IMG/VR virus record: IMGVR_UViG_3300036770_004568
Location: 1-64,000 of that record
Strand: one strand, 5' to 3'
Origin: a virus
DNA: 64,000 nt
Shown here: piece after piece, positions 1 through 64,000 of the stretch
Layout of the letters: each line of letters begins with the position of its first letter
How positions within the stretch are numbered: position 1 is the stretch's first letter
Notes under the pieces: generated by a model
Database searches by the model: none
What the model was told of the DNA's origin: nothing
Seen by the model: the letters and a program-made list of their open reading frames with translations, nothing else
Made by a program: the position numbers and the translations under genes

Positions 1-1
1 T

Positions 2-97
2 AAGGGAGAGTTTCCTAAGTACTTGATCTTGTCTCAACGCTTTGAAGATGAGTATGCTGCCATGATCGAGCAATCGAACCATGCGGATCACGATTAA
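2..97 (+). CDS. 3' end of a truncated gene, unknown
   Basis: An open frame enters from the left edge and stops with TAA at 95-97, leaving 31 visible residues ending in NHADHD. It overlaps the next small gene by 17 nt, as is common in this packed region. The part seen is too short to assign a family. Confidence 0.55.
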   Translation, partial: KGEFPKYLILSQRFEDEYAAMIEQSNHADHD

Positions 98-227
98 CTG
101 GGCCTTCCCGTTCTGGGTTGTTCTGTCTATTTATGCCGTCATGGCACATGGGGTGTCCTTTTGGGTGCCCCTTCTCATCCTTGTCTCTTCAATTCAGATC
201 AAGACATCACACTACATCCGAAAGTGA
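81..227 (+). CDS. small membrane protein (48 aa)
   Basis: ATG at 81 gives a 48-residue protein rich in Trp, Phe, Val and Leu. Its central part (about residues 7-40) forms one or two hydrophobic membrane segments, followed by a short basic tail ending in YIRK. The stop codon overlaps the GTG start of the next gene (GTGA), which suggests translational coupling. No family is recognised. Confidence 0.5.
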   Translation: MRITINWAFPFWVVLSIYAVMAHGVSFWVPLLILVSSIQIKTSHYIRK

Positions 228-535
228 AACTCAAAACTGAAAACTATTACCATTGCTTATCTTGGTTTCAACGTCACATAGAAACCGTCAAAGACCCTAA
301 GCCCTGGTGGATGTTCTGGAAGCCCTCAGTCCAGCTCACCAAGCAGGTCTGGATCCGTCACCACCGCATGATCGATTCGGAACTAGCGCATTACCTGCTT
401 GCCAGCGATGATCCTTTGCGTGCCACGCGGTTGATCTGCTCCTTTGCCCAAAGCAATGCGATCAGTCAAGTGCAGCTGGAGGTCTTTGATCCTGATGCAG
501 CAACTGATGAAACCATCCTCCTTGGAGTGTCTTAG
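224..535 (+). CDS. hypothetical protein (103 aa)
   Basis: I chose the GTG at 224 because it overlaps the preceding stop as GTGA; a longer reading would need a TTG at 161 inside the membrane-protein gene. The protein has an aromatic patch near its N-terminus (WWMFWKP) and is otherwise soluble. It sits 2 nt upstream of the next gene. No known domain is recognised. Confidence 0.6.
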   Translation: MKLKTENYYHCLSWFQRHIETVKDPKPWWMFWKPSVQLTKQVWIRHHRMIDSELAHYLLASDDPLRATRLICSFAQSNAISQVQLEVFDPDAATDETILLGVS

Positions 536-537
536 TC

Positions 538-942
538 ATGGATCTCGGAAGTCTCATCAGTACGGATCAAGACTGGAGTGCTAATTTTGAGCACTGGCAA
601 GAGTTACAAAACAATGCGTTCAAAGCTGCACCAGCTTGCATCTTGGAATTGCACTACCGCATCAAGCTTATTGAAGATGCACTCAATGCCCGAATGCAAG
701 ATGAGGACAATGAACGTGCACTAGAGCCTGGTGGTTCTGAGCTTCCGTTACAGATCATCCATGCTCTGATCAAAGCTGAAGCCGCTCTGGCTGACATTGC
801 TGAAGGTGAGCGCGACGCAAAGGAGACCAGTTCCGAGGTGCTTGAGTTTGCTGAATCCGTCTCAGCCCAGGCCCTTATTTATCTCCGGCCTGTCATGAAG
901 CAATACGGCATTGCAACCTCTGAATGGCCTCCAACTCATTAA
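538..942 (+). CDS. hypothetical acidic helical protein (134 aa)
   Basis: ATG start immediately after the preceding stop. The protein is acidic and mostly helix-forming, with Glu/Ala-rich stretches around residues 75-115, and has no membrane segment or signal peptide. It belongs to a run of small genes spaced by a few nucleotides. Function unknown. Confidence 0.65.
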   Translation: MDLGSLISTDQDWSANFEHWQELQNNAFKAAPACILELHYRIKLIEDALNARMQDEDNERALEPGGSELPLQIIHALIKAEAALADIAEGERDAKETSSEVLEFAESVSAQALIYLRPVMKQYGIATSEWPPTH

Positions 943-953
943 CTGATTTCCAC

Positions 954-1340
954 ATGTCTGTTGCTCCTCTTCTACGTAAGAAGACCGATGCCTTGATGGA
1001 CAAGCTGCTTCACGTTCAAAAACTCTTTCAAGTCTTTGACAAAGAAGTTCCTCTACAGCTTGTCACCGTCTTCTGCTACATCGCATCCCATGACCCCTGT
1101 CATCTTGCTGCCATCAGGGAAGGATGTGATTTGTCAGAAAACAGCGTCAGTCGCCATACTGATTGGCTGTCCACAACCCATCCCCTTGGTAAACCAGGAC
1201 TGGGGATGATTAGCAAGGAGGTTGATCCCAGTGATGCACGTCGCAAGATTGTGACACTCACCGACAAAGGTCGAATTCTTGTTAAGCAACTTAAATCCGT
1301 TTTGTATCAAGACCTTGTCCATGATCAGTTAATCGGTTGA
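954..1340 (+). CDS. MarR-like winged-helix DNA-binding protein
   Basis: A predicted transcription regulator. The sequence reads like a MarR-family winged helix: a recognition-helix-like stretch (LSENSVSRHTDWL) followed by a wing with D-A-R-R-K and then LTDKGR, the signature wing/helix junction of MarR proteins. ATG 954 gives 128 residues; an upstream ATG at 924 would overlap the previous gene by 19 nt and cannot be excluded, as neither has a clear ribosome-binding site. Its target, phage or host, cannot be read from the sequence. Confidence 0.7.
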   Translation: MSVAPLLRKKTDALMDKLLHVQKLFQVFDKEVPLQLVTVFCYIASHDPCHLAAIREGCDLSENSVSRHTDWLSTTHPLGKPGLGMISKEVDPSDARRKIVTLTDKGRILVKQLKSVLYQDLVHDQLIG

Positions 1341-1344
1341 ACCC

Positions 1345-1554
1345 ATGAACAAACCTCGCGTCTTTGTCTTCACTGAGAAAACTCAATCCCTCAGTGGCAG
1401 GCCTTACATCATGGCTATCCCTGAAGATCAAATCACTTCTGTTGAAACGCAATGGGGATCCCAGAACATCTTCCTCAAGGTCAATGGACGCGAGGTCAAA
1501 GGATCGTTTGATAACTTTATCAACCTGCTCGGAGAACGTGTCGACTTCGAATGA
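1345..1554 (+). CDS. hypothetical protein (69 aa)
   Basis: ATG start 4 nt after the MarR-like gene. A small protein with alternating beta-type segments, including VFVFTEK and IFLKVNGREV, and an acidic C-terminus. It overlaps the next gene by 17 nt. No family assignment. Confidence 0.6.
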   Translation: MNKPRVFVFTEKTQSLSGRPYIMAIPEDQITSVETQWGSQNIFLKVNGREVKGSFDNFINLLGERVDFE

Positions 1555-1786
1555 GCAACTCGTGCAGAGCTATCAACGCATTGCGCGTTATGTCGATCTC
1601 CAGCCCTTCGACACGTTCGCTAAACCTCATCACTTCATGGAGGTGGTGGAGTGGTTCAACGGCGAAGGCTTTGACATCCATCTGTCCTCCTGCATGGGAG
1701 AACAGCACTTCTCCATGACGTGGGGAGAGCTGAGAGCCCTCCACGCCCTCGTTCCACTGGATGAGGACGAGGATTTCGAGGATTGA
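1538..1786 (+). CDS. hypothetical protein (82 aa)
   Basis: I placed the start at GTG 1538 because GGAG lies about 4 nt upstream and the reading further upstream lies in another gene. The protein contains aromatic segments (HHFMEVVEWF, HFSMTWGEL) and ends in a run of Asp/Glu residues. It is probably translationally coupled to the gene before it. Function unknown. Confidence 0.5.
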   Translation: MSTSNEQLVQSYQRIARYVDLQPFDTFAKPHHFMEVVEWFNGEGFDIHLSSCMGEQHFSMTWGELRALHALVPLDEDEDFED

Positions 1787-1843
1787 GCTTGCCGTTTGGC
1801 TGCTGCAGCACTACACTCCTACATGTAGTACCTCACTGCTGTC

Positions 1844-1960
1844 ATGGCTGGTGTTCTCCCCCGCCTCTCGGCCCTGGTCTGGGACCTGTTGTCGCTGGCT
1901 CTTACCTTTGGCGCCGCGTTCTGCCTGGATCTGATCGTCCGTTTCCTTCGCACCCTCTGA
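1844..1960 (+). CDS. possible 38-aa membrane peptide
   Basis: ATG 1844 to TGA 1960 encodes a short peptide with one hydrophobic segment (ALVWDLLSLALTFGAAFCL) and Arg residues on both sides. It fills the gap between two clear genes. The alternative frame across the same DNA (from 1783) is Pro/Cys-rich and looks non-coding. Support is composition and position only. Confidence 0.3.
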   Translation: MAGVLPRLSALVWDLLSLALTFGAAFCLDLIVRFLRTL

Positions 1961-1964
1961 GCCC

Positions 1965-2267
1965 ATGAAAGTTGGAACCATCACCGCTGCGGTCCTCGAA
2001 GACCTCAGCTCCCTGTTTGATCTCTCTGTTGGTGTGGAGGAAATCTCGAACCAACTGATGGAGCAGATCCAGAATCTGAATCACAGCATTGAGACCGCAC
2101 CTGAAGGAACCCCTGAGGTCAACAAGGCCTATGCTGCTGGCATGTCCGATGCCTACCAACGGGTTGTTGCTTCGATCCATGCACTGATGAGCACCTATGG
2201 CGGAGAGCAAACCAGCAACGAATCCCAGACGCCACAACAACCACAGGAACAAGAGGTGAGTCAATGA
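1965..2267 (+). CDS. hypothetical protein (100 aa)
   Basis: ATG start 4 nt after the small membrane ORF. Residues 1-60 are helix-forming with heptad-like hydrophobics, suggesting a coiled coil; the tail is Gln/Pro/Glu-rich. The stop overlaps the next start by 4 nt (ATGA). No family recognised. Confidence 0.65.
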   Translation: MKVGTITAAVLEDLSSLFDLSVGVEEISNQLMEQIQNLNHSIETAPEGTPEVNKAYAAGMSDAYQRVVASIHALMSTYGGEQTSNESQTPQQPQEQEVSQ

Positions 2268-2650
2268 CCACGCCAACCACCATGGATGAGATCACCCCTT
2301 GGAAGTACATGCACCCGATGTTGAGTGCTTATGTCTACAAGGAGCTTCCTGAACCCAAGTCCCTGGAAGATGCACATTGCCGCATGGTGATGCACAAGAA
2401 TGCTGTTGAGGACATCGAGATCCAGATCAAGATCTCTCAGATGAACCACAGCATTTTCCTTGATTCGCTGAGCACAGAAGACTCTGAGCCCATCGATCCA
2501 GCCAAGTTCGAAGCCAAGCACAAGAAGCACATGGAGAAGAATGTTGTTCTTCTCAATAGCCAGTTGCAGCACAAGCGCAAAGCAGCTGCTTATTGGTATT
2601 GGATGCAGTGTCATCAAGACAACATTCCTCAATCAGAGGAGGTCAGCTGA
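2264..2650 (+). CDS. hypothetical protein (128 aa)
   Basis: ATG at 2264 overlaps the preceding stop by 4 nt and its own stop overlaps the next ATG by 1 nt (TGATG). The protein is charged and helical, with a Lys/His-rich middle (about residues 85-110). No signal peptide or membrane segment. Function unknown. Confidence 0.65.
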   Translation: MTTPTTMDEITPWKYMHPMLSAYVYKELPEPKSLEDAHCRMVMHKNAVEDIEIQIKISQMNHSIFLDSLSTEDSEPIDPAKFEAKHKKHMEKNVVLLNSQLQHKRKAAAYWYWMQCHQDNIPQSEEVS

Positions 2651-2928
2651 TGCCTGCTCCATGTGATGCTTCGACCCAAAAAATCCTTAAGTATCTGGTG
2701 GACAAAAGCTTTAACAGTGTTCACGTTCTCAGTTGTGTTGCAGACATTGCTCGTGCAATCGGACAGAACCCTCGCACTGTTCAAAGTCGACTTCAGCAGC
2801 TTATTGATTACCAAGTTGTCAAGATTGTGGACACCTATCCAAGGGAAGGTCGCTCCATGGTTTCCGTCTATCAGCTCAACCGCCCTGCAACGTCTCAAAT
2901 CGTGGTGAATCCCCATGTCGATGCCTAA
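2650..2928 (+). CDS. winged-helix DNA-binding protein (92 aa)
   Basis: The start ATG shares one base with the previous stop. The body reads as a helix-turn-helix followed by a wing: VADIARAIGQNPRTVQSRLQ is a typical HTH and the Arg/Glu-rich segment after it (YPREGRSMVSVYQL) a typical beta wing. It is probably a small transcription regulator of MarR/GntR-like fold. It overlaps the start of the dNMP kinase gene by 14 nt. Confidence 0.65.
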   Translation: MPAPCDASTQKILKYLVDKSFNSVHVLSCVADIARAIGQNPRTVQSRLQQLIDYQVVKIVDTYPREGRSMVSVYQLNRPATSQIVVNPHVDA

Positions 2929-3541
2929 GGTCATTGGGCTCTACAGCCCCATCCCCCGATCTGGTAAGAGCACGGTCGCCAACTACCTCTGCCATCACCA
3001 CGGCTATGTGCGCGTCCCCTTTGCCTCCACCCTCAAGGACATGGCGGCGGTGCTGCTGCGGGACCTGGGGGTGATGGACACTGATGCCTTGCTCAGTGAC
3101 AAGAAACACCTCAAGGTGGCTGATCTTGATGGCATCGATCCAGCTCTGGCTCCTGCGTTGGGGTTCACGGTGCGTCACCTGTGCCAGACCCTAGGGACGG
3201 AGTGGGGCCGCCAATGCCTGCACACGGACATCTGGACCACGGTGTGGCAGGCCAAGACGGATCGCTTGGTCCGTGCTGGGGTGCTGGTTGTGGTGGATGA
3301 CATGCGTTTCCCCAATGAGTACGAGCAGATCAAGGCGATGGGTGGTGAAACGTGGCGGATCACCAGGCCGTCTTTGGTGGCGGATGAATCAGTAGTCAAG
3401 CACGCATCTGAGGGATCACTTGATCACTCCCTGTTTGACTGCGAGATCTACAACACCGAAGACCTGGACCGCCTCTACCAGATCACCGAGACGCTGATGC
3501 AGTCGACTCGTCCGCTCACCTCCCTGGAGCTGGCGGCATGA
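2915..3541 (+). CDS. deoxynucleoside monophosphate kinase
   Basis: Predicted to phosphorylate dNMPs to dNDPs using ATP, feeding phage DNA synthesis. The N-terminus carries a P-loop with G17-K18-S19-T20 (PRSGKST). The later part has VVVDDMRFPNEYEQIKAMGG, followed by RPS and the Ser/Glu/His region near residue 170, the layout of T4 gp1-type dNMP kinases. Length (208 aa) is slightly below T4 gp1. An alternative start at Met3 (2921) is possible. It is in a chain with overlapping neighbours and works with ThyX, NrdAB and Dcd elsewhere in the window. Confidence 0.85.
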   Translation: MSMPKVIGLYSPIPRSGKSTVANYLCHHHGYVRVPFASTLKDMAAVLLRDLGVMDTDALLSDKKHLKVADLDGIDPALAPALGFTVRHLCQTLGTEWGRQCLHTDIWTTVWQAKTDRLVRAGVLVVVDDMRFPNEYEQIKAMGGETWRITRPSLVADESVVKHASEGSLDHSLFDCEIYNTEDLDRLYQITETLMQSTRPLTSLELAA

Positions 3542-4179
3542 CCCAGGCACCGGAGCACATCAGTCAGTACCTGTTTACGACGGATTGGTTTGAGCAATCC
3601 AGGCCGATCTGGACTGCGCTGCTAAGCAACTTCAAGCCTGCTCGGATCTTGGAGATTGGCAGCTACGAGGGAGCGTCCATCTGTTTCTGCATCGATTTTC
3701 TCAGCCAATTCCAAAAGGAGCTAGAAATCATTTGCATTGACACTTGGAATGACGACTTTTATGGACCGATGGCTGAGGTGTATGAACGCTTTCGAACAAA
3801 CACTAGCCTTGCGATTTCCAACTCACCTGCTCAGGTGCAGTTTGTGATCTACAAGGAACCATCGATCAATGCCCTGGCTCAGATCATCTCTGAGAATTCA
3901 CGTCTGCCTGAGCAAGATCAGAATGCCTATGATCTGATTTATGTGGATGGCAGTCACATGGCCAAGGATGTCATCACTGATGCGGTGATGGCTTTTCCCT
4001 TACTCAAGGTGGGTGGCTTGATGATCTTTGATGATTATCTCTGGAGCAATCCGAATTCAGATTCTAGTGTTGCTTCTCCTAAGATTGCTATTGATGCATT
4101 CACAACCATCTTTCGCGATCAGATTCAATTCATTTCAGCTCCCCTTTATCAACTCTACATGGTTAAAACAGCCCCATGA
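3538..4179 (+). CDS. class I SAM-dependent methyltransferase (Methyltransf_24 type)
   Basis: A predicted S-adenosylmethionine-dependent methyltransferase. It has a glycine-rich motif I, RILEIGSYEGAS, near residues 35-46, an acidic strand-end (ICIDTW) and the downstream motif DLIYVDGSH followed by GGLMIFDDY, the pattern of Methyltransf_24 proteins that often modify sugars or small molecules. It overlaps genes on both sides by 4 nt. The substrate cannot be told from the sequence. Confidence 0.75.
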   Translation: MTQAPEHISQYLFTTDWFEQSRPIWTALLSNFKPARILEIGSYEGASICFCIDFLSQFQKELEIICIDTWNDDFYGPMAEVYERFRTNTSLAISNSPAQVQFVIYKEPSINALAQIISENSRLPEQDQNAYDLIYVDGSHMAKDVITDAVMAFPLLKVGGLMIFDDYLWSNPNSDSSVASPKIAIDAFTTIFRDQIQFISAPLYQLYMVKTAP

Positions 4180-4445
4180 AAACATTCATCTTGTTGATTG
4201 CTGGTTTCCTGTTGGTGTTGTCACTGACCAGTTGTACTCCTTTGGCCTCTGAACCATCGGAGCAACTGCTGAGCGCACAAGGTTATAGCGATGTGAAGAT
4301 TGGGACCTGGACTCCACTGGTAATGCTCAAATGCAGTGAGGATGACGTGTTGCAAACGCCTTTTACAGCCGTCTCTCCTGCTGGTGTTGAAGTCTCTGGT
4401 GTTGTCTGTCAAGGCCTGTTTAAGGGAGCCACGATTCGTTTCTGA
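4176..4445 (+). CDS. small lipoprotein
   Basis: The N-terminus has Lys2, a hydrophobic stretch to residue 17 and a lipobox ending LTSC with Cys20, so it is predicted to be exported, lipidated and anchored in a membrane. The remaining 70 residues include two more Cys. The start overlaps the methyltransferase stop (ATGA). Phage lipoproteins can act in superinfection exclusion or lysis, but nothing here decides that. Confidence 0.65.
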   Translation: MKTFILLIAGFLLVLSLTSCTPLASEPSEQLLSAQGYSDVKIGTWTPLVMLKCSEDDVLQTPFTAVSPAGVEVSGVVCQGLFKGATIRF

Positions 4446-4450
4446 TTGCC

Positions 4451-5254
4451 ATGGAAAAACCTGATTATCCCGATCCCCATTTCACCGTCACGGTCCTCAG
4501 TCAAACCGAGCGTCCCCAGCGGCTGATCTATGCCGCCATGCATCAGGACTACAGCGAGCACTGCATCAGTGAGAAATGGGAATCGTCCATCATTACTGAA
4601 ACCACAGCGGGTGCCATCATCACCAAACGCTTGCTCGCACACCAGCACTTTGGACCACTGGAGCATCCCTCCATTACGTTCAGCACGGGCTACTTTCCAC
4701 ACTCGGTGCTGCAGCAAGCCCGAACGCACAGGGTTGGGACAACCTGGGACAGCCAGTCGAACCGCTATACATCACAACGCATTCTTGATCTCGCTTCTTT
4801 GATTGAGCAAATCAAGGAGCGTACTCCTAATCTCAGTATACAGGAACTTGCAGCTCTGGTTGCACCTGATATTGAGAAGGTGTTCTATCTCAGGCCGCCT
4901 GGGGAATACACCGATCGCCAGGGTGATCGCTACCACTACACAACGGACCACCGGCTCAATGACCTGGTGTTGGTGCTGCATTGCGTGCTGCACTACAAGG
5001 AGAATGTTGAGGGGCACGGCTATTCCGAAGAGCATGCCCGTGGCCTGATCCCCTTTGATATCCGTCAGCACTTTGTGGTGTCGTTCAATGTCCGCTCTCT
5101 CATGCACTTTATGGACATGCGCATGCCGCTTGATGCCCAGTACGAGATCCGCTGTCTCTGTGAGCTGATGTGGCCTCACTTTCAAGACTGGGTGCCAGCC
5201 GTTGCGGACTGGTACAGCAAGACCCGTAAAGGCAAGAACAAGCTCGCCCCCTGA
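4451..5254 (+). CDS. thyX: flavin-dependent thymidylate synthase
   Basis: Makes dTMP from dUMP using methylenetetrahydrofolate and FAD. The ThyX signature R-T-H-R-x7-S followed by NRYTSQ lies near residues 91-110, a cyanobacterial/cyanophage-type variant of RHRx7S. The C-terminal FNVRSLMHFMDMR and AQYEIR blocks of the family are present. Its 267 residues are within the usual range. It starts 5 nt after the lipoprotein gene and shares one base with the next gene. Confidence 0.93.
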   Translation: MEKPDYPDPHFTVTVLSQTERPQRLIYAAMHQDYSEHCISEKWESSIITETTAGAIITKRLLAHQHFGPLEHPSITFSTGYFPHSVLQQARTHRVGTTWDSQSNRYTSQRILDLASLIEQIKERTPNLSIQELAALVAPDIEKVFYLRPPGEYTDRQGDRYHYTTDHRLNDLVLVLHCVLHYKENVEGHGYSEEHARGLIPFDIRQHFVVSFNVRSLMHFMDMRMPLDAQYEIRCLCELMWPHFQDWVPAVADWYSKTRKGKNKLAP

Positions 5255-5541
5255 TGACCGATCCTCTCCAGCGTTTGGCTCTGGTCAAACGTGTTCTCCC
5301 CCGCCGCCGTGAAACTGAGATGACCGAACTGGATGCCTCTCCCATCATTGAAAAGACAGCCCGTGCCATTTCGGATTGGCATTCCGAACGGGACTGGCCC
5401 CTGCACATCGACCAGGCCAAGCGCTGCGTTGAAGCCATCGCTGAACTCCTGCAACGGGAGGGATTTCGTGATGCCGCTGAGCATCTGCGCACCGGCATCT
5501 GGGAACCCCCCGCTCCACGTCGTAACACCGCTGCTAAGTAA
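5254..5541 (+). CDS. hypothetical protein (95 aa)
   Basis: Start and stop each overlap neighbouring genes by one base, so it belongs to the thyX operon. Basic N-terminus (VLPRRRE), then an Ala-rich helical body and a Pro/Arg-rich tail. No family recognised. Confidence 0.65.
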   Translation: MTDPLQRLALVKRVLPRRRETEMTELDASPIIEKTARAISDWHSERDWPLHIDQAKRCVEAIAELLQREGFRDAAEHLRTGIWEPPAPRRNTAAK

Positions 5542-5897
5542 TGGGTTATCTCACCACCATCACGTTCTACAACGATGGCGCTAACCTTATCCAAAGGTAC
5601 AAAGAGGAGGTTGCGGATGCTGTACACGCGTGTATGGTTCATGACAAGCCTTTAACCAAAGGCATTGGTCATTTCGTCAATTGCATCAATTCCCAGCAGC
5701 CCCGCCATGCTGATGATCACACCATCTATGTGCACATGGGAAACTGTGTGACCGAGGTCAATCCCTATTCACCAGAATTCAAAGACCTGATGCAGCGCTC
5801 TCCTGACTTTGCTAAGCGCCTTGTGGATTTTTTGGAGCAGGAAGTCTATCATCTAAAGAAGCAATTGAAAACTGTCTATGGATCTAAACCCGAATGA
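5541..5897 (+). CDS. hypothetical protein (118 aa)
   Basis: The start overlaps the previous stop (TAATG). The protein has many His residues in its middle, a histidine-containing segment PRHADDHTIYVHMGN around residues 54-68, and a C-terminal basic helix. The His-rich middle might bind metal, but no known motif is complete. It overlaps the next gene by 20 nt. Confidence 0.65.
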   Translation: MGYLTTITFYNDGANLIQRYKEEVADAVHACMVHDKPLTKGIGHFVNCINSQQPRHADDHTIYVHMGNCVTEVNPYSPEFKDLMQRSPDFAKRLVDFLEQEVYHLKKQLKTVYGSKPE

Positions 5898-6174
5898 ACA
5901 CAGCGCATTGCAGCAAGCGGTGCAGTATTCCAAAGACCATCCCATACATCCAACTCCCATGGATCAACCACCCGCTACGCCCTGGCAAATTGCAGCCATG
6001 GCCCTGTGCATTGGCTGTTTGCCCTCATTGCTGATGGCGCTAGTGACCTGGAGAGTCACATCCCAGATTGCGTTTGATAGTGGGGTTGTGGCCTGTTATC
6101 GCGATGCCGCAGCCTGCAAAATCAGGTATGATTACCTCACGCTTACAACCAGTAGCCAGTCCCTCAAGCCTTAA
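5878..6174 (+). CDS. single-pass membrane protein (98 aa)
   Basis: Residues about 37-62 form one strongly hydrophobic segment (ending LMALVTW) flanked by a polar N-terminal region and a C-terminal domain with two Cys residues (VVACYRDAAACK). It is predicted to sit in the cytoplasmic membrane. ATG 5878 lies inside the end of the previous gene. Function unknown. Confidence 0.6.
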   Translation: MDLNPNEHSALQQAVQYSKDHPIHPTPMDQPPATPWQIAAMALCIGCLPSLLMALVTWRVTSQIAFDSGVVACYRDAAACKIRYDYLTLTTSSQSLKP

Positions 6175-6218
6175 CGGGCGTTAAGACTGCTCAACAACAC
6201 ACAACACACACCCTGTCC

Positions 6219-8354
6219 ATGACTGCCACTCTCGTGTCCCCCTCGTCCCTGATTCTCCAGGGCCTCAATGATCAACAGCTTCAAGCTGTCAACCACACCT
6301 ATGGCCCCCTGCTGGTGGCTGCTGGTGCCGGTGCTGGGAAAACTGGTGTCCTGACCCGCCGCATTGCCATGTTGCTGGTCGATCTGGAAGTGGATCCCCG
6401 CTCCATGCTGGTGTCCACCTTCACCAAGAAAGCAGCCGATGAGATGAAAGAGCGTCTCAACGTTCTGCTCTGCGGGGTGCTGGCCCACCAACGCCATGAA
6501 ACCACCTTCACGTCTCTCAGCCGGGATCACCAGAGAGCGATTGCTGATGTGGTGCGTGAGGATTACATCAAGCCCATGCTGATTGGGACCCTGCACAGCT
6601 GCTTTGGACAGATCCTGCGAAAGGACATCGAGTCCTATGTTGATCCTGAAGGATTGAGCTGGACACGCCGTTACAAGATTGCGGACTCCAGCGATCAAGC
6701 CAAGATCATGCGTGAGATCGTCAGCAAGCAGCTCAACCTGGATCCCAAGATCTATTCACCGCGTACCATCGCATCCCAGATCAGTCGGATGAAGAACAAC
6801 AACGTTCTTCCCGATGACATGATCATTCCCCCTGGTCAAGAAGGGCGCGCCAAGCGGGTGGTGTTTGAAGCCTACAAGCTGTACCGCCGTGCCCTGGCCC
6901 AGGACAACACCCTGGACTTCGATGACATCTTGATGGTGACAGCGCGTCTGCTCAAGCAGAACGAAACCATCCGTCGTTACTGGCATCAACGCTTCCGTCA
7001 TCTTCTGGTTGATGAGTACCAGGATACCAATACGGCACAGTTCGATGTGCTGCGGATGATTGCCACAGGCCAAGACCAGATGGGTCAAGGAACTGTGGAC
7101 TGGTCAGATCGCTCCTTCTTTGTGGTGGGTGATGTGGACCAGGCCATCTACTCCTTCCGGGGTGCGGACTACCAGATCATGCTCGATTTCCAAAAGGACT
7201 TTGGCGATGGGCTGATGACTAAAGACTCGCAGACCATGATTCTTCTGGAGAAGAACTACAGGTCGACCCAAACGATTATTCATGCCGCCAACCATTTGAT
7301 CCAGAACAATCAATTCCGTGTGGACAAAACGCTCGAGCCCACACGCGATAAGGGTGAGCCGATCCGCTTCAAGCAATTTGCCCATGAGGATCGGGAGGCT
7401 GAGTACATCGCCAAGAAGATCAAGCAGATGGTGACCGATGGGGAGTGTCAGTACTCCGATGTGGCGATCCTCTATCGCAACAACTCGATCTCACGGCCCT
7501 TTGAAAGTGAGTTTGTCCGTCGCTCCATTCCCCATGTGATGCCGAAGTCCATGCGGTTCTTTGAGCGCAAGGAAATCAAGGACCTCATGGCCTACCTGCA
7601 GTTTGTCGATGACCAAACCTCCGACAGCAGCCTGGTGCGGATCCTGGGGGTGCCCAAGCGCGGTGTGGGGGACACCACCATTGAGAAGCTCAAGCTCTTT
7701 GCCTATGGGCGGGACATGAGCCTGTGGGATCTGATCCATTCCCCGGACCAGGTCAAAGAGGCGCTGGGCCGTGCCAACAAGGGGCTGTCGGAATTTGTGG
7801 GGATGATCCAAGAGATCATTGCTGAGAAGGACGACAAGACTTTGGTTGAGCTGCTCCATGGCATCACGGAGCGCATTGAGTACACCAAGTACCTGCAAGC
7901 CACAGCGGTGAACAGTGACGAGGCCTTTGAGCGTCAGGGCAACGTCAATGAGCTGTTCAATGCCATTGCCCAGCACGTGCAGGACACGGCAGACCAGAGC
8001 ATTGCTGGGTTCTTGGAGGCTGCGGCCCTGCAGCTGGAGGCTGGGAGCAAGACCGAGGACTCCAACTCCGTCACCCTGTTGACCATCCATGGCTCCAAGG
8101 GTCTGGAGTTTCCGATTGTGTTCATTGCTGGGGTTGAGGATGACATCATCCCTTCCTACCGGGCACTGCAGAGCGAAGACCCTGAAATGCTGGAAGAGGA
8201 GCGTCGTCTGTTCTATGTGGCGATCACACGGGCCAAGAACCAGCTGTATTTGAGTGCCGTGAAGTCTCGCTCCAATGGCTATGGGGGTTCTTTCGACAAG
8301 GTGCCCTCAATGTTCCTTGACGAGATTCCCGACGACTACATCCTGTCAGTCTAG
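6219..8354 (+). CDS. UvrD/Rep/PcrA-like superfamily 1A DNA helicase
   Basis: An ATP-dependent 3'-5' DNA helicase expected to act in replication, repair or recombination. All SF1A motifs are readable: Walker A GAGAGKT (36-42), motif II VDEYQDT (about 265), motif III VGDVDQAIYSFRGAD, motif IV EKNYRST, motif V TIHGSKGLEFP and motif VI EEERRLFYVAITRAK. Length 711 aa fits PcrA/UvrD. A CA-rich leader without a Shine-Dalgarno sequence precedes the ATG. It stands alone on the plus strand before a tRNA. Confidence 0.93.
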   Translation: MTATLVSPSSLILQGLNDQQLQAVNHTYGPLLVAAGAGAGKTGVLTRRIAMLLVDLEVDPRSMLVSTFTKKAADEMKERLNVLLCGVLAHQRHETTFTSLSRDHQRAIADVVREDYIKPMLIGTLHSCFGQILRKDIESYVDPEGLSWTRRYKIADSSDQAKIMREIVSKQLNLDPKIYSPRTIASQISRMKNNNVLPDDMIIPPGQEGRAKRVVFEAYKLYRRALAQDNTLDFDDILMVTARLLKQNETIRRYWHQRFRHLLVDEYQDTNTAQFDVLRMIATGQDQMGQGTVDWSDRSFFVVGDVDQAIYSFRGADYQIMLDFQKDFGDGLMTKDSQTMILLEKNYRSTQTIIHAANHLIQNNQFRVDKTLEPTRDKGEPIRFKQFAHEDREAEYIAKKIKQMVTDGECQYSDVAILYRNNSISRPFESEFVRRSIPHVMPKSMRFFERKEIKDLMAYLQFVDDQTSDSSLVRILGVPKRGVGDTTIEKLKLFAYGRDMSLWDLIHSPDQVKEALGRANKGLSEFVGMIQEIIAEKDDKTLVELLHGITERIEYTKYLQATAVNSDEAFERQGNVNELFNAIAQHVQDTADQSIAGFLEAAALQLEAGSKTEDSNSVTLLTIHGSKGLEFPIVFIAGVEDDIIPSYRALQSEDPEMLEEERRLFYVAITRAKNQLYLSAVKSRSNGYGGSFDKVPSMFLDEIPDDYILSV

Positions 8355-8397
8355 ATAGACTCTAAGCAGACCTCAATACCTTGGGGTCTGTTGTCAC

Positions 8398-8479
8398 GGG
8401 GACGTGGCGGAATTGGTAGACGCACTTGGTTTAGGTCCAAGCGGCACAAGTCGTGCAGGTTCAAGTCCTGTCGTCCCCA
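8398..8479 (+). tRNA. tRNA-Leu (UAG)
   Basis: A 7-bp acceptor (GGGGACG/CGTCCCC), anticodon stem CTTGG/CCAAG around loop TTTAGGT (anticodon TAG), a long variable arm typical of class II tRNA-Leu, and a T-arm with TTCAAGT. CCA is not encoded. Confidence 0.95.
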
Positions 8480-8502
8480 CTGGTCACAACACAACACACA
8501 CC

Positions 8503-8970
8503 ATGGCTTGTCCATCCATTGTTGGTCGCCTCGATCCAGTTAATGCTGGATTCCGCAAGGCGGATTATAGACGCTTGCTGAAAGACATTTACCCAGGTGA
8601 TGTGGATCCATTAACACTTGAAGTAAATCACAAAGCCTATCAGAAGCTGCTTGCCTATGCTGAACTGAATGGGTTTAAGCGACGTGAAGTGAGTCTTTAC
8701 AACCCCCAATCGCTTCTTCCTATTGTTGGTTCCGTGGGCTGGCATAGTGATGAGCACATGGGACTAGTACTCAGCTGGATCCTGTACGAAGAACCTTTGA
8801 TTCCTCAAAAAGATTCCTACACCATGCAGTTGATCACACGCAGGAAAGCTCTAGATCTCGTGCCAGGGCAGGTGTTCTTGTTCAATGCCAATGCGGACCA
8901 CACCTGGATTTCCAACTACAAGTGCATCATGGCCCAGCTCACGGTTAGCTATGACAGGTCCAAGCGATGA
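8503..8970 (+). CDS. 2-oxoglutarate/Fe(II) oxygenase-like protein
   Basis: ATG 8503 is chosen because the longer frame upstream runs through the tRNA-Leu gene. The 155-residue protein shows a cupin/2OG-Fe(II) oxygenase-type iron triad: H81-x-D83 (WHSDEH) and distal H133 (ADHTW) after a glycine turn (PGQVFLF). Such enzymes hydroxylate or demethylate substrates using O2 and 2-oxoglutarate. The Arg/Lys that would bind 2-oxoglutarate is not obvious, so substrate and activity are open. It has the same CA-rich leader as the helicase gene and overlaps the next gene by 4 nt. Confidence 0.6.
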   Translation: MACPSIVGRLDPVNAGFRKADYRRLLKDIYPGDVDPLTLEVNHKAYQKLLAYAELNGFKRREVSLYNPQSLLPIVGSVGWHSDEHMGLVLSWILYEEPLIPQKDSYTMQLITRRKALDLVPGQVFLFNANADHTWISNYKCIMAQLTVSYDRSKR

Positions 8971-9176
8971 AACAAGAACCTCTCTACGAATCCGTCATCA
9001 CCGCCTGGTGGGAGCGGAAAGGTTCGATTAGTGATGTCCCCAGTGCAGCGGATGTGATTGAAGCTGTAGCCGACTGGCTAGAGAACTACAGCAAGACGTA
9101 CAAGAATCCCAAGGGCTTTGGATCTGCTATTCATGTGCTCAAGATCCAAGCTGAGATTGCACGCGAAACGGATTGA
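8967..9176 (+). CDS. hypothetical protein (69 aa)
   Basis: ATGA overlap with the oxygenase-like gene points to co-translation. A small, soluble, helix-rich protein with an aromatic N-terminal part (ITAWWERKG). No family recognised. Confidence 0.65.
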   Translation: MKQEPLYESVITAWWERKGSISDVPSAADVIEAVADWLENYSKTYKNPKGFGSAIHVLKIQAEIARETD

Positions 9177-9190
9177 TGTATCCATCCTAG

Positions 9191-9211
9191 ACTTGTATCA
9201 CTGATACAAGT
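9191..9211. promoter_or_regulatory. perfect palindrome ACTTGTATC-ACT-GATACAAGT
   Basis: Nine-base arms match perfectly around a 3-nt centre, lying 14 nt after one gene and 3 nt before the ATG of a 43-codon ORF. There is no T-run after it, so an operator or translational hairpin is more likely than a terminator. Confidence 0.5.
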
Positions 9212-9214
9212 CTC

Positions 9215-9346
9215 ATGGTACGTCTTTACTTCCAATGCGGTCATGTTCGCCGCTGCATTGACGTACCTCTCAAGGAAGCCAGACGTGTCAACAAAACCTT
9301 GTTTGACAACGGCGCTGCTGTGTACTGGACAGAGCGGCTAGAATAG
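9215..9346 (+). CDS. small protein (43 aa)
   Basis: ATG 9215 to TAG 9346 encodes a basic peptide starting MVRLYFQCGHVRRC, with two Cys and one His close together. It lies between a perfect palindrome and tRNA-Gly. Support is the open frame and position only. Confidence 0.4.
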   Translation: MVRLYFQCGHVRRCIDVPLKEARRVNKTLFDNGAAVYWTERLE

Positions 9347-9352
9347 GCAAAT

Positions 9353-9424
9353 GCGGATGTAGCTCAACGGTAGAGCAAAAGCCTTCCAAGCTTTTGGTTG
9401 CGCGTTCGAATCGCGTCATCCGCT
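9353..9424 (+). tRNA. tRNA-Gly (UCC)
   Basis: Acceptor GCGGATG/CATCCGC, anticodon loop CTTCCAA with anticodon TCC, T-loop TTCGAAT. An encoded CCA follows at 9425-9427. Confidence 0.95.
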
Positions 9425-9431
9425 CCAACCA

Positions 9432-9518
9432 GGAAGGTCAATCCGATTGGCGACGGAAGCGCTCTTGAAAAGCGTCGAGGTGTGAAAGCCCTTGGGAGTT
9501 CGACTCTCCCACCTTCCG
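9432..9518 (+). tRNA. tRNA-Ser (UGA)
   Basis: Acceptor GGAAGGT/ACCTTCC, anticodon loop CTTGAAA with anticodon TGA, a long variable arm as expected for serine tRNAs, and T-loop TTCGACT. It lies 8 nt after tRNA-Gly, so the two are probably cotranscribed. Confidence 0.93.
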
Positions 9519-9529
9519 TGCAGGTGAAA

Positions 9530-9536
9530 TAGAATA
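9530..9536 (+). promoter_or_regulatory. late-type promoter motif TAGAATA
   Basis: TAGAATA 22 nt upstream of the next ATG (9559), one copy of a motif that recurs before many genes in the window. Confidence 0.4.
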
Positions 9537-9558
9537 CTAATAACTCAGATACGCAATA

Positions 9559-9825
9559 ATGTTCTCAGGATATTCCAGTCCATTCTCACGCCCCCTATTC
9601 TCTAGCTCCCCGTTCCAGCGGCCTCCAGTCGCCTATGTCAGTCCGCCAACGAACCAACACCAGGGCTACGTGAGCGCACCGACCAACCAGAGTCGTGGTT
9701 ACATCAGTGCTCCTGTGAACCAGCAACACGGCAGCATTGGCGGTCTCTCACGGTTCTCAGAGAAGCTCAACAACCGTGGTGAAAGCAAGCTAGCTGGTAA
9801 ATACATGAGCCGGTGGAAGCGATAA
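9559..9825 (+). CDS. small repeat protein with Y-V-S-x-P-x-N-Q repeats
   Basis: The protein has three near-identical tandem units (YVSPPTNQ, YVSAPTNQ, YISAPVNQ), each followed by a short linker ending in Gly, between residues about 25 and 60. The N-terminus is Ser/Phe/Pro-rich and the C-terminus basic (KYMSRWKR). Such low-complexity repeats suggest an unstructured linker or virion-associated protein. It has a late-type promoter motif upstream and lies 3 nt before the metallopeptidase gene. Confidence 0.65.
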   Translation: MFSGYSSPFSRPLFSSSPFQRPPVAYVSPPTNQHQGYVSAPTNQSRGYISAPVNQQHGSIGGLSRFSEKLNNRGESKLAGKYMSRWKR

Positions 9826-9828
9826 GTC

Positions 9829-10545
9829 ATGGCTGATCCATCACTATTTGAGCAATTCATGCAAAGCAGGACGATGAAAACTCCTGCTTTTGTTTTTGAT
9901 CGCAATCAAGGTTTTGTTCCAAGCGGCGACAGTCAGCGTGTTGTTCAAGAACTCAATCGACAATCCGGTAAGTCTTACAATCTGAAGCCTGCAAACTCTG
10001 TCATGGCTGTTGATGGCAGACCACTGTGGGGAACTGGTGGTGGAGTTGTGTTCAATACCAATCCATTAGAGCGGAGTACGGGTTACGTTGATCCATTGTT
10101 TGGTACAGCTCATACTGTTGCTCACGAAGGAGCCCATGCTGTGTTTCCTTCTGCTTCAAAGGTTCAAGAGATCAACGCCTTTGATTCCGGACTTAAATCA
10201 TCGTGGATCAATCCATCAGATGTTCCTCGTGATACTGGACAGCGACTTCGATATGTTCACGAGACTTACGGCAAGCCTGCATTAACAGAAGAGTCACATG
10301 CTCAGGGTGTAGCTTCTGCTCTCTTGAATAAACTCCAGATTCCAGAGGAGTCATCAATCTCAGACTTCAAGCATCCTCACGACTATCCGCTCCAAACCAG
10401 CTTTAGAGGTAGAGATCTTTACGATCAAAACTCAATCGGCCCATACTCTCCCAATGAAGTCAAGGAATACCAGACCATTCATAAAGGCGTTCCTGACTTT
10501 GTAAATCGAATCTACAACCAGGGATACAACCTTATTGAGCAGTAG
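9829..10545 (+). CDS. predicted HExxH zinc metallopeptidase
   Basis: A zinc-binding active site is visible: H99-E100-G-A-H103 in TVAHEGAHAV, with acidic residues E154/E155 (ALTEESHAQG) 51-52 residues later as candidate third ligands, the arrangement of gluzincin-type peptidases. The C-terminal 80 residues are polar with no known domain. It follows the repeat protein by 3 nt, so the two may form a unit. Whether it cleaves a virion or host protein is unknown. Confidence 0.6.
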   Translation: MADPSLFEQFMQSRTMKTPAFVFDRNQGFVPSGDSQRVVQELNRQSGKSYNLKPANSVMAVDGRPLWGTGGGVVFNTNPLERSTGYVDPLFGTAHTVAHEGAHAVFPSASKVQEINAFDSGLKSSWINPSDVPRDTGQRLRYVHETYGKPALTEESHAQGVASALLNKLQIPEESSISDFKHPHDYPLQTSFRGRDLYDQNSIGPYSPNEVKEYQTIHKGVPDFVNRIYNQGYNLIEQ

Positions 10546-10580
10546 CCAATTGCTAGACTGATTGCAGCCTTGTAGCACAT

Positions 10581-11183
10581 ATGCCCAAGCTAAAGACTGT
10601 CCAGTGTCTTGATATCCCCGAACCAGAGAATCAATCCACATCACCACTCAATACATTTCTCACTCGATATCCGACCCGTTTTGATGCGGATCACAACGGA
10701 TATGTCTTTGCCTATAAGCCCAAAGGGTGGCCTGAATTACTACAACCCCAATACCGTCATGCACCCGCCCATATCCTCGCTCAACAGGGCTACTGGTCGC
10801 GCATGCACGTCTCAACCCTCCAAGCCCTGACCTACGACCATCCCGATTGGCGCAAGCGACTGCACTTCACCCACTGGAAACCCCTCAGCCAAGACCATGA
10901 CGGCTATGTATTCCCTATCGAGGACCTGCACCCCCCGGTCCCAAAGGGCTTGGAGTGGGATACGGTCGACTGGTCTGGAGTGCGGGAGGTGGTGGAGCAG
11001 GCACGCACGTTGATCGAGCAGCAGTTCCGCGCTGATCGCCAAGCCATACAGGACGTGCATGAACAGCTCAAGGTGCTGCTAGAGCCGGATGACACGTTCT
11101 ATCTGCACCAGTGGCTGTACTTCTGCCGACGCGTCAAGCAACATGACCTGGCTGAGCATTTTTTTGCTGATCCACTGGATTAA
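10581..11183 (+). CDS. hypothetical protein (200 aa)
   Basis: The protein has Tyr/Pro/His-rich stretches in its first 110 residues, including two similar DHxGYVF segments (near residues 34 and 110) that suggest an internal repeat, then a charged helical C-terminus. No family recognised. Its end overlaps the convergent HicA-like gene by 4 nt. Confidence 0.7.
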   Translation: MPKLKTVQCLDIPEPENQSTSPLNTFLTRYPTRFDADHNGYVFAYKPKGWPELLQPQYRHAPAHILAQQGYWSRMHVSTLQALTYDHPDWRKRLHFTHWKPLSQDHDGYVFPIEDLHPPVPKGLEWDTVDWSGVREVVEQARTLIEQQFRADRQAIQDVHEQLKVLLEPDDTFYLHQWLYFCRRVKQHDLAEHFFADPLD

Positions 11184-11368
11184 GCCGTCTGCAGTCTGGC
11201 GTAACGCTTGAGGTCCCGCTCCACATTGCGCATGGCCCTGTAATCACTGGCACTCTTAGCACAGGTGAAGACTTGGCCGGAGGTGGGGTGTTGGAAGACC
11301 AGATGCTTCTTCTGTCTGACCAGCTCGTAGCCGTAGCTTTTGACCAGCTTGACGATCTCTTTCTGCAT
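11180..11368 (-). CDS. HicA-like small protein
   Basis: A 62-residue basic protein resembling the HicA/YcfA fold: GYELVRQKKHLVFQHP corresponds to the first helix/strand with the conserved His of HicA mRNA interferases, followed by a short strand and a basic C-terminal helix. The GSH motif of classical HicA is KKH here. No HicB gene lies next to it; the upstream gene in the same direction is cyAbrB-like. It could be a toxin relative or an RNA-binding protein. Confidence 0.5.
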   Translation of the reverse strand: MQKEIVKLVKSYGYELVRQKKHLVFQHPTSGQVFTCAKSASDYRAMRNVERDLKRYARLQTA

Positions 11369-11407
11369 GGCGGTATGGGTTGCAATATGTCCCCTTAAAA
11401 CGGAGAA

Positions 11408-11431
11408 GGACTCAAGCTAAGGCCTGAGTCC
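11408..11431 (-). terminator. possible weak terminator hairpin
   Basis: GGACTCA/TGAGTCC stem with a 10-nt loop between the cyAbrB-like and HicA-like genes. A short T-rich stretch follows on the minus strand only after several bases, so termination would be weak. Confidence 0.35.
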
Positions 11432-11463
11432 CTCAATCCTAGTAGTGAATAGCGACTAACGCG

Positions 11464-11958
11464 TCACTTTGCTGGTGCGGTTTCCTCTTCCTCCCAGGCT
11501 TCCTCGGTGGTGTCCTCAGACTCCCCGCTCCAGCTGGCTTGGGTATCTGCTTCGTCCTGGGCTTCGGCATCGGTCAGGATGTCGTTCTCAGGGTCGCCGT
11601 TCTCAAAGTCAGCATCCTGCATGGGCACCAGGCGAATGGCCTTCTTGCCCAGCTTGATTTCAAACTCATCACCGGGGTTCAGACCGAGCATCGCTGTGTA
11701 GGCTTTGCCGACCAGCAGATTGCCGTTGAACTGGACGCGGGTGATGTAGGAAAGGCTGCGGCCAGGGCGAGAACCCTTGCTACCACCGCCCAGATTCAGG
11801 CCTTTGGCTTCCAGCAGAGCCTCGTAGAACGCCGTGAAGTTGAGGCGATCCGAGCCATCTGCCTTGGTGGAGACATAACCGCACTCGCGGACGAGGTCGG
11901 ACTTGGAGACATCACCAAGCTCTTTGACCTTAGCAAGCAGTTCAGAACCAGTAAGCAC
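11464..11958 (-). CDS. cyAbrB-like transcription regulator
   Basis: Resembles cyanobacterial AbrB regulators, which control carbon and nitrogen genes. The N-terminal half has LTGSELLAKVKELGDVSKSD and the family's CGY motif; residues about 65-112 form the AbrB beta domain, with Ser-Tyr-x-x-x-Val-Gln-x-Asn-Gly-Asn-Leu-Leu-Val-Gly, then LNPGDEFEIKLGKK. The last 50 residues are an acidic tail not usual in host cyAbrB. The start is GTG after a CA-rich leader. It may let the phage alter host transcription. Confidence 0.82.
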   Translation of the reverse strand: MLTGSELLAKVKELGDVSKSDLVRECGYVSTKADGSDRLNFTAFYEALLEAKGLNLGGGSKGSRPGRSLSYITRVQFNGNLLVGKAYTAMLGLNPGDEFEIKLGKKAIRLVPMQDADFENGDPENDILTDAEAQDEADTQASWSGESEDTTEEAWEEEETAPAK

Positions 11959-12225
11959 GATTGGTGTGTGCGTTGAACAGACTCAATGTAGCACTGAACC
12001 TCGTGGTGTGGCACTCGTGTTATGCCTATACTGATCAATTTACGTTTATCCCAAAGGGCCGGGCAATAAGCCACGCTTATCTCTCACTTGTTTATATCAA
12101 GAATATGTAATGTGTCCAGGTACAATAACTCACATCTGACATCTCTACTGACTGTCAATACAGTCTAGTAGGCAATAAGTCAGGTCGATATTGTCAATAC
12201 TTTGGGTTGAGAAAGCAAGAACTGC

Positions 12226-12645
12226 ATGAGTTCTGTTGTCTTAACACCAGTTGCACACAAAACTTGCCGAACTTGTCATCAGAACTTACCAGTAGAGTCT
12301 TTCTTCCGTCGCTCCAGTGGTTCTGAGGTCCGTAGAAATCACTGCAAAAGCTGTGAGCAAGTCAAATACAGGGAAAATTGGCTGCTCAGGGCCTATGGAG
12401 TGTCCATAGACGATTACAAAACCATGTACGAGAGACAAAAAGGCACTTGTGCGATCTGCAAACAGGAGGGAACGGGCAAATGGAAGGACCTGTGCGTTGA
12501 TCACTGTCATCAGACAGGCCAGGTGAGGCAACTCTTATGCAACAGATGCAATCTGATCCTTGGTCAAGTGGGAGATAACGTCCATTTGCTCTCCAACCTG
12601 GTCCAATACCTCTCTCACCACCAAAAATTGAGCCTAAATACCTAA
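12226..12645 (+). CDS. free-standing HNH endonuclease (recombination endonuclease VII type)
   Basis: N-terminal zinc ribbon CRTCHQ...CKSC (residues 14-40), then an endonuclease VII-type HNH core with CAIC, the catalytic DHCH stretch (about residue 92) and LLCNRCN. This fold is common in phage homing endonucleases. It lies 61 nt upstream of the intron-split psbA; in marine cyanophages a free-standing endonuclease (F-CphI) near psbA targets the psbA intron site, so a homing role is plausible but inferred. Confidence 0.8.
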   Translation: MSSVVLTPVAHKTCRTCHQNLPVESFFRRSSGSEVRRNHCKSCEQVKYRENWLLRAYGVSIDDYKTMYERQKGTCAICKQEGTGKWKDLCVDHCHQTGQVRQLLCNRCNLILGQVGDNVHLLSNLVQYLSHHQKLSLNT

Positions 12646-12677
12646 AGTTATGTGTTGGAAGCTTAACATTACTTAAC

Positions 12678-12684
12678 TAGAATG
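12678..12684 (+). promoter_or_regulatory. promoter motif TAGAATG before psbA
   Basis: CTAGAATGG lies 22 nt upstream of the psbA ATG, a one-base variant of the recurrent TAGAATA motif. Confidence 0.4.
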
Positions 12685-12706
12685 GTAGTGTCCATTACGG
12701 AATGCC

Positions 12707-14000
<1,294 letters not shown>

Positions 14001-14142
14001 GCTAGAATAGGGAAGTCAACACCCCCTAAGCCTCTCTCTAACCATCTTGTGCATGTGCCCAAAATGGTCTTGATGAAGCTCAAACCTGGGGGTCACTACT
14101 CCAGCACTGCAGACGTGTAGTGCTAAACTTAAAAACGATAGA

Positions 14143-14183
14143 GCCTCGGCCTCTGACTGCAGTCCTGCGGATCACGCCGGGGC
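14143..14183. terminator. bidirectional terminator between convergent genes
   Basis: GCCTCGGC pairs with GCCGGGGC (8 bp, one G-T) across a 25-nt loop. CTTTCT follows on the plus strand and TTTTT follows a few bases on in the minus direction, so it can end both psbA and the minus-strand genes. A smaller inverted repeat (AGCACT/AGTGCT) lies at 14103-14124. Confidence 0.6.
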
Positions 14184-14187
14184 CTTT

Positions 14188-14418
14188 CTATCGGTAGCCC
14201 TCAATCCACTCCAGCATGGCTGCATCAATTCGGGCATCGAGAGCATCAATGGAGTTGCTCAGCTCGTAGAACAAGTTGGTGCTCTCAATGCAGTCTTGTT
14301 CCAGTCGGACAATGTCTTGGGTGATGCCGTCTTGCTTGTCCTTGATTTCAACAAGCATCGCTTCAATGCGCTCTAGACGTTCACCCAATCCTTTGCCGTA
14401 GAGAAGTCGCTTCAGCAT
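14188..14418 (-). CDS. small coiled-coil protein (76 aa)
   Basis: The protein is strongly helical with heptad-spaced Leu/Ile and many Glu/Asp residues (RLERIEAMLVEIKDKQDG onward), so a coiled-coil oligomer is likely. It starts 1 nt after the Pro/Gly-rich gene upstream. Function unknown. Confidence 0.65.
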   Translation of the reverse strand: MLKRLLYGKGLGERLERIEAMLVEIKDKQDGITQDIVRLEQDCIESTNLFYELSNSIDALDARIDAAMLEWIEGYR

Positions 14419-14419
14419 C

Positions 14420-15115
14420 TCAACGTCTCCACGGTTGTTGACGACTCACGGCAGCCACATTGCCAAACGCCGGAATACCACGATCACTCCATCCAGCTTG
14501 CATAGGATTCTGGATGCGCGGCACGGCAATGGGTCCGAAGTTGCCTGCAGAATCCACCGGAATATTGACCTTGACACCTGGATCCCGGCGGATGGGCCTC
14601 TCCAGGGCTTCTGGTAGTCCCACTTGCAGCGGCATCGGTGCTCGTGCAGCACCCAAGCCTTGGATCGGTCTGACACCATCCATGGGGCCTCGATTCATCC
14701 CAGGTGTGGCACCAACACCACCCATGTAGTACGGGCCAGGGGCTGCATCACTGCCCATCACTGGACGGATGCTGGTCGGCCAGGGTCCATAGGGTCTGGG
14801 GGCTACCGCACTGGTGTCCAGTTCTGCCAGCTCCGGTGCTTCCAGACCACTGCCATCACTGGAGGGGGCAGCGTTCAAGCCCCGCATGGGCTGGGGGCTA
14901 GGAGATGCATTGAGTCCATCGAGATTGGCATTGACCGAGGGGAAACTTGGTTGACCAGGGTAGGAATCAGGACCAACGGCATAGGATTGATCCTGGAGCT
15001 GATAGCTAGGAGATTGGGGTGCAGCTGGTCCCCGTTCCACAGGGGCTTGTGGGCTAGGGGGTGCACTAATGCCACCAATATTTCCAATGGGTTCGAGATA
15101 ACTCATGCGCCACAT
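14420..15115 (-). CDS. Pro/Gly/Ala-rich low-complexity protein (231 aa)
   Basis: Dominated by Pro, Gly, Ala, Ser and Asn, with repeated GLNA-type units (LDGLNASPSPQP, MRGLNAAPSSDG) and many PxP motifs, so mostly disordered. An alternative start is the fourth codon (15106). Such proteins can be virion decoration or linker proteins. The downstream coiled-coil gene follows almost directly. Confidence 0.6.
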   Translation of the reverse strand: MWRMSYLEPIGNIGGISAPPSPQAPVERGPAAPQSPSYQLQDQSYAVGPDSYPGQPSFPSVNANLDGLNASPSPQPMRGLNAAPSSDGSGLEAPELAELDTSAVAPRPYGPWPTSIRPVMGSDAAPGPYYMGGVGATPGMNRGPMDGVRPIQGLGAARAPMPLQVGLPEALERPIRRDPGVKVNIPVDSAGNFGPIAVPRIQNPMQAGWSDRGIPAFGNVAAVSRQQPWRR

Positions 15116-15139
15116 AATGTTTATTCCCAGTCTATCAAA

Positions 15140-15307
15140 CTACATTTTGTTCAAGCACTGGTCATACGCTCTGTATTTCTTACCTCGATACACCAGCCAG
15201 CGCGTGGCATCGCAGTGCAGGCGATTCCACCACGTCACAAAATCTTCCTTCTGTTTCTCGGTATCGTAGGACACTCCACGATACTTCGCCTCACTCACAT
15301 GGTTCAT
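15140..15307 (-). CDS. small DUF4278-like protein (55 aa)
   Basis: ATG at 15307, stop at 15140. The segment AKYRGVSYD and a later LVYRGKKYR resemble the YRGxxY motif of small cyanobacterial proteins (DUF4278 type). Trp/His/Cys residues cluster in the middle. A TAGAATA-type motif lies 16 nt upstream on the minus strand. Confidence 0.5.
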   Translation of the reverse strand: MNHVSEAKYRGVSYDTEKQKEDFVTWWNRLHCDATRWLVYRGKKYRAYDQCLNKM

Positions 15308-15322
15308 CCATCAGAGCTTCTT

Positions 15323-15329
15323 TATTCTA
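15323..15329 (-). promoter_or_regulatory. late-type promoter motif TAGAATA (minus)
   Basis: Minus-strand TAGAATA 16 nt upstream of the 55-aa gene, inside the end of the 51-aa membrane-protein gene. Confidence 0.35.
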
Positions 15330-15485
15330 CTACTGAACGCTCATGACGAGTTGATAGTTCAACCAGATGGCATAAGACAATCCACCAATGACCAGGCCTC
15401 CGATCAGTCCTGAGACAATCGCCACGGTAAATTCATGGTTCCTGATTTTTTCGTCAATCAGGTGTTCAATTTCATCGCGTTTCAT
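15330..15485 (-). CDS. small membrane protein (51 aa)
   Basis: ATG at 15485 overlaps the stop of the upstream gene by 4 nt (ATGA), strong evidence of translation. After a charged N-terminal helix (MKRDEIEHLIDEKIR) there is one long hydrophobic segment rich in Gly, Ile and Val, predicted to span the membrane. Function unknown. Confidence 0.6.
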   Translation of the reverse strand: MKRDEIEHLIDEKIRNHEFTVAIVSGLIGGLVIGGLSYAIWLNYQLVMSVQ

Positions 15486-16375
15486 GCGGACACGGCTCCG
15501 AACTTGATGTAGTTGTCGATTTCTTGTTGCAGTTCATCCATCATCGCTTGAACCTCGGTGTCCTCACTGACCTCGGTATTGGACTGCACAAGCTTCTCAG
15601 CTTTAAGGATGCACATGTACTGCACACTGAACCACCGTTCAATCTTACAGAGCAGATCAAACAGGGTCAGGATGCTGGTTTCTGCATACTCTCGGCTGAG
15701 ATCAGGAATGACATGGTTGTCCTTGTAGACCTTGAGCTTATTGGGATCTTTCAGCACCAGGCCGTAGCGAGCCATCACTTTGGTGTTGACTTCATCCACA
15801 ATCCGATCAATCAACTCCTCGTTCCACAGCTCAGCAATGTCAGCTGGTAGTAGGTCCATGCCGTCGCTGTCGTACAGGCTGACGGTCATGGGGAACTGGC
15901 GAATGTCGAGATCACTCCACTCCCTAAACGCCTCAATGGCGAGCTTGTAGGTCTCAGCTGTCACACAGCGATCAGGACTGTAGGTGATATCCCCATTGTC
16001 AACCTTGAGTTCCACGTACTGTGGATCATCAGGAAGAAGCATGTGCTCTTTTACCATCTGAAGCAATGGATCTTCAGCCTCGGTCTGATATGAATCCTGA
16101 TCAGACTGTGAGGTTGATAGGTATTCGCATACCTCGTCATACTTGGATCCTCCTGTGGAGTGTCCTTTGATCAGGCTCAGGAGCTTGGCTGATTCCCGTG
16201 CAGGCTTGCTGAAGTACTCATCCAGTTCACTGACGCATTGCACGAGCAGCTTGTGGATGTCTTCTGCGCTGAAGCCCTGGTCAGAGATCAATGTTGTGAG
16301 GGCATCATCAATCTGCTGTTTGGCTTTGTCAATGAAGTAGTGATCTAGCTCTTCTTTGGTTTCCAGGTACGGCAT
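15482..16375 (-). CDS. hypothetical acidic protein (297 aa)
   Basis: A soluble, acidic, helix-rich protein with no membrane segment and no catalytic motif I can recognise. A Ser/Asp/Gln-rich linker near residues 85-105 may separate two domains. Its stop overlaps the 51-aa membrane gene. It follows the 115-aa gene by 27 nt, so the minus-strand run from 16750 to 14188 may be one operon. Confidence 0.7.
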   Translation of the reverse strand: MPYLETKEELDHYFIDKAKQQIDDALTTLISDQGFSAEDIHKLLVQCVSELDEYFSKPARESAKLLSLIKGHSTGGSKYDEVCEYLSTSQSDQDSYQTEAEDPLLQMVKEHMLLPDDPQYVELKVDNGDITYSPDRCVTAETYKLAIEAFREWSDLDIRQFPMTVSLYDSDGMDLLPADIAELWNEELIDRIVDEVNTKVMARYGLVLKDPNKLKVYKDNHVIPDLSREYAETSILTLFDLLCKIERWFSVQYMCILKAEKLVQSNTEVSEDTEVQAMMDELQQEIDNYIKFGAVSA

Positions 16376-16402
16376 GGCGGTTGGCGCAATGGGATACGGA
16401 GA

Positions 16403-16750
16403 TCAATCTTCGATCAGATCAAAGTCCGCGACGGACTCCAGCAGCTGGCGGCATTGGGTCAGACGATCCGCGTCAATGGCCCATCCGCACACATCTTCAG
16501 GCTTGTTGTCGCCTTCTTCAATGAGCACATTCACCATGTAGTCATGGAAGAATTCCAGGCGTGCCACAAGAAGCAGAGCAATGTGTTGGTCTTCTTCGGC
16601 ACCCGTTTCCAGCTCATCAATGAGTGCTATCACCTTCTTGACATTCTTGCTCATCTCCTTGTCCAACTTGCTCTGGTTTTTCTGCATCGCCAGCAGTTCA
16701 CCAGGGGTATTGGGGATGTGAGACTCCTTAAAACGCTCTTCGTTGGACAT
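16403..16750 (-). CDS. hypothetical helical protein (115 aa)
   Basis: A highly charged helical protein with a Lys-rich N-terminal third (KNQSKLDKEMSKNVKK) and an acidic tail ending in LIED. First gene of a minus-strand run; the 70-nt gap to the divergent plus-strand gene must hold its promoter. Function unknown. Confidence 0.65.
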   Translation of the reverse strand: MSNEERFKESHIPNTPGELLAMQKNQSKLDKEMSKNVKKVIALIDELETGAEEDQHIALLLVARLEFFHDYMVNVLIEEGDNKPEDVCGWAIDADRLTQCRQLLESVADFDLIED

Positions 16751-16820
16751 CAGGACATCGAATTGTTGATTCCAGTCTACCTACTGTTGCTATGCTGCGT
16801 TCGTTCGATCAAACCTACCA

Positions 16821-17054
16821 ATGACTCCTTCCGAGTCTCGTGTCAAGGAACGCCCCGTTATGGCGTCTTATACCATCAAGTTCGAGCTTGATGTTGACGT
16901 CCGTCTTGACACCACTAAAGGACGCTCCATTACAGCCGTTGGTGAAGACATTGCAGACTTCCTCATGGACAACGATGAGTTCTGGGACGCTTTTCCCTCG
17001 GTCCAGGGAATGTCCATCGTTCACAAAGAAGATCGCCTGAACGCAAACCAATGA
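16821..17054 (+). CDS. hypothetical protein (77 aa)
   Basis: A small soluble protein with a beta-strand pattern (YTIKFELDVDVRLD) followed by helical segments. It overlaps the next gene by 4 nt (ATGA). No family recognised. Confidence 0.6.
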   Translation: MTPSESRVKERPVMASYTIKFELDVDVRLDTTKGRSITAVGEDIADFLMDNDEFWDAFPSVQGMSIVHKEDRLNANQ

Positions 17055-17446
17055 AGAAATCTACTGTTTTCATCTCGATTGGTGCTGTTGCTGTCCTTGC
17101 TTTCATCCTCTGGGGACTTCCGCAACTGGGTGTCTACAACCGCACCTTGGCTGGTCGTGCTGCCCTGATGGAAGCCGAGAGTACCCGTCAAGTGCGTGTC
17201 TTGGAAGCCAAGGCCAAGCAAGAAGCGGCTGAACTCGAAGCTCGTGCTGAGATCACTAAAGCACAAGGTAGTGCCAAGGCTATTGCTGCACTGAAGTCCG
17301 AACTTGGTAGCAGTGACGCATACTTGCGCTGGCTGTATATCATTGGGCTTCAAGAGCAAAACGGACAGGGTGAAAAGACTGTTGTGTACATTCCCACTGA
17401 TGGTCTTGTTCCCCTTCCCATTTCTGAAGCTACTCGCGCTAAATAG
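17051..17446 (+). CDS. membrane-anchored SPFH/prohibitin-tail-like protein (131 aa)
   Basis: One N-terminal membrane segment (about residues 6-24), then a long Ala/Glu/Lys helix (RVLEAKAKQEAAELEARAEI, KAQGSAKAIAAL) and a C-terminal segment YLRWLYIIGL...VVYIPTDGLVPLP. This is the pattern of the coiled-coil tail of SPFH (band 7/prohibitin) proteins, but the SPFH domain itself is absent. It may interact with host membrane-protease complexes such as FtsH; that is inference. Confidence 0.6.
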   Translation: MKKSTVFISIGAVAVLAFILWGLPQLGVYNRTLAGRAALMEAESTRQVRVLEAKAKQEAAELEARAEITKAQGSAKAIAALKSELGSSDAYLRWLYIIGLQEQNGQGEKTVVYIPTDGLVPLPISEATRAK

Positions 17447-17458
17447 CTAGCGTTGGGG

Positions 17459-18817
17459 TCAGTGCCCGATGGTGCTCTGGCCCCGATCTCCATGCCTTAC
17501 ATAGATGTGCTGGTGATAGCAGCTCATCATCGGGTTCAGTGGATTCCTTAGCATGTAGGCCATGGACTTGCCTTGCATGAAGGATCGACTGTTCGCCACC
17601 ATCAACAGATCAAGAGGCATGTTCATGTGCTCAATGATCTGCAGCAACTTGTAGAGACCGCGCCTGGTCACCAAGTAGCCATCGGTGCCGCACGTGCCTT
17701 CTTGGATCTCACCCATGTGATTGTGCACAGCCCTGTCGTTGAGGAACAGGATGTCCGCATCCACAGGCACTCCTAAGCAATCTAGATCTTTGCAGAGAAT
17801 GGCGTCATCTTCAAAGATCAACACACCTTCATTACGGCTGTACCACGCCAACTGCCAAATCGTCTTATGGCTGGTGGCTACTCCCACTTCCCCACCTGTG
17901 AGCGGTTCAAACCAATCGATACGACGTCCGCGATGCACCACCCAACTGGGAAACGTATCTGCTGTCCATGAACGACCATCAATGGCTGAGAACCACTCGA
18001 ACTCCAGACCGTGTTTTTGAGCTGAGGTTTGGAACTGTTCTTTGCGCCATTGGGATGACGGCTGATCCAGACTAATGCAGTAAGCTTCTAGGTCGTCGCA
18101 GAGGGGATAGAGCTCTGGAACCTTGCTATAGGCTGCTCGATAGGCCTCATTGTAGTTATCACTGAAGTCCAGCTTGAAGTGATCAGCACTCACGGTGCAG
18201 CACTTGATCAAGATGGGATGATGCAGCACCCGTTGCCGACTTAGGGCTTCAGGAATCCAGTGTTCAACAAAGGCCTGCTCTGATGCATAGGGGTAGTGAT
18301 CAAGCAGGTTCTTAATGATTCCATAGATCTGGAGATCCACAATGGGGGCGAGCAATGGGAGGTATGGTGCATAGGTGTAAATGCATGCCCGCTCTTCCCT
18401 GTGGTATTCGGGATAGGAGTCATAGCGAAAGATCAGTGGTTTGAGTCCACGGGTCTCATTGAGTGCTGGATGACAGTAGCTCCACTGGTTATCAACTGCA
18501 TTGGTAAAAGCGTCATTGAGATCGGAGACATAGCCACTGACACCTGGCATCCAAAATGACAGACGTGATTGCCCTGGATCTACCTCCACTGTGTTCATCA
18601 AGCTATGCAGGCGTTCCAGGTTTGTGGCGCCTTGGACGAGGCAGGTCTCGGTAATGGGGATCCGTGCATTGGTGTAGAGGTTAACCATGCCCCGTTGATC
18701 GGTCTTGCTCATGGTCTCTGAGAAGACCAATACGACATTGAACCGTGGCTTGCAGTCACGATCCAGCCGCAACGGTTCATCCTCGGTGATAAACAGATAG
18801 AGGGTGTGCTCGTGCAT
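17459..18817 (-). CDS. glycosyltransferase family 25-like protein
   Basis: The C-terminal half (about residues 245-430) reads as a GT25 (LPS biosynthesis) domain: CISLDQ, WFSAIDGR, GGEVGVATSHKTIWQ, VLIFEDDAI, DILFLND, and GTDGYLVTRRGLYKLL. The EDDA acidic motif is the expected nucleotide-sugar/metal site. The N-terminal 240 residues match nothing I know and may be a second domain. It overlaps the upstream gene by 1 nt. A role in modifying host surface glycans or virion glycoproteins is likely. Confidence 0.75.
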   Translation of the reverse strand: MHEHTLYLFITEDEPLRLDRDCKPRFNVVLVFSETMSKTDQRGMVNLYTNARIPITETCLVQGATNLERLHSLMNTVEVDPGQSRLSFWMPGVSGYVSDLNDAFTNAVDNQWSYCHPALNETRGLKPLIFRYDSYPEYHREERACIYTYAPYLPLLAPIVDLQIYGIIKNLLDHYPYASEQAFVEHWIPEALSRQRVLHHPILIKCCTVSADHFKLDFSDNYNEAYRAAYSKVPELYPLCDDLEAYCISLDQPSSQWRKEQFQTSAQKHGLEFEWFSAIDGRSWTADTFPSWVVHRGRRIDWFEPLTGGEVGVATSHKTIWQLAWYSRNEGVLIFEDDAILCKDLDCLGVPVDADILFLNDRAVHNHMGEIQEGTCGTDGYLVTRRGLYKLLQIIEHMNMPLDLLMVANSRSFMQGKSMAYMLRNPLNPMMSCYHQHIYVRHGDRGQSTIGH

Positions 18818-19770
18818 TAGCTCAGATAGTCAATGAGGGTATGGACACCCGAGTAGAAGACTTGCTTCTGGCTGCGTAGGTGACTGCGCAAACTCAAGCC
18901 TTGATTGAGAACTTCAGAGGGGTTCCGAAACTGCCCGAGAATCATGAGTCTCAGCATCTCACTACAGATGTAGGGGTCTGCATCAATGTTTTGAACGTTG
19001 ATCAACCACTGGTGATGCAAGGGGAGATCCTTACGGCTCAGGGCTACATTGAGGTTAGAGACTATAAGTCCGCAGCCGAGCAATGACATCTCCCTGAGAT
19101 GACGATGCAGATGCGTGTGGCCTCCTAGATCCAAGTACACACTACTTTTGAGACCCAAATCAGAGATGGTGTTTCGGGGGAACTGACTGATGCCTAGGAA
19201 CCGCACATCAGGCAAGGCTGAGCGCAGGGCCACGATGTGTTTCTGTCCTCCTCGATCATTGAAGACGACTTGTTTGATTCGTTTTTCTTTCGCCAGTTCT
19301 TCTTCCGCAACAATGAACTCATCATGGATGTAGTCTGTGAGCCGAAAGATGGGTTGGCCCGCTCGCTCCTGCTGCAGTTGCTGTTCCCCGCAATGGGTCT
19401 GGGCAATGTATGTGCACTGATCAATCAGGGTTGAGCTTGGTTTCAGTGCCAGTCGGCTGATGCCGGGTGCATCAAGGAACCAGATCAAGCGCCGTGCCTT
19501 CTCCGGTGGCTGATAGAAGTTCAGGCAATGGTGATCACTGATAATCCACACGCACCAGGGGTGGTCAATGTCTTCGAGTCTGAACTTGGGTGTGGTGACA
19601 ACGTTGTAGAGATTGGTGTAGAGCGGAGGGTGTTCATGTTTGTTTTGACGACGGTCATCCGTATACCAGATATAGGAGCGCTCACCGCAATCCCTCAAGG
19701 CACCGCAGAGTTGATGCAAAGCCTCTGCGCGCCAGTCATGGAGATAAGAGCAGAAAACGTAGAACTCCAA
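18817..19770 (-). CDS. glycosyltransferase-like protein (GT4/GT-B type)
   Basis: First gene of a two-gene minus-strand unit with the GT25-like gene. The sequence has GT-B-like features: an N-terminal YVFCSYLHDWRAEALHQL segment, a central linker, and a C-terminal part with KQVVFNDRGGQKHI and MSLLGCGLIVSNLNVA in place of the usual nucleotide-sugar-binding motif. Catalytic residues are not certain. It probably acts on the same glycan as its partner. Confidence 0.5.
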   Translation of the reverse strand: MEFYVFCSYLHDWRAEALHQLCGALRDCGERSYIWYTDDRRQNKHEHPPLYTNLYNVVTTPKFRLEDIDHPWCVWIISDHHCLNFYQPPEKARRLIWFLDAPGISRLALKPSSTLIDQCTYIAQTHCGEQQLQQERAGQPIFRLTDYIHDEFIVAEEELAKEKRIKQVVFNDRGGQKHIVALRSALPDVRFLGISQFPRNTISDLGLKSSVYLDLGGHTHLHRHLREMSLLGCGLIVSNLNVALSRKDLPLHHQWLINVQNIDADPYICSEMLRLMILGQFRNPSEVLNQGLSLRSHLRSQKQVFYSGVHTLIDYLS

Positions 19771-19820
19771 CCACTACTGGCATGTGCAGCCAGTCTATCA
19801 GGTTTTGAAACTTGTGGATC

Positions 19821-19827
19821 TAGAATG
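19821..19827 (+). promoter_or_regulatory. promoter motif TAGAATG
   Basis: CTAGAATGA lies 24 nt upstream of the ATG at 19852, matching the recurrent motif and spacing. Confidence 0.35.
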
Positions 19828-19851
19828 AATGTTATGCTTTGATGTTCAATC

Positions 19852-20637
19852 ATGTCCGTTGATAATACTACTTCTAACCCACAGCCAACGGCGAATCCAC
19901 CGCCCACTGCTTACACGGAGCAAAAGCCTCATCTTGATATTCCGTTGCCTCACGGAATTCCCAACATCTCATTCTCAGCTGATGGTGTTATTGCTCTTGG
20001 AGCACTAGCCTGGATCCTGTGGGATCGCCTACTGAAAAATCAGATTGTCACCAAGCTCGATGGTGTCTTTGCACCTATCGAAGAGGAGCGCAAGCTCAAC
20101 AATCTGTTGGCCCAGGTTGGTGTGATTACCAATGCCAGTCGGGTTGTGTTGGCTGCCTTCCACAATGGAGCCATTGACAACTGTGGGTATCACTTGACCA
20201 AGCTCTCCACGATCAATAGTTACACCGCACCAGGGAGGCTGCCGATGTCGGTGCCGATTCGGGATCTGCCGGTGGGCCGCATCATGATCGAACTGGAAGA
20301 GCTCTTGGCATCCACAGGGGATTGCTGGGTCATCACCGAGTACAAAGACTCACTTCCTGCTCCTTGCAAAGATCATCTGAGGAAGAACAACATTCAATGG
20401 ATGTACAACCGACTAGTGAAGGTCGGTAATCTTCCCATTGGGATCTTGTCATTGCAGTATGACCAAGGTGAACGGCGTCTGCCGCCAGTTAACAATGAAC
20501 CCCATGTTAAGCTTCTTGAGGATCTGTACAATCAGATTTCAGTCATTATGCGTAGACGGATCATTCATCCTGGTCCATTGCGCAAATTGTTGATGCGTCT
20601 CAAGGGTGGTGGTATTGAGGGACGCAATGCTCGTTAG
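19852..20637 (+). CDS. membrane-anchored protein with possible GAF-like domain (261 aa)
   Basis: A Pro/Asn/Thr-rich N-terminus (1-35) precedes one membrane segment (FSADGVIALGALAWILWDRL, about 44-63). The rest resembles a GAF-type sensory fold: ITNASRVVLAAFHNGAID, YTAPGRLPMSVPIRDLPVG, and a strand LVKVGNLPIGILSLQYD near the end, then a coiled-coil helix. I see no chromophore Cys or output domain. A membrane sensor or structural role is possible. Confidence 0.5.
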   Translation: MSVDNTTSNPQPTANPPPTAYTEQKPHLDIPLPHGIPNISFSADGVIALGALAWILWDRLLKNQIVTKLDGVFAPIEEERKLNNLLAQVGVITNASRVVLAAFHNGAIDNCGYHLTKLSTINSYTAPGRLPMSVPIRDLPVGRIMIELEELLASTGDCWVITEYKDSLPAPCKDHLRKNNIQWMYNRLVKVGNLPIGILSLQYDQGERRLPPVNNEPHVKLLEDLYNQISVIMRRRIIHPGPLRKLLMRLKGGGIEGRNAR

Positions 20638-20718
20638 TGCTTGGACAACAAGACGAATTGGGCATTTGTGATCATCCACTAAAGTTCTGCTATACTAAAG
20701 ACAAGTAGCAGAGCGCCA

Positions 20719-21609
20719 GTGCAGCAGCTTTGGGAACCTAATGTCATTAAGACGGGACGTGCTTCCCGTAAACAAGGTCCCCAAGGCCGCAGCTATATCA
20801 CGCCCTATGGCTATCTGCCGAGTGTTACCACAATTCGTGAAGGGGTCTCCGACGCCAAAAGCAAGAAGCGTCTGGAGATGTGGATTAAGAAGAATCCTGG
20901 TGCCAGTGAAGAAGCGAGTAAGCGTGGAACCCATATCCATGAGATGTGTGAGTATCATCTTCGCAAACTTCCGTACCAGGTCAATCCGGCCTATGCGGAC
21001 TACTGGGAGGGCATTCCCAAGATCTTGGATCAGTTTTCACGGGTAATCTGGTCCGAGCGTCCCATGGGCAATGATTTCCAGTGGACGATTGGCAGTGACG
21101 AGATTGCTAGGCTCTGGGGCCACGTGGTTGATGAGAATGGCTGCATCTTGGGTTGGGCTGGATGTCCTGACCTCATTGGTGAGGCTGGAGGGAAGCTCAC
21201 CCTGGCTGACTATAAAACCAGTGTGAATCCCTATTGTCGTCACATGCCTGGCCGTGGGGTGACCCGCTACTCAGATGAGTGGAAGGCCCAAATGTCAGGT
21301 AATGCCAAGTTCAAGAAGGCCGCGCTCCAGATTGGTGCTTATTCCTTGGCATCAGAGGAGACCCTAGGACTTGAGATTGAGCAGGGTGCCATCATCGTTG
21401 CGACCAAGTCTGAGACCCAGCTCTTCATTCTTAGTCGTAGTGACGTCAAGTACCAACAGAAGCTGTGGATTGAGACCGTCAAGAAGTACTACGACGAGCA
21501 CGAAATTCCTGACCAGGATCACCCTGAAGAAGTGATCAACACTCAAGATACGGTCATTGCTGAGACTCTTACCGTTGAAACTCTCACTGTTGAGTCGGTA
21601 GCCGTTTAG
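20719..21609 (+). CDS. PD-(D/E)XK (RecB/Cas4-like) exonuclease
   Basis: A predicted DNA exonuclease. Motifs are in the expected order: RGTHIHEMCEYHL (about 74-86), GCPDLIG (about 148), LADYKTS (about 162) and AALQIGAYSLASE, which together form the metal-binding core of phage exonucleases in this superfamily. The start is GTG 20719, downstream of TATACT. The last 48 residues (KKYYDEHEIPDQDHPEEV, then Thr/Val/Glu repeats) are repeated almost exactly at the end of the next gene. Confidence 0.82.
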   Translation: MQQLWEPNVIKTGRASRKQGPQGRSYITPYGYLPSVTTIREGVSDAKSKKRLEMWIKKNPGASEEASKRGTHIHEMCEYHLRKLPYQVNPAYADYWEGIPKILDQFSRVIWSERPMGNDFQWTIGSDEIARLWGHVVDENGCILGWAGCPDLIGEAGGKLTLADYKTSVNPYCRHMPGRGVTRYSDEWKAQMSGNAKFKKAALQIGAYSLASEETLGLEIEQGAIIVATKSETQLFILSRSDVKYQQKLWIETVKKYYDEHEIPDQDHPEEVINTQDTVIAETLTVETLTVESVAV

Positions 21610-21617
21610 TTGAATCT

Positions 21618-22661
21618 ATGAAAACTTGCAAGTGCTGCAAGCAGGAGCTTCCGCTAAGTTCTTTTTATGAGCATAGTGGATGTCGTGATGGTTATCGTCC
21701 TGAATGTAAACAGTGTACATGTAATAACCAAAAAAAGCATAGAGCTGCTAATACCGATAAGATTAAAGCAAGGCAAAAACGCTATCGATCAAATCTTCAA
21801 GAGAAGAATAAGACTTATCAGCACTCCGACCCGATTAGGTGTAGAGTGTGCAAAGAGGTGAAGCCTCCTTCAGAGTTTCATAATAACAAATCACGTAAGA
21901 CGGGAAAGAGTGATGTTTGTAAGTGTTGCTGCAGCATTTACCAAAAAGGCTATCGAGCGAACAATAAAGAGAAAATACGCATCTCTTGGAAAAGATGGTA
22001 TGAATCAAACAAGGAGCGAGTAATTACTCAGCATCGAGAGTATTACGCGGCTAATCCTGAGAAGAGACGTACATACATGCAGCAATATCAACGTAAACAT
22101 CGCACAAGAATTCTAGCCCTTCGTCGTCAGTGGCGACAAAAGAACCCGGACAAGATAAGTGCTTCCACGAAATCAAGGCGTTATCAGTCTGATCTCATGG
22201 TAAAGTCTCTTACTCCATCTGAAGTATCTGCGCGAAATAGGATTTATCTTTTTCGAGACTTCCTGAACCTGCTCTTTCCATTAACTGGCTATCTGTTCCA
22301 TGTTGATCACATTGTACCACTCGCTCGCGGTGGGACTGAACACCCTGATAATTTGCAAATACTGCGTGACAAAGAAAACCTATCAAAGGGATGCAAGCTT
22401 GCCCACGAGGCTTCACTAAAGCCCTTGCCAGTACCAGAATCATTTTCCGGACTCTTAACAATGAAGCTCTATTCTGATCTCAGTAAAGAAGTTGAAATTG
22501 TTGAGGTATATCATCTTTGGATTCAGCACATCAAGAAGTACTACGACGAGCACGAAATTCCCGACCAGGATCATCCTGAAGAGGTGGTGGCGACGCAAGA
22601 CGTAGTTGTTAACCAAACGGTAACCGTCGATACCGTGACCGTCGAGACCCTGGTGGCTTAG
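21618..22661 (+). CDS. HNH endonuclease with a copy of the exonuclease C-terminus
   Basis: Two N-terminal zinc ribbons (CKCCKQEL...CKQC and CRVCKEVK...CKCC), a Lys/Arg-rich linker, then an HNH core near residues 225-260 (HVDHIVPLARGG, HPDNLQ, N, KGCK). This is a typical phage homing endonuclease. The C-terminal ~50 residues are not nuclease: they repeat the end of the upstream exonuclease (IKKYYDEHEIPDQDHPEEV, then T-V-E/D repeats). Its DNA is more A/T-rich than its neighbours, consistent with recent arrival. Confidence 0.85.
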   Translation: MKTCKCCKQELPLSSFYEHSGCRDGYRPECKQCTCNNQKKHRAANTDKIKARQKRYRSNLQEKNKTYQHSDPIRCRVCKEVKPPSEFHNNKSRKTGKSDVCKCCCSIYQKGYRANNKEKIRISWKRWYESNKERVITQHREYYAANPEKRRTYMQQYQRKHRTRILALRRQWRQKNPDKISASTKSRRYQSDLMVKSLTPSEVSARNRIYLFRDFLNLLFPLTGYLFHVDHIVPLARGGTEHPDNLQILRDKENLSKGCKLAHEASLKPLPVPESFSGLLTMKLYSDLSKEVEIVEVYHLWIQHIKKYYDEHEIPDQDHPEEVVATQDVVVNQTVTVDTVTVETLVA

Positions 22662-22802
22662 CGCATGCAGCCAGAAACTGACGAATTCTGAGAAGAGGAA
22701 ACGTCCTGTCGCAGTTGCCTGTACTGCATCTATGCGAGACCTGCATAGTTGAGGACTGTAAACTTTCAATGAGGCGACCCTAAAAGCAACATTAAGCCTC
22801 TT

Positions 22803-22855
22803 GGGATCAGTAGACTCTTGCTGATCCCGACCACTGCGCTACTACCTGTAGTCGC
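22803..22855 (+). promoter_or_regulatory. two consecutive hairpins upstream of a small gene
   Basis: A perfect 8-bp stem GGGATCAG/CTGATCCC with a 10-nt loop (22803-22828) is followed by GCG-CTAC/GTAG-CGC with one bulge (22836-22855). There is no U-run, so it may be a structured leader or a protein-dependent terminator after the HNH gene. Confidence 0.4.
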
Positions 22856-22887
22856 GTAGGGGAAGGCAATACCACCGCCCAAGGCAC

Positions 22888-23235
22888 ATGCCGTCAGAAG
22901 GACCGAGGACCACCACTGTTCCAGACAACACCCGTACTGGTCAACTGTCGATTCTATCCGAATCGATACGGACCATTCTCAACACGTCGTACTTGATGTC
23001 TGTTGAGAACAATACGTTATACTTCTGTCATTCCAGTAAGGAGAAGATGCATTGGCTTGTCAATGATCTGACTTCTTCACTGATTTTTAGTCATGCCAAG
23101 CAATTGGGATGTGACTACGTTCACTTCCATTACTATGGCAAGGTGTCTGTGTCCGGTGGTTTAACTTACATCCGTAATAGCATTGCGAATCATGCAAAGA
23201 AGTTGCGTGAGAAAGAATTCACGTTGACAATTTAG
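22888..23235 (+). CDS. hypothetical protein (115 aa)
   Basis: The first ~30 residues are Thr/Arg/Ser-rich and possibly untranslated; a Met at residue 37 is an alternative start. The C-terminal half is His/Tyr-rich (CDYVHFHYYGKVSVSGGL) and then basic. Its end overlaps the convergent regulator by 4 nt. Function unknown. Confidence 0.5.
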   Translation: MPSEGPRTTTVPDNTRTGQLSILSESIRTILNTSYLMSVENNTLYFCHSSKEKMHWLVNDLTSSLIFSHAKQLGCDYVHFHYYGKVSVSGGLTYIRNSIANHAKKLREKEFTLTI

Positions 23236-23957
23236 ACGGTCGAAAGACCATTGCCTTCTTCTGACTTTCCGTTCTCTGCCGTTGGTTCCGTATTGGAGCC
23301 AGCGGCATTTTCTTCGGCTTCACTCAATTCCAGTTTGCTTTGCAGTTCATCAATGTCACAACGCAACAGAGAAGCCAGTCGCACCAGGAAGTTGAAGTCG
23401 GGTTTGATGCCCTGGTGTAGTGAAATGATTTCTGGTTCACCGATGCCGTAACTCTCTAGCAGGGAGATCCACTGGGCTGGTGTGTTCACCCTGGAGCGTT
23501 CAGCTTCAATCATGTCAACAATGGATTGATTGGCTGATGTTTCTTCTGGTTCATCACTGGGTTGCAGTTTCAGCCTTTGAATCTCTTTGCGGATCAGGTC
23601 ACTGACCAGGGAGAGTAGTGAGGAGAGCAGCTGGATATTGGTGATGCTGCGGATACTGCTCTCTAAATTGTAGAAACTCATGGACCGTTTCCAATGTCCA
23701 TTGATGAGGTAGTGCAGCAAGTCATCAATGGGTACACCATAGAGGTGGGAAACACGCTGCATGGTTAGTGTACGGATAGAGAGGGGATGCACCTTCCCAT
23801 AGACATAATCACGGATGCAGGACTGTGATACACCCAGGTATTCCTGTCCTAGTCGTGCTTGACTAAGACGCCTGTAATCCATAATCTCCTTGATCACAAC
23901 ACTGAACCTTTTGCGGGCACCAGTGTTTAAGAGAACATCGTCTAGTTGGTTGGTCAC
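23232..23957 (-). CDS. XRE-type helix-turn-helix regulator (241 aa)
   Basis: Residues about 18-75 read as a Cro/C1-type HTH: VIKEIMDYRRLSQARLGQEYLGVSQSCIRDYVYGK, with SQ(A/S) at the helix positions typical of XRE proteins. The middle is a Leu/Ser-rich helical region, and residues 160-210 (GEPEIISLHQGIKPDFNFLVRLASLL) look like a second HTH-like module. It is divergent from the primase-helicase gene across a 139-nt gap, so it may regulate replication. Confidence 0.65.
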   Translation of the reverse strand: MTNQLDDVLLNTGARKRFSVVIKEIMDYRRLSQARLGQEYLGVSQSCIRDYVYGKVHPLSIRTLTMQRVSHLYGVPIDDLLHYLINGHWKRSMSFYNLESSIRSITNIQLLSSLLSLVSDLIRKEIQRLKLQPSDEPEETSANQSIVDMIEAERSRVNTPAQWISLLESYGIGEPEIISLHQGIKPDFNFLVRLASLLRCDIDELQSKLELSEAEENAAGSNTEPTAENGKSEEGNGLSTV

Positions 23958-24096
23958 TGCTCTATACCGAGTGGCTGTAGAACTTCCAAGAGTCTAAGGG
24001 CTATCAGGACGCAAGCGAGTCCAAACACTAGATCGCTTAACAATGCCCCCTTCCCGTTCACCACAAGTAGACTGGTACTTGACCTAGTGGCGTGGC

Positions 24097-27000
24097 ATGG
24101 AGAAGCGGGAGTCCCTAAAGAAAACCTTAAATCCTGGCGAGATCAAACTGGAGTGGATCCCCAAGAATTGGCCCCTGACCCCGTTGGGTGCCTACAAGAA
24201 TGCCTATATCCAAGACTGGCAATCTAACCCGTTCTCTATTGAAGAAATTAGAACGGAAATTAGCCAAGGCCGATGTAAAGGTGTTGGCGTCTTGGGAGGT
24301 CCCTGCTTCAACGAACGTTTTGGTTTGGTGTGGGTGGATGTCGATGGACAGTCGGTCCAGTCCAAGATTGAGGAGCTCTCACACCTTCCCTATGCGGAAG
24401 CACTGCCCGATACCCTGACGATCTGCAGCGGTCGTGTGGGCCGTGAGCGCAGATTGTACAAGGTCTTGGCTGAGGACTTTGAGATCTTTGTTCGCAACAA
24501 ATACTCTTGGCAGACCGATACCCCTGGTGAAAAACTAGAGATCCTCTGGTCCAACCTTCAAGGTGTGGTCATGGGACTGCATCCGGAGACCAGTGGCTTT
24601 TACACCCCTGATGGTCTGGGCTTTGAGTGGGCCACGGATCTCCCACTGATTCCCAGTTGGCTCAAAGATGTCATCACCTCCAAGAATGCGCGGATGGGTG
24701 GTGCCGCCAAACGGGTCACCCGTGTGGAAGGTCCTGGCTTTGCGTTCTCGCTGATTCAGGATTCCTCCAGAGATCGGGCCATGGCAGTCGAGGCCATGTG
24801 GTCGTTGCCGAGTGAGTTGGCGGATGACTATGACACCTGGATCATGGTTGGCCAGGCCTTGCATTCGGTTGATGATGAATTACTGGAGCAGTGGGATGCC
24901 TGGTCCCAGCAGTCAGAGAAGTATCAACCTGGTTTGTGCGAGCGCAAATGGGCGTCGTTCAATGCCGGATCGGGTGTGGGGCTGGGAACGCTCATTGAAC
25001 TCAGCAAGAGAGTCTCCAATGTCGTCTATGAGCGACTGGAGCGTGAGAATGCATCACTGCCTGAAGATGATGACCTCGATCAAATCGAGAAGATTCGTCT
25101 TGAGCAGATGATGATGCTTGAAGGTGTGGTGGAGCAAACCATTGAGAACACCACTGAACTGCATCACATCCATGAGGTGCTAGAAGAAGTTGTGGATGTG
25201 GTCAATGACTTTGCTGGTCAAAACCTTGTTGTTGATGAGTCATCGCTCGATACGGATAGTCCTGAACCCTCACTACCATCGCTGAAGAGAAATCCTCCCG
25301 TCAACATCATGCGGGACATGATTCTTTTCAAGATGGCTGGGAGTATTCTCTATGATCCAACACAGGAGTCCTATTACAGATACAGCCATAGATCAGAAGG
25401 CGTGTGGGGCAAGCTATCAAGTTTTGAAATGAACTCCATCATCCAGAACTACCTGGATGAAATGCACCTGCCCAAAGGCTATTCATCAGGGACGGTTCAA
25501 TCACTGATGGATCTCCTCGGACCACGGCTGGGTCAGGTGGAGTGGAACAACAAGCCCAACTTGCTGTGCTTCAAGAATGGGGTTCTTGATACCGAGACCA
25601 TGACCCTGATGCCCCACAGCAGGGACTTCTACATGGTCACCCAATTGCCATTTGACTACGACCCTTCTGCAGATTGTCCCCGTACCAAGCAGTGGATTGC
25701 CTATACCCAATTCAACAATGAGGAGATGGTCAAGGTGCTGCAGGCCTGGTTGCGTGCGGTGCTGCTGGGACGCCATCAACTGCAGATGTTCCTGGAATTG
25801 ATTGGTGCTGCCGGTGCTGGTAAAGCTCAGCCCAATGACGCTCGTATCTTGACGCCCGATGGATGGCGCCATTTGGATTCCATCAAGGTCGGTGATCATG
25901 TGATTGCCGCTGATGGCAATCCATCGTTGGTCATGGGGATCTATCCGCAAGGACGCAAGGAGATCTTTTCTGTTGTCTTTGATGATGGCAGTGTGGCTGA
26001 GTGCTGCAATGAGCACCTCTGGCAGATCTACATCGGTGACAATCGCAACCACTACATCTGGACACTGGGGCAGATCCAGGAGTACCTCAAGAAATGTCCT
26101 GATGCACGGATCTCAATTCCTCTCTGTCAGCCAGTGCAGTTCCCTGTGCAGCAGATCCAGGCGGAACCCTACGCCTATGCACGGGAAGTCATTGATTTGA
26201 TGAACAGTGGATCGGAGTCCAACAAGATTCACTGTATCCCGATTCAGTACAGACTGAATACCATCTCTGTTCGTCTGCATTTCCTGCAGGGTCTGATGGA
26301 CCTAGCCGGTAGCACCAGGGAGGATGGGATGTGTGTGTTTGAGTGCAAGGAAGAGTACTTTGCTTCGGACCTGGCTTCGATCATCCGTAGCCTGGGAGGT
26401 AAAGTTTGGGTGCGTCCGCAGAAATCCAGGTCCAAGAAAAACCCTGTTGTGACCTATCGGTTGGAGTTCTTCTTGCATCCGATGTTTGCCCCCTTCCGCC
26501 TCAACGATGAGAAGCTGGTGGAGTGGCGTAAGGCTTACAACGGCTTTGCCCACACCAAGGTGATTGACAAGATCACGTTCTCTCGCTACTCAGAAGCGCG
26601 TTGCATCTACATCAACAACCCAGCTCACCTGTACATCACGGATCACTTCGTGGTGACGCACAATACTTCGTTCTCAAACCTGTGTGTGGCCCTGGTGGGA
26701 ACTGAGAATACCTTTAGCACCAGGCTCAGCCTGCTGGAGAGCAACCGCTTTGAGGTCAGTGGTGCCTATCAGAAGAAGCTGATTGTGATCGCCGACTCGG
26801 AGCGCTATGGCGGATCGGTGGATACGCTCAAGGCATTGACAGGTGGTGATCAGATTCGCTCGGAGCAAAAGTTCCAGCGTCAAGCCTCTTCGTTTGTGTA
26901 CACAGGAATGTTGGTGCTCACGGCCAACGAGAGCTTGCAGACCACAGATCCCAGTTCCGGTCTGTTCCGGCGCCGCCTGACCGTTCCTTTCTCTCGCTCC

Positions 27001-27663
27001 AGGGCTGGGCAGAAGAATATTGAACTGATTGCCTTTGATGCACTGGGCAATCCTTATGGGTATCTGGCTGGTGAGCTCAGTGGCGTGGTGAACTGGGTGC
27101 TGTCGATGAGTGAGGAGGAGATGCTGGAGTACACCAAGAACGCCACAAACCATATCAAGGTTCTCAAAGAGCAGAAGGCTGAGTTGCTGTCTGAATCCAA
27201 CACTCTGATCGACTGGATGCAGGAGCGGATCGTCTTTGATCCCAATGCCGCAACGGCGGTGGGTCACAAGCAAGACGCTGAGGCGGGTCAGTTCTCCGTG
27301 CGCAATGCCGAGAGCTGGTTGTATGCCTCTTATGTCGATGCCTGCCGCAAAGCCAATGTTCGCGAAGTCGGGCGCCCCAGGTTTGTCCGGTTGCTGGAGG
27401 ACATCTGCATCAACCAGCTGCGGGTCAAGGTGCTGAAGATCAAGGGCAAGAGGACCCGTCACATCTTCAAGGGTTTGGCAATTCGCAAGGCTGATTCGTT
27501 CTATGACGGATTCCCATCGATTGTGGACTATGCGTTCAATGCGGACAAGTGGGAGTATCTGTATGGTTCACAAGAGACCATTGAAGAGCAGTTGAAGCAA
27601 GACCTGGTGCTGGAGCATCAACCGTCCCAACTCAGTTCGGGAATCCCTGATTTACCGTTCTGA
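24097..27663 (+). CDS. primase-polymerase/D5-like helicase interrupted by an intein
   Basis: A replicative primase-helicase. The N-terminus resembles a primase-polymerase domain (GVGVLGGP, then VWVDVDG with the D-x-D metal site, then TLTICSGR). A PriCT-2-like region follows (DDYDTWIMVGQALHS, about 230-300). The C-terminal half is a D5/P4-type SF3 helicase with Walker A GAAGAGK-TSF split after Lys576 by a 280-residue intein, and a downstream TANESLQTTDPSSGLFRRRLTV with the Arg finger. Without the intein it is 908 residues. It replaces T4-type gp41/gp61 in this phage. Confidence 0.88.
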   Translation: MEKRESLKKTLNPGEIKLEWIPKNWPLTPLGAYKNAYIQDWQSNPFSIEEIRTEISQGRCKGVGVLGGPCFNERFGLVWVDVDGQSVQSKIEELSHLPYAEALPDTLTICSGRVGRERRLYKVLAEDFEIFVRNKYSWQTDTPGEKLEILWSNLQGVVMGLHPETSGFYTPDGLGFEWATDLPLIPSWLKDVITSKNARMGGAAKRVTRVEGPGFAFSLIQDSSRDRAMAVEAMWSLPSELADDYDTWIMVGQALHSVDDELLEQWDAWSQQSEKYQPGLCERKWASFNAGSGVGLGTLIELSKRVSNVVYERLERENASLPEDDDLDQIEKIRLEQMMMLEGVVEQTIENTTELHHIHEVLEEVVDVVNDFAGQNLVVDESSLDTDSPEPSLPSLKRNPPVNIMRDMILFKMAGSILYDPTQESYYRYSHRSEGVWGKLSSFEMNSIIQNYLDEMHLPKGYSSGTVQSLMDLLGPRLGQVEWNNKPNLLCFKNGVLDTETMTLMPHSRDFYMVTQLPFDYDPSADCPRTKQWIAYTQFNNEEMVKVLQAWLRAVLLGRHQLQMFLELIGAAGAGKAQPNDARILTPDGWRHLDSIKVGDHVIAADGNPSLVMGIYPQGRKEIFSVVFDDGSVAECCNEHLWQIYIGDNRNHYIWTLGQIQEYLKKCPDARISIPLCQPVQFPVQQIQAEPYAYAREVIDLMNSGSESNKIHCIPIQYRLNTISVRLHFLQGLMDLAGSTREDGMCVFECKEEYFASDLASIIRSLGGKVWVRPQKSRSKKNPVVTYRLEFFLHPMFAPFRLNDEKLVEWRKAYNGFAHTKVIDKITFSRYSEARCIYINNPAHLYITDHFVVTHNTSFSNLCVALVGTENTFSTRLSLLESNRFEVSGAYQKKLIVIADSERYGGSVDTLKALTGGDQIRSEQKFQRQASSFVYTGMLVLTANESLQTTDPSSGLFRRRLTVPFSRSRAGQKNIELIAFDALGNPYGYLAGELSGVVNWVLSMSEEEMLEYTKNATNHIKVLKEQKAELLSESNTLIDWMQERIVFDPNAATAVGHKQDAEAGQFSVRNAESWLYASYVDACRKANVREVGRPRFVRLLEDICINQLRVKVLKIKGKRTRHIFKGLAIRKADSFYDGFPSIVDYAFNADKWEYLYGSQETIEEQLKQDLVLEHQPSQLSSGIPDLPF
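25825..26664 (+). other. intein (280 aa, residues 577-856), class 3 type, with degenerate LAGLIDADG remnant
   Basis: The intein starts at Ala1, lacking the usual Cys/Ser, and ends T-H-N before Thr+1. It has blocks A (ARILTPDGW, LDSIKVGD), B (NEHLW) and F/G (RCIYI...VVTHN). Trp66 two residues after His64, Cys260 at block F and Thr278 before H-N form the W-C-T triad of class 3 inteins. FLQGLMDLAGS at 153-163 is a single LAGLIDADG-like motif with Ala in place of the second acidic residue, so homing activity is doubtful. Confidence 0.88.
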
Positions 27664-27710
27664 ATTCTGGCTATACTATACAAGAGTGTTGATTACCTCG
27701 ACGTTATTAC

Positions 27711-28043
27711 ATGTCTGACATTAAATTCACTTGGACTGTGACCAACCTGGAGCGCCAGTGCGATACGGGTCTGGTGCTTGGTGCTGCCTACATGGTGGAA
27801 GCATCCGATGATGTCTATAAATCCAGTGTGGTGGGCACCATCGAGTTCGATGCTCCTGAAGACGACAGCAGCATCGTTCCCTATTTTGATCTGACCCAGG
27901 ACCTTGTACTGGGCTGGATCAAGGAGAAGCTGGGTGAGGAGAACACCGCCAAGGTGGAAGACGCCCTCAACACGGCTGTCTCTGAGCAACGTCAACCAAC
28001 CCGTGCGCTTGGTATTCCCTGGCCTGTGGCTGCAGCTGCCTAA
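27711..28043 (+). CDS. small phage protein, paralogue of the 33056 gene (110 aa)
   Basis: Begins FTWTVTNLERQ, has a beta-type middle, YFDLTQDLVLGWIKEKLG, and ends QRQPTRALGIPWPV. The gene at 33056 shares this order (FTWTIVDLERY, FDQLTEELVIDWVKRHFG, QPATAAGLPW), so they are paralogues. Function unknown; both border the fibre genes. TATACTATA lies about 35 nt upstream as a sigma-70-like -10. Confidence 0.7.
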   Translation: MSDIKFTWTVTNLERQCDTGLVLGAAYMVEASDDVYKSSVVGTIEFDAPEDDSSIVPYFDLTQDLVLGWIKEKLGEENTAKVEDALNTAVSEQRQPTRALGIPWPVAAAA

Positions 28044-28063
28044 GGCTACATGCATAGATTTAT

Positions 28064-28101
28064 AGCTCCAGTTCTCAACACCAGGGATCTGGAGCTTTTT
28101 T
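28064..28101 (+). terminator. intrinsic terminator
   Basis: AGCTCCAG/CTGGAGCT perfect 8-bp stem with a 17-nt loop, followed by TTTTT, 20 nt after the 110-aa gene. Confidence 0.8.
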
Positions 28102-28127
28102 CTTATGCTTGACGCATTCATCCTTGC

Positions 28128-28134
28128 TAGAATA
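28128..28134 (+). promoter_or_regulatory. late-type promoter motif TAGAATA
   Basis: CTAGAATATG lies 47 nt upstream of the first fibre gene and just after a terminator. Confidence 0.45.
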
Positions 28135-28181
28135 TGTGATAACTCAAGGCATCCATTTGGTTGTGACCGGCTGAGATAAGA

Positions 28182-31046
28182 ATGGCGCTGAAGTTCTCCA
28201 TCAAACCTACTGATCCAGACGATATTCTCTATTCCCAAGCGGGTCGGCCCACGCTTGATCTGCGTTTTGCATCGAGTAAGAGCCTGGTCGATCACGTCTC
28301 AGGTCAGAACCTGATTGATTTTACGCGTGGTGGCAATGGCGTCGGGACGTATGTGGGTGCTGATGGACTGATCAAGAACTCAGTCATTAACCTACTGCTG
28401 CGGAGTGAGGAGTATGATAATGCAAGTTGGACAAAATCAAGAACAAGCATCTCAGCAAATGCCGGTGCTGCGCCAGATGGATCAATTACCGCAGACAAGT
28501 TAGTTGAAGACACGTCAGTCAGTCTTACTCATTTGGCTAGTCAAGACGTAACAGTAACTGCTAACACGACTTACTCTTTCAGTGTTTACGCCAAGGCTGT
28601 TGAGCGCAGTCGATTAAGGATTGACTTTTCCGACGCCTCAAATGGTGCCGATTCCGTCTTCGGCTTATTTAATTTAAGCACTGGTACGGTTGCCAGCTCT
28701 GGGGCAGGTGGTAATGGAACTCTTTCTAGCACTTCGATTCAGTCGGCAGGAGACGGTTGGTACCGCTGCATTGTTGTTGGTAAGTTTAACAACACCGATA
28801 CCGACGGTCGTGTTCTTCTTTACTTAGACAACGGCACTACTATTACCTACACAGGCGATGGCGCCAGTGGATTGTTTATCTGGGGCGCTCAACTCGAGCA
28901 AGCCTCAACCGTAGGCGAGTATGTCAAGACTACGTCTAGCCTCTCCGGCGCCCCACGCTTTGACCACACTCCTGTGACGGGTGAGAGCTTGGGTTTGCTG
29001 GTAGAGGAGGCTCGGACAAACTTCCTGTTGCGCAGCGAGGAGTTCAATGATGCAAGTTGGAGCAAGAACAACGGAACTATTTCTAGTAACCTATCATCTG
29101 CTCCCAATGGTCTTAATACCGCAGATGCATTTATTCCGGATGCAATAACAGGGCTTACCTACTTACAGCAACAGCCTGCACCACTATCGGCTGGTAGTGT
29201 TTACACATTCAGTATTTTTCTAAAAGCATCAGGGTATTCTTGGGTATTTCTTGATGCTTTTGATGGTACCAATAATCGAACTTGGTTTGATTTATCAAAT
29301 GGTACCATTGGTACTGTGACTGCTGGCAACACCTCTACTATTACATCTTATGGTAATGGATGGTATCGCTGTACTCTAACTAGAACTGCTGCACTTACTA
29401 CAGTTAACTATGCGATAGCGGTTGTTACCGGAAACAATTTCCAGAATATTACAGCAAATGGGACATCAGGGATTCTTCTTTGGGGTGCTCAAGTTGAAGC
29501 CGGAGCATTTGCTACTAGCTACATTCCGACTGCTAGTCTTGCTGTAACACGCAATGAAGATGTTGTTAGTATTGTAGGTGCTAACTTTAGGCGATGGTAT
29601 AGGCAAGCTGAAGGCGCATTTTACGCTGAAGCTTGTCCTCTCCTGGAGGCGTCTGTATCATCAATTATCCTAAGTGCATCAAATGGTACTTCGACTGATC
29701 GTCATACAATAACTAGAAACCTGACATCTAGTAATGCGCGTATCTTTTCAAACGTTGCTGGCGTTATTCAGGTTCAATCTGATCTTGGTGTTTGGACTGG
29801 AAAGGGTCGAATTGCCTATGGATATGCTGCAGATAACTTTGCTGGATCCCTCAATGGAGCTTCTCCTGCCGTCGATACTGCAGGATCAGTGCCAATTGTC
29901 AGTGATCTTTATATCGGCAGGCGTTCTGATGCAACAACCAACATGATCAATGGTACAGTCTCTAGAATCGCCTATTTTGACCGACGACTTCCCAACGCCA
30001 CGCTCCAGGCGATCACCAGCAGTACACCTCCTGCAACGTATGGGAATCTGGTTTTGAACAATGCTAATGATCCGGCTGCCATTGCTGGTGTTCAACCCAC
30101 ACTGGATTACCGTTTTGCACGGGATAGGCGTGAGATTGAATCTGTCAGCCTGACGGATAAGCTGACGTACACCGGAGACAATGGCACGTTTGTTGGTTCG
30201 GATGGAACCATTCAACGTGCAACCACCAATGTCCCCAGGTTTGACCATGACCCGGTCAGTCGGCTTAGCAAGGGGTTATTGGTTGAGGTAAGTCGTGAAA
30301 ATCTTATTACTTGGAGTGAACAGGCCGACAATGCTGCATGGCTTAAAGTTCGATGCTCGATCACGCCAAATGCCGCTACCGCACCAGATGGTCTGCTTAC
30401 AGCGGATAAATTAGTTGAAGACACGTCAAACAATACTCACCGGCTGTATGCGTCAAACGCAACCATTACGGCTGGAGCAACTGTTACTTTTTCGACATTC
30501 TTTAAACCTGCAGAGCGATCTCAGATCAACCTTTTTGTTGATGAAGTTGGTGGAGCCAGCTTTAGTGCATATGCTTCTGCGTCGGGAATTTCTGGTTCTG
30601 GTTTTACGGGAACTGGTTCATATCTATCTGGTTCAGTCACTCCTTATCCAAATGGTTGGTATCGAGCATCAATTACTGGTTCATTGGGCGGTGTAATTAC
30701 AGCAATCCGTGAATCTGTATTTACTGCAATTACTAATAACACATCATATCAGGGCGATGGATCTAGTGGTCTTTTCTTGTGGGGCGCTCAACTTGAATCT
30801 GGAACATCTTTTACTACCTATATTCCTACCAGCTCCACAGCAATAACCCGGACCGCCGACTCAGCCGTCATCAATGGCACCGGAGTCATCACCGGCACCT
30901 ACACGATGATCGAAAAGCCTACTGGTTGCGCACTTGTCTCTGGAAGCAACATCAACCTTCAAGCAGGCTATACAGCAGAACGCGTTATGGTCTTTCCTGC
31001 TGCTTTGTCTGCTCAACAGATCACAGATATACGCAATGCGATGTGA
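28182..31046 (+). CDS. tail-fibre/spike-like protein with repeated lectin-like modules (954 aa)
   Basis: A probable virion fibre or spike. Two N-terminal-type modules are visible: PTLDLRFASSKSLVDHVSGQ...FTRGGNGVGTY at residue 26 and a second LDYRFARDR...YTGDNGTF near 640. Each is followed by LLLRSEEYDNASW-type and SGLFIWGAQLE...TSYIPT segments that repeat, typical of phage spike or carbohydrate-binding domains. The last part ends ERVMVFPAALSAQQITDIR, a LamG-like end. It shares modules with genes at 31104, 49197, 50477 and the end of the 55168 gene. Confidence 0.75.
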   Translation: MALKFSIKPTDPDDILYSQAGRPTLDLRFASSKSLVDHVSGQNLIDFTRGGNGVGTYVGADGLIKNSVINLLLRSEEYDNASWTKSRTSISANAGAAPDGSITADKLVEDTSVSLTHLASQDVTVTANTTYSFSVYAKAVERSRLRIDFSDASNGADSVFGLFNLSTGTVASSGAGGNGTLSSTSIQSAGDGWYRCIVVGKFNNTDTDGRVLLYLDNGTTITYTGDGASGLFIWGAQLEQASTVGEYVKTTSSLSGAPRFDHTPVTGESLGLLVEEARTNFLLRSEEFNDASWSKNNGTISSNLSSAPNGLNTADAFIPDAITGLTYLQQQPAPLSAGSVYTFSIFLKASGYSWVFLDAFDGTNNRTWFDLSNGTIGTVTAGNTSTITSYGNGWYRCTLTRTAALTTVNYAIAVVTGNNFQNITANGTSGILLWGAQVEAGAFATSYIPTASLAVTRNEDVVSIVGANFRRWYRQAEGAFYAEACPLLEASVSSIILSASNGTSTDRHTITRNLTSSNARIFSNVAGVIQVQSDLGVWTGKGRIAYGYAADNFAGSLNGASPAVDTAGSVPIVSDLYIGRRSDATTNMINGTVSRIAYFDRRLPNATLQAITSSTPPATYGNLVLNNANDPAAIAGVQPTLDYRFARDRREIESVSLTDKLTYTGDNGTFVGSDGTIQRATTNVPRFDHDPVSRLSKGLLVEVSRENLITWSEQADNAAWLKVRCSITPNAATAPDGLLTADKLVEDTSNNTHRLYASNATITAGATVTFSTFFKPAERSQINLFVDEVGGASFSAYASASGISGSGFTGTGSYLSGSVTPYPNGWYRASITGSLGGVITAIRESVFTAITNNTSYQGDGSSGLFLWGAQLESGTSFTTYIPTSSTAITRTADSAVINGTGVITGTYTMIEKPTGCALVSGSNINLQAGYTAERVMVFPAALSAQQITDIRNAM

Positions 31047-31058
31047 TATCTGATCAAC

Positions 31059-31066
31059 TAGAATAG
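31059..31066 (+). promoter_or_regulatory. late-type promoter motif TAGAATAG
   Basis: CTAGAATAG lies 37 nt upstream of the second fibre gene. Confidence 0.45.
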
Positions 31067-31103
31067 TCGTTAGCAAGTCTCTTCGTTCCAGGGTATTGGG
31101 GTC

Positions 31104-32969
31104 ATGGGTGTCAAGATTACAGGTGCTGTTGGTAAAGATGATGATAAGCTCTATTCACTAGCTGGTACACCTACGCTTGATCTTAGATTTGCATCAACCA
31201 AAAGTCTGACAGACTATGTCTCAGGTAAGAACCTGATCACGTTCACCAGGGCCAGCACTGGGACGTACGTGGACTCCGATGGCGTGATCCGCAGCGCAGC
31301 GACGAACTTGCTGCTCAGGAGTGAGGAGTTTGATAATGCGAGTTGGTCACGTGTGCGGCTAAGTACCGTTAATGCTAATGGAGCAGTTTCCCCTAACGGG
31401 ACGCTTTCCGCTGATGAGATGGTAGTGGACACAGCAAATGGCACGCATTCAATCTATAGTAATACTATTTCCTCTACCACTGCGACCTATTCAGCAAGTG
31501 TTTACCTAAAAGCAGGGACTTCAAACTTTGCCTTTTTTGGCTTGACTGATTTGGCAACAGGTGGTGCTGAAAGAAGGATCAACCTTTCTACGGGGGTCGT
31601 TGATACTGTCAATATCGGAGGAGCAGGTTCTTGGACTTCTGTTTCTTCGACTGTTGCCTCTGTTGGCAACGGTTGGTACAGGCTTACAGTGACGGCAACT
31701 CAGGGGGGCGGTACTAGCGTTGCACTCCAGGTACTTGTCGGAAATTCAAGTGGTCAGCGCACTTACTTAGGAAACAACACAGATAGTGTTTACGCATGGG
31801 GCGCCCAACTAGAACTCGGCTCCACGGCCACAACGTACATCCCAACAGGTGCCACGATCAATTCGGCGCCACGCTTCGACCACAACCCGCTCACGGGCGA
31901 GTGCCTGGGGTTGTTGGTCGAGGAGAGCAGAACCAACAGCATTCGCAACAACACGATGGTCGGTGCGGTAGCTGGTACGCCGGGGACGTTGCCAACGAAT
32001 TGGAGTGAAAGCCTTGCCGGGCTAACGCGAGAAGTTGTCGGGACAGGAACAACAAACGGCATCAACTGGATTGACCTAAGACTCTCAGGTACATCAACTG
32101 GCACGGTTGTCAATCTCTCAATGGAAGCAATCAATGTGGCGGTGGCTGCTGCTGGTCAGAACTGGACCAACTCTTTCTGGATTGCCCGTGTTGGCGGTAC
32201 TACAACTAACGTCACTGGTGTTAACTCACGCATTCGTTCTTACAATTCAACCCCTGCCTTCTTGGGTCAACATGATGGTTCTGCTATCACTTTAACCAGC
32301 TCTCTTGTAAGGCACGAAGCTACCTATTCAAATTTGCCAGCTACAACAGCATTTGTTGAGCCTGTAGTGCGAGTGGTCGTAGCTAATAGCTCTGCCATCG
32401 ACATCACCCTCCGCATCGGCCTGCCCCAGTTAGAGCAGGGGGCATTTGCCACTTCAGTCATCCCCACCACCGGCACCGCTGTCACACGCAGTGCGGATAT
32501 TGCAACTCTATCTGGTACTAACTTTTCGAGTTGGTACTTTCCTGCGCAAGGCACTCTATTTGCATCGATGTCTTCTGCATCTGGTGCTGCATATACGGGC
32601 TATGTTCTTTCTGTAGGTCCTGACTTCAATAATACTATTCAGATGTATCGACAATCTGACACACAGCCTGTTGCGCGAGTACGAGTTGGAGGTGTTGATA
32701 CTTATGGATCTATCGGCAGTGGTCCTGTTTGGACGGGTACAACACTTGGAAAGTTTGCATTGGCTTTATCACCATCTAGCGGACGCCAAGCATTTAACGG
32801 AACATTAGATTCGGCTGGTGATGATCTCAATATTACCTTACCTGTTTCGTCAAGCATGTCCATTGGTTCTCTGGCTGGCTCAAGCATTTTTGCAAATGCG
32901 CACATTCGACGCATTGCTTACTTTGACCGCCGCTTACCCAACGCCACTCTTCAAGCCATCACAACCTAG
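31104..32969 (+). CDS. tail-fibre/spike-like protein (621 aa)
   Basis: Same family as the preceding gene: PTLDLRFASTKSLTDYVSG, FTRASTGTYVDSDGVIR, LLLRSEEFDNASW, then SRTNSIRNNTMVGAVAGTPG and a C-terminal RRIAYFDRRLPNATLQAI that recurs in other fibre genes. The central SRTNSIRNNTMVG block is shared with the gene at 49197, so modules have been shuffled. A late-type promoter motif precedes it. Confidence 0.75.
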   Translation: MGVKITGAVGKDDDKLYSLAGTPTLDLRFASTKSLTDYVSGKNLITFTRASTGTYVDSDGVIRSAATNLLLRSEEFDNASWSRVRLSTVNANGAVSPNGTLSADEMVVDTANGTHSIYSNTISSTTATYSASVYLKAGTSNFAFFGLTDLATGGAERRINLSTGVVDTVNIGGAGSWTSVSSTVASVGNGWYRLTVTATQGGGTSVALQVLVGNSSGQRTYLGNNTDSVYAWGAQLELGSTATTYIPTGATINSAPRFDHNPLTGECLGLLVEESRTNSIRNNTMVGAVAGTPGTLPTNWSESLAGLTREVVGTGTTNGINWIDLRLSGTSTGTVVNLSMEAINVAVAAAGQNWTNSFWIARVGGTTTNVTGVNSRIRSYNSTPAFLGQHDGSAITLTSSLVRHEATYSNLPATTAFVEPVVRVVVANSSAIDITLRIGLPQLEQGAFATSVIPTTGTAVTRSADIATLSGTNFSSWYFPAQGTLFASMSSASGAAYTGYVLSVGPDFNNTIQMYRQSDTQPVARVRVGGVDTYGSIGSGPVWTGTTLGKFALALSPSSGRQAFNGTLDSAGDDLNITLPVSSSMSIGSLAGSSIFANAHIRRIAYFDRRLPNATLQAITT

Positions 32970-33024
32970 TTTTTTAGAGTCTTCTAGCTTGATACAGCCA
33001 TCTTGAATCACCAGATAGTTGAAC

Positions 33025-33032
33025 TAGAATAG
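33025..33032 (+). promoter_or_regulatory. late-type promoter motif TAGAATAG
   Basis: AACTAGAATAG lies 23 nt before the ATG at 33056. Confidence 0.45.
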
Positions 33033-33055
33033 CTAGATGACTCTTGACTGCGGCT

Positions 33056-33661
33056 ATGGCTACTCAATTCACCTGGACGATTGTTGATCTTGAGCGATAC
33101 ACAAAAGATGGTGTTGTCTATAATGCGCACTACACCGTTAATGCTGATGACGGGTGCTATCAAGCCAGTGTGTATGGTTCGATTGGTTTGACACCTCCAT
33201 CTACGGATAACCTCATTCCGTTTGATCAACTCACCGAAGAGCTTGTCATTGATTGGGTGAAGCGTCATTTCGGATCTGACAAGGTCTCAGAGATTGAAGG
33301 CAATCTTCAGGCCCGCATTGATGAGCAGCACCAACCAGCCACGGCAGCAGGTCTCCCCTGGCAATTCGGCAATCCTGAACCTGCTCCTGTGCAGGATGAC
33401 GTGATCACCCCTGAGTCCCTCGACCCAGGGGATGTGGAGGAAGTGTCCGATTCTCCAGTTGAGCCTCTGATCGTTGACGCTCCAGCTGACACCGTTGTTG
33501 AAACCGAAGTGCTGAGCGAAGAAGAGGAAGAGGATCTGGGATACTCCGGTGAAACGGTCTTGATCCGTGCTCGCAACGAACTGGGTCAGTACATTGCTGA
33601 TGATGGGACCACAGAAGGACACAACGAAGCGTGGATTGAAGTGCCGATTGAAGAGGCCTGA
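33056..33661 (+). CDS. small phage protein with acidic C-terminal extension (201 aa)
   Basis: ATG 33056 is chosen over an upstream TTG (33044) because it aligns with the start of the paralogue at 27711. The first ~105 residues match that paralogue. The remaining ~95 residues are an acidic Pro/Glu/Asp/Val-rich extension (SLDPGDVEEVSDSPVE, LSEEEEEDLGY) ending in a short folded-looking tail. Function unknown; the extension is probably disordered. Confidence 0.7.
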   Translation: MATQFTWTIVDLERYTKDGVVYNAHYTVNADDGCYQASVYGSIGLTPPSTDNLIPFDQLTEELVIDWVKRHFGSDKVSEIEGNLQARIDEQHQPATAAGLPWQFGNPEPAPVQDDVITPESLDPGDVEEVSDSPVEPLIVDAPADTVVETEVLSEEEEEDLGYSGETVLIRARNELGQYIADDGTTEGHNEAWIEVPIEEA

Positions 33662-33713
33662 AGCTTAGGTTCAATTTTCAATTATCGATAGACTGGTCAA
33701 AACGTGAAAAACA

Positions 33714-34961
33714 ATGGCCAGGCCTAAGCTCTTGTGGGTTGGTGATATCTGTGCGACCACTGGTTTTGCCCGTGTGACCCATAACATCCTCACGCGTCTA
33801 GTTGATGATTATGAGATTGTGGTTCTTGGTAGCAATTACCATGGGGATCCCCACTCCTATCCTTTCAAGATCTATCCAGCCACCAATCGCTTTACGGGCA
33901 ATGCCTACTTCGGTGAGCTTCGCATCCGTGAAGTCGTGCTTATCGAGAAACCCGACATCATTTTCTGCATCAATGACTCCTGGATCATCAATGACCTCTA
34001 CTCCAAGGTTCATGATCTCCATGAGAAGAAGCTCTTCAAGTTCGTGGGCTACTACCCAGTCGATGGGGTGAACTGGTTCAACGTCCTCTCCCTATCGGCC
34101 AACTCCTGGGACCAGGTGTATGTGTACACGCACTTCGGCTGTGTTGAGGCCAAGAAAGCAGCTCTGGTGCAAGAACCCATCTACCTGCCCCATGGTGTTG
34201 ACACCGATGTCTTTTACCCCCAGGACAAGACTGAATGCCGTAAACGCCTTGGCCTGCCTCACGATGCGTTCATTGTCTTTAATGGTAACCGCAACCAGCC
34301 CCGCAAGCGCATTGATCTGACCATTCGCGCGTTTGCCCAGTTTGCGTTGGATGCTCCCAATGCCATCCTCTATCTGCACATGGGCGCTAAGGACATTGGC
34401 TGGGACATCAAGTCCCTCTTTGGCAAAGAGATGGCTCGCTACAACCTCTCTCCTGCTCGCCGTATTGTTCTCTCTGGCCAGGAGCACCGGGGCGTACAAA
34501 ACGCTTCTATCGAATTGCTGAGGGACATTTATGGTTCAGCGGATGTGGGTGTCAATACCTGTGAGGGCGAGGGCTGGGGTTTGGTCAATTTTGAACATGC
34601 CGCGTGCCAGGTGGCGCAGATTGTTCCCAATCACACCAGCTGCAAGGAGATCTTTGATGGCTATGGAGATCTAATTGATGTGGAGCATACCGTGACCGAT
34701 AAAGACTTTGGGCGCGAGATGTTCTGCATCAATACTGATTCATTGGCGTCACTGCTATACCGACACTACAGCGATCAGGCCTACAACAAAGCCAAGGCTC
34801 AGATGTGCTATGAGCGTGTGACAGATACCCAATTCAGCTGGGATACGATTGCAACCTCACTGAGGACATCCTTGAAGGTGTTGCATCAGAAAGACGATCC
34901 AGCTTCCATTGGATTTAAGAGCGAAGCCAAGACGTTCAAGCAAAAGAAAAAGAAGAAGTGA
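33714..34961 (+). CDS. GT4-family glycosyltransferase
   Basis: A GT-B glycosyltransferase. The N-terminal domain starts PKLLWVGDICATTGFARVTHNIL, with the Gly-rich acceptor loop; the C-terminal domain has FNGNRNQPRKRIDLTIRAFA, ADVGVNTCEGEGWGLVNFEHAACQ (E-G-x-G-L-x-x-x-E, the nucleotide-sugar site) and VPNHTSCKEIFDGYG. The tail is Lys-rich (KQKKKKK). It lies between the fibre region and nrdA and may glycosylate virion or host-surface components. Confidence 0.88.
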   Translation: MARPKLLWVGDICATTGFARVTHNILTRLVDDYEIVVLGSNYHGDPHSYPFKIYPATNRFTGNAYFGELRIREVVLIEKPDIIFCINDSWIINDLYSKVHDLHEKKLFKFVGYYPVDGVNWFNVLSLSANSWDQVYVYTHFGCVEAKKAALVQEPIYLPHGVDTDVFYPQDKTECRKRLGLPHDAFIVFNGNRNQPRKRIDLTIRAFAQFALDAPNAILYLHMGAKDIGWDIKSLFGKEMARYNLSPARRIVLSGQEHRGVQNASIELLRDIYGSADVGVNTCEGEGWGLVNFEHAACQVAQIVPNHTSCKEIFDGYGDLIDVEHTVTDKDFGREMFCINTDSLASLLYRHYSDQAYNKAKAQMCYERVTDTQFSWDTIATSLRTSLKVLHQKDDPASIGFKSEAKTFKQKKKKK

Positions 34962-34980
34962 GGGCATAACAGGGCATAAC
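34961..34980 (+). repeat. 10-bp tandem direct repeat AGGGCATAAC x2
   Basis: Two exact copies start at the last base of the glycosyltransferase stop codon and open the 200-nt leader before nrdA. Possibly a regulator site; no function is known. Confidence 0.6.
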
Positions 34981-35163
34981 AGATTGTGCTCCAACCCTGT
35001 TGCGGCGCCTGCAATCTCGGGATCTAGCTAGGCTGTCTGAGCTTCTTCATCTTAGGATGACAAGACGTCGCAACAAGCAAAGAATGCACCAAGGTCATCC
35101 TTGTTGACAGGGTTTTGCTATCTCTATTGACGTTGCGTAGTCCTACGTTGTTTCATAACTTCT

Positions 35164-37470
35164 ATGTCCTCGATCCACATTGTCAAGCGCAATAAGTCCA
35201 AGGAAGCCTTTGATATCGCCAAGATCAGAAAGGTGGTGCAATGGGCCTCGGCTGGTCTCGATGTCAACCCGATGGAGCTGGAGGCCAACCTGGCTCTCCA
35301 TGTCAAAAATGGCATGACCTCTAAGGAGATTCACAGCACCCTCATTGATACGGCGCTGCGTCTTACCTCACCCCAGGAACCTGACTGGCGGCTGCTGGCT
35401 GCTCGTTTGAAGCTCATCGACTTCTACAAGGACGTGCATCTGCGCCGGGGAATGACCTATGAGTATCGCTATCCCAACTACCTCGATACGGTCAAGCTGC
35501 TGGTGAAGCAGGGTCTCTATTCCCCTGTGCTGCTGGAGAAGTACACCGAGAAAGAGCTGATCAAAGCTGGTCAATTTATCAAGCAGGACTATGACCTGGA
35601 GTTTGACTTTGCTGGGATCAACCTGATGATCAAGCGCTACATGATCGAAGGCCCTAAGGGTGTGATGGAGATGCCGCAAGAAGCACTCCTCTCCGCTGCC
35701 CTGCTGATTGAGCAGGACCAGCCCGATGATGTGCGTCTGAGCCGGGTCAAAGAGACCTACACCTACCTGGCCCAGCGCAAGATCTCACTGGCGACACCGA
35801 TCCTGATCAACTTGCGCAAGCCCAACGGCAACCTGTCGAGCTGCTTCATCACCAAGTTCAAGGACGACATCAACTCCATCTTCCACACCATGGAGCAGAT
35901 CGGTCAGATCGGATCCAGTGGTGGTGGTGTGGGCGTGTGCGTCACTCCCATCCGTGCCCACGGCGCCCGCATCAAAGGGATTCCTGGTCGTGCCGGTGGA
36001 GTGGTGCCCAACATCCGCACCATCAATGACATTGCCCTGTACTTCAACCAGGGCGGCAAACGAGCGGGTGCTGTGACCGTGGCCTTGGACAGTTGGCATC
36101 TCGACATTGAGAGCTTTTTGGAGCTGCAGACCGAGAACGGAGACCAGCGCTCCAAGGCCTATGACATCTTTCCCCAGGTGGTGGTCACGGACTACTTCAT
36201 GGCGTGCGTGGATAACGATGCTGACTGGTATCTCTTCGATCCCCATGAGGTGCGCGACGGCTTTGGGATTGAGCTGGCGGATCTGTGGGGTTTGGAATTT
36301 GAAGAGGCTTACAAGATGCTGTGCATGCAAGCTGAAGCGGGCGGCATTGAGCTGTACAAGGTCATCAATGCCAAGACCCTGTACAAGCACATCATGAAGA
36401 CCCAGCTAGAGACGGGGATGCCCTATGTCACGTTCAAGGACACCATCAACCGTGCCAACCCCAACCCCCATGTGGGCATCATCCCCTGCACCAACCTGTG
36501 CGTGGAATCGTTCTCGGTGGTACAGCCCAGCTCGGTGAGCAACCTACGCCTGCGTGATGACGTGCTCTACGGCAAGGAGATCGGTAGGGAGTCCGAACCA
36601 GGGTTGATCCATACCTGCAACCTGGTGTCCATCAACATGGCGAATGTCAAGTTGGAGGAGATGGAGGCGGTGTGCAGGACTTCGGTGCGGATCCTGGATA
36701 ACTGCATTGATATCACTGATGTGCCCGTGGTTGAAGGCTTCCGTCACAACACCCTGCTGCGCACCATTGGTGTGGGCCTGATGGGTCTAGCGGACTACTT
36801 CGCCTTGAACAATACGAAGTACACCGAGGCTCAGCAGCTCACCGACGAATTGGCTGAGCATTTTGGGTACTGGACCACTAAAGCCAGTATTGATCTGGCC
36901 AAAGAGCGGGGTGCCTATGTCCTCTATGACGGCAGCACCTGGAGCCAGGGTCTGATCAATGGCAAGACGCTGGACTGGTACCGGATCAACAGCAAGACCA
37001 ATGGTCTGCTGGATTGGACTCCTCTGTTTGAAGATCTGCAGATCTATGGGGTGCGCAACAGCCACATCCAGGCCATCGCACCCAACACCAGTAGCTCCAT
37101 CGTGCAGGGCTGTACGGCTTCGGTGTTGCCGATCTTTAACCGCTTTTACATCGACAACAGCGGGTCCCAGTCTGTTCCTGTGGCACCTCCGTACCTCAAA
37201 GACAAGTTCTGGTTCTACCAGGAGTCCAAGTCCATTGACCAGAAGGTGGTGGTGGACATTGTCAGCCGCCTGCAGCAGTACACCGATACTGGGATCTCCA
37301 TGGAGCTGCTGTTCAACCTCAACTCAGGCATTACGGCCAAGGACATCTTTGAGACCCACATGGAGGCGTGGAAGAAAGGCACCAAGGCCATCTACTACAC
37401 CCGCAGCATCCAAAAGGACGCTGAAGCGGCCCATGCCGATAAGGAGGTCTGTCTGGCCTGCGCTGGCTAA
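35164..37470 (+). CDS. nrdA: ribonucleotide reductase class Ia, alpha subunit
   Basis: Reduces ribonucleoside diphosphates to dNDPs with NrdB. An ATP-cone occupies about residues 2-90. Catalytic residues are readable: NLSSCFI, the N-x-C-x-E active-site triad in CTNLCVES, the radical-transfer Tyr pair in AIYYTRS, and the second redox Cys in TCNLVSINM. The C-terminal CLAC is the thioredoxin/glutaredoxin-reducible Cys pair. Length (768 aa) is normal. nrdB follows after 44 nt. A 200-nt leader precedes the ATG. Confidence 0.96.
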   Translation: MSSIHIVKRNKSKEAFDIAKIRKVVQWASAGLDVNPMELEANLALHVKNGMTSKEIHSTLIDTALRLTSPQEPDWRLLAARLKLIDFYKDVHLRRGMTYEYRYPNYLDTVKLLVKQGLYSPVLLEKYTEKELIKAGQFIKQDYDLEFDFAGINLMIKRYMIEGPKGVMEMPQEALLSAALLIEQDQPDDVRLSRVKETYTYLAQRKISLATPILINLRKPNGNLSSCFITKFKDDINSIFHTMEQIGQIGSSGGGVGVCVTPIRAHGARIKGIPGRAGGVVPNIRTINDIALYFNQGGKRAGAVTVALDSWHLDIESFLELQTENGDQRSKAYDIFPQVVVTDYFMACVDNDADWYLFDPHEVRDGFGIELADLWGLEFEEAYKMLCMQAEAGGIELYKVINAKTLYKHIMKTQLETGMPYVTFKDTINRANPNPHVGIIPCTNLCVESFSVVQPSSVSNLRLRDDVLYGKEIGRESEPGLIHTCNLVSINMANVKLEEMEAVCRTSVRILDNCIDITDVPVVEGFRHNTLLRTIGVGLMGLADYFALNNTKYTEAQQLTDELAEHFGYWTTKASIDLAKERGAYVLYDGSTWSQGLINGKTLDWYRINSKTNGLLDWTPLFEDLQIYGVRNSHIQAIAPNTSSSIVQGCTASVLPIFNRFYIDNSGSQSVPVAPPYLKDKFWFYQESKSIDQKVVVDIVSRLQQYTDTGISMELLFNLNSGITAKDIFETHMEAWKKGTKAIYYTRSIQKDAEAAHADKEVCLACAG

Positions 37471-37514
37471 CCAACCCCTCGAACCACGGATTCCCTCAAT
37501 CAACAACCAGCACT

Positions 37515-38552
37515 ATGGAACGGCAGAAACTGTTTGATCCCACGGGCGACGATTCTCTGGAGACACGCTCAATCATTGGTGGTCATAGCACCAACATCCT
37601 CAACCTCAACAATGTGCGCTTTCGCTGGGCACCCAAGTTGTACCGCACCATGCTGGAAAACTTCTGGGTGCCGGAGAAGGTCGATCTGAGCGGCGATAAG
37701 GAGTCGTACAAGAAGCTCACACCCGATGAGGAGATCGCCTATGACGAGATCCTCTCGTTTTTGATCTTCCTCGACAGTATTCAGACCAATAACATCGGGA
37801 ACATCAACGACTACATCACGGCACCGGAGGTCAAGGTGCTGTTGGCCATCCACCAGTACCAGGAAGCGATTCACAGCCAGTCGTATCAGTACATCATTGA
37901 GACGATTGTAGCAATGAACAAGCGCAACCTGATCTATGACTACTGGAGAAAAGACAACGTCCTGCTTTCTCGTAACTCCTACATTGCCAACATCTACCAG
38001 GCGTTCCTGGAGTCGCAGACCGATGCCAACTTTGCCAAGGTCCTGATTGCCAACTACTTGCTAGAAGGGCTCTACTTCTACAACGGATTTAACTTCTTCT
38101 ACAACTTGGCATCGCGTGATCTGATGCTGGGAACAGCTGAGATCATCCGCTACATCCAGCGTGATGAGCTGACCCACTGCCTTCTCTTTGAATTTATCAT
38201 CAAGGAGATCAAGCGTACTCGTCCCACCTTCTTTGATGAGGAGGTGATCGAGGAGATGGTCAGGCAGGCTGTGGACCAGGAGATCACCTGGACCAATCAC
38301 ATTGTGGGTAACAAGATCTTGGGGGTCTCTGAGGAGACAACGGATCAATACACCAAGTGGTTGGCCAATGATCGTTGGCGCAAGCTGGGGTTCAAGGGAC
38401 AGCTCTACAAGGGCTATGCCAAGAACCCCTACAAGCACCTGGAGGCCTTTGCCGATACCGGTGGTCAGGGATCAGTGAAGAGCAACTTCTTTGAGTCCAG
38501 CATCACCTCCTACAACCTCTCCAGTGCGGTGGAGGGTTGGAATGACTTCTGA
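37515..38552 (+). CDS. nrdB: ribonucleotide reductase class Ia, beta subunit
   Basis: Holds the diiron-tyrosyl radical needed by NrdA. All ligands align with E. coli NrdB: Asp in FLDSIQ, Glu and His in EAIHSQSY (the Tyr here is the radical site), Glu in LLEGLYFY, and Glu/His in RDELTH. Length 345 aa is usual. Cotranscribed with nrdA; a strong terminator follows at 38575. Confidence 0.96.
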   Translation: MERQKLFDPTGDDSLETRSIIGGHSTNILNLNNVRFRWAPKLYRTMLENFWVPEKVDLSGDKESYKKLTPDEEIAYDEILSFLIFLDSIQTNNIGNINDYITAPEVKVLLAIHQYQEAIHSQSYQYIIETIVAMNKRNLIYDYWRKDNVLLSRNSYIANIYQAFLESQTDANFAKVLIANYLLEGLYFYNGFNFFYNLASRDLMLGTAEIIRYIQRDELTHCLLFEFIIKEIKRTRPTFFDEEVIEEMVRQAVDQEITWTNHIVGNKILGVSEETTDQYTKWLANDRWRKLGFKGQLYKGYAKNPYKHLEAFADTGGQGSVKSNFFESSITSYNLSSAVEGWNDF

Positions 38553-38574
38553 GACGCACTGAGACAATCATGAG

Positions 38575-38601
38575 AAAGCCCCTCGAACCAGGGGCTTTTT
38601 T
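38575..38601 (+). terminator. intrinsic terminator after nrdB
   Basis: AAAGCCCCT/AGGGGCTTT stem with a 6-nt loop followed by a T-run, 22 nt downstream of the nrdB stop and before a convergent gene. Confidence 0.85.
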
Positions 38602-38624
38602 CATGCCTTCCGTTGGCTCGGAGA

Positions 38625-39068
38625 TCAGTGCAGCTCGCAGGCTCCTGTTGAACTCTCACAGGTGGGGCAGTACTCAGACTCCAGTGCCACGTCGTCGTAG
38701 GCGTCGGTCTCAGCCGGTGGGGGCACCAGCTCAGCAATGCGCTCCGAGAGGGCTGTGACGGTCTGATTAAGGCCTTCCAGCTCCTGTTTGATCTCACGGT
38801 TGCTGGTGTAGTTGAAGATGCCTTCGCGCTTGTTGAGGGCGTCAGGATCGTTCGCCATCAGGTAAGTGCGTGCGTCCTCATCAGTGGAAGAAGCAATGGA
38901 TTCAAAGATGTTCCAGAGCACCTCACTGGTCAGTTCACGGGAGTTGATGCCGAACTTAGCGAGTTCGGTGTCCATCGACTGCATCAGATCAGCCGTCTCC
39001 CTGGTTTTGGCAAGGAACAGCTCCTTGTACTTCTCTTTCTCCAGGCCGTAGTAGTTCACGCTGCCCAT
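38625..39068 (-). CDS. hypothetical protein with C-terminal Cys pair (147 aa)
   Basis: I chose ATG 39068 (MGSVNYYG); a longer start at 39086 adds six residues. The body is a charged helical, partly coiled-coil protein (LEKEKYKELFLAKTRETADL). The end has CPTCESSTGACELH, with three Cys and a His that may bind metal. It is convergent with nrdB. No family recognised. Confidence 0.65.
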   Translation of the reverse strand: MGSVNYYGLEKEKYKELFLAKTRETADLMQSMDTELAKFGINSRELTSEVLWNIFESIASSTDEDARTYLMANDPDALNKREGIFNYTSNREIKQELEGLNQTVTALSERIAELVPPPAETDAYDDVALESEYCPTCESSTGACELH

Positions 39069-39202
39069 GGTATTCGCTATTTGCAAATCACGAATCCAGT
39101 CTAACTAAATTACAGAACTACGCCTTATCTCTAGCCACCAACATCGCGACCTGTGGAATACTTTCGCAAAGGGTGTGGGATGCGTGATGGATGCAAGAGT
39201 GC

Positions 39203-39330
39203 TTGACTACTCCCTGCGCTAAAGCACAAGGATTCTCATAAGAGATTTCAACGATCATGATATTGTGGTAATAACCACAGCCTCATGCGTTGGGGCGAAG
39301 TCAAAGCGCCCCTAGCTGGTTTGCATTGCA
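39203..39330 (-). ncRNA. possible omega-RNA overlapping the tnpB 3' end
   Basis: Two hairpins lie inside the last codons of tnpB: GGGGCG/CGCCCC (39292-39312) and TGTGG/CCACA (39264-39279), followed by the right-end hairpin and TCAA. This layout fits the guide RNA of TnpB systems. Its 5' boundary is a guess. Confidence 0.4.
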
Positions 39331-40546
39331 TTCCAGGTACATTGGCTTTACGACCAATGTTGTAAGCACCATTGCAGTCAGCATTGATGACTTCACCATT
39401 GGCGGCTTTGTAGAGACCACGAGTAATACGTCGTCCTGATGGTTTCCAACACTCGGGTTTTTCACCGTATACGGGAATCACATCAAGATCTAAGGCTGAT
39501 GCCTTAGACGTATAACTTTCTTCCTGCTCAATGAACAGGATCCCATAGAGCTCACAAAGCTCCATGACTCGTCGTTTAAGACGAGCCGTGGGAATCTGTA
39601 CAAACTTCTGGTTGTTTTTCTTGCCTAGATTAACAGACTGCTTTTGTCCTTTGTTCCAGCCAAACACAACTGTGCCAATCTTATGATCAAGACAGTATTG
39701 AATCACTAGTCGGGCTGCTTTGTTGACAGCGTCACGCATTTGACGGTTACGTTTAGTTGTGACACGATCAAGCAACTTAGACCAAGATCCATGAGGTTTA
39801 GACTCCTTGAGAATACTGACGCGTTTGTTGTACCACTGATTCAGTGATTTCAGATGCCTACCATCAATGATGAATGAATGACCCATGGTTGATGCACAGG
39901 TCAACCAGTTATCAATGCCATGATCAATTGCTAATGCATGTGATTGATCAAGATCTAGTGCAGATTGCTGTGCAGACTTACTGATCCATACTGCATCAAA
40001 GTAATCAGCCCGTGGGACAATTTGTAGTTCGCGGATACTGTCCCAATTTAGATTGGATGGGAAAGGAATGTAAATTTCTGGAAGTCCAAACCAGACTTTG
40101 CAATAGCGTCCGAGAGGAACTCGGACTTGGTTGTTTGTTAGCTTGAGCCAACGCTTAGGATAAATAACTTGGTACATACCGCCTGACTTACGGTATTTTG
40201 GCAGCTTAGGTTCATCAGGAAGCTGTCCTGTCTTCCATAGTTTTTCTAAAGCTCTATACGATTTAAATGATTCACCAACGCTGATACAAGTCTGTTGTGC
40301 AGAACTATTGAAGACAGACTTCATGTGAATATTGTCTTTCATCAATGTTGAAAGACGCTGTCCATTTGTAATTTGTGCAAGCGTTAGCTGACGTTTATTA
40401 GGTTTTGACTTAAAGTAAAGCTGTCTAGCAAGATAAACAGTACAGTTATACAGCTTATTGGATTCGCTGCATAAATATTGCAATACCGCCTTCAGTGACG
40501 GGTCACAGGGCAGCCGGTTGATCTGAGCGACGTATTGCTGAGCCAT
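39248..40546 (-). CDS. tnpB: TnpB (IS200/IS605 OrfB), RNA-guided nuclease ancestor family
   Basis: The 432-residue protein has the three RuvC-like acidic motifs: D208 in LAIDHGI, the E342/E343 in EESYTSK, and D390 in INADCNGAYNIGRK. The zinc finger usually between motifs II and III is missing; the stretch is SGRRITRGLYK without paired Cys. TnpB proteins in this family act as guide-RNA-directed DNA nucleases; the guide RNA usually comes from the 3' end of the gene and the right end. Orphan tnpB is common in cyanobacteria, suggesting host origin. Confidence 0.88.
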   Translation of the reverse strand: MAQQYVAQINRLPCDPSLKAVLQYLCSESNKLYNCTVYLARQLYFKSKPNKRQLTLAQITNGQRLSTLMKDNIHMKSVFNSSAQQTCISVGESFKSYRALEKLWKTGQLPDEPKLPKYRKSGGMYQVIYPKRWLKLTNNQVRVPLGRYCKVWFGLPEIYIPFPSNLNWDSIRELQIVPRADYFDAVWISKSAQQSALDLDQSHALAIDHGIDNWLTCASTMGHSFIIDGRHLKSLNQWYNKRVSILKESKPHGSWSKLLDRVTTKRNRQMRDAVNKAARLVIQYCLDHKIGTVVFGWNKGQKQSVNLGKKNNQKFVQIPTARLKRRVMELCELYGILFIEQEESYTSKASALDLDVIPVYGEKPECWKPSGRRITRGLYKAANGEVINADCNGAYNIGRKANVPGMQCKPARGALTSPQRMRLWLLPQYHDR

Positions 40547-41528
40547 GGCACCAGTATACTAGGCATAGCAGGCATGACGTCAGCTAAAAAGTCTCAGATA
40601 CTAGGCTACTGAAGCGCTTTTCCTCCCCGCCCTAAAGATCGGGGCTACCAAGCTCAACTTAATCAGGTGTAGTGTGGTAGCTTGGTAAAGGCCTATCGAA
40701 TGAAAAAGTTTTCCACAGGTTTATGGCTTGTCTCAGTGAGACTCGGTGAGATTAGGGGCTCTAAGTCAAACTCATAACGAGTATGAGTTGGGAATGGTAG
40801 CAATGTGATACAAAAATAAGGGTGAGAAAACGAAGGACTTTGGAAAGGCGCTACATTGGTACGTGTAGTCAGCTGCGTAGTAGTGCGTAGAAATGGGGTA
40901 ATTATGGTAGCAACGGTAACAAAGTGGTACTGAATTAATCAAAGTTGTTGTTCGTCTTGGATTGATAAGTACAGCTTGTGGATGTTACGTGAGACCGAAA
41001 AACGGTATCACTGCGATACGGAAAAGGCCTCGGACCAGGGGTGTTTTGGTATCGCATTGATACAGAGCTGGGACGAGGAGTTTACAGTCTCAGATGAGAC
41101 TCATAGTGGTAACGGATAAAAACGACAAAAATCGACTGAACGAGTGATTTCATTTGGTCTACCTAAAATATGGCAAAGTGTTCTTTCGCATGCGTGGTGG
41201 TGGCCAAGGGGGGTAGGGGGTTCAGGGCGTACCCCGGCAGGAACACTTTGCCACATTTCTGGGGAACTAATTAAAATTCCGTTCCGGTTGTTTTTCGTCG
41301 TTTTTTTTCGCGATGACCCCTGTTTTGGTATAGCTGTGTTACATTCAGGCCCTCAAACCTGTATCAACCACTACAAAAATCACTACAGCACTACACGTAC
41401 TCAGTCGCCGTTGAGTGCATGTACTCGTGTATTTCAGCACTGCTGATGCCTTAGTACTTGTACTCAACACCCTATATTTCTACTTTTCCAAAAGCTTGCT
41501 AGCATTTAGTGACCAGTCACTAGGAGCA
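40547..41528. other. gene-poor region rich in short perfect palindromes
   Basis: No convincing gene in almost 1 kb (a 100-codon frame at 41144-41446 has implausible composition). After the IS end there are several perfect inverted repeats: GTCTCA-G-TGAGAC (40730-40742), AACTCATA-N5-TATGAGTT (40769-40789), GTATC-N5-GATAC (41005-41019 and 41049-41063, imperfect at 40797-40811), AGTCTCA-GA-TGAGACT (41086-41101), TAGTGAC-CA-GTCACTA (41507-41522), plus T-rich tracts near 41280-41310. Candidates are an operator array, replication origin or RNA structures. Confidence 0.6.
41507..41522. promoter_or_regulatory. palindrome touching the ribosome-binding site of an HNH gene
   Basis: TAGTGAC-CA-GTCACTA, perfect 7-bp arms, ends in the TA of TAGGAG, the ribosome-binding site 4 nt before the ATG at 41529. 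It could act as an operator or hide the site in a hairpin. Confidence 0.45.
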
Positions 41529-42176
41529 ATGGCCAGGACACTCAAGGGTGCCGATCATCGCAGGGGGAAGATCGAAGAGTTCTTGACGATGGTCTGTCTT
41601 CCAGACAGGATTGACCGTTTTACCTACAAGGGTTATCCCTGTCCGAAAGGTCACATGCTTCGGCATCGCCACCATCACTGGTGTGTTCAGTGCGTTTCCA
41701 ATATTGTCAACAACAAATGCGGTATGGATGTCAATCTCACTGACATCTCTCATGCATCGTTCTATAGTCACTTTTTTCAGTGCGTTCAACCGCCACGCGG
41801 CTTTGATGAATGCTGGCTGATGTCAGAAGACTTTCTGGCCATTAAAGACCGCAACTATCCACGACTGACGGCACTGACCTATCGCACAGGACTGGCAGGT
41901 GTTAGCAACACCATCTCACTCACAAAGTTTGTCTATAACTACTTCTGGGGTGACGTAGGTGCATTGGTAGTTACTAGGACATGCAAGAACCCTGCCTGTT
42001 GGAATCCACTGCACATGAAGTCATGCTTCAACATGGCCAAGAGTCCAACATCAGTTGATCCTTTGCAGCTCAAGTATGACTCTGTCAAGAACATGCTCAA
42101 TCACATGAAGCCGCGTTCTTTTGAGAGCGAAAAAGTTTTGTCTCCCGATCTTGCTGCTCGTCTTGCTGGACTCTGA
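41529..42176 (+). CDS. HNH-like nuclease, paralogue of the next gene (215 aa)
   Basis: Start at ATG 41529, with GGAG 4 nt upstream; a longer frame has no support. An N-terminal zinc site CPKGHMLRHRHHHWCVQC is followed by a middle domain and a C-terminal RTCKNPACWNPLHMKS, the C-x-N-P-x-C-x-N-P-x-H pattern of HNH_3-type nucleases, in which the first catalytic His is not obvious. Likely a homing endonuclease or DNA-binding relative. The next gene has the same domain order. Confidence 0.6.
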   Translation: MARTLKGADHRRGKIEEFLTMVCLPDRIDRFTYKGYPCPKGHMLRHRHHHWCVQCVSNIVNNKCGMDVNLTDISHASFYSHFFQCVQPPRGFDECWLMSEDFLAIKDRNYPRLTALTYRTGLAGVSNTISLTKFVYNYFWGDVGALVVTRTCKNPACWNPLHMKSCFNMAKSPTSVDPLQLKYDSVKNMLNHMKPRSFESEKVLSPDLAARLAGL

Positions 42177-42178
42177 TC

Positions 42179-42883
42179 ATGCCACGCGTTAAGTACACGG
42201 ACAATCTGCATCTCTCTACAATTCAGCATCTGCACATTGCAATTCTCAAGCCTGATCTGATTGACGAGTTGTTCTATGTCGGCCAGGTCTGTCCCCTTGG
42301 TCATCGCTACCGCCATAGGCAACTGCACTGGTGTTTGAACTGCGGACTCAAGGCCTATGGCAACCGGCCTCAAGCGGACCTCAACATGGTGGTCAAGGAG
42401 CACCGCACGTACTTCATGAACGTGTTTGCGAACCTCCCCACGGATCAGCCCCTCGATCAATGCTGGGAGCTGCCTGAGGGCGTCCGCAAGCCCGGCAAGA
42501 TGCAGCACTACTCCTATCTGACCTACCGCACCCCTCAGCTTAAGCGGGCCGTCTCTGTGCCCCTACCACGGCTGGTGTATTCCCTGTTCTGGGGCGAGGT
42601 GGGTGCCGTCACGGTTGTCTCGACGTGCAACAACCCGATCTGCTGGAATCCCTTGCATGTACGCAGCCGCTTCAATGTCAAACCCACGCCCAAGGAGCTG
42701 GGGCAAATCATCTTGACCCCTGATCCATGGCGAGTGATGCAGTTTGAGAAACGCCCCATGACCTTGGAGAAGGAACGCTCTCCATCCATTGCGATCATCA
42801 AACCACCCGTGATGAACAAGGAGGTTGAGCCCGGATCACCATTCCGTCCCCTGGAAAGCCAATACATCCCTAAATTAGAATAG
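42179..42883 (+). CDS. HNH-like nuclease, tandem paralogue (234 aa)
   Basis: Begins 2 nt after its paralogue and shares its layout: CPLGHRYRHRQLHWCLNC, a TYFMNVFANLP region, YSYLTYRT, VYSLFWGEVGA, and STCNNPICWNPLHVRSRFN. The conservation of both Cys/His sites and the surrounding residues shows a duplication. The Pro-rich C-terminus is unique. Its stop codon lies in a TAGAATAG motif that probably starts the next transcript. Confidence 0.6.
   Translation: MPRVKYTDNLHLSTIQHLHIAILKPDLIDELFYVGQVCPLGHRYRHRQLHWCLNCGLKAYGNRPQADLNMVVKEHRTYFMNVFANLPTDQPLDQCWELPEGVRKPGKMQHYSYLTYRTPQLKRAVSVPLPRLVYSLFWGEVGAVTVVSTCNNPICWNPLHVRSRFNVKPTPKELGQIILTPDPWRVMQFEKRPMTLEKERSPSIAIIKPPVMNKEVEPGSPFRPLESQYIPKLE
42876..42883 (+). 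promoter_or_regulatory. late-type promoter motif TAGAATAG
   Basis: Overlaps the stop codon of the second HNH-like gene and lies 20 nt upstream of the next ATG (42904). Confidence 0.45.
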
Positions 42884-42903
42884 AGGGACTAGAAAGATAT
42901 GGC

Positions 42904-43668
42904 ATGACACAACGTAGCCGCAGTTACCACGATCCCCTGGACCTCGGTCTTTATGATCGAACATCCATTCGCTACATCAAGGGTCGGATTGGTGCTGAGA
43001 ACAAAGGGCAGACGGCATTTCGCTGTACCAATGACGGTGCTTCCAATGCTTTTCAGAACGTCTGGTTCAAGGTGACGATCACGGACCCCGGCTATCTCAT
43101 CTTTCTCAAGGATGACAACAGGGATAAGCGATTTTATTCCGTCAATGTCTATACGGCTGATTCTGAGCGGCGTCAATTGGCCTACCCCATGCTCACCGGT
43201 GATGTCTGTAGGAAGTTCGATAACATGGTAGCTGGCTTCTCATCGGATCTCTACAACATCTCTGATCAACGCCCAGAGTTAAGGGACCGGAACCGCACAT
43301 CCCTATTTCCCTTGCCCAAGGGTTCCTATGTCATCAACATCTCGACCCAGCGCTGGGACATGTTTCGTTATGGCGTCTACATGATTCTGGAGATGCCCAC
43401 GCAGACCGGCTATCTGGAACTGGAAACTGAGACCAACAGCATGCGTGAGTTTGCTTTGCAAGAAGCCACAACCCAAAATGTTCCAAAGTTCTTCTTGCTT
43501 GAGGATGCTGTGGTGGGTGTTCTGCAGCCGGTGCGGGAGCGCAGTGACCATGACGAGCGGGAATTGCGTGGTGCTTGGCGCGAGTCGTTTAAGGATGTGC
43601 CTTTCCCGAAGGAGATTCAAGATTACATTCGTGCCACCCAAGTTCCCGCTTCAGCTTGTTTCAACTGA
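42904..43668 (+). CDS. hypothetical protein, possible virion protein (254 aa)
   Basis: A soluble protein with mostly beta-rich sequence (VWFKVTITDPGYLIFLKDD, YVINISTQRWDMFRYGVYM), reminiscent of a jelly-roll or baseplate/decoration protein, and a charged C-terminal part. No family can be named. A late-type promoter motif directly upstream fits a structural gene. Confidence 0.6.
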   Translation: MTQRSRSYHDPLDLGLYDRTSIRYIKGRIGAENKGQTAFRCTNDGASNAFQNVWFKVTITDPGYLIFLKDDNRDKRFYSVNVYTADSERRQLAYPMLTGDVCRKFDNMVAGFSSDLYNISDQRPELRDRNRTSLFPLPKGSYVINISTQRWDMFRYGVYMILEMPTQTGYLELETETNSMREFALQEATTQNVPKFFLLEDAVVGVLQPVRERSDHDERELRGAWRESFKDVPFPKEIQDYIRATQVPASACFN

Positions 43669-43690
43669 TTGACCATTGCTATACTTGATA

Positions 43691-43769
43691 AGCGGAGTGG
43701 AGAAGTAGGATCTCGGGGACAACTAGATCACATCGGTCCCAGTCGCTGGTGCAAATCCAGCCTCCGCGT
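43691..43769 (+). tRNA. tRNA-like element with a 15-nt anticodon loop, isotype undetermined
   Basis: Parts are canonical: T8-G9, D-stem GAGA/TCTC with AGTAGGA, T-stem GCTGG/CCAGC with TGCAAAT, and encoded CCA at 43770-43772. The acceptor pairs GCGGAG with CTCCGC, with an A-G mismatch at position 1. The anticodon stem GGGAC/GTCCC closes a loop of 15 nt (AACTAGATCACATCG) rather than 7. It may be a decayed tRNA or a tRNA mimic. Confidence 0.5.
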
Positions 43770-43777
43770 CCAATCAA

Positions 43778-43849
43778 CCAGATGTAGGTCAGCGGTAGAC
43801 GGCTTGCTTTGGGAGCAAGAGGACGTTGGTTCGATCCCAACCATCTGGA
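43778..43849 (+). tRNA. tRNA-Pro (UGG)
   Basis: Acceptor CCAGATG/CATCTGG, anticodon stem CTTGC/GCAAG around TTTGGGA (anticodon TGG), T-loop TTCGATC. It lies 8 nt after the tRNA-like element. Confidence 0.94.
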
Positions 43850-43868
43850 TTCGATAGACTTTAGGGAT

Positions 43869-43941
43869 GCCGGATTAGCTCAGTGGTAGCAGCGCTACTC
43901 TTGTAAAGTAGATGTCATCGGTTCGAATCCGATATCCGGCT
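43869..43941 (+). tRNA. tRNA-Thr (UGU)
   Basis: Acceptor GCCGGAT/ATCCGGC, anticodon stem CTACT/AGTAG around CTTGTAA (anticodon TGT), T-loop TTCGAAT. Third member of a tRNA cluster. Confidence 0.94.
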
Positions 43942-43963
43942 TGCAGCTCCAATACATGCTTAC

Positions 43964-44488
43964 ATGTCCCTCTACCTAACATCCGATCTGCATTTTGGTC
44001 ACAGCAAGGTCCTGGAGTTCACTGGACCGGATGGTCAGCGCATCCGTCCGTTTGCATCGGTAGAGGAGATGCATGAGGTGATCATCGAGAACTACAACAA
44101 GGTGGTTAAACCCCAAGACACGTGTTACATCTTGGGTGATGTCGCCATTCCCAGATCTGGTCTTCAGCAGCTTGCAAGACTCAATGGTCGCAAGATTCTG
44201 ATCCACGGCAATCACGACACCTACAAGACACAAGATTATCTCAAGTACTTTGATCAGATTCGTGGTGTCGGCTTTAAAGATCGCATTTTCTTCACTCATA
44301 TCCCTGTGCACCCTGACACGTTCAGGGGCGGATCCATTCGTGGCAATGTGCACGGCCACTTGCACATCCATCGGGTAATAGATGGGGATGTCCTCGATCC
44401 ACGCTATTTCAGCGTGTGTCTGGAGGTGAATGACTTTACGCCCGTGTCATGGGATGTGGTCCGCCAGCACTTTGGCTTGGATGAGTAG
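43964..44488 (+). CDS. calcineurin-like metallophosphoesterase
   Basis: Has the metallophosphoesterase motifs in order: D8-x-H10 (SDLHFGH), LGDVA, GNHD and, near the end, HGHLH after FFTHIPVHP. It should bind two metal ions and hydrolyse phosphomono- or diesters; substrate unknown. Length 174 aa is typical of compact phage members. It starts 22 nt after tRNA-Thr. Confidence 0.88.
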   Translation: MSLYLTSDLHFGHSKVLEFTGPDGQRIRPFASVEEMHEVIIENYNKVVKPQDTCYILGDVAIPRSGLQQLARLNGRKILIHGNHDTYKTQDYLKYFDQIRGVGFKDRIFFTHIPVHPDTFRGGSIRGNVHGHLHIHRVIDGDVLDPRYFSVCLEVNDFTPVSWDVVRQHFGLDE

Positions 44489-44512
44489 TCCAAAGCTAAA
44501 ACTAGTATCCAT

Positions 44513-44519
44513 TAGAATG
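44513..44519 (+). promoter_or_regulatory. promoter motif TAGAATG
   Basis: TAGAATGG lies 22 nt upstream of the Dps-like gene, matching the usual spacing of the motif. Confidence 0.4.
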
Positions 44520-44541
44520 GTTGCAAGGTAATTGAAGCGCG

Positions 44542-45159
44542 ATGTATTCACCAGCTCCTGGCGTGGCGGCCTATCCCGTTCCTGTGATGGAACCCCAGTC
44601 CCAGCACTTTGCTGCTCCCATTGTCGATCCCAGTGGTCAACCCATCGGTCAGATCGAAGTGCATAAGGAGACTGTGCCTGTCATTGGCATTGAGGACCCA
44701 GAGGAGGATCTCAAGGAAGCCAAGGATGAACTAGCCCGCTACTTACTTTGCGTGACGGCGTTCATCAAGGAACTTGAGACCCAATCCCACCTGGTCCATC
44801 TCAACTTCCAGGGACCGAACTTCCTGAGTGTGCACGGCTATCTCAAGGGGCAGTACGACAAGCACCTGGAGCAGTTCGACCGGGTGGCTGAAGCCCTACG
44901 CACCTTGGACTACTACCTGCCAATGTGTAGCAACGGCCTCAAGGATTGCTGCCGGGACTTCAAGCATTGCACCTCGTATCAAAGCAGTGAGATGCTGGCG
45001 ACCTACCTCTACAACATCGAATCCTGCGGCATGAAGGCCAAGTGCCTAGGCAAGTGTGCTGCTAAGGCATGTGCTCCTGATATTGAGAACCTGGCGGCTG
45101 ATCTGGTGGAAGCCATGTTCCACGACGCCTATCTCATCAAGAGCACACTGCGCAGTTGA
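44542..45159 (+). CDS. Dps/ferritin-like protein with Cys-rich insert (205 aa)
   Basis: The ferroxidase ligands of Dps are present with exact spacing: H86, H98 (12 apart), D113 (15), E117 (4), in VHLNFQGPNFLSVHGY and QFDRVAEAL. Dps proteins form 12-mers that oxidise and store iron and protect DNA from peroxide. Unusual are a ~50-residue Pro-rich N-terminus and nine Cys, eight of them between residues 129 and 177 (C, CC, C, C, C, C, C), a region where Dps has few. A promoter motif lies upstream. Confidence 0.72.
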   Translation: MYSPAPGVAAYPVPVMEPQSQHFAAPIVDPSGQPIGQIEVHKETVPVIGIEDPEEDLKEAKDELARYLLCVTAFIKELETQSHLVHLNFQGPNFLSVHGYLKGQYDKHLEQFDRVAEALRTLDYYLPMCSNGLKDCCRDFKHCTSYQSSEMLATYLYNIESCGMKAKCLGKCAAKACAPDIENLAADLVEAMFHDAYLIKSTLRS

Positions 45160-45165
45160 CAATCT

Positions 45166-45690
45166 TTATTGAATGGTTGCAGGGGCTTCGGGTAGCAGCA
45201 TCCAGTGAGTTGGTGGATGCTCACGGTCATCAAATTCGTTTTCTTCGTTGACTGAAGCCCAGAACGGATAGGAGAATGTGCAATGCGACTGGTCTTCGTA
45301 CCGACCAGGGGCAATCGACAACCAATCTTGTTTTTGCGTTGGGCGATAGAGCAAGATAATGCGATCCCTTGGTGCGGTTTCTATAGGGTGCCAGTCTGAG
45401 GCACTCGATATTCCAGATTTAAGTCCTGCTGCATACTCTTTCTTGAATGCACGCAGATTCTCGTCAGTTTTCTCCATCGCTTTGCTGACGGCACGCAAGC
45501 ACTGAGGACAGGGTTCTTGAAGCATTCCCTGCTCAATGGCATAGAGCGCGTGATCAACGTTCTGGAACGTCCACTCGTTGCGGTTTAGCATCTTGCCACA
45601 CCATGACTGACTTTCCAGGTCGGCATGTGTGTGGCGGATATGAGGCTGGTAGTCTTGGTCCATCAGTCCGTCCTCCAACGGATTGGTCAT
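45166..45690 (-). CDS. DUF551-containing protein with zinc-finger-like N-terminus (174 aa)
   Basis: The C-terminal 80 residues match the DUF551 pattern: WHPIETAPRDRIILLYRP, ending PPTHWMLLPEAP. The N-terminal part has SQSWCG and EPCPQCLRAV, a Cys pair that may bind zinc. DUF551 proteins are common in phages and of unknown function. Upstream on the minus strand is CTATAAATAG, a perfect T4-like late promoter. Confidence 0.72.
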   Translation of the reverse strand: MTNPLEDGLMDQDYQPHIRHTHADLESQSWCGKMLNRNEWTFQNVDHALYAIEQGMLQEPCPQCLRAVSKAMEKTDENLRAFKKEYAAGLKSGISSASDWHPIETAPRDRIILLYRPTQKQDWLSIAPGRYEDQSHCTFSYPFWASVNEENEFDDREHPPTHWMLLPEAPATIQ

Positions 45691-45720
45691 GGCCTCGGTG
45701 TTGACGCACGCGGGGCCACC

Positions 45721-45730
45721 CTATTTATAG
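45721..45730 (-). promoter_or_regulatory. T4-like late promoter CTATAAATAG (minus)
   Basis: Minus-strand TATAAATA, identical to the T4 late consensus, 30 nt upstream of the DUF551 gene. Confidence 0.55.
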
Positions 45731-45746
45731 CACACTGCGCAGCTGA

Positions 45747-46010
45747 TTAGAACTCTTCATTGAGTTCTTTCTGAAGACGCTCACCAAACTCCTCAACCTT
45801 CTCCAGCATGTGGTTGTAGCTAAGGATTCCATCCACACGCCGCAGCACATCAGCAATCTGATAGGTGATGTCAGGAGAGTCTGAGCGCGCCGAGACACTC
45901 ACGGCATTCTTGAGCGAACTCAGGCACTCCTCCAGGGATTCCTTGGTGCGCGGCGAAATGGTGATCTCACCACGGGACGGCGGGTTCATGAACATCAGTT
46001 TGCCCTTCAT
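45747..46010 (-). CDS. hypothetical protein (87 aa)
   Basis: A small protein with a Pro/Arg start and a helical, acidic C-terminus (LEKVEEFGERLQKELNEEF) that may form a coiled coil. Transcribed with, or upstream of, the DUF551 gene. Function unknown. Confidence 0.6.
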   Translation of the reverse strand: MKGKLMFMNPPSRGEITISPRTKESLEECLSSLKNAVSVSARSDSPDITYQIADVLRRVDGILSYNHMLEKVEEFGERLQKELNEEF

Positions 46011-46082
46011 TGGAATTGCTATCTAGACATATGAGATAGTCTAGATGATGTTCATAGTCTACAAAGATTCGGCCCACCGAAC

Positions 46083-46784
46083 CTAGCGATTCGAGATATC
46101 CAGATACCACCCGCCCGTGCCTTTAACCATCCATCTTGGGTTCCAGTTGGCTTTGGTGTACTCCACACCTTTGCCTTTGGTTTTGCTGATGAGATAGCCG
46201 CCTGTGGTCATGTTGGCTTCCCCATAGGGGTCATGGTGAATCCAGGTCTTGTCCGTGGATCCAATCACCACGGTCCAGTGGCCGCCGCCCGTGGGATTGG
46301 CAGGAGTGCCGTGATGCAACCAACCCACAGGAATAGGACGTCCTTCTTTGAGCAGTCGTTCTAGATCCGCTGCTGTGCCATTGGTACGGAACAGTGCATT
46401 GAGACCGAGGGACTGCAGAGCTTTGACTTGGGCCGTACTGCTGGTGGTGTCGCCGTACTTGGCGCGGACCTGGTTGTATTCATTATCACTTTTGACCTTG
46501 CCGTAGTACATCGCCACCATGGCACAACTGCTGCTGAAACATTCGCGCATCCCCTGGCCTGAGGCATTATCCAGTTGGGTTTGATAGGGAACAATGAGTG
46601 GATTGAGGACAGTCGGCTTGGGTGCTGTAGAGAATTGCTGACGCCATTGAGCTTCTTCTGTTAAAATTGATGGGTCAGCCTTGAGGATTTGGTCGTAGAG
46701 CGACCGCAGGGCAGAGTTTTGGTGTGGCTGGCCCTTGTAGTTTGTCCAGAACTGAAGCCACCGTTCATAGCTCAGTGTTGTCAT
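46083..46784 (-). CDS. C39-like cysteine peptidase (papain-like fold)
   Basis: Reads as a Peptidase_C39_2 domain: Q70 region (YQTQLDN), catalytic C87 in SSSCAMVAMYYG, catalytic H169 in GGGHWTVVIG and D185 in HHDPYG. Such phage enzymes can cleave peptidoglycan cross-bridges or proteins. It faces the lysozyme gene cluster and is preceded by a late-type promoter motif. No signal peptide is visible, so release would need a holin or delivery in the virion. Confidence 0.75.
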   Translation of the reverse strand: MTTLSYERWLQFWTNYKGQPHQNSALRSLYDQILKADPSILTEEAQWRQQFSTAPKPTVLNPLIVPYQTQLDNASGQGMRECFSSSCAMVAMYYGKVKSDNEYNQVRAKYGDTTSSTAQVKALQSLGLNALFRTNGTAADLERLLKEGRPIPVGWLHHGTPANPTGGGHWTVVIGSTDKTWIHHDPYGEANMTTGGYLISKTKGKGVEYTKANWNPRWMVKGTGGWYLDISNR

Positions 46785-46813
46785 AACTCAATTCCATCGA
46801 TATTCCTGTTTCT

Positions 46814-46821
46814 CTATTCTA
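46814..46821 (-). promoter_or_regulatory. late-type promoter motif TAGAATAG (minus)
   Basis: Minus-strand TTAGAATAG 29 nt upstream of the C39-like gene. Confidence 0.45.
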
Positions 46822-46842
46822 ATCTTCACCACTTACCGACCC

Positions 46843-47127
46843 ATGTCTGTTATCTATGACGAAATCTTCTTAACAGAAGACGAATTTACTGAACAATTTG
46901 ACGAGATCATTGAATCCATTAACGAGTCCACAAAGACAGTGTGGATCATTGATCACAAGGTTGCACTGATCCCTTGTCACCTCTACGAGGAATTAACCTC
47001 GATTACTCTAGAGTTAAACCTAGGGGATGACAATGGAACTGAAGGAGCACAAGCATCAGTACATCAACATGATCATTCGGAGCATTCTTGCTCTGTATGC
47101 AATCTGGACAGCAACGCTGATTGCTGA
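46843..47127 (+). CDS. hypothetical acidic protein (94 aa)
   Basis: Begins MSVIYDEIFLTEDEFTEQ and is strongly acidic to residue ~65. The last ~33 residues overlap the next gene in another frame and are His/Ser/Cys-rich (HQHDHSEHSCSVC). Function unknown; the overlap makes the real stop the least certain part. Confidence 0.55.
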   Translation: MSVIYDEIFLTEDEFTEQFDEIIESINESTKTVWIIDHKVALIPCHLYEELTSITLELNLGDDNGTEGAQASVHQHDHSEHSCSVCNLDSNADC

Positions 47128-47257
47128 ACTCGGTTACTGCACCTACAAGACACCAACGCAGTGCGAGACCCAACGCGCTGAGCTTGGTCGTGCTGTGACG
47201 ATTATCCCTACCACGCTGTTGGCCTGGCTAGCGGATTCTCCTGTGCAGATGAAATAA
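47027..47257 (+). CDS. small membrane protein (76 aa)
   Basis: ATG 47027 (or the second Met two codons on) directly after a GGGG stretch. Residues about 15-35 (IIRSILALYAIWTATLIAEL) form one membrane segment and a second weaker one lies near residues 58-70 (TIIPTTLLAWLA). It overlaps the previous gene by 101 nt. Placed before a lysis-type cassette, it could be holin-like, but this is only position. Confidence 0.5.
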   Translation: MTMELKEHKHQYINMIIRSILALYAIWTATLIAELGYCTYKTPTQCETQRAELGRAVTIIPTTLLAWLADSPVQMK

Positions 47258-47262
47258 CGATT

Positions 47263-47270
47263 TAGAATAG
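47263..47270 (+). promoter_or_regulatory. late-type promoter motif TAGAATAG
   Basis: TTTAGAATAG lies 19 nt upstream of the next ATG (47290), in front of the lysozyme operon. Confidence 0.45.
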
Positions 47271-47289
47271 ATCGTATGTAGGTGAAGTT

Positions 47290-47607
47290 ATGCACTGGAT
47301 CTTTGATATCTCCCTGGCTTTTCTGGTGATTGGTTTGACCGAAGCCATTGTCAAACCGATTGCCAAGGGATTGGTTGAACGTCAACTGCGCAAGATATTG
47401 CCTGTTGCTATGGAGTATTTGGATCTCAGCATGCCTGAGATGATTTTTCAGTACACAGGTGAGCAGATGAATACCGCACTGAAGATGAAACTGGAAGATG
47501 TGCTGGGCCGCTCCATCTCCCAAGATGAACTGGATTTTGTCTTCAAAACGTATGATCCTCGGATTTCATCTGATTATCACCATGAAATTGGGAGCCAGAG
47601 CCAGTGA
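47290..47607 (+). CDS. small N-terminally anchored membrane protein (105 aa)
   Basis: Residues 4-22 (IFDISLAFLVIGLTEAIV) form a hydrophobic segment; the rest is soluble and helical. The start has AGGTGAAG upstream. Its stop overlaps the GTG start of the lysozyme gene (GTGA), so both are translated together. A holin- or spanin-like helper is possible but not shown by sequence. Confidence 0.6.
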   Translation: MHWIFDISLAFLVIGLTEAIVKPIAKGLVERQLRKILPVAMEYLDLSMPEMIFQYTGEQMNTALKMKLEDVLGRSISQDELDFVFKTYDPRISSDYHHEIGSQSQ

Positions 47608-48260
47608 CCCTCTCTACCTTCACGCTCAAGAATGCTGCAATGTGGTCCAAGGGACTGCCGCACCAGGACGATGCCTGGGATTGGTTGCAAAACAAGATCC
47701 CAACACCTGTGCTCAAGGAGTTCATGTTGCGTTACCGCAACGAGCACAAGATCACCAGCCTGGAGCCCCAGTATGCCCTGCCCACGCAGGCTCTTGCGTT
47801 GATCAAGGAGCTGGAGAACTTCCGCTCGATGCCGTACTTGGATTCCGAGAAGATCCCCACCATTGGCTATGGCACAACTCGGTATCCCGATGGGAAAGCA
47901 GTAACACTTAGCGATAAGCGCATCACCATCGAGCAGGCCGAGGCCTATCTCCTCCATCACATTAAGACCAGGATCCTCCCTGTTCTGCACAACTCGATTC
48001 CCTACTGGGGAGCTATGAACGACAACCAACGTTCGGCGCTCATCAGCTTTGCTTACAACACAGGCGAGAACTTCATGACCTTGAAGTCAGGGTACAACAC
48101 GATTCAGTCCCATCTCAACACCCGCTCCTGGCAGTTGATTCCCCAAGCCCTAAGTCTCTACATCAACCCTGGTTCAGAGAGCGAAGAAGGACTGCGGAAA
48201 CGCCGCAAGATGGAAGCTGAGCTATGGAACGGACAGGGAAAGCACGCTAAATCGCGTTAG
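47604..48260 (+). CDS. lysozyme/endolysin (GH24, T4-lysozyme type)
   Basis: Degrades peptidoglycan by cleaving MurNAc-GlcNAc bonds at the end of infection. The catalytic triad has exact T4 lysozyme spacing: E71, D80 and T86 in ELENFRSMPYLDSEKIPTIGYGTT. A further conserved stretch, NDNQRSALISFAYNTG, is present. The N-terminal ~60 residues are extra, possibly a wall-binding or adaptor segment. GTG start overlaps the preceding membrane-protein gene. Confidence 0.93.
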   Translation: MTLSTFTLKNAAMWSKGLPHQDDAWDWLQNKIPTPVLKEFMLRYRNEHKITSLEPQYALPTQALALIKELENFRSMPYLDSEKIPTIGYGTTRYPDGKAVTLSDKRITIEQAEAYLLHHIKTRILPVLHNSIPYWGAMNDNQRSALISFAYNTGENFMTLKSGYNTIQSHLNTRSWQLIPQALSLYINPGSESEEGLRKRRKMEAELWNGQGKHAKSR

Positions 48261-48429
48261 CTCTTGCCCTGTCCTCTCAGTTTTTTCCGTCCTGAGCGAT
48301 GCGGCCTGGAGTGTTGGCCCTGACCCTGGCACGTGGTTTTAGGTCGTCCTGGGATGTGCTCAACGCGCATGGACGATTTACCTTTACTCCCCATCTGGAA
48401 TTCCGCAGATAGAGATAGTCTATTGCGAC

Positions 48430-49002
48430 CTAACGGATCACCTCAACCCGTAGTCGATCCGGTGGTACACCATCAATCACACCATTGCGGATGCTGCCAT
48501 AACGATAGATCTTCCCCTGTAGATTAATCGTATCTTGAGGCCCAAAGTTCTTGATTAGTACCCGCTGCAAGTGATTAAGAGGATGGCAAGGAAAGCCGTG
48601 CTTCTCACTGCATTTAGCCACATCAATGCGATTGGTAAACGTAAATCGATCTGGTGCCTGATCATTTCCAAAATCGACAACACCTCCACTCTGCTTGGAA
48701 ATAATGTGCCCTTGTGGTCCAAACTCAAGGGTATCAGCCGCATTGCTACCAACAAACCGCCAACGTGTAAAGATGCCTCGATCCAGGTAGTAGCCAGTCA
48801 CAGAGCCACGTGGGTCGTTCTGGCGTTTATTGGTACCTGCTGTTTTCATCACCAAACCTGTTAGGTGATCAGCAGGCGCAGCTGTGCGAATCGCTAGGAC
48901 GCGGGCACCATCTGTGCGTTGCAGTTGGACAGTCAGACCGGCTGTCGGCAGTGCATTCCAGTTGGTCCAAGCAGCCAGCAAAGTAACAAGAATAGGATTC
49001 AT
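48430..49002 (-). CDS. hypothetical protein (190 aa)
   Basis: Starts MNPILVTLLAAWTNWNALP, a short hydrophobic stretch that could be a weak signal or anchor. The rest is beta-rich with one Cys pair (VAKCSEKHGFPCHP) and ends in basic residues. It precedes, in the minus direction, no nearby gene. A TCGAATAG variant of the promoter motif lies 28 nt upstream. No family recognised. Confidence 0.6.
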   Translation of the reverse strand: MNPILVTLLAAWTNWNALPTAGLTVQLQRTDGARVLAIRTAAPADHLTGLVMKTAGTNKRQNDPRGSVTGYYLDRGIFTRWRFVGSNAADTLEFGPQGHIISKQSGGVVDFGNDQAPDRFTFTNRIDVAKCSEKHGFPCHPLNHLQRVLIKNFGPQDTINLQGKIYRYGSIRNGVIDGVPPDRLRVEVIR

Positions 49003-49196
49003 GACTTATACACTGATCTATATAACAACTCTATTCGATAATACCGTGGGTTACAACTATAAGTTAATCTATTAACAGTATAATGCTTGTCTTCAGTGCA
49101 GATGTCACTGGTCATATTACACACAGTACGCGGCTCAGTATTGTGTATTGAGGCTGCAAAACTGTTGGCGGGAGTCGAAGCGAAAACAGTACATGG

Positions 49197-50471
49197 CTAG
49201 AGGGTTATGGATTGCAAGATGTTGTTCTGCAGCCGTTGGCCCCAATACGTGAGGCGGCGGATCGTGCCGTTTAGGTTAAAGCTAGAGCTACCGTACTGTC
49301 CTCCTAGTGCTGCCTGGTTAATAACACTTGAGGGGGTTCCACTGTTGTCTGTCACCACAGAACCACCATTTACAACTGCAGCAAAATCGTCCGTTTTGTA
49401 TGCAAATGTGGCACGCCGCCTGCGTACACCAGTAAGCCCTAAGGGAAAGAGAACGGCTTGATCTACCCCGGATGTCCGAGAATGCCCCGTGCCAAGACTT
49501 TCCGTGTTATACGCAATTTGAATTATATCGTTACCTGTGTTGCGAGCATCAAATACATGTGGAAAAAAGTTAGAAGGTACCGCAAACTCTCGGTAGGCAT
49601 CAGCAAACACCGTCCCCTCATCTTGCCGATACCACGAACTGAAATTAGTCCCGGAAATCGACGCCACATCAGCCGTGCGCGTGGCGGCGGTGCCGGTGGT
49701 GGGGATGACTGAGGACACAAACGCCCCCTGCTCAAGCTGGGGTAGGCCGATGCGGAGGGTGATGTCGATGGCCTGGCCAATGATCGAGGTGAAATACACA
49801 CCGGACTGAACAAAACTGGTTGTTCCACCCATTGACGGGCGTGCAATTGATAAGCGAGATGCGGCACTGAAACTAGATCCGGCTGAACTCCAAAGCGCAT
49901 TGGATTCCGTGACGTACCCACCAGCCCCGTTTCGCTCAATTACTCGAATGAACTGGTTTGCAGTTCCATTCAATGTTCCACCGATGATGGCAATGTAAGC
50001 AGATCCAGTCCATGCCTGCCCACTGCTTGCAGCAATAGCCGTGTTTGCATCAAAGTTTACTGACCACCCGCTGGTATCCCCAGCCGTGCCGCTTACTCGA
50101 ATGTCGATATACGCGATGCCGCTTTGCGTGCCGGTTGCTACGACTTGACTGGTGAGCCCAGTACCCAATGAACTCTGCACCCAATTCGTCGGCAACGTCC
50201 CCGGCGTACCAGCAACAGCACCCACCATCGTGTTGTTGCGAATGCTGTTGGTTCTGCTCTCCTCAACTAACAGCCCTAGACTCTCGCCCGTTGTTGGATT
50301 GTGATCAAACCGAGGTTCATTCACACCAGCCGCTCGCAGGATACCCTGTGCATCTGTATAGGTTCCTGTGCTATTACGCGTGAAGGTAATCCGTGGATCG
50401 AGACGCTTGGTCTTGGCAAAGTTTAAATTCAGACTTGGACGTATTGTGGGATAGAGACTTGAAATAGCCAT
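49197..50471 (-). CDS. tail-fibre/spike-like protein (424 aa)
   Basis: Member of the same fibre family: RPSLNLNFAKTKRLDPRITFTRNSTGTYTDAQGILR, EPRFDHNPTTGESLGLLVEE, then SRTNSIRNNTMVGAVAGTPG shared with the 31104 gene, and C-terminal SSWYRQDEGTVFADAY and RRLTYWGQRLQNNILQ. Its 3' half shares IPTTGTAATRTADVASISGT with the end of the 1717-aa gene. It starts 5 nt after the next fibre gene upstream. Confidence 0.75.
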   Translation of the reverse strand: MAISSLYPTIRPSLNLNFAKTKRLDPRITFTRNSTGTYTDAQGILRAAGVNEPRFDHNPTTGESLGLLVEESRTNSIRNNTMVGAVAGTPGTLPTNWVQSSLGTGLTSQVVATGTQSGIAYIDIRVSGTAGDTSGWSVNFDANTAIAASSGQAWTGSAYIAIIGGTLNGTANQFIRVIERNGAGGYVTESNALWSSAGSSFSAASRLSIARPSMGGTTSFVQSGVYFTSIIGQAIDITLRIGLPQLEQGAFVSSVIPTTGTAATRTADVASISGTNFSSWYRQDEGTVFADAYREFAVPSNFFPHVFDARNTGNDIIQIAYNTESLGTGHSRTSGVDQAVLFPLGLTGVRRRRATFAYKTDDFAAVVNGGSVVTDNSGTPSSVINQAALGGQYGSSSFNLNGTIRRLTYWGQRLQNNILQSITL

Positions 50472-50476
50472 GGTGT

Positions 50477-51688
50477 TTACCTCGTCAGAGCTTGAAGTGT
50501 TGTATTGCTTAATCGCGCTGGCCAGTAGGTTAGACGTTTTATATGTCCATTAAGCGTAAGCAGTCCTGACAGTGATTGACCAATTGACATTTCATTTAAT
50601 TCAACCGGCAAAGTTCCACTTGCATCTATAGATACTGATCCACCGCTTACGGATCTTGCATAGTCGTCTCTTTTTATACCAACAGCGCTTTTCTTGGGTC
50701 CTGCTAGTAGTCCTGTGGAAAAATCTGCTGATACCGGCCCAGAGTCAGAACTATAAACACTATTTGAAAGCACGGTTGGACCACCACTCCAAATCCATTG
50801 TCGAATAAAGTTTGTGTTCGGTAAGCTAGTGTTGAATATTTGGTAATAGGCTCGACTGGTGGAACTAGCATATGGATAATCTGTAGCCTCACAATAAACC
50901 GTCCCTTGATTCTGTGAATACCAACTAGAAAATCTTGACCCCGTCATTGACACGACATCAGCACCTCTCGTGACAGCCGCAGCACCGGTCGGGATGTAGC
51001 TGGTAGGGAAGGCACCGACTTCCAGTTGCGCACCCCAAACTAGGATGTCAATAGAGTTAGTTGTGTTTATAGTACCTCTTGTTCCTATTTGGATACGATC
51101 TGCTGTTAAGGCAATATTAGTGCTTGTTATTGTGTATCTCTGCCACTCCGTAGTGACAATCGCTAGGCTGCCTCCGCTACCTGTCTCATTTCGGAAATAA
51201 ACCTCTTGGGTTGCACCTGTGTTCGACTTCATCCACACGCTGATGCTTATGGTGTGGGGGTTGGAAAGTCCCGATACTGGCTGAATGAGCGTCGATTGAT
51301 CTCCAGACGTGTTGCCCGCTCCCCTGTCTGCTTGAAGGCGATCTGCAACCATCAAGCCGTTTGGGGCCAGGGCATAATTAGGGGTCACAAACGGAGCGGA
51401 TCCTGTTCCAGTGACAGTTGAAGTCCACGGGTTCTGATCAAACTCCTCACTCCTGAGCAGCAAGTTCTGCCGCTGCTCCTCCACCAATAGCCCCAGGCAC
51501 TCGCCAGTCACGGGGTCATGGTCAAACCGTGGTTCATTCACCGCAGCCGTGCGGATGATTCCTTGTGCATCCGTGTAGGTCCCAATGCTGTTGCGGCTGA
51601 AGGTGATCCGAGGATCCAGCCGTCCTGCATTGCTGAAATCCAGATTCAGCTCTGGTTCAATCGTGGGATACAGCGATGCAATGCTCAT
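50477..51688 (-). CDS. tail-fibre/spike-like protein (403 aa)
   Basis: Same module order as its neighbour: EPELNLDFSNAGRLDPRITFSRN, EPRFDHDPVTGECLGLLVEE, QRQNLLLRSEEFDQNPW, TSYIPTGAAAVTRGADVVSM, SSWYSQNQGTVYCEA and KRLTYWPARLSNTTLQALTR. The middle differs from other copies, as expected for receptor-binding diversity. Cotranscribed with flanking genes. Confidence 0.75.
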   Translation of the reverse strand: MSIASLYPTIEPELNLDFSNAGRLDPRITFSRNSIGTYTDAQGIIRTAAVNEPRFDHDPVTGECLGLLVEEQRQNLLLRSEEFDQNPWTSTVTGTGSAPFVTPNYALAPNGLMVADRLQADRGAGNTSGDQSTLIQPVSGLSNPHTISISVWMKSNTGATQEVYFRNETGSGGSLAIVTTEWQRYTITSTNIALTADRIQIGTRGTINTTNSIDILVWGAQLEVGAFPTSYIPTGAAAVTRGADVVSMTGSRFSSWYSQNQGTVYCEATDYPYASSTSRAYYQIFNTSLPNTNFIRQWIWSGGPTVLSNSVYSSDSGPVSADFSTGLLAGPKKSAVGIKRDDYARSVSGGSVSIDASGTLPVELNEMSIGQSLSGLLTLNGHIKRLTYWPARLSNTTLQALTR

Positions 51689-51690
51689 GC

Positions 51691-52191
51691 CTACTCCTCA
51701 ATCACAGGCTCTTCTGCAGGAGGCTCAAGCTCTTGCACAGGTGCTTCCGGTTCCACTGCGACTTCAGGCTCCGGTTCCACCACCACAGACGCTTGGACCT
51801 GGACCTCTGGCCTGCTGTAGGTCAGCAGCTCTTCAATCCGCTCGACCTCAATCAGCCCCGCTCCAGCCAGTAGCTCCAGTCCTGGTGCCAGGCGTGGATC
51901 GTCCATGGCGATCTTCGGAGACTCGGTCAACTGATCAATCAGGGCAGCCACCTCAGGTGATTGCTCAGCAGCAGCCAGGATCGTGCCATATTCCGTCGCG
52001 GTGAACCGTCGAATAAACGCACTGGAGGTAATCACACCAACGCCAAAGAGTTCGGCATAGCTGCGTCCTTGGTTCTCAATGAATTCAGTGGCAAGGGCCT
52101 CAGGTGTGACGCCATTGCGGTTGGCAGCTTCCACCCATCCATCAATCAATCGAGGATCCGTAATCGTAATTGTCAGAGTCTCTAGAGCCAT
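51691..52191 (-). CDS. hypothetical protein with acidic Pro-rich tail (166 aa)
   Basis: Residues 1-120 are soluble and helix-rich; the tail from about 130 is Val/Pro/Glu repeats (VVVEPEPEVAVEPEAPVQ), probably disordered. It lies 2 nt before the 403-aa fibre gene and is preceded by a late-type promoter motif, so it probably belongs to the fibre operon, perhaps as a chaperone or adaptor. Confidence 0.65.
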   Translation of the reverse strand: MALETLTITITDPRLIDGWVEAANRNGVTPEALATEFIENQGRSYAELFGVGVITSSAFIRRFTATEYGTILAAAEQSPEVAALIDQLTESPKIAMDDPRLAPGLELLAGAGLIEVERIEELLTYSRPEVQVQASVVVEPEPEVAVEPEAPVQELEPPAEEPVIEE

Positions 52192-52212
52192 ACCATGTCT
52201 TGATCTATTGTT

Positions 52213-52220
52213 CTATTCTA
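52213..52220 (-). promoter_or_regulatory. late-type promoter motif TAGAATAG (minus)
   Basis: Minus-strand TAGAATAG 21 nt upstream of the 166-aa gene, the first of three minus-strand genes. Confidence 0.45.
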
Positions 52221-52230
52221 TCGCGACCTA

Positions 52231-55020
52231 TCAGCAGAGCCGATAACTCACAAATGTATTCGCCGCTGTTCTGCGGGATGCAAACCGCGCTGATGTTCCT
52301 GCGGCTACGGTACGTGAACCAATCAATGTATGACCTGTTCCATCGTTTACGGTGACTGCATTGGTGGCACCAGTATTAACCACACTCCATTCAAATGTCA
52401 TATTGGCGTAGACATTAATGAATCCAGCCTCGGTTAGTGTGCCGGTTGGTAGCGTCATGGTGACAGGCGATGCTGTAGTGCTGGTGATAATCCCAGTTTT
52501 TAAATTATCAATACTTAGCGTGGCCGTTGCGTCAACAGCAGCAGGAGCAACTTGGGCATAAGTCTGTATCCCTTCATTGCTAATGCGGAACCGCTCCACA
52601 CTGTCAATCTTGACTGTCAGTGGCTTGCCAACTTCTAATCCAGTGGTGCTGTTCCATAGCAAGTTGGCATCACCCGCTTGTGCACCACTCAGGTTGTAGG
52701 TCAGTTGGCCGCTCGCCCCAGCGACCAGGGCCACGGTGCCCGAGGCGTCGGGGAACGAAATCGTCCGATTGGCAGTGGCTGTGACCGTCTGAAGTGTGGT
52801 GGTAAAGCTTGCTCCATCACTGAGGTTGACATCCTTATACGCCACCAGATTGCCAGTGGCATCAATCTCACAGGCCGCTACACCCGCCGTACTAAAGCCA
52901 ATGCGATTGGCACCAGGGCTGTAGATACCGGTATCGGTGTCAGTTCCTGGATAGATCGAGGGCAGGGCTGCAGTCCCAAGCGGAATGCTGAGGCGTCCTG
53001 TGGCACTGATGTTGAAGACGCTGGTGCCATTGACTTGCGCATCCAGCAGCCGTCCTGTGAACCCTGAAGCGGCATTGATTCCAAGGCCTGTGCCACTGGT
53101 GCTCCAAGCGGTGCTGGTGGTGCCAAAGGGTTCCAGGAGCAGTTGGGGTTTGGTGGTCGTGGTTGTACCGCCTGTGAACCACGCTCCAGTGACCTGCAGA
53201 CCTGGTATGGAGTCCGTACCGGCTCCCGTGATGGCAGCAATTCCAGCACTGATGGCTGTGGCGTCTTGGAACGCCATGGAGCCCAGGTAGCCATTGAGCG
53301 GAATCTGGTTGGGTGCCGTACCGATGTCTGCACTGGAAACCACCAGATGCTGAACCCCGTTGACGGTCTCCGAGATCGTGCCATTAACCACCAAGGCAGA
53401 GCTATTGGTGTTGGTGGTCGTGCCAATGAGAACACGTCCTGTACTGTCAATTCTTAGACGTTCCGTGGGGAACAGCGCTCCAGATGCCGTAGTTTGAAGA
53501 ATGAGCCGCCCTGGCATACTGGTAGAGCTTGGTGTTCCATCTGATTCACAGAGGATTGCTCCAACGACACTATTGATGTCCGTACCATTGGCACCATAAT
53601 ACTGAATGGCACCAATTACATCATTTGACTGTACAATCGCATTGCTTCCTGTAGTCGTCCCCCTTGACTTACCAAGATTTATAGTCGCCCCAAATGTGTC
53701 ATTTGTATTTCTGATTATGGAAGCACTGGATGTTCCTGCATCTGTTCCTTCAACTTGTAGAACTCTTGTTACACCAGCTTGCCGTGCTGTGCTAATTCCA
53801 ATCAGAAGCCTTCCAGAACTATCAAACCTTGCCTTTTCCGACCCTCCATTAGCAAAGATAAAGTTGTTGCTAGCAAAATAAGAGTCTGCTGTTCCTGCAC
53901 CATAAAAGTTCCATCGATTGGTTCCAGCATCAATATTGCTTACAAATCCATAGTTATTTGTTGCTCCAGTTAGACCTGATGCAAAAAATCCTCTTTGTGT
54001 TGTAATTGTAGCCCCTGCTCCGAATGCTCCTGGCTGTGATGCACTAAAATGATTAAAACTCGGGACTGTATATGATCCTGCGCTTGCATACGCAAGGGAT
54101 CCAAACGACACATGCTGGATTGTGGTATTTGCATTGACACTTCCGCGCCAGACTATTCCATTTGAATATCCACTTGAAGCGGCTGTCACTCTTACTGTAA
54201 CTCTGTCTGCAGGATCAGCAGCTCCTGCTATTCCAATTCGCCCTTGGTTGTCAATTCGTAATCGTTCAGATGGAGATGATGATCCATCTGCAGAAGTACT
54301 AAAAACAATGCGTCCAGGCATTGATCCAGTACCGGGTGTTCCATCTATTTCTCCGCCAATTCTTGCTGCACGTAGATGGGTAGCGCCATCTGATGCTGTA
54401 AAGAAGATTGATCCTGCAACATCATTATTGACGGCAGTAGCATGACCGTTAATTGTTGTTGTATTGCTACGACCAAGCTGAAGTGTACCTCCACCGTTGG
54501 CTGCTGTATTAAACAGCATGGCTGACAGCGTTGATCCTGCATATGAGATACTTGATAGTTGAACACTTGGTTGATATACCGCTCCATCACCAGCAGGTAC
54601 ACTAGCAACAGCTGTTGTTCCAATTAAAATCCTTCCAAAATTATCAATACGGACCCTTTCTGCTCCTGCAGTCGACAATGACAGGATGTCAGCACTTGGA
54701 CTAAATAGTCCCGTATTTGGATCGTCTACAAACGCTAATGCGGGAAGCAGTGCAGTGCCAAGTGACTTGATTTCAACCTGTCCATTGCTGTCAATCAGCA
54801 GTCTCTGAACACCTGCTGTGCTAATGGCTAGCTGATCTGCTCCAGGGCTATAGAGTCCTGTATTGCGATCTCCAGTGATATAAAGGCTTGGCAGTGCAGC
54901 AGTACCAAGACCCAGTCCTAGAGGATGAATTGCATCGGCGTTCTGGAACGCAAGAGTTCCAAGCATCCCATTGGTTGGGACTTGGTTGAAATCAGTACCA
55001 ATGAGAAGCTTTTGAGGCAT
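52231..55020 (-). CDS. tail-fibre-like protein with GTAALPS/TGLYSPG repeats (929 aa)
   Basis: Built of repeated units in which LGTAALPSL or ALPAFV-type segments are followed by GDTNTGLYSPGADQLAISTAG and RLLIDSNG/RVRIDNFG, a beta-repeat pattern of phage tail fibres. The middle repeats MPGRIVFSTSADG...ERLRIDNQGR units. Residues about 535-790 are nearly copied in the 1717-aa gene. The C-terminus (TVAAGTSARFASRR) may form a distal tip. Transcribed on the minus strand with other fibre genes. Confidence 0.75.
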   Translation of the reverse strand: MPQKLLIGTDFNQVPTNGMLGTLAFQNADAIHPLGLGLGTAALPSLYITGDRNTGLYSPGADQLAISTAGVQRLLIDSNGQVEIKSLGTALLPALAFVDDPNTGLFSPSADILSLSTAGAERVRIDNFGRILIGTTAVASVPAGDGAVYQPSVQLSSISYAGSTLSAMLFNTAANGGGTLQLGRSNTTTINGHATAVNNDVAGSIFFTASDGATHLRAARIGGEIDGTPGTGSMPGRIVFSTSADGSSSPSERLRIDNQGRIGIAGAADPADRVTVRVTAASSGYSNGIVWRGSVNANTTIQHVSFGSLAYASAGSYTVPSFNHFSASQPGAFGAGATITTQRGFFASGLTGATNNYGFVSNIDAGTNRWNFYGAGTADSYFASNNFIFANGGSEKARFDSSGRLLIGISTARQAGVTRVLQVEGTDAGTSSASIIRNTNDTFGATINLGKSRGTTTGSNAIVQSNDVIGAIQYYGANGTDINSVVGAILCESDGTPSSTSMPGRLILQTTASGALFPTERLRIDSTGRVLIGTTTNTNSSALVVNGTISETVNGVQHLVVSSADIGTAPNQIPLNGYLGSMAFQDATAISAGIAAITGAGTDSIPGLQVTGAWFTGGTTTTTKPQLLLEPFGTTSTAWSTSGTGLGINAASGFTGRLLDAQVNGTSVFNISATGRLSIPLGTAALPSIYPGTDTDTGIYSPGANRIGFSTAGVAACEIDATGNLVAYKDVNLSDGASFTTTLQTVTATANRTISFPDASGTVALVAGASGQLTYNLSGAQAGDANLLWNSTTGLEVGKPLTVKIDSVERFRISNEGIQTYAQVAPAAVDATATLSIDNLKTGIITSTTASPVTMTLPTGTLTEAGFINVYANMTFEWSVVNTGATNAVTVNDGTGHTLIGSRTVAAGTSARFASRRTAANTFVSYRLC

Positions 55021-55167
55021 GCTAGTTCACTCCTGCTCGAACACAACACAGATTCAACTGATTGACCAATCGCTGAAATCCTGAAGTACGCACTTCATTA
55101 CTATAGTTTAAGATGACTTCCGTCACTTTACTGTCACCAAGGCTAACCAATCTCATTTTCTATCATC

Positions 55168-58100
55168 CTATTGTGTTAGAGCCTGCAAGGTTGCATTAGG
55201 CAGGCGGGCTGGCCAGTAGGTTATGCGGCGAATGGTACCATTTGCAAATGTAGACGTACCTTGGAAGCTACCAATAAATAAACGGCTCTGACTTACAGGC
55301 ATGGTGCAGGTTGCATCAATACCAATAGCTGATGAATTTACTTGTATAGCTGCGTTATTAAGCTGATTAGTCAGGGCTGCTTTATAGGCTGTCATAGAAG
55401 GATCGCCTAGGCTTGCACCGCTTCCAACGCCAACAACCTGTACCCCTCCTGACCAAGAACTTAGAGTAGGTATACCGCTAAGACCTCTAAGCTCCCATCT
55501 GTTATTAAGAGTCGAGTCATCAAACATAAACACGCGTCCCCCAGATTTAATGCTTGCCACATCAGCAAACACCGTCCCCTCATCCTGCCTATACCACGAA
55601 CTGAAATTCGTCCCGGAAATCGACGCGACATCAGCCGTGCGCGTCGCGGCGGTGCCGGTGGTGGGGATGTAAGACGTGGGGAATGCTCCGGCTTCTAGTT
55701 GGGCGCCCCAGATGAAGAGGCCACTGGTTCCATCTCCGGTGGTGTTGTTGACGACTTGTGCTCTGAGTCCCGTCTCAGATCCTGTAGTCGCCGTGATGCT
55801 AAACCTTACCCAACCGTCCCGAAGAAACTGAACGCTTGAGCTGAGACCTGTATATGTTCCGCCAATGAAAGATCCGCTTGTAACGCCAGTGGTAAGGTCT
55901 ACGATTAAATCCGCCCTGTTTCCTGAATTGGCAGGATCTCGCAGGATCAATCTAAATGCAGAATGCTCTTTTGCCTTCCCGTAGCAGGAAAGCGTGTACT
56001 GGACAGGTGAGGCTGCTTTTACCAGATCTTGATTTAATGCGCCATTCGCAGCCAGATTTGATGGGATAAGCAAGTCGGCAGTAGTCTGTCCGTCTGGCGC
56101 TATCGTTGCGTTTTGCGTTACCGTTGCAGTTGCTTTTACCCAACTCGCATTGTCAAACTCTTCACTCCTAAGCAGCAAATTCTGCCGCTGCTCCTCGACC
56201 AACAACCCCAGGCACTCGCCCGTGAGCGGGTTGTGGCCAAAGCGTGGTTCATCAATTGACGCTGTACGAAGCACTCCCTGTGAATCGGTATACGTTCCTT
56301 CACTTGCACGAGTAAATGCAATCCGTGGATCCAGACTTTTGGTTTGTGCAAAAGCCAGATCCAGCGTGGGCCTGATGGTCGGGAAATTATTCTCGATGGT
56401 TGGGTTGCCGTCCAGACTGCCAATTGTGAATTTCTGCGTTCCAGCTGTGGTCAGTGCGACTTGATCCCCACCAGGGCTATACAGTCCTGTGTTGGTATCC
56501 GTTCCTGGATAGATCGATGGCAAAGCTGCTGTTCCCAGCGGAATACTCAGTCGTCCTGTGGCATCAACATTAAAGACGCTCGTCCCATTACTCTGGAGAT
56601 CAATCAGTCGCCCCGTAAATCCTGAGGCAGCATTAATTCCCAGTCCTGTTCCACTGGTGCTCCAGGAGTTGCTTGTTGCTCCTGCAGGTTCAATCAGGAC
56701 TTCTGGTTTGGTGGTTGATCCTGAACCGCCCGTAAACCAAGCACCTGTGACGCTAATGGCAGGTGTACTGGCTTCGGCTGGTGAACCGACAGTGAGTTGT
56801 CTACCCAGCAGCAGACCTGTTGTGCTGCTCCATGTGAAATTGGCATCTCCGCTCTGTGCTCCTCCCAGGTTGTAGGTCACCTGGCCACTGGCACCAGCCA
56901 CCAACGCAATTGTTCCTGAGGCGTCAGGGAAGGAAATCGTGCGGTTGGCCGTGGCCGTGACGGTCTGCAGCGTCGTGGTGAAGCTGGCACCATCACTCAA
57001 GCTGATGTCCTTGTAGGCCACCAACGTGCCATCGGCAGCCACTTCAGACGCCAGGACGCCTGACGTACTAAAGCCAATGCGGTTGGCACCAGGGCTGTAA
57101 ATGCCTGTATCTGTATCGCTGCCAGGGAAAATTGAAGGCAGAGCAGCGGTACCCAGTGGGATGCTTAGGCGTCCACTAGAGGTGATGTGCAGCAAGCTGG
57201 TCCCATTGACTTGGGCATCCAGTAACCGCCCTGCAAAACCTGAAACAGCATTGATGCCCAGTCCTGTGCCGCTAGCACTCCAGCCCGTGCTGGTGGTGCC
57301 AAACGGTTCGATCAGCAGTTGCGGTTTGGTGGTGGTTGAACTGCCGCCTGTGAACCAGGTCCCCGTGATCTGCGTACTAGGAATAGAGTCCGTGCCAGCC
57401 CCGGTGACGGCCAGGATCCCGACGCTGACAGCCACGGAATCTTGGAACGCCATCGATCCCAGATAGCCATTGAGCGGGATTTGGTTGGGTGCTGTACCAA
57501 TGTCGGCACTAGAGACCACCAGGTGTTGAACGCCATTGACGGTCTCGGAGATCGTGCCATTGACCACCAGCGCAGAGTTGTTGGTGTTTGTGGTTGTGCC
57601 AATCAGGACAGAGCCAGAGTTGGTAATCCGCAGCCGCTCTACAGGAGCTCCTGATCCTGCTGGCGTGGTGCTGAAGATCAGGCGCCCTGGCATGACTCCA
57701 GTACTTGGGGTTGCATCCACTTCACAGAAAATGGCGCCACCTGAAATCAGTCCTGCTGCTCCATCAGCGCCTTTGAAGTCGATGTAGCCAAGATCATCAC
57801 CACTGGCAACGAGTGTATTGACACCAAGAGATCCACGACTCTTAGAGAAAGTCAGAAGACCTGGGTTGATATTGTTACTGAACTGGGCAATGGCAATTGC
57901 TGAACCAGAGGTTGTTCCAACTTCCAGTGGATGACTGTTGAAAGCCGCCGCCAGGCCAACCAACAGGCGCCCAGAGCTGTCAACACGCAGGCGCTCGGTA
58001 CTTGCAGTAGAGATTCCAACTGTATTCGTTGCAGGCAAGAACAGTCCATTCGTCGGCACTGTTGCTGAACTTGGGATCAGGCTAGCTCCGGTGATTGTTC

Positions 58101-60321
58101 CTGTTGTAACAACAGCCTGAGAACCAAAGTTGGGTGAGATCTTTGTGCCTGCAATCGCTGCGGCAGCATTGACATCAGCATTAACAATGACACCGGCGGC
58201 AATGGCTGTGGTAATGGAGGCACCACTGGTCAGATCACTGTTGACCGTTCCTGTGATATCTCCAGTTAGGGCAAACGTCCTAGCGCTAGACAGTGCCGTG
58301 GCGGATGTGGCATTGCCACTCAACGTTCCAACGCTCAGCGTATCGGTTGAGGGATTGTAGAACAGTCGATTGGCATTGGTAACAACATAGACAGGGGACG
58401 ATCCTGCCGTATTGTTATCTGCTCCAAACAGTACGCGATAGAAGTTGTTATTGGCTGTGGTAACTTCAGTTCGATTAACGTTGCTTGCTAGTGTCGCCGT
58501 TGATGCATTACCACTTAATGCGGCAGTAATGGTTCCAGCAGCAAAGTTGCCTGATGCATCCCGAGCCACAACCTTGGAGGCCGTGTTCGTTGTCGTTGCA
58601 TCAACCGCCCAGGTTGTCGCAGCAGATCCATTGAAGTTATTTCCAGTAAGATATGCCCCTCGCGTGAGCGTCTGAGTGGTATTGGCAGTAATGGTGATAT
58701 CAGCCGTGCCATTAAACGACACGCCATTGATCAGACGTGCTGTTTGCAGTGCAGTTGCCGTTGATGCATTACCTCCCAATGAACCACTGATGGGAGAGAG
58801 GAAGGTCTTCACTCCAGCAAAGGTCTGGGTGTCTGTCGTCACTACACCCGAGTTGGTTCCAGATGCTGCGGGAATGGCGGCGCCCGTTCCAGTTGATGAG
58901 TTGATAGTGGGACCTGTGGTTGTCCCACTGCTAAAGCTCAGGTTGGTTCCAGGGACGTTAACGGTGAAAGTGGCGTTTGTTCCCTGGTTGGCTGTCCATG
59001 TCTGAGAACCAGTGGCAATCCCTGTTGCATTGAGTGTCAGAGTTGCATTGTTGACACCAATGTCAGACAAGCTCCAGGAATAGGTTGTAGAGCCATTGAC
59101 AGATCGCGTCGTGCTACCAATGGTGATATTGCGTGCCGTACCCCAAATTGCCGTTGTAATATCGGTTGAGCCATTAAAGCTTGTGCCATTAATCTCCCGA
59201 GCTGTTGCCAGGGTAACGGCCGTCTGCGCAGCTAGTTCAGCCGTGGTCCAAGTGACATTAGCGGATCCATCAACAGCTTTGGCTGTACCACCAATACTGA
59301 TCGTTCTGGATGTACCCCAGCTTAATGTTGTGATGTTTCCAGAACCATCAAAGCTGGTTCCATTGATCAGGCGCGGCGTCTGAAGCGTGGTTGCCGTGGA
59401 TGCATTCCCTACCAGTGCAGCGGTAACTGTTCCTGCAGTAAAGTTGCCAGATGCATCCCGCAGAACAATAGTACTGGGTGTGTTAGCCGCTGTTGAATTA
59501 ACACTGATGACCGGATTACCACCAACAGCTGTACCATTGACAACACTAATCCCGTCCCCGCTAACTGTTATCTCACGAGTGATGATGGTGTCTGCAGCAC
59601 TGCGAACAATCAGACCCGTGGTCGCTAGGTTGTGAAACGCAGAAGCCTGTCCCGTTAGGCTCAGCGTCCAGGCACGACTTGCTGACAGATCCAGTCCTGT
59701 CGCACCGCCGCTCAATCCATTGGTGGTGGTGATACCAAGGGTGCGCGCAGTTGGCACCATGGTTCCAGCCACAAGACTGGTCGTACCATCTGCAATAATC
59801 AGTCTGCGGTTACCGCTTAGACTTTCTGTATTGACATCAACGTAGTAGTTGTTATTAGAGTTATAGATCCGCAGTCCATTAGCTGATGCTCGGATCTGAA
59901 CGACTCCAGCCGTATTAAAGATGAGCGAGCCCGTGCCACTTGGTGCAACAGTAATGTTTTGATTGGTTCCGCCCGCACTCAGAGAGATCGGACCCGAAGA
60001 GATAATATCTCGAACTGAGAGCTGTGTGCCATCATCAATCCGAACAATACTGGCGTTGTCTAGCGTGTTACCAGTAATCCGATTGACGCGAACAACGTTG
60101 AAGTATCCTTCCTGGATTGCATTAGGACCCTGGACAAGGTAAATACCTTCCCCTTCAGCCGACAGCTGATTGTTGATGAATTGGAAAAGGGTACCAAGAT
60201 CTAGTCTCTTGTTGCGATCACCGACTTGCGGCTCATTTTGATCAACAAGCAGCAAGAGGTTGTTACTGCGAACCGCAGTAATGTCTATAAGTGGAAGATC
60301 TGATACCCTCTTGTCCGCCAT
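55168..60321 (-). CDS. very long tail-fibre-like protein (1717 aa)
   Basis: Starts MADKRVSDLPLIDITAVRSNN, a phage fibre/baseplate attachment-type N-terminus (ADKRVSDLP is seen in cyanophage fibres). It continues with Gly/Thr/Asn-rich repeats (ARLINGTSFNGSADI, SGNASTAT, VARDASGNFAAGTI), then the TGLYSPG units shared with the 929-aa gene, and ends with the spike module (RPTLDLAFAQTKSLDPRIAFTRASEGTY to RRITYWPARLPNATLQALTQ). Minus-strand late-type promoter motif upstream. Confidence 0.8.
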   Translation of the reverse strand: MADKRVSDLPLIDITAVRSNNLLLLVDQNEPQVGDRNKRLDLGTLFQFINNQLSAEGEGIYLVQGPNAIQEGYFNVVRVNRITGNTLDNASIVRIDDGTQLSVRDIISSGPISLSAGGTNQNITVAPSGTGSLIFNTAGVVQIRASANGLRIYNSNNNYYVDVNTESLSGNRRLIIADGTTSLVAGTMVPTARTLGITTTNGLSGGATGLDLSASRAWTLSLTGQASAFHNLATTGLIVRSAADTIITREITVSGDGISVVNGTAVGGNPVISVNSTAANTPSTIVLRDASGNFTAGTVTAALVGNASTATTLQTPRLINGTSFDGSGNITTLSWGTSRTISIGGTAKAVDGSANVTWTTAELAAQTAVTLATAREINGTSFNGSTDITTAIWGTARNITIGSTTRSVNGSTTYSWSLSDIGVNNATLTLNATGIATGSQTWTANQGTNATFTVNVPGTNLSFSSGTTTGPTINSSTGTGAAIPAASGTNSGVVTTDTQTFAGVKTFLSPISGSLGGNASTATALQTARLINGVSFNGTADITITANTTQTLTRGAYLTGNNFNGSAATTWAVDATTTNTASKVVARDASGNFAAGTITAALSGNASTATLASNVNRTEVTTANNNFYRVLFGADNNTAGSSPVYVVTNANRLFYNPSTDTLSVGTLSGNATSATALSSARTFALTGDITGTVNSDLTSGASITTAIAAGVIVNADVNAAAAIAGTKISPNFGSQAVVTTGTITGASLIPSSATVPTNGLFLPATNTVGISTASTERLRVDSSGRLLVGLAAAFNSHPLEVGTTSGSAIAIAQFSNNINPGLLTFSKSRGSLGVNTLVASGDDLGYIDFKGADGAAGLISGGAIFCEVDATPSTGVMPGRLIFSTTPAGSGAPVERLRITNSGSVLIGTTTNTNNSALVVNGTISETVNGVQHLVVSSADIGTAPNQIPLNGYLGSMAFQDSVAVSVGILAVTGAGTDSIPSTQITGTWFTGGSSTTTKPQLLIEPFGTTSTGWSASGTGLGINAVSGFAGRLLDAQVNGTSLLHITSSGRLSIPLGTAALPSIFPGSDTDTGIYSPGANRIGFSTSGVLASEVAADGTLVAYKDISLSDGASFTTTLQTVTATANRTISFPDASGTIALVAGASGQVTYNLGGAQSGDANFTWSSTTGLLLGRQLTVGSPAEASTPAISVTGAWFTGGSGSTTKPEVLIEPAGATSNSWSTSGTGLGINAASGFTGRLIDLQSNGTSVFNVDATGRLSIPLGTAALPSIYPGTDTNTGLYSPGGDQVALTTAGTQKFTIGSLDGNPTIENNFPTIRPTLDLAFAQTKSLDPRIAFTRASEGTYTDSQGVLRTASIDEPRFGHNPLTGECLGLLVEEQRQNLLLRSEEFDNASWVKATATVTQNATIAPDGQTTADLLIPSNLAANGALNQDLVKAASPVQYTLSCYGKAKEHSAFRLILRDPANSGNRADLIVDLTTGVTSGSFIGGTYTGLSSSVQFLRDGWVRFSITATTGSETGLRAQVVNNTTGDGTSGLFIWGAQLEAGAFPTSYIPTTGTAATRTADVASISGTNFSSWYRQDEGTVFADVASIKSGGRVFMFDDSTLNNRWELRGLSGIPTLSSWSGGVQVVGVGSGASLGDPSMTAYKAALTNQLNNAAIQVNSSAIGIDATCTMPVSQSRLFIGSFQGTSTFANGTIRRITYWPARLPNATLQALTQ

Positions 60322-60346
60322 TAAAGACTATGCGCCCCTAATGCAT

Positions 60347-60353
60347 TATTCTA
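60347..60353 (-). promoter_or_regulatory. late-type promoter motif TAGAATA (minus)
   Basis: Minus-strand GTAGAATAA 25 nt upstream of the 1717-aa fibre gene. Confidence 0.45.
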
Positions 60354-60360
60354 CTTCAAC

Positions 60361-60828
60361 TCAACGTCGCCATTCGATATTTACCACCGGCTTAGGTGCA
60401 ATGCTCCACAGAGCTTGAACACCACTGACTGTGAGTACAGCGGCCAAAAACAAGACTCCAACTTCAGCAATTGTCAGACTCCGGCGAACCACTTGCACTT
60501 GGGGCGTTGCAGAAGGCATTACATTCTGCTGCAGATATTGAGCTACAGGATCAGCTGCAGGAGCCTCAGGTTCTGGTGCAATTGCAACTTGTTCTTGCTG
60601 TTGAGGAACAGGATACGGCATCGCAGGTTGTTGAGCCGGAATGCTGTATTGAGGAGTGGGTTGATAGTTCATCAGCTTTGACCTTTGATCCAAAATATTG
60701 TTAAACTGTTCAGAGATACCATTGGAGTAATTCACATTCTTCATGGTTTCAGGATTGGGTTGACCAGGAACACCGGGCATCTTTGGCACTTCAAAAGGCA
60801 TCTTTAGAGCGCTGTTCATCGTGAGCAC
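60361..60828 (-). CDS. hypothetical protein with C-terminal membrane segment (155 aa)
   Basis: Residues 1-110 are Pro/Gln/Asn-rich and probably disordered. A single hydrophobic segment (SLTIAEVGVLFLAAVLTVSG, about 116-135) lies near the C-terminus, followed by a short tail ending WRR. It is divergent from the HTH gene with only 21 nt between the starts, which holds a CTATACT -10-like element for this gene. Confidence 0.6.
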   Translation of the reverse strand: MLTMNSALKMPFEVPKMPGVPGQPNPETMKNVNYSNGISEQFNNILDQRSKLMNYQPTPQYSIPAQQPAMPYPVPQQQEQVAIAPEPEAPAADPVAQYLQQNVMPSATPQVQVVRRSLTIAEVGVLFLAAVLTVSGVQALWSIAPKPVVNIEWRR

Positions 60829-60849
60829 AGATTTTTCTCAAGTATAGCA

Positions 60850-61281
60850 ATGTCAGACGGAATAGTTTCAGCCATTGACAGGCTCAGCAAAGAAGTGGCC
60901 ACACTCAATCGGACCATGCTCGCCATCTGGTCTTTGATTGACAATGAAGAAACAGCCCATGTCCCAGCAGGCATGGCTGATGAATACATCTCTATTGATG
61001 AATGTGCGCGTCGGCTAGAGATCTCAGAGCAGACCATCCGCAACTGGATTACCCAAGGCAAGAAAGGTGAGCTGGGCTGGGTCGAGGGTGTGCACTACAT
61101 CATCCTCCCCAGTGGACAGAAACGGGGATCAACCCGTTCCCGCTCGCACGTGCGTATCCCCTGGAACACGGTGATTCAAGACATGGTGATCCGTAAGCAA
61201 AACCGCAAGCTGGGTCTCAAGGACATCCAACAAGTCCTTGCCCCCCGCAATCACAGCGAGCACAAAGATCGTTTCTTCTAG
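60850..61281 (+). CDS. helix-turn-helix protein with N-terminal coiled coil (143 aa)
   Basis: Residues 5-37 form a short coiled coil (SAIDRLSKEVATLNRTML). Residues 50-100 are a MerR/excisionase-type HTH: YISIDECARRLEISEQTIRN, then WITQGKKGEL and a basic wing with SRSHVRIPW. Probably a DNA-binding regulator or recombination accessory factor. It starts only 21 nt from a divergent gene and precedes a plus-strand operon by 5 nt. Confidence 0.65.
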   Translation: MSDGIVSAIDRLSKEVATLNRTMLAIWSLIDNEETAHVPAGMADEYISIDECARRLEISEQTIRNWITQGKKGELGWVEGVHYIILPSGQKRGSTRSRSHVRIPWNTVIQDMVIRKQNRKLGLKDIQQVLAPRNHSEHKDRFF

Positions 61282-61286
61282 ACGGC

Positions 61287-61754
61287 ATGAACCGATTCAA
61301 AGACGTTGATATCAATAAGGTCACACTCAAGAACTATGAGTCCCTGTTGCCTGATTCCTTGATCAAACAGGTCAAGCCCTTTCTGCCGCCTGAGGGTTCC
61401 TTCAAGCTCGCCAATCTCAGACGCTACTTGCGTCTCTGCGAAGCCTATGAACAAGAAGACCCCTACGCTCACTTGAGCATGGCAAATCAAATCCGCATGG
61501 CCTATCGCTCCATGGAGCCTGCAACGCTGTGTACCAAGTTTGATCGAGCTGACATTGAGACCCGTCGCCGTTTGCGCTGCGTTGCTGAATACTTGATTCG
61601 TCAAGATGAGTTTGTGAAACTCAAGGATGAGAATGATAAGCTGGTTAAACAAAAGAGCCTCAACGGCAAGCTGGTGGTCGTCTATCAACCTCTCCCCAAG
61701 ATGTTGGATGTCCTCCGCAAGCAAGGTATTGACATTCCCGAGGAGATTCCATGA
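61287..61754 (+). CDS. hypothetical protein (155 aa)
   Basis: A soluble helical protein with Arg/Lys-rich segments, several Tyr residues (YEQEDPYAH) and a coiled-coil stretch near residues 112-130 (VKLKDENDKLVKQKS). Follows the HTH gene by 5 nt and overlaps the next by 4 nt. Function unknown. Confidence 0.65.
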   Translation: MNRFKDVDINKVTLKNYESLLPDSLIKQVKPFLPPEGSFKLANLRRYLRLCEAYEQEDPYAHLSMANQIRMAYRSMEPATLCTKFDRADIETRRRLRCVAEYLIRQDEFVKLKDENDKLVKQKSLNGKLVVVYQPLPKMLDVLRKQGIDIPEEIP

Positions 61755-62140
61755 GCTCACGACGTGAAAAACTGATTGCATCTGTTCTCAATCAAGGCTC
61801 AACCGAGCAATCGGAAAAGTCTCTTGATACGGTTGTCAAGCTGGTTCTTGGGGATATGGGTCGCTTCTTCTATGAGTTCCACAAGGTCGATGGACCTGGA
61901 ACGATGGTCATGCAGCCCAAGAGTGAAGATGCCTCGATGTTCTACATGCCTGTAGCGGCGCTCCATGATTGGCGTGAAGACTGTCCCGATGCCGCCAAAG
62001 ACATTCAACGCATCATTGAAGCTTGCATCAAAGTCGATCCTGAGGAGCAAGCGGCCTATCTGATTGTGGATGAAGATGGATTCCGCTTCTCGATTGTCGA
62101 TTACAACAAGACTGCTGAATCCAGTGTGAGTGAGAGCTGA
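61751..62140 (+). CDS. hypothetical protein (129 aa)
   Basis: Overlaps both neighbours by 4 and 1 nt. Strand-helix pattern in the C-terminus (AAYLIVDEDGFRFSIVDY), otherwise charged and soluble. No family recognised; it lies in the operon of the Dam-like protein and dCTP deaminase. Confidence 0.65.
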   Translation: MSSRREKLIASVLNQGSTEQSEKSLDTVVKLVLGDMGRFFYEFHKVDGPGTMVMQPKSEDASMFYMPVAALHDWREDCPDAAKDIQRIIEACIKVDPEEQAAYLIVDEDGFRFSIVDYNKTAESSVSES

Positions 62141-62727
62141 TGCCAAGGGTTCGATCCACCCACAACCAAATCTTTGAGTTCATCACTCCGCAGCTCATCC
62201 TCGATGCGGTGTATGCCGTGCTGGGAGAGATTGACTTGGACCCCTTGAGTTCTGATCTCGCTCAAGAGTATGTCCATGCCAACCACTATCTCACCCCGCA
62301 AGATGATGGCTTTAACACGGAGAGTCCATGGGAGGGCAGGGTCTACTGTTTTCCACCAACTGGTCTGTGGACCCATGACAAACGAACCGATAAGTTCCGC
62401 CTGGCCCATGCCTACTCCATCACCTGTCTGAGTGGACCTGTACTGGCCTTCCAGAAGATGTTGTATTACTACTGCCATGGGCATATCCGCCATGGCCTGA
62501 TGTATGCCAACAACCTGGAATTGATTCGCATGGATCAACGCACCTTGGACTTTCCCGTGTGTATCCCATCTTTTCGTCCCAGGTTGCTCCGTTATGACGG
62601 CGAGACCGTGGAGCTCAAAGACAGTGAAGCCGGGGTCTTTGTGTACTTTCCTGATGTGGATAAGCCCACGGAATCCATTGAGGAGTTCGCCAAGATCTTT
62701 GATAGATTTGGTCGTATACTCGCCTAA
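62140..62727 (+). CDS. Dam-like DNA N6-adenine methyltransferase homologue with altered catalytic motif
   Basis: Resembles the phage Dam family (PF05869): FITPQLILDAVYAVLGEIDLDPLSSD, YLTPQDDGF and WEGRVYC line up with the start of those enzymes. Where a catalytic [N/D]PPY should follow, the sequence is FPPT (about residues 71-74), so the adenine-binding Asn/Asp and Tyr are both missing. Later family blocks (FPVCIPSFRPRLLR) remain. It may be inactive, act as a DNA-binding protein, or use another target. Operon with dCTP deaminase. Confidence 0.65.
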   Translation: MPRVRSTHNQIFEFITPQLILDAVYAVLGEIDLDPLSSDLAQEYVHANHYLTPQDDGFNTESPWEGRVYCFPPTGLWTHDKRTDKFRLAHAYSITCLSGPVLAFQKMLYYYCHGHIRHGLMYANNLELIRMDQRTLDFPVCIPSFRPRLLRYDGETVELKDSEAGVFVYFPDVDKPTESIEEFAKIFDRFGRILA

Positions 62728-63410
62728 TGTCAATGATTCTCAAAGATCCTGCTGTCCTTGAGACGGAAGACCTGAGCTGCTACCACAAGCTCAGCGAATA
62801 TGGTCTGTTGTCCGACTACGACATCATGCAGTGTGAGGGGATGATTGAACCCTTCACGGATCGCATCGTCCGTGAGATTGAAGGTCGTAAGATCCTTTCC
62901 TATGGACTGGGATCATATGGCTATGACGTACGTCTCTCAGGTGCCGAGTTCTTCATCTACAACAATGCATCTGAGATCTATGGTCCTGATACCCATAGCA
63001 TTGACTGCATTGACCCCAAAGCTTTTGACAAGGCTAAATATCTCAAACCCGCCGAGAAACATTGCGACGATCAAGGCAATGTCTACTTCCTGATTCCTCC
63101 CTACCGCTATGCCATGGCTGTGGTTGAGGAATGTCTGAACATGCCCAGTGATGTCACCGCCATTGGCTTTGGGAAGTCCAGCTATGCACGGGTTGGTGTC
63201 AACACCCACATCACCCCAATTGAAGCCGGATGGAAAGGCCATCTCACCGTAGCCATGTCCAACTCCACAGGCTTCCCGGCCAAGGTGTATGTGGATGAGG
63301 GACTGGCTCAGATTCTGTTCTTCCGTTCCGTCGAGTGCCGCACCAGCTACGAGGACCGCAGCGGTAAGTACCAGAACCAGGGCAAAACCGTGACCACCGC
63401 CAAGGTCTGA
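62727..63410 (+). CDS. dcd: dCTP deaminase
   Basis: Converts dCTP to dUTP, feeding thymidylate synthesis by ThyX. The core matches the family: YGLGSYGYDVRLSG, GKSSYARVGVNTHITPIEAG (catalytic Glu in P-I-E-A-G-W), HLTVAMSNSTGFPAKVYV and EGLAQILFF. The 227-residue length exceeds typical ~190 aa because of an extended N-terminus and a C-terminal tail. It overlaps the Dam-like gene by 1 nt. Confidence 0.92.
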   Translation: MSMILKDPAVLETEDLSCYHKLSEYGLLSDYDIMQCEGMIEPFTDRIVREIEGRKILSYGLGSYGYDVRLSGAEFFIYNNASEIYGPDTHSIDCIDPKAFDKAKYLKPAEKHCDDQGNVYFLIPPYRYAMAVVEECLNMPSDVTAIGFGKSSYARVGVNTHITPIEAGWKGHLTVAMSNSTGFPAKVYVDEGLAQILFFRSVECRTSYEDRSGKYQNQGKTVTTAKV

Positions 63411-63791
63411 TCAATACTGGGCAATGGCTTCAGCAGCACTGCCTTCATTGCCCTCACGCATCACCCGATCTGCCATGGCCGCTTGTCGCCGTCCGAATGA
63501 GCGGCCATCAGATCGACCTTGGGACCACTGGTACCGGCTGGCTGCACGCACAGCACTACGACGGGTTTGATTGCGGATGGCCCGACTGGCTTGCTGTTCA
63601 TCCGGTGCACCAAACCCTCCTTCGGTTTCACTCCAACGGCGATCCACAGACTGAGCATAACCTGGTTCGCGGTCGCTCCATTCACCTACGGATGTCCTGG
63701 GACCTTCATTACCGTAGCGTTTGTAGATATCACTATCAACACCAAAGTTACCCCTAAAGGCTCTTGCACTACCAACCTTTGACCTAAACAT
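63411..63791 (-). CDS. hypothetical Arg/Gly/Ser-rich protein (126 aa)
   Basis: Very basic and polar: SRAIRNQTRRSAVRAASRYQ, SQGRSDGRSFGRRQAAM. Probably an unstructured nucleic-acid-binding or virion-packaged protein. It ends where dcd ends, on the opposite strand. Function unknown. Confidence 0.55.
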   Translation of the reverse strand: MFRSKVGSARAFRGNFGVDSDIYKRYGNEGPRTSVGEWSDREPGYAQSVDRRWSETEGGFGAPDEQQASRAIRNQTRRSAVRAASRYQWSQGRSDGRSFGRRQAAMADRVMREGNEGSAAEAIAQY

Positions 63792-63801
63792 AATCCATCA
63801 C

Positions 63802-64000
63802 TCAATAAAAGAAGTCAAAGGGTTCATCGTTATCACCATGGCAGATCTCTTCAAGATCATCCATGCTTTCATCACTTGGTGCATCAAAGCTGATTTGAAT
63901 ATTGTTCTCCTTCAGCACTGCAGCCAGGGCCTTGCGTTCCATGATCTGCTGCCAGACCAAGCGCAAATGGACTTGTTCTAATTCATCGCGACTCAAGTTC
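63802..64000 (-). CDS. 5'-truncated hypothetical protein
   Basis: An open frame reaching the right edge; the only internal start is a TTG at 63996, so the gene probably begins outside the window. Visible residues are helical (RDELEQVHLRLVWQQIMERKALA part) with a very acidic C-terminus (DDLEEICHGDNDEPFDFFY). Confidence 0.55.
   Translation of the reverse strand, partial: NLSRDELEQVHLRLVWQQIMERKALAAVLKENNIQISFDAPSDESMDDLEEICHGDNDEPFDFFY

What the first reader, a model, noticed from the sequence alone, without database searches (positions are those of the whole stretch)
25825..26664. Class 3 intein with a W-C-T triad inside the Walker A motif of a primase-helicase
The intein begins with Ala and ends H-N before Thr+1, so the standard N-terminal nucleophile is absent. 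Block B has His64-Leu-Trp66, block F has Cys260 and block G has Thr278-His-Asn. Trp at B:12, Cys at F:4 and Thr before the penultimate His define class 3 inteins, in which the block F Cys makes the first branched intermediate. The mycobacteriophage Bethlehem DnaB intein is the established example. A class 3 intein in a cyanophage D5-type helicase P-loop seems unusual.
Basis: partly seen in the sequence, partly recalled or inferred. Interest (0 to 1): 0.78.

Follow-up and report, generated by a model that had tools for sequence, protein, structure and literature searches.

The report
Class 3 intein in cyanophage-like primase-helicase
A phage DNA-replication protein is interrupted in its ATP-binding loop by a 280-residue self-excising protein segment of a well-known class (class 3 intein); it keeps all its splicing residues but its DNA-cutting (homing) half is truncated and lacks the catalytic acid, so it is a new example of a known kind rather than a new system.

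Summary
ORF 24097-27663 (+) is a Prim-Pol/PriCT-2/D5-type (P4-family, SF3) primase-helicase, interrupted between Lys and Thr of its Walker A motif (GAAGAGK|TSF) by a 280-aa intein, 25825-26664. Ala1, His64, Trp66, Cys260, Thr278-His279-Asn280 and Thr+1 are as stated. Sequence alignment puts His64, Trp66, Cys260 and Thr278 on His65, Trp67, Cys124 and Thr143, active-site residues of the class 3 MchDnaB1 intein. Among 168 inteins collected (the window's included), 164 lack Cys1 and carry W-C-T; 150 follow a GK. AlphaFold gives a confident intein fold (pLDDT 94.8). Class 3 is therefore well supported, but about 1,700 such inteins were known by 2020 and GK|T is a favourite site, so it is not very surprising. 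New details: the LAGLIDADG endonuclease has lost its first motif (~70 aa) and the catalytic Asp of its second (D to A), so homing is probably lost; related S-EIV1-like primases (80 of 80 in each of two overlapping searches) are uninterrupted; and no other class 3 intein was found in an SF3 helicase. Splicing itself is inferred, not shown.

The parts
24097..27663 (+). Host ORF, 1188 aa: Prim-Pol (aa 21-135), PriCT-2 (232-301), D5_N (460-535), intein (577-856), rest of the SF3 helicase (DUF5906, 861-959)
   Evidence: Pfam/NCBIfam/PHROG hits; 39% and 44% identity to the S-EIV1 primase over the two parts
25804..25824 (+). N-extein part of the Walker A motif, GAAGAGK
   Evidence: sequence; alignment with GPGKSGKST of S-EIV1
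25825..26664 (+). Intein, 280 aa, Ala1 to Asn280
26014..26022 (+). Block B His64-Leu65-Trp66 (B:10 and B:12)
   Evidence: aligns with His65/Trp67 of 6rix; H64 and W66 invariant in 40 sequences
26167..26535 (+). Remnant LAGLIDADG homing endonuclease domain (residues about 115-237); first motif and about 70 aa missing after residue 119
   Evidence: helices and strands in the model
26284..26313 (+). Second LAGLIDADG motif LQGLMDLAGS; Ala161 (26305-26307) where 27 of 39 aligned relatives have the catalytic Asp
26602..26604 (+). Cys260, block F:4 nucleophile (first branch point)
   Evidence: aligns with Cys124 of 6rix; invariant
26656..26664 (+). Block G Thr278-His279-Asn280
   Evidence: Thr278 aligns with Thr143 of 6rix; H and N in 168/168
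26665..26667 (+). Thr+1, second branch point and restored Walker A Thr
   Evidence: sequence; +1 is T or S in all 168 inteins

Best explanation
It is a class 3 cis-splicing intein in the Walker A loop of a phage primase-helicase. Cys260, held in an active site with His64, Trp66 and Thr278, attacks the Lys-Ala1 bond and takes the N-extein as a thioester (first branch). Thr+1 takes it over as an ester (second branch), Asn280 cyclises with help of His279 and releases the intein, and an O-to-N shift restores GAAGAGK-TSF, that is a working P-loop. The precursor should lack ATPase/helicase activity until splicing. The intein descends from a homing form, but its LAGLIDADG endonuclease has lost motif 1 and the motif 2 catalytic Asp, so it is now probably immobile and inherited vertically. 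Shown: the sequence features, homology, fold prediction and endonuclease decay. Inferred: splicing, order of steps, loss of cutting.
For: Exact residues. H64/W66/C260/T278 align with His65/Trp67/Cys124/Thr143 of MchDnaB1 (roles in PMC7664689). 164 of 168 collected inteins have a non-Cys residue 1 with W-C-T, +1 is T or S in all, and 150 follow GK; neither Cys F:4 nor residue 1 was part of the search patterns. H64, W66, C260, H279, N280 invariant in 40 sequences. AlphaFold pLDDT 94.8, pTM 0.92; PDB matches are inteins, including class 3 6bs8 and 6rix with TM (target) 0.78-0.85. Uninterrupted site in S-EIV1 and in 80/80 relatives in each of two searches. Endonuclease decay. Frame open over 1188 aa, codon use like the exteins.
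Against: No splicing experiment. Identity to characterised class 3 inteins is low and the intein sits on a long branch (nearest relatives over 2.3 substitutions per site away). A decayed endonuclease could foreshadow decay of splicing. The placing of Cys260 at F:4 rests on sequence alignment; catalytic distances were not measured in the model.
Confidence: 0.93

Rival explanations
1. A class 3-derived intein that no longer splices (or only cleaves), so the helicase half is inactive or made as two pieces.
For: The homing endonuclease has decayed; a class 3-type intein pseudogene is on record (Arthrobacter FB24 Arth_1007, PMC3196547, title and abstract).
Against: All splicing residues are intact, the frame is open through both exteins, the C-extein keeps conserved helicase residues, and the unspliced protein would lack a Walker A motif in a replication gene.
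Confidence: 0.05
2. Class 2-like splicing: Thr+1 attacks the N-terminal junction directly and Cys260 is not needed.
For: Lack of a nucleophile at residue 1 is shared with class 2 inteins.
Against: The complete W-C-T signature and the exact match to class 3 active-site residues; in the class 3 Bvi IcmO intein the +1 residue could not replace Cys F:4 (PMC5222942).
Confidence: 0.02

Closest known systems
Mycobacterial class 3 DnaB1 inteins (M. smegmatis 6bs8, M. chimaera 6rix)
   Same: Class 3 residues at corresponding positions; insertion in a helicase P-loop; same fold (PMC6195587)
   Different: Those are 139-145 aa mini-inteins in DnaB; this one is 280 aa with an endonuclease remnant, in an SF3/D5-type primase-helicase
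Class 3 inteins of phage SNF2/DarB-type, PhoH, terminase and DnaB proteins (e.g. Pseudomonas phages EL and PhiPA3, IMG/VR loci L002, L004, L005)
   Same: About 30-39% identity over the intein, AQPxxA start, ECCNEHLW block B, THN|T end, GK| site
   Different: Most are about 345 aa with both LAGLIDADG motifs; other host proteins
Mycobacteriophage Bethlehem DnaB intein
   Same: Founding class 3 case by citation; W-C-T mechanism
   Different: Not fetched or aligned here; rests on citations in PMC5222942
Uninterrupted primase of Synechococcus phage S-EIV1 (AHV82140.1)
   Same: Orthologous host protein, 39-44% identity
   Different: No intein; Walker A is GPGKSGKST

Membership tests
Class 3 intein | No Cys nucleophile at intein position 1 | tested here: met
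   Ala1, fixed by the intein-less alignment
Class 3 intein | Trp at B:12 | tested here: met
   Trp66 aligns with Trp67 of 6rix; invariant in 40
Class 3 intein | Cys at F:4 | tested here: met
   Cys260 aligns with catalytic Cys124 of 6rix; invariant in 40
Class 3 intein | Thr at G:5 before His-Asn | tested here: met
   Thr278-His279-Asn280
Class 3 intein | Ser or Thr at +1 | tested here: met
   Thr+1
Class 3 intein | Hint/intein fold | tested here: met
   AlphaFold and Foldseek; predicted, not solved
Class 3 intein | Splicing through a branched intermediate at Cys F:4 | not testable with these tools
   needs expression and Cys260Ala
Active LAGLIDADG homing endonuclease | Two LAGLIDADG motifs each with a catalytic acidic residue | tested here: not met
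   motif 1 absent, motif 2 catalytic Asp is Ala161
P4/D5-type SF3 primase-helicase (host protein) | PriCT-2 and D5_N domains with a Walker A | tested here: met
   Pfam above cut-off for PriCT_2, D5_N, Prim-Pol, DUF5906; TIGR01613 hit below its whole-protein cut-off

The most novel reading that the evidence does not exclude
First class 3 intein in an SF3/D5-type helicase P-loop, in which a catalytically dead, single-motif LAGLIDADG half-domain is kept as a folded part because splicing has become a control on the primase-helicase (for example by oxidation of the catalytic Cys260, as described for the mycobacterial DnaB1 intein).
Probability: 0.1. Interest if true: 0.5.

Novelty: new member of a known kind. 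Interest (0 to 1): 0.25.

Why it matters
It adds a host-protein type (an SF3 primase-helicase) and probably a virus group (S-EIV1-like cyanophages) to a large family of P-loop class 3 inteins, and gives a clear half-decayed stage: splicing residues complete, endonuclease truncated and missing its catalytic Asp. That is useful for studying how immobile inteins persist, but it does not change what class 3 inteins are.

Tried and rejected
Search for other class 3 inteins in GxGNGK-type (P4-like) P-loops in viral contigs: 73 pattern matches, none a P4-type primase with an intein. A small SF3 profile (five sequences) found no SF3 host among the 168 intein-bearing ORFs other than the window; the next hit, E 0.048, is a RecD/PIF1-like helicase. 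MT839152.1, which seemed to match across the junction, has a GK|A intein in a different, apparently terminase-like protein. Searches with the C-extein alone failed for want of good patterns and were repeated with more sequences. Codon usage gave no sign of recent import. DNA-level search of known phages found no near relative. Pfam/NCBIfam on the intein alone gave only sub-threshold or no hits. The 2011 paper on the phage origin of class 3 inteins is not held.

Full report
Observation. The window is part of an 82,610-base virus record. ORF 24097-27663 (+, 1188 aa) carries Prim-Pol, PriCT-2, D5_N and DUF5906 domains and matches phage DNA primase families. Residues 577-856 are a 280-aa insertion, 25825-26664. 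The insertion splits the Walker A motif GAAGAGK|TSF.

Boundaries. The primase of Synechococcus phage S-EIV1 (KJ410740, 79,178 bp) aligns on both sides, 39% over the N part and 44% over the C part, with the break after the Walker A Lys. An alignment-based search of IMG/VR gave 80 primases, all uninterrupted, reading VGPGKSGKSTY[AS]N. Because a search with the whole protein may favour uninterrupted copies, I repeated it with the C-extein only: again 80 of 80 uninterrupted and no intein hit in those loci (the two sets overlap). Of 243 and 275 confirmed relatives only the best 80 were kept each time, so rarer intein-bearing copies may have been missed. The window has Thr, the relatives Ser, at +1.

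Class. PMC5222942 and PMC7891396 define class 3 by Trp B:12, Cys F:4, Thr G:5 and lack of an N-terminal Cys nucleophile. Sequence alignment with the MchDnaB1 intein (PDB 6rix) pairs His64, Trp66, Cys260 and Thr278 with residues 65, 67, 124 and 143, which PMC7664689 names as the WCT and catalytic-triad residues. From IMG/VR and GTDB genomes I collected 168 inteins, the window's included. Of these, 164 have a non-Cys residue 1 with W-C-T; the exceptions are one A-F-C-T, two with Cys1 (C-W-C-S and C-W-C-T) and one C-L-G-H. +1 is T or S in all; 150 follow GK; H64, H279 and N280 occur in all. The search patterns demanded parts of block B and block G (including His-Asn), so those residues are partly selected for; residue 1 and Cys F:4 were not in the patterns, and Trp was not in the viral one. 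In a 40-sequence alignment the invariant columns are H64, W66, G191, C260, H279 and N280.

Fold. AlphaFold2 with the 40 sequences gives pLDDT 94.8 and pTM 0.92 over the whole 280 aa. Foldseek against PDB finds inteins at the top: PI-SceI (TM, query, 0.71) and the class 3 structures 6riy/6rix/6bs8 (TM, target, 0.77-0.85). Named viral matches are mostly intein-bearing terminases, helicases and other nucleic-acid enzymes.

Homing endonuclease. Full-length relatives (median 345 aa) carry two LAGLIDADG motifs, e.g. LLGVILGDG and LNGLMDSDG. In the window the first motif and about 70 aa are missing after residue 119, and the second reads LQGLMDLAGS, with Ala161 where 27 of 39 relatives have Asp. Several other short relatives have also lost motifs. 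The enzyme is therefore very probably dead, while the remnant still folds confidently in the model. The intein's codon use resembles that of the exteins, which gives no sign of recent arrival.

How unusual. Class 3 inteins in P-loops are common: 1701 were counted in 2020, 82.5% with LAGLIDADG motifs (PMC7891396), and mycobacteriophage terminases have inteins at the same K|T position (PMC5050341). Host proteins of relatives seen here include SNF2/DarB-type, PhoH, RecD/PIF1-like, DnaB and terminase. I found no second case in an SF3/D5-type helicase, with limited searches. Cyanophages with inteins are known in other proteins: dCTP deaminase of CL131 and terminase of Mic1. Paper searches for a class 3 intein in a P4/D5 primase gave none.

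Verdict. It is a new member of a known kind. Splicing, Cys260 dependence and loss of endonuclease activity remain to be shown.

Noticed in passing
L003:6001-7080 and L073: Relatives with the W and C residues of class 3 but also Cys at position 1 (L003: C-W-C-S; L073: C-W-C-T); they could be class 1/class 3 intermediates.
   Followed up: no
window 26002-26007 (Cys60-Cys61): The ECCNEHLW stretch before the catalytic His holds two adjacent cysteines, present as CC in 75 of 168 inteins; a possible redox partner for Cys260, untested.
   Followed up: partly
L092:4001-4930, L103:4001-4930: Two other class 3 inteins with a shortened endonuclease also carry Ala for the catalytic Asp of the second LAGLIDADG motif (GLMDVAG, GLLDTAG), suggesting repeated loss at the same residue.
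   Followed up: no
window 39248-40546 (-): Transposase-like gene (PHROG 506, E 6e-29) in the phage genome.
   Followed up: no
window 21618-22661 (+): Separate HNH endonuclease-like ORF about 1.4 kb upstream of the primase (Pfam HNH just above cut-off); might be a free-standing homing endonuclease.
   Followed up: no
window 31104-32966 (+), 49197-50471 (-), 50477-51688 (-): Three proteins all matching the same tail-protein family, PHROG 5939.
   Followed up: no
window 35164-38552 (+) and 4451-5254 (+): Ribonucleotide reductase large and small subunits and a thymidylate synthase.
   Followed up: no
window 43556-43652 (+): ARAGORN reports a tRNA-like structure with a four-base anticodon (aagg) near tRNA-Pro and tRNA-Thr; it overlaps the end of an ORF and may be spurious.
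   Followed up: no
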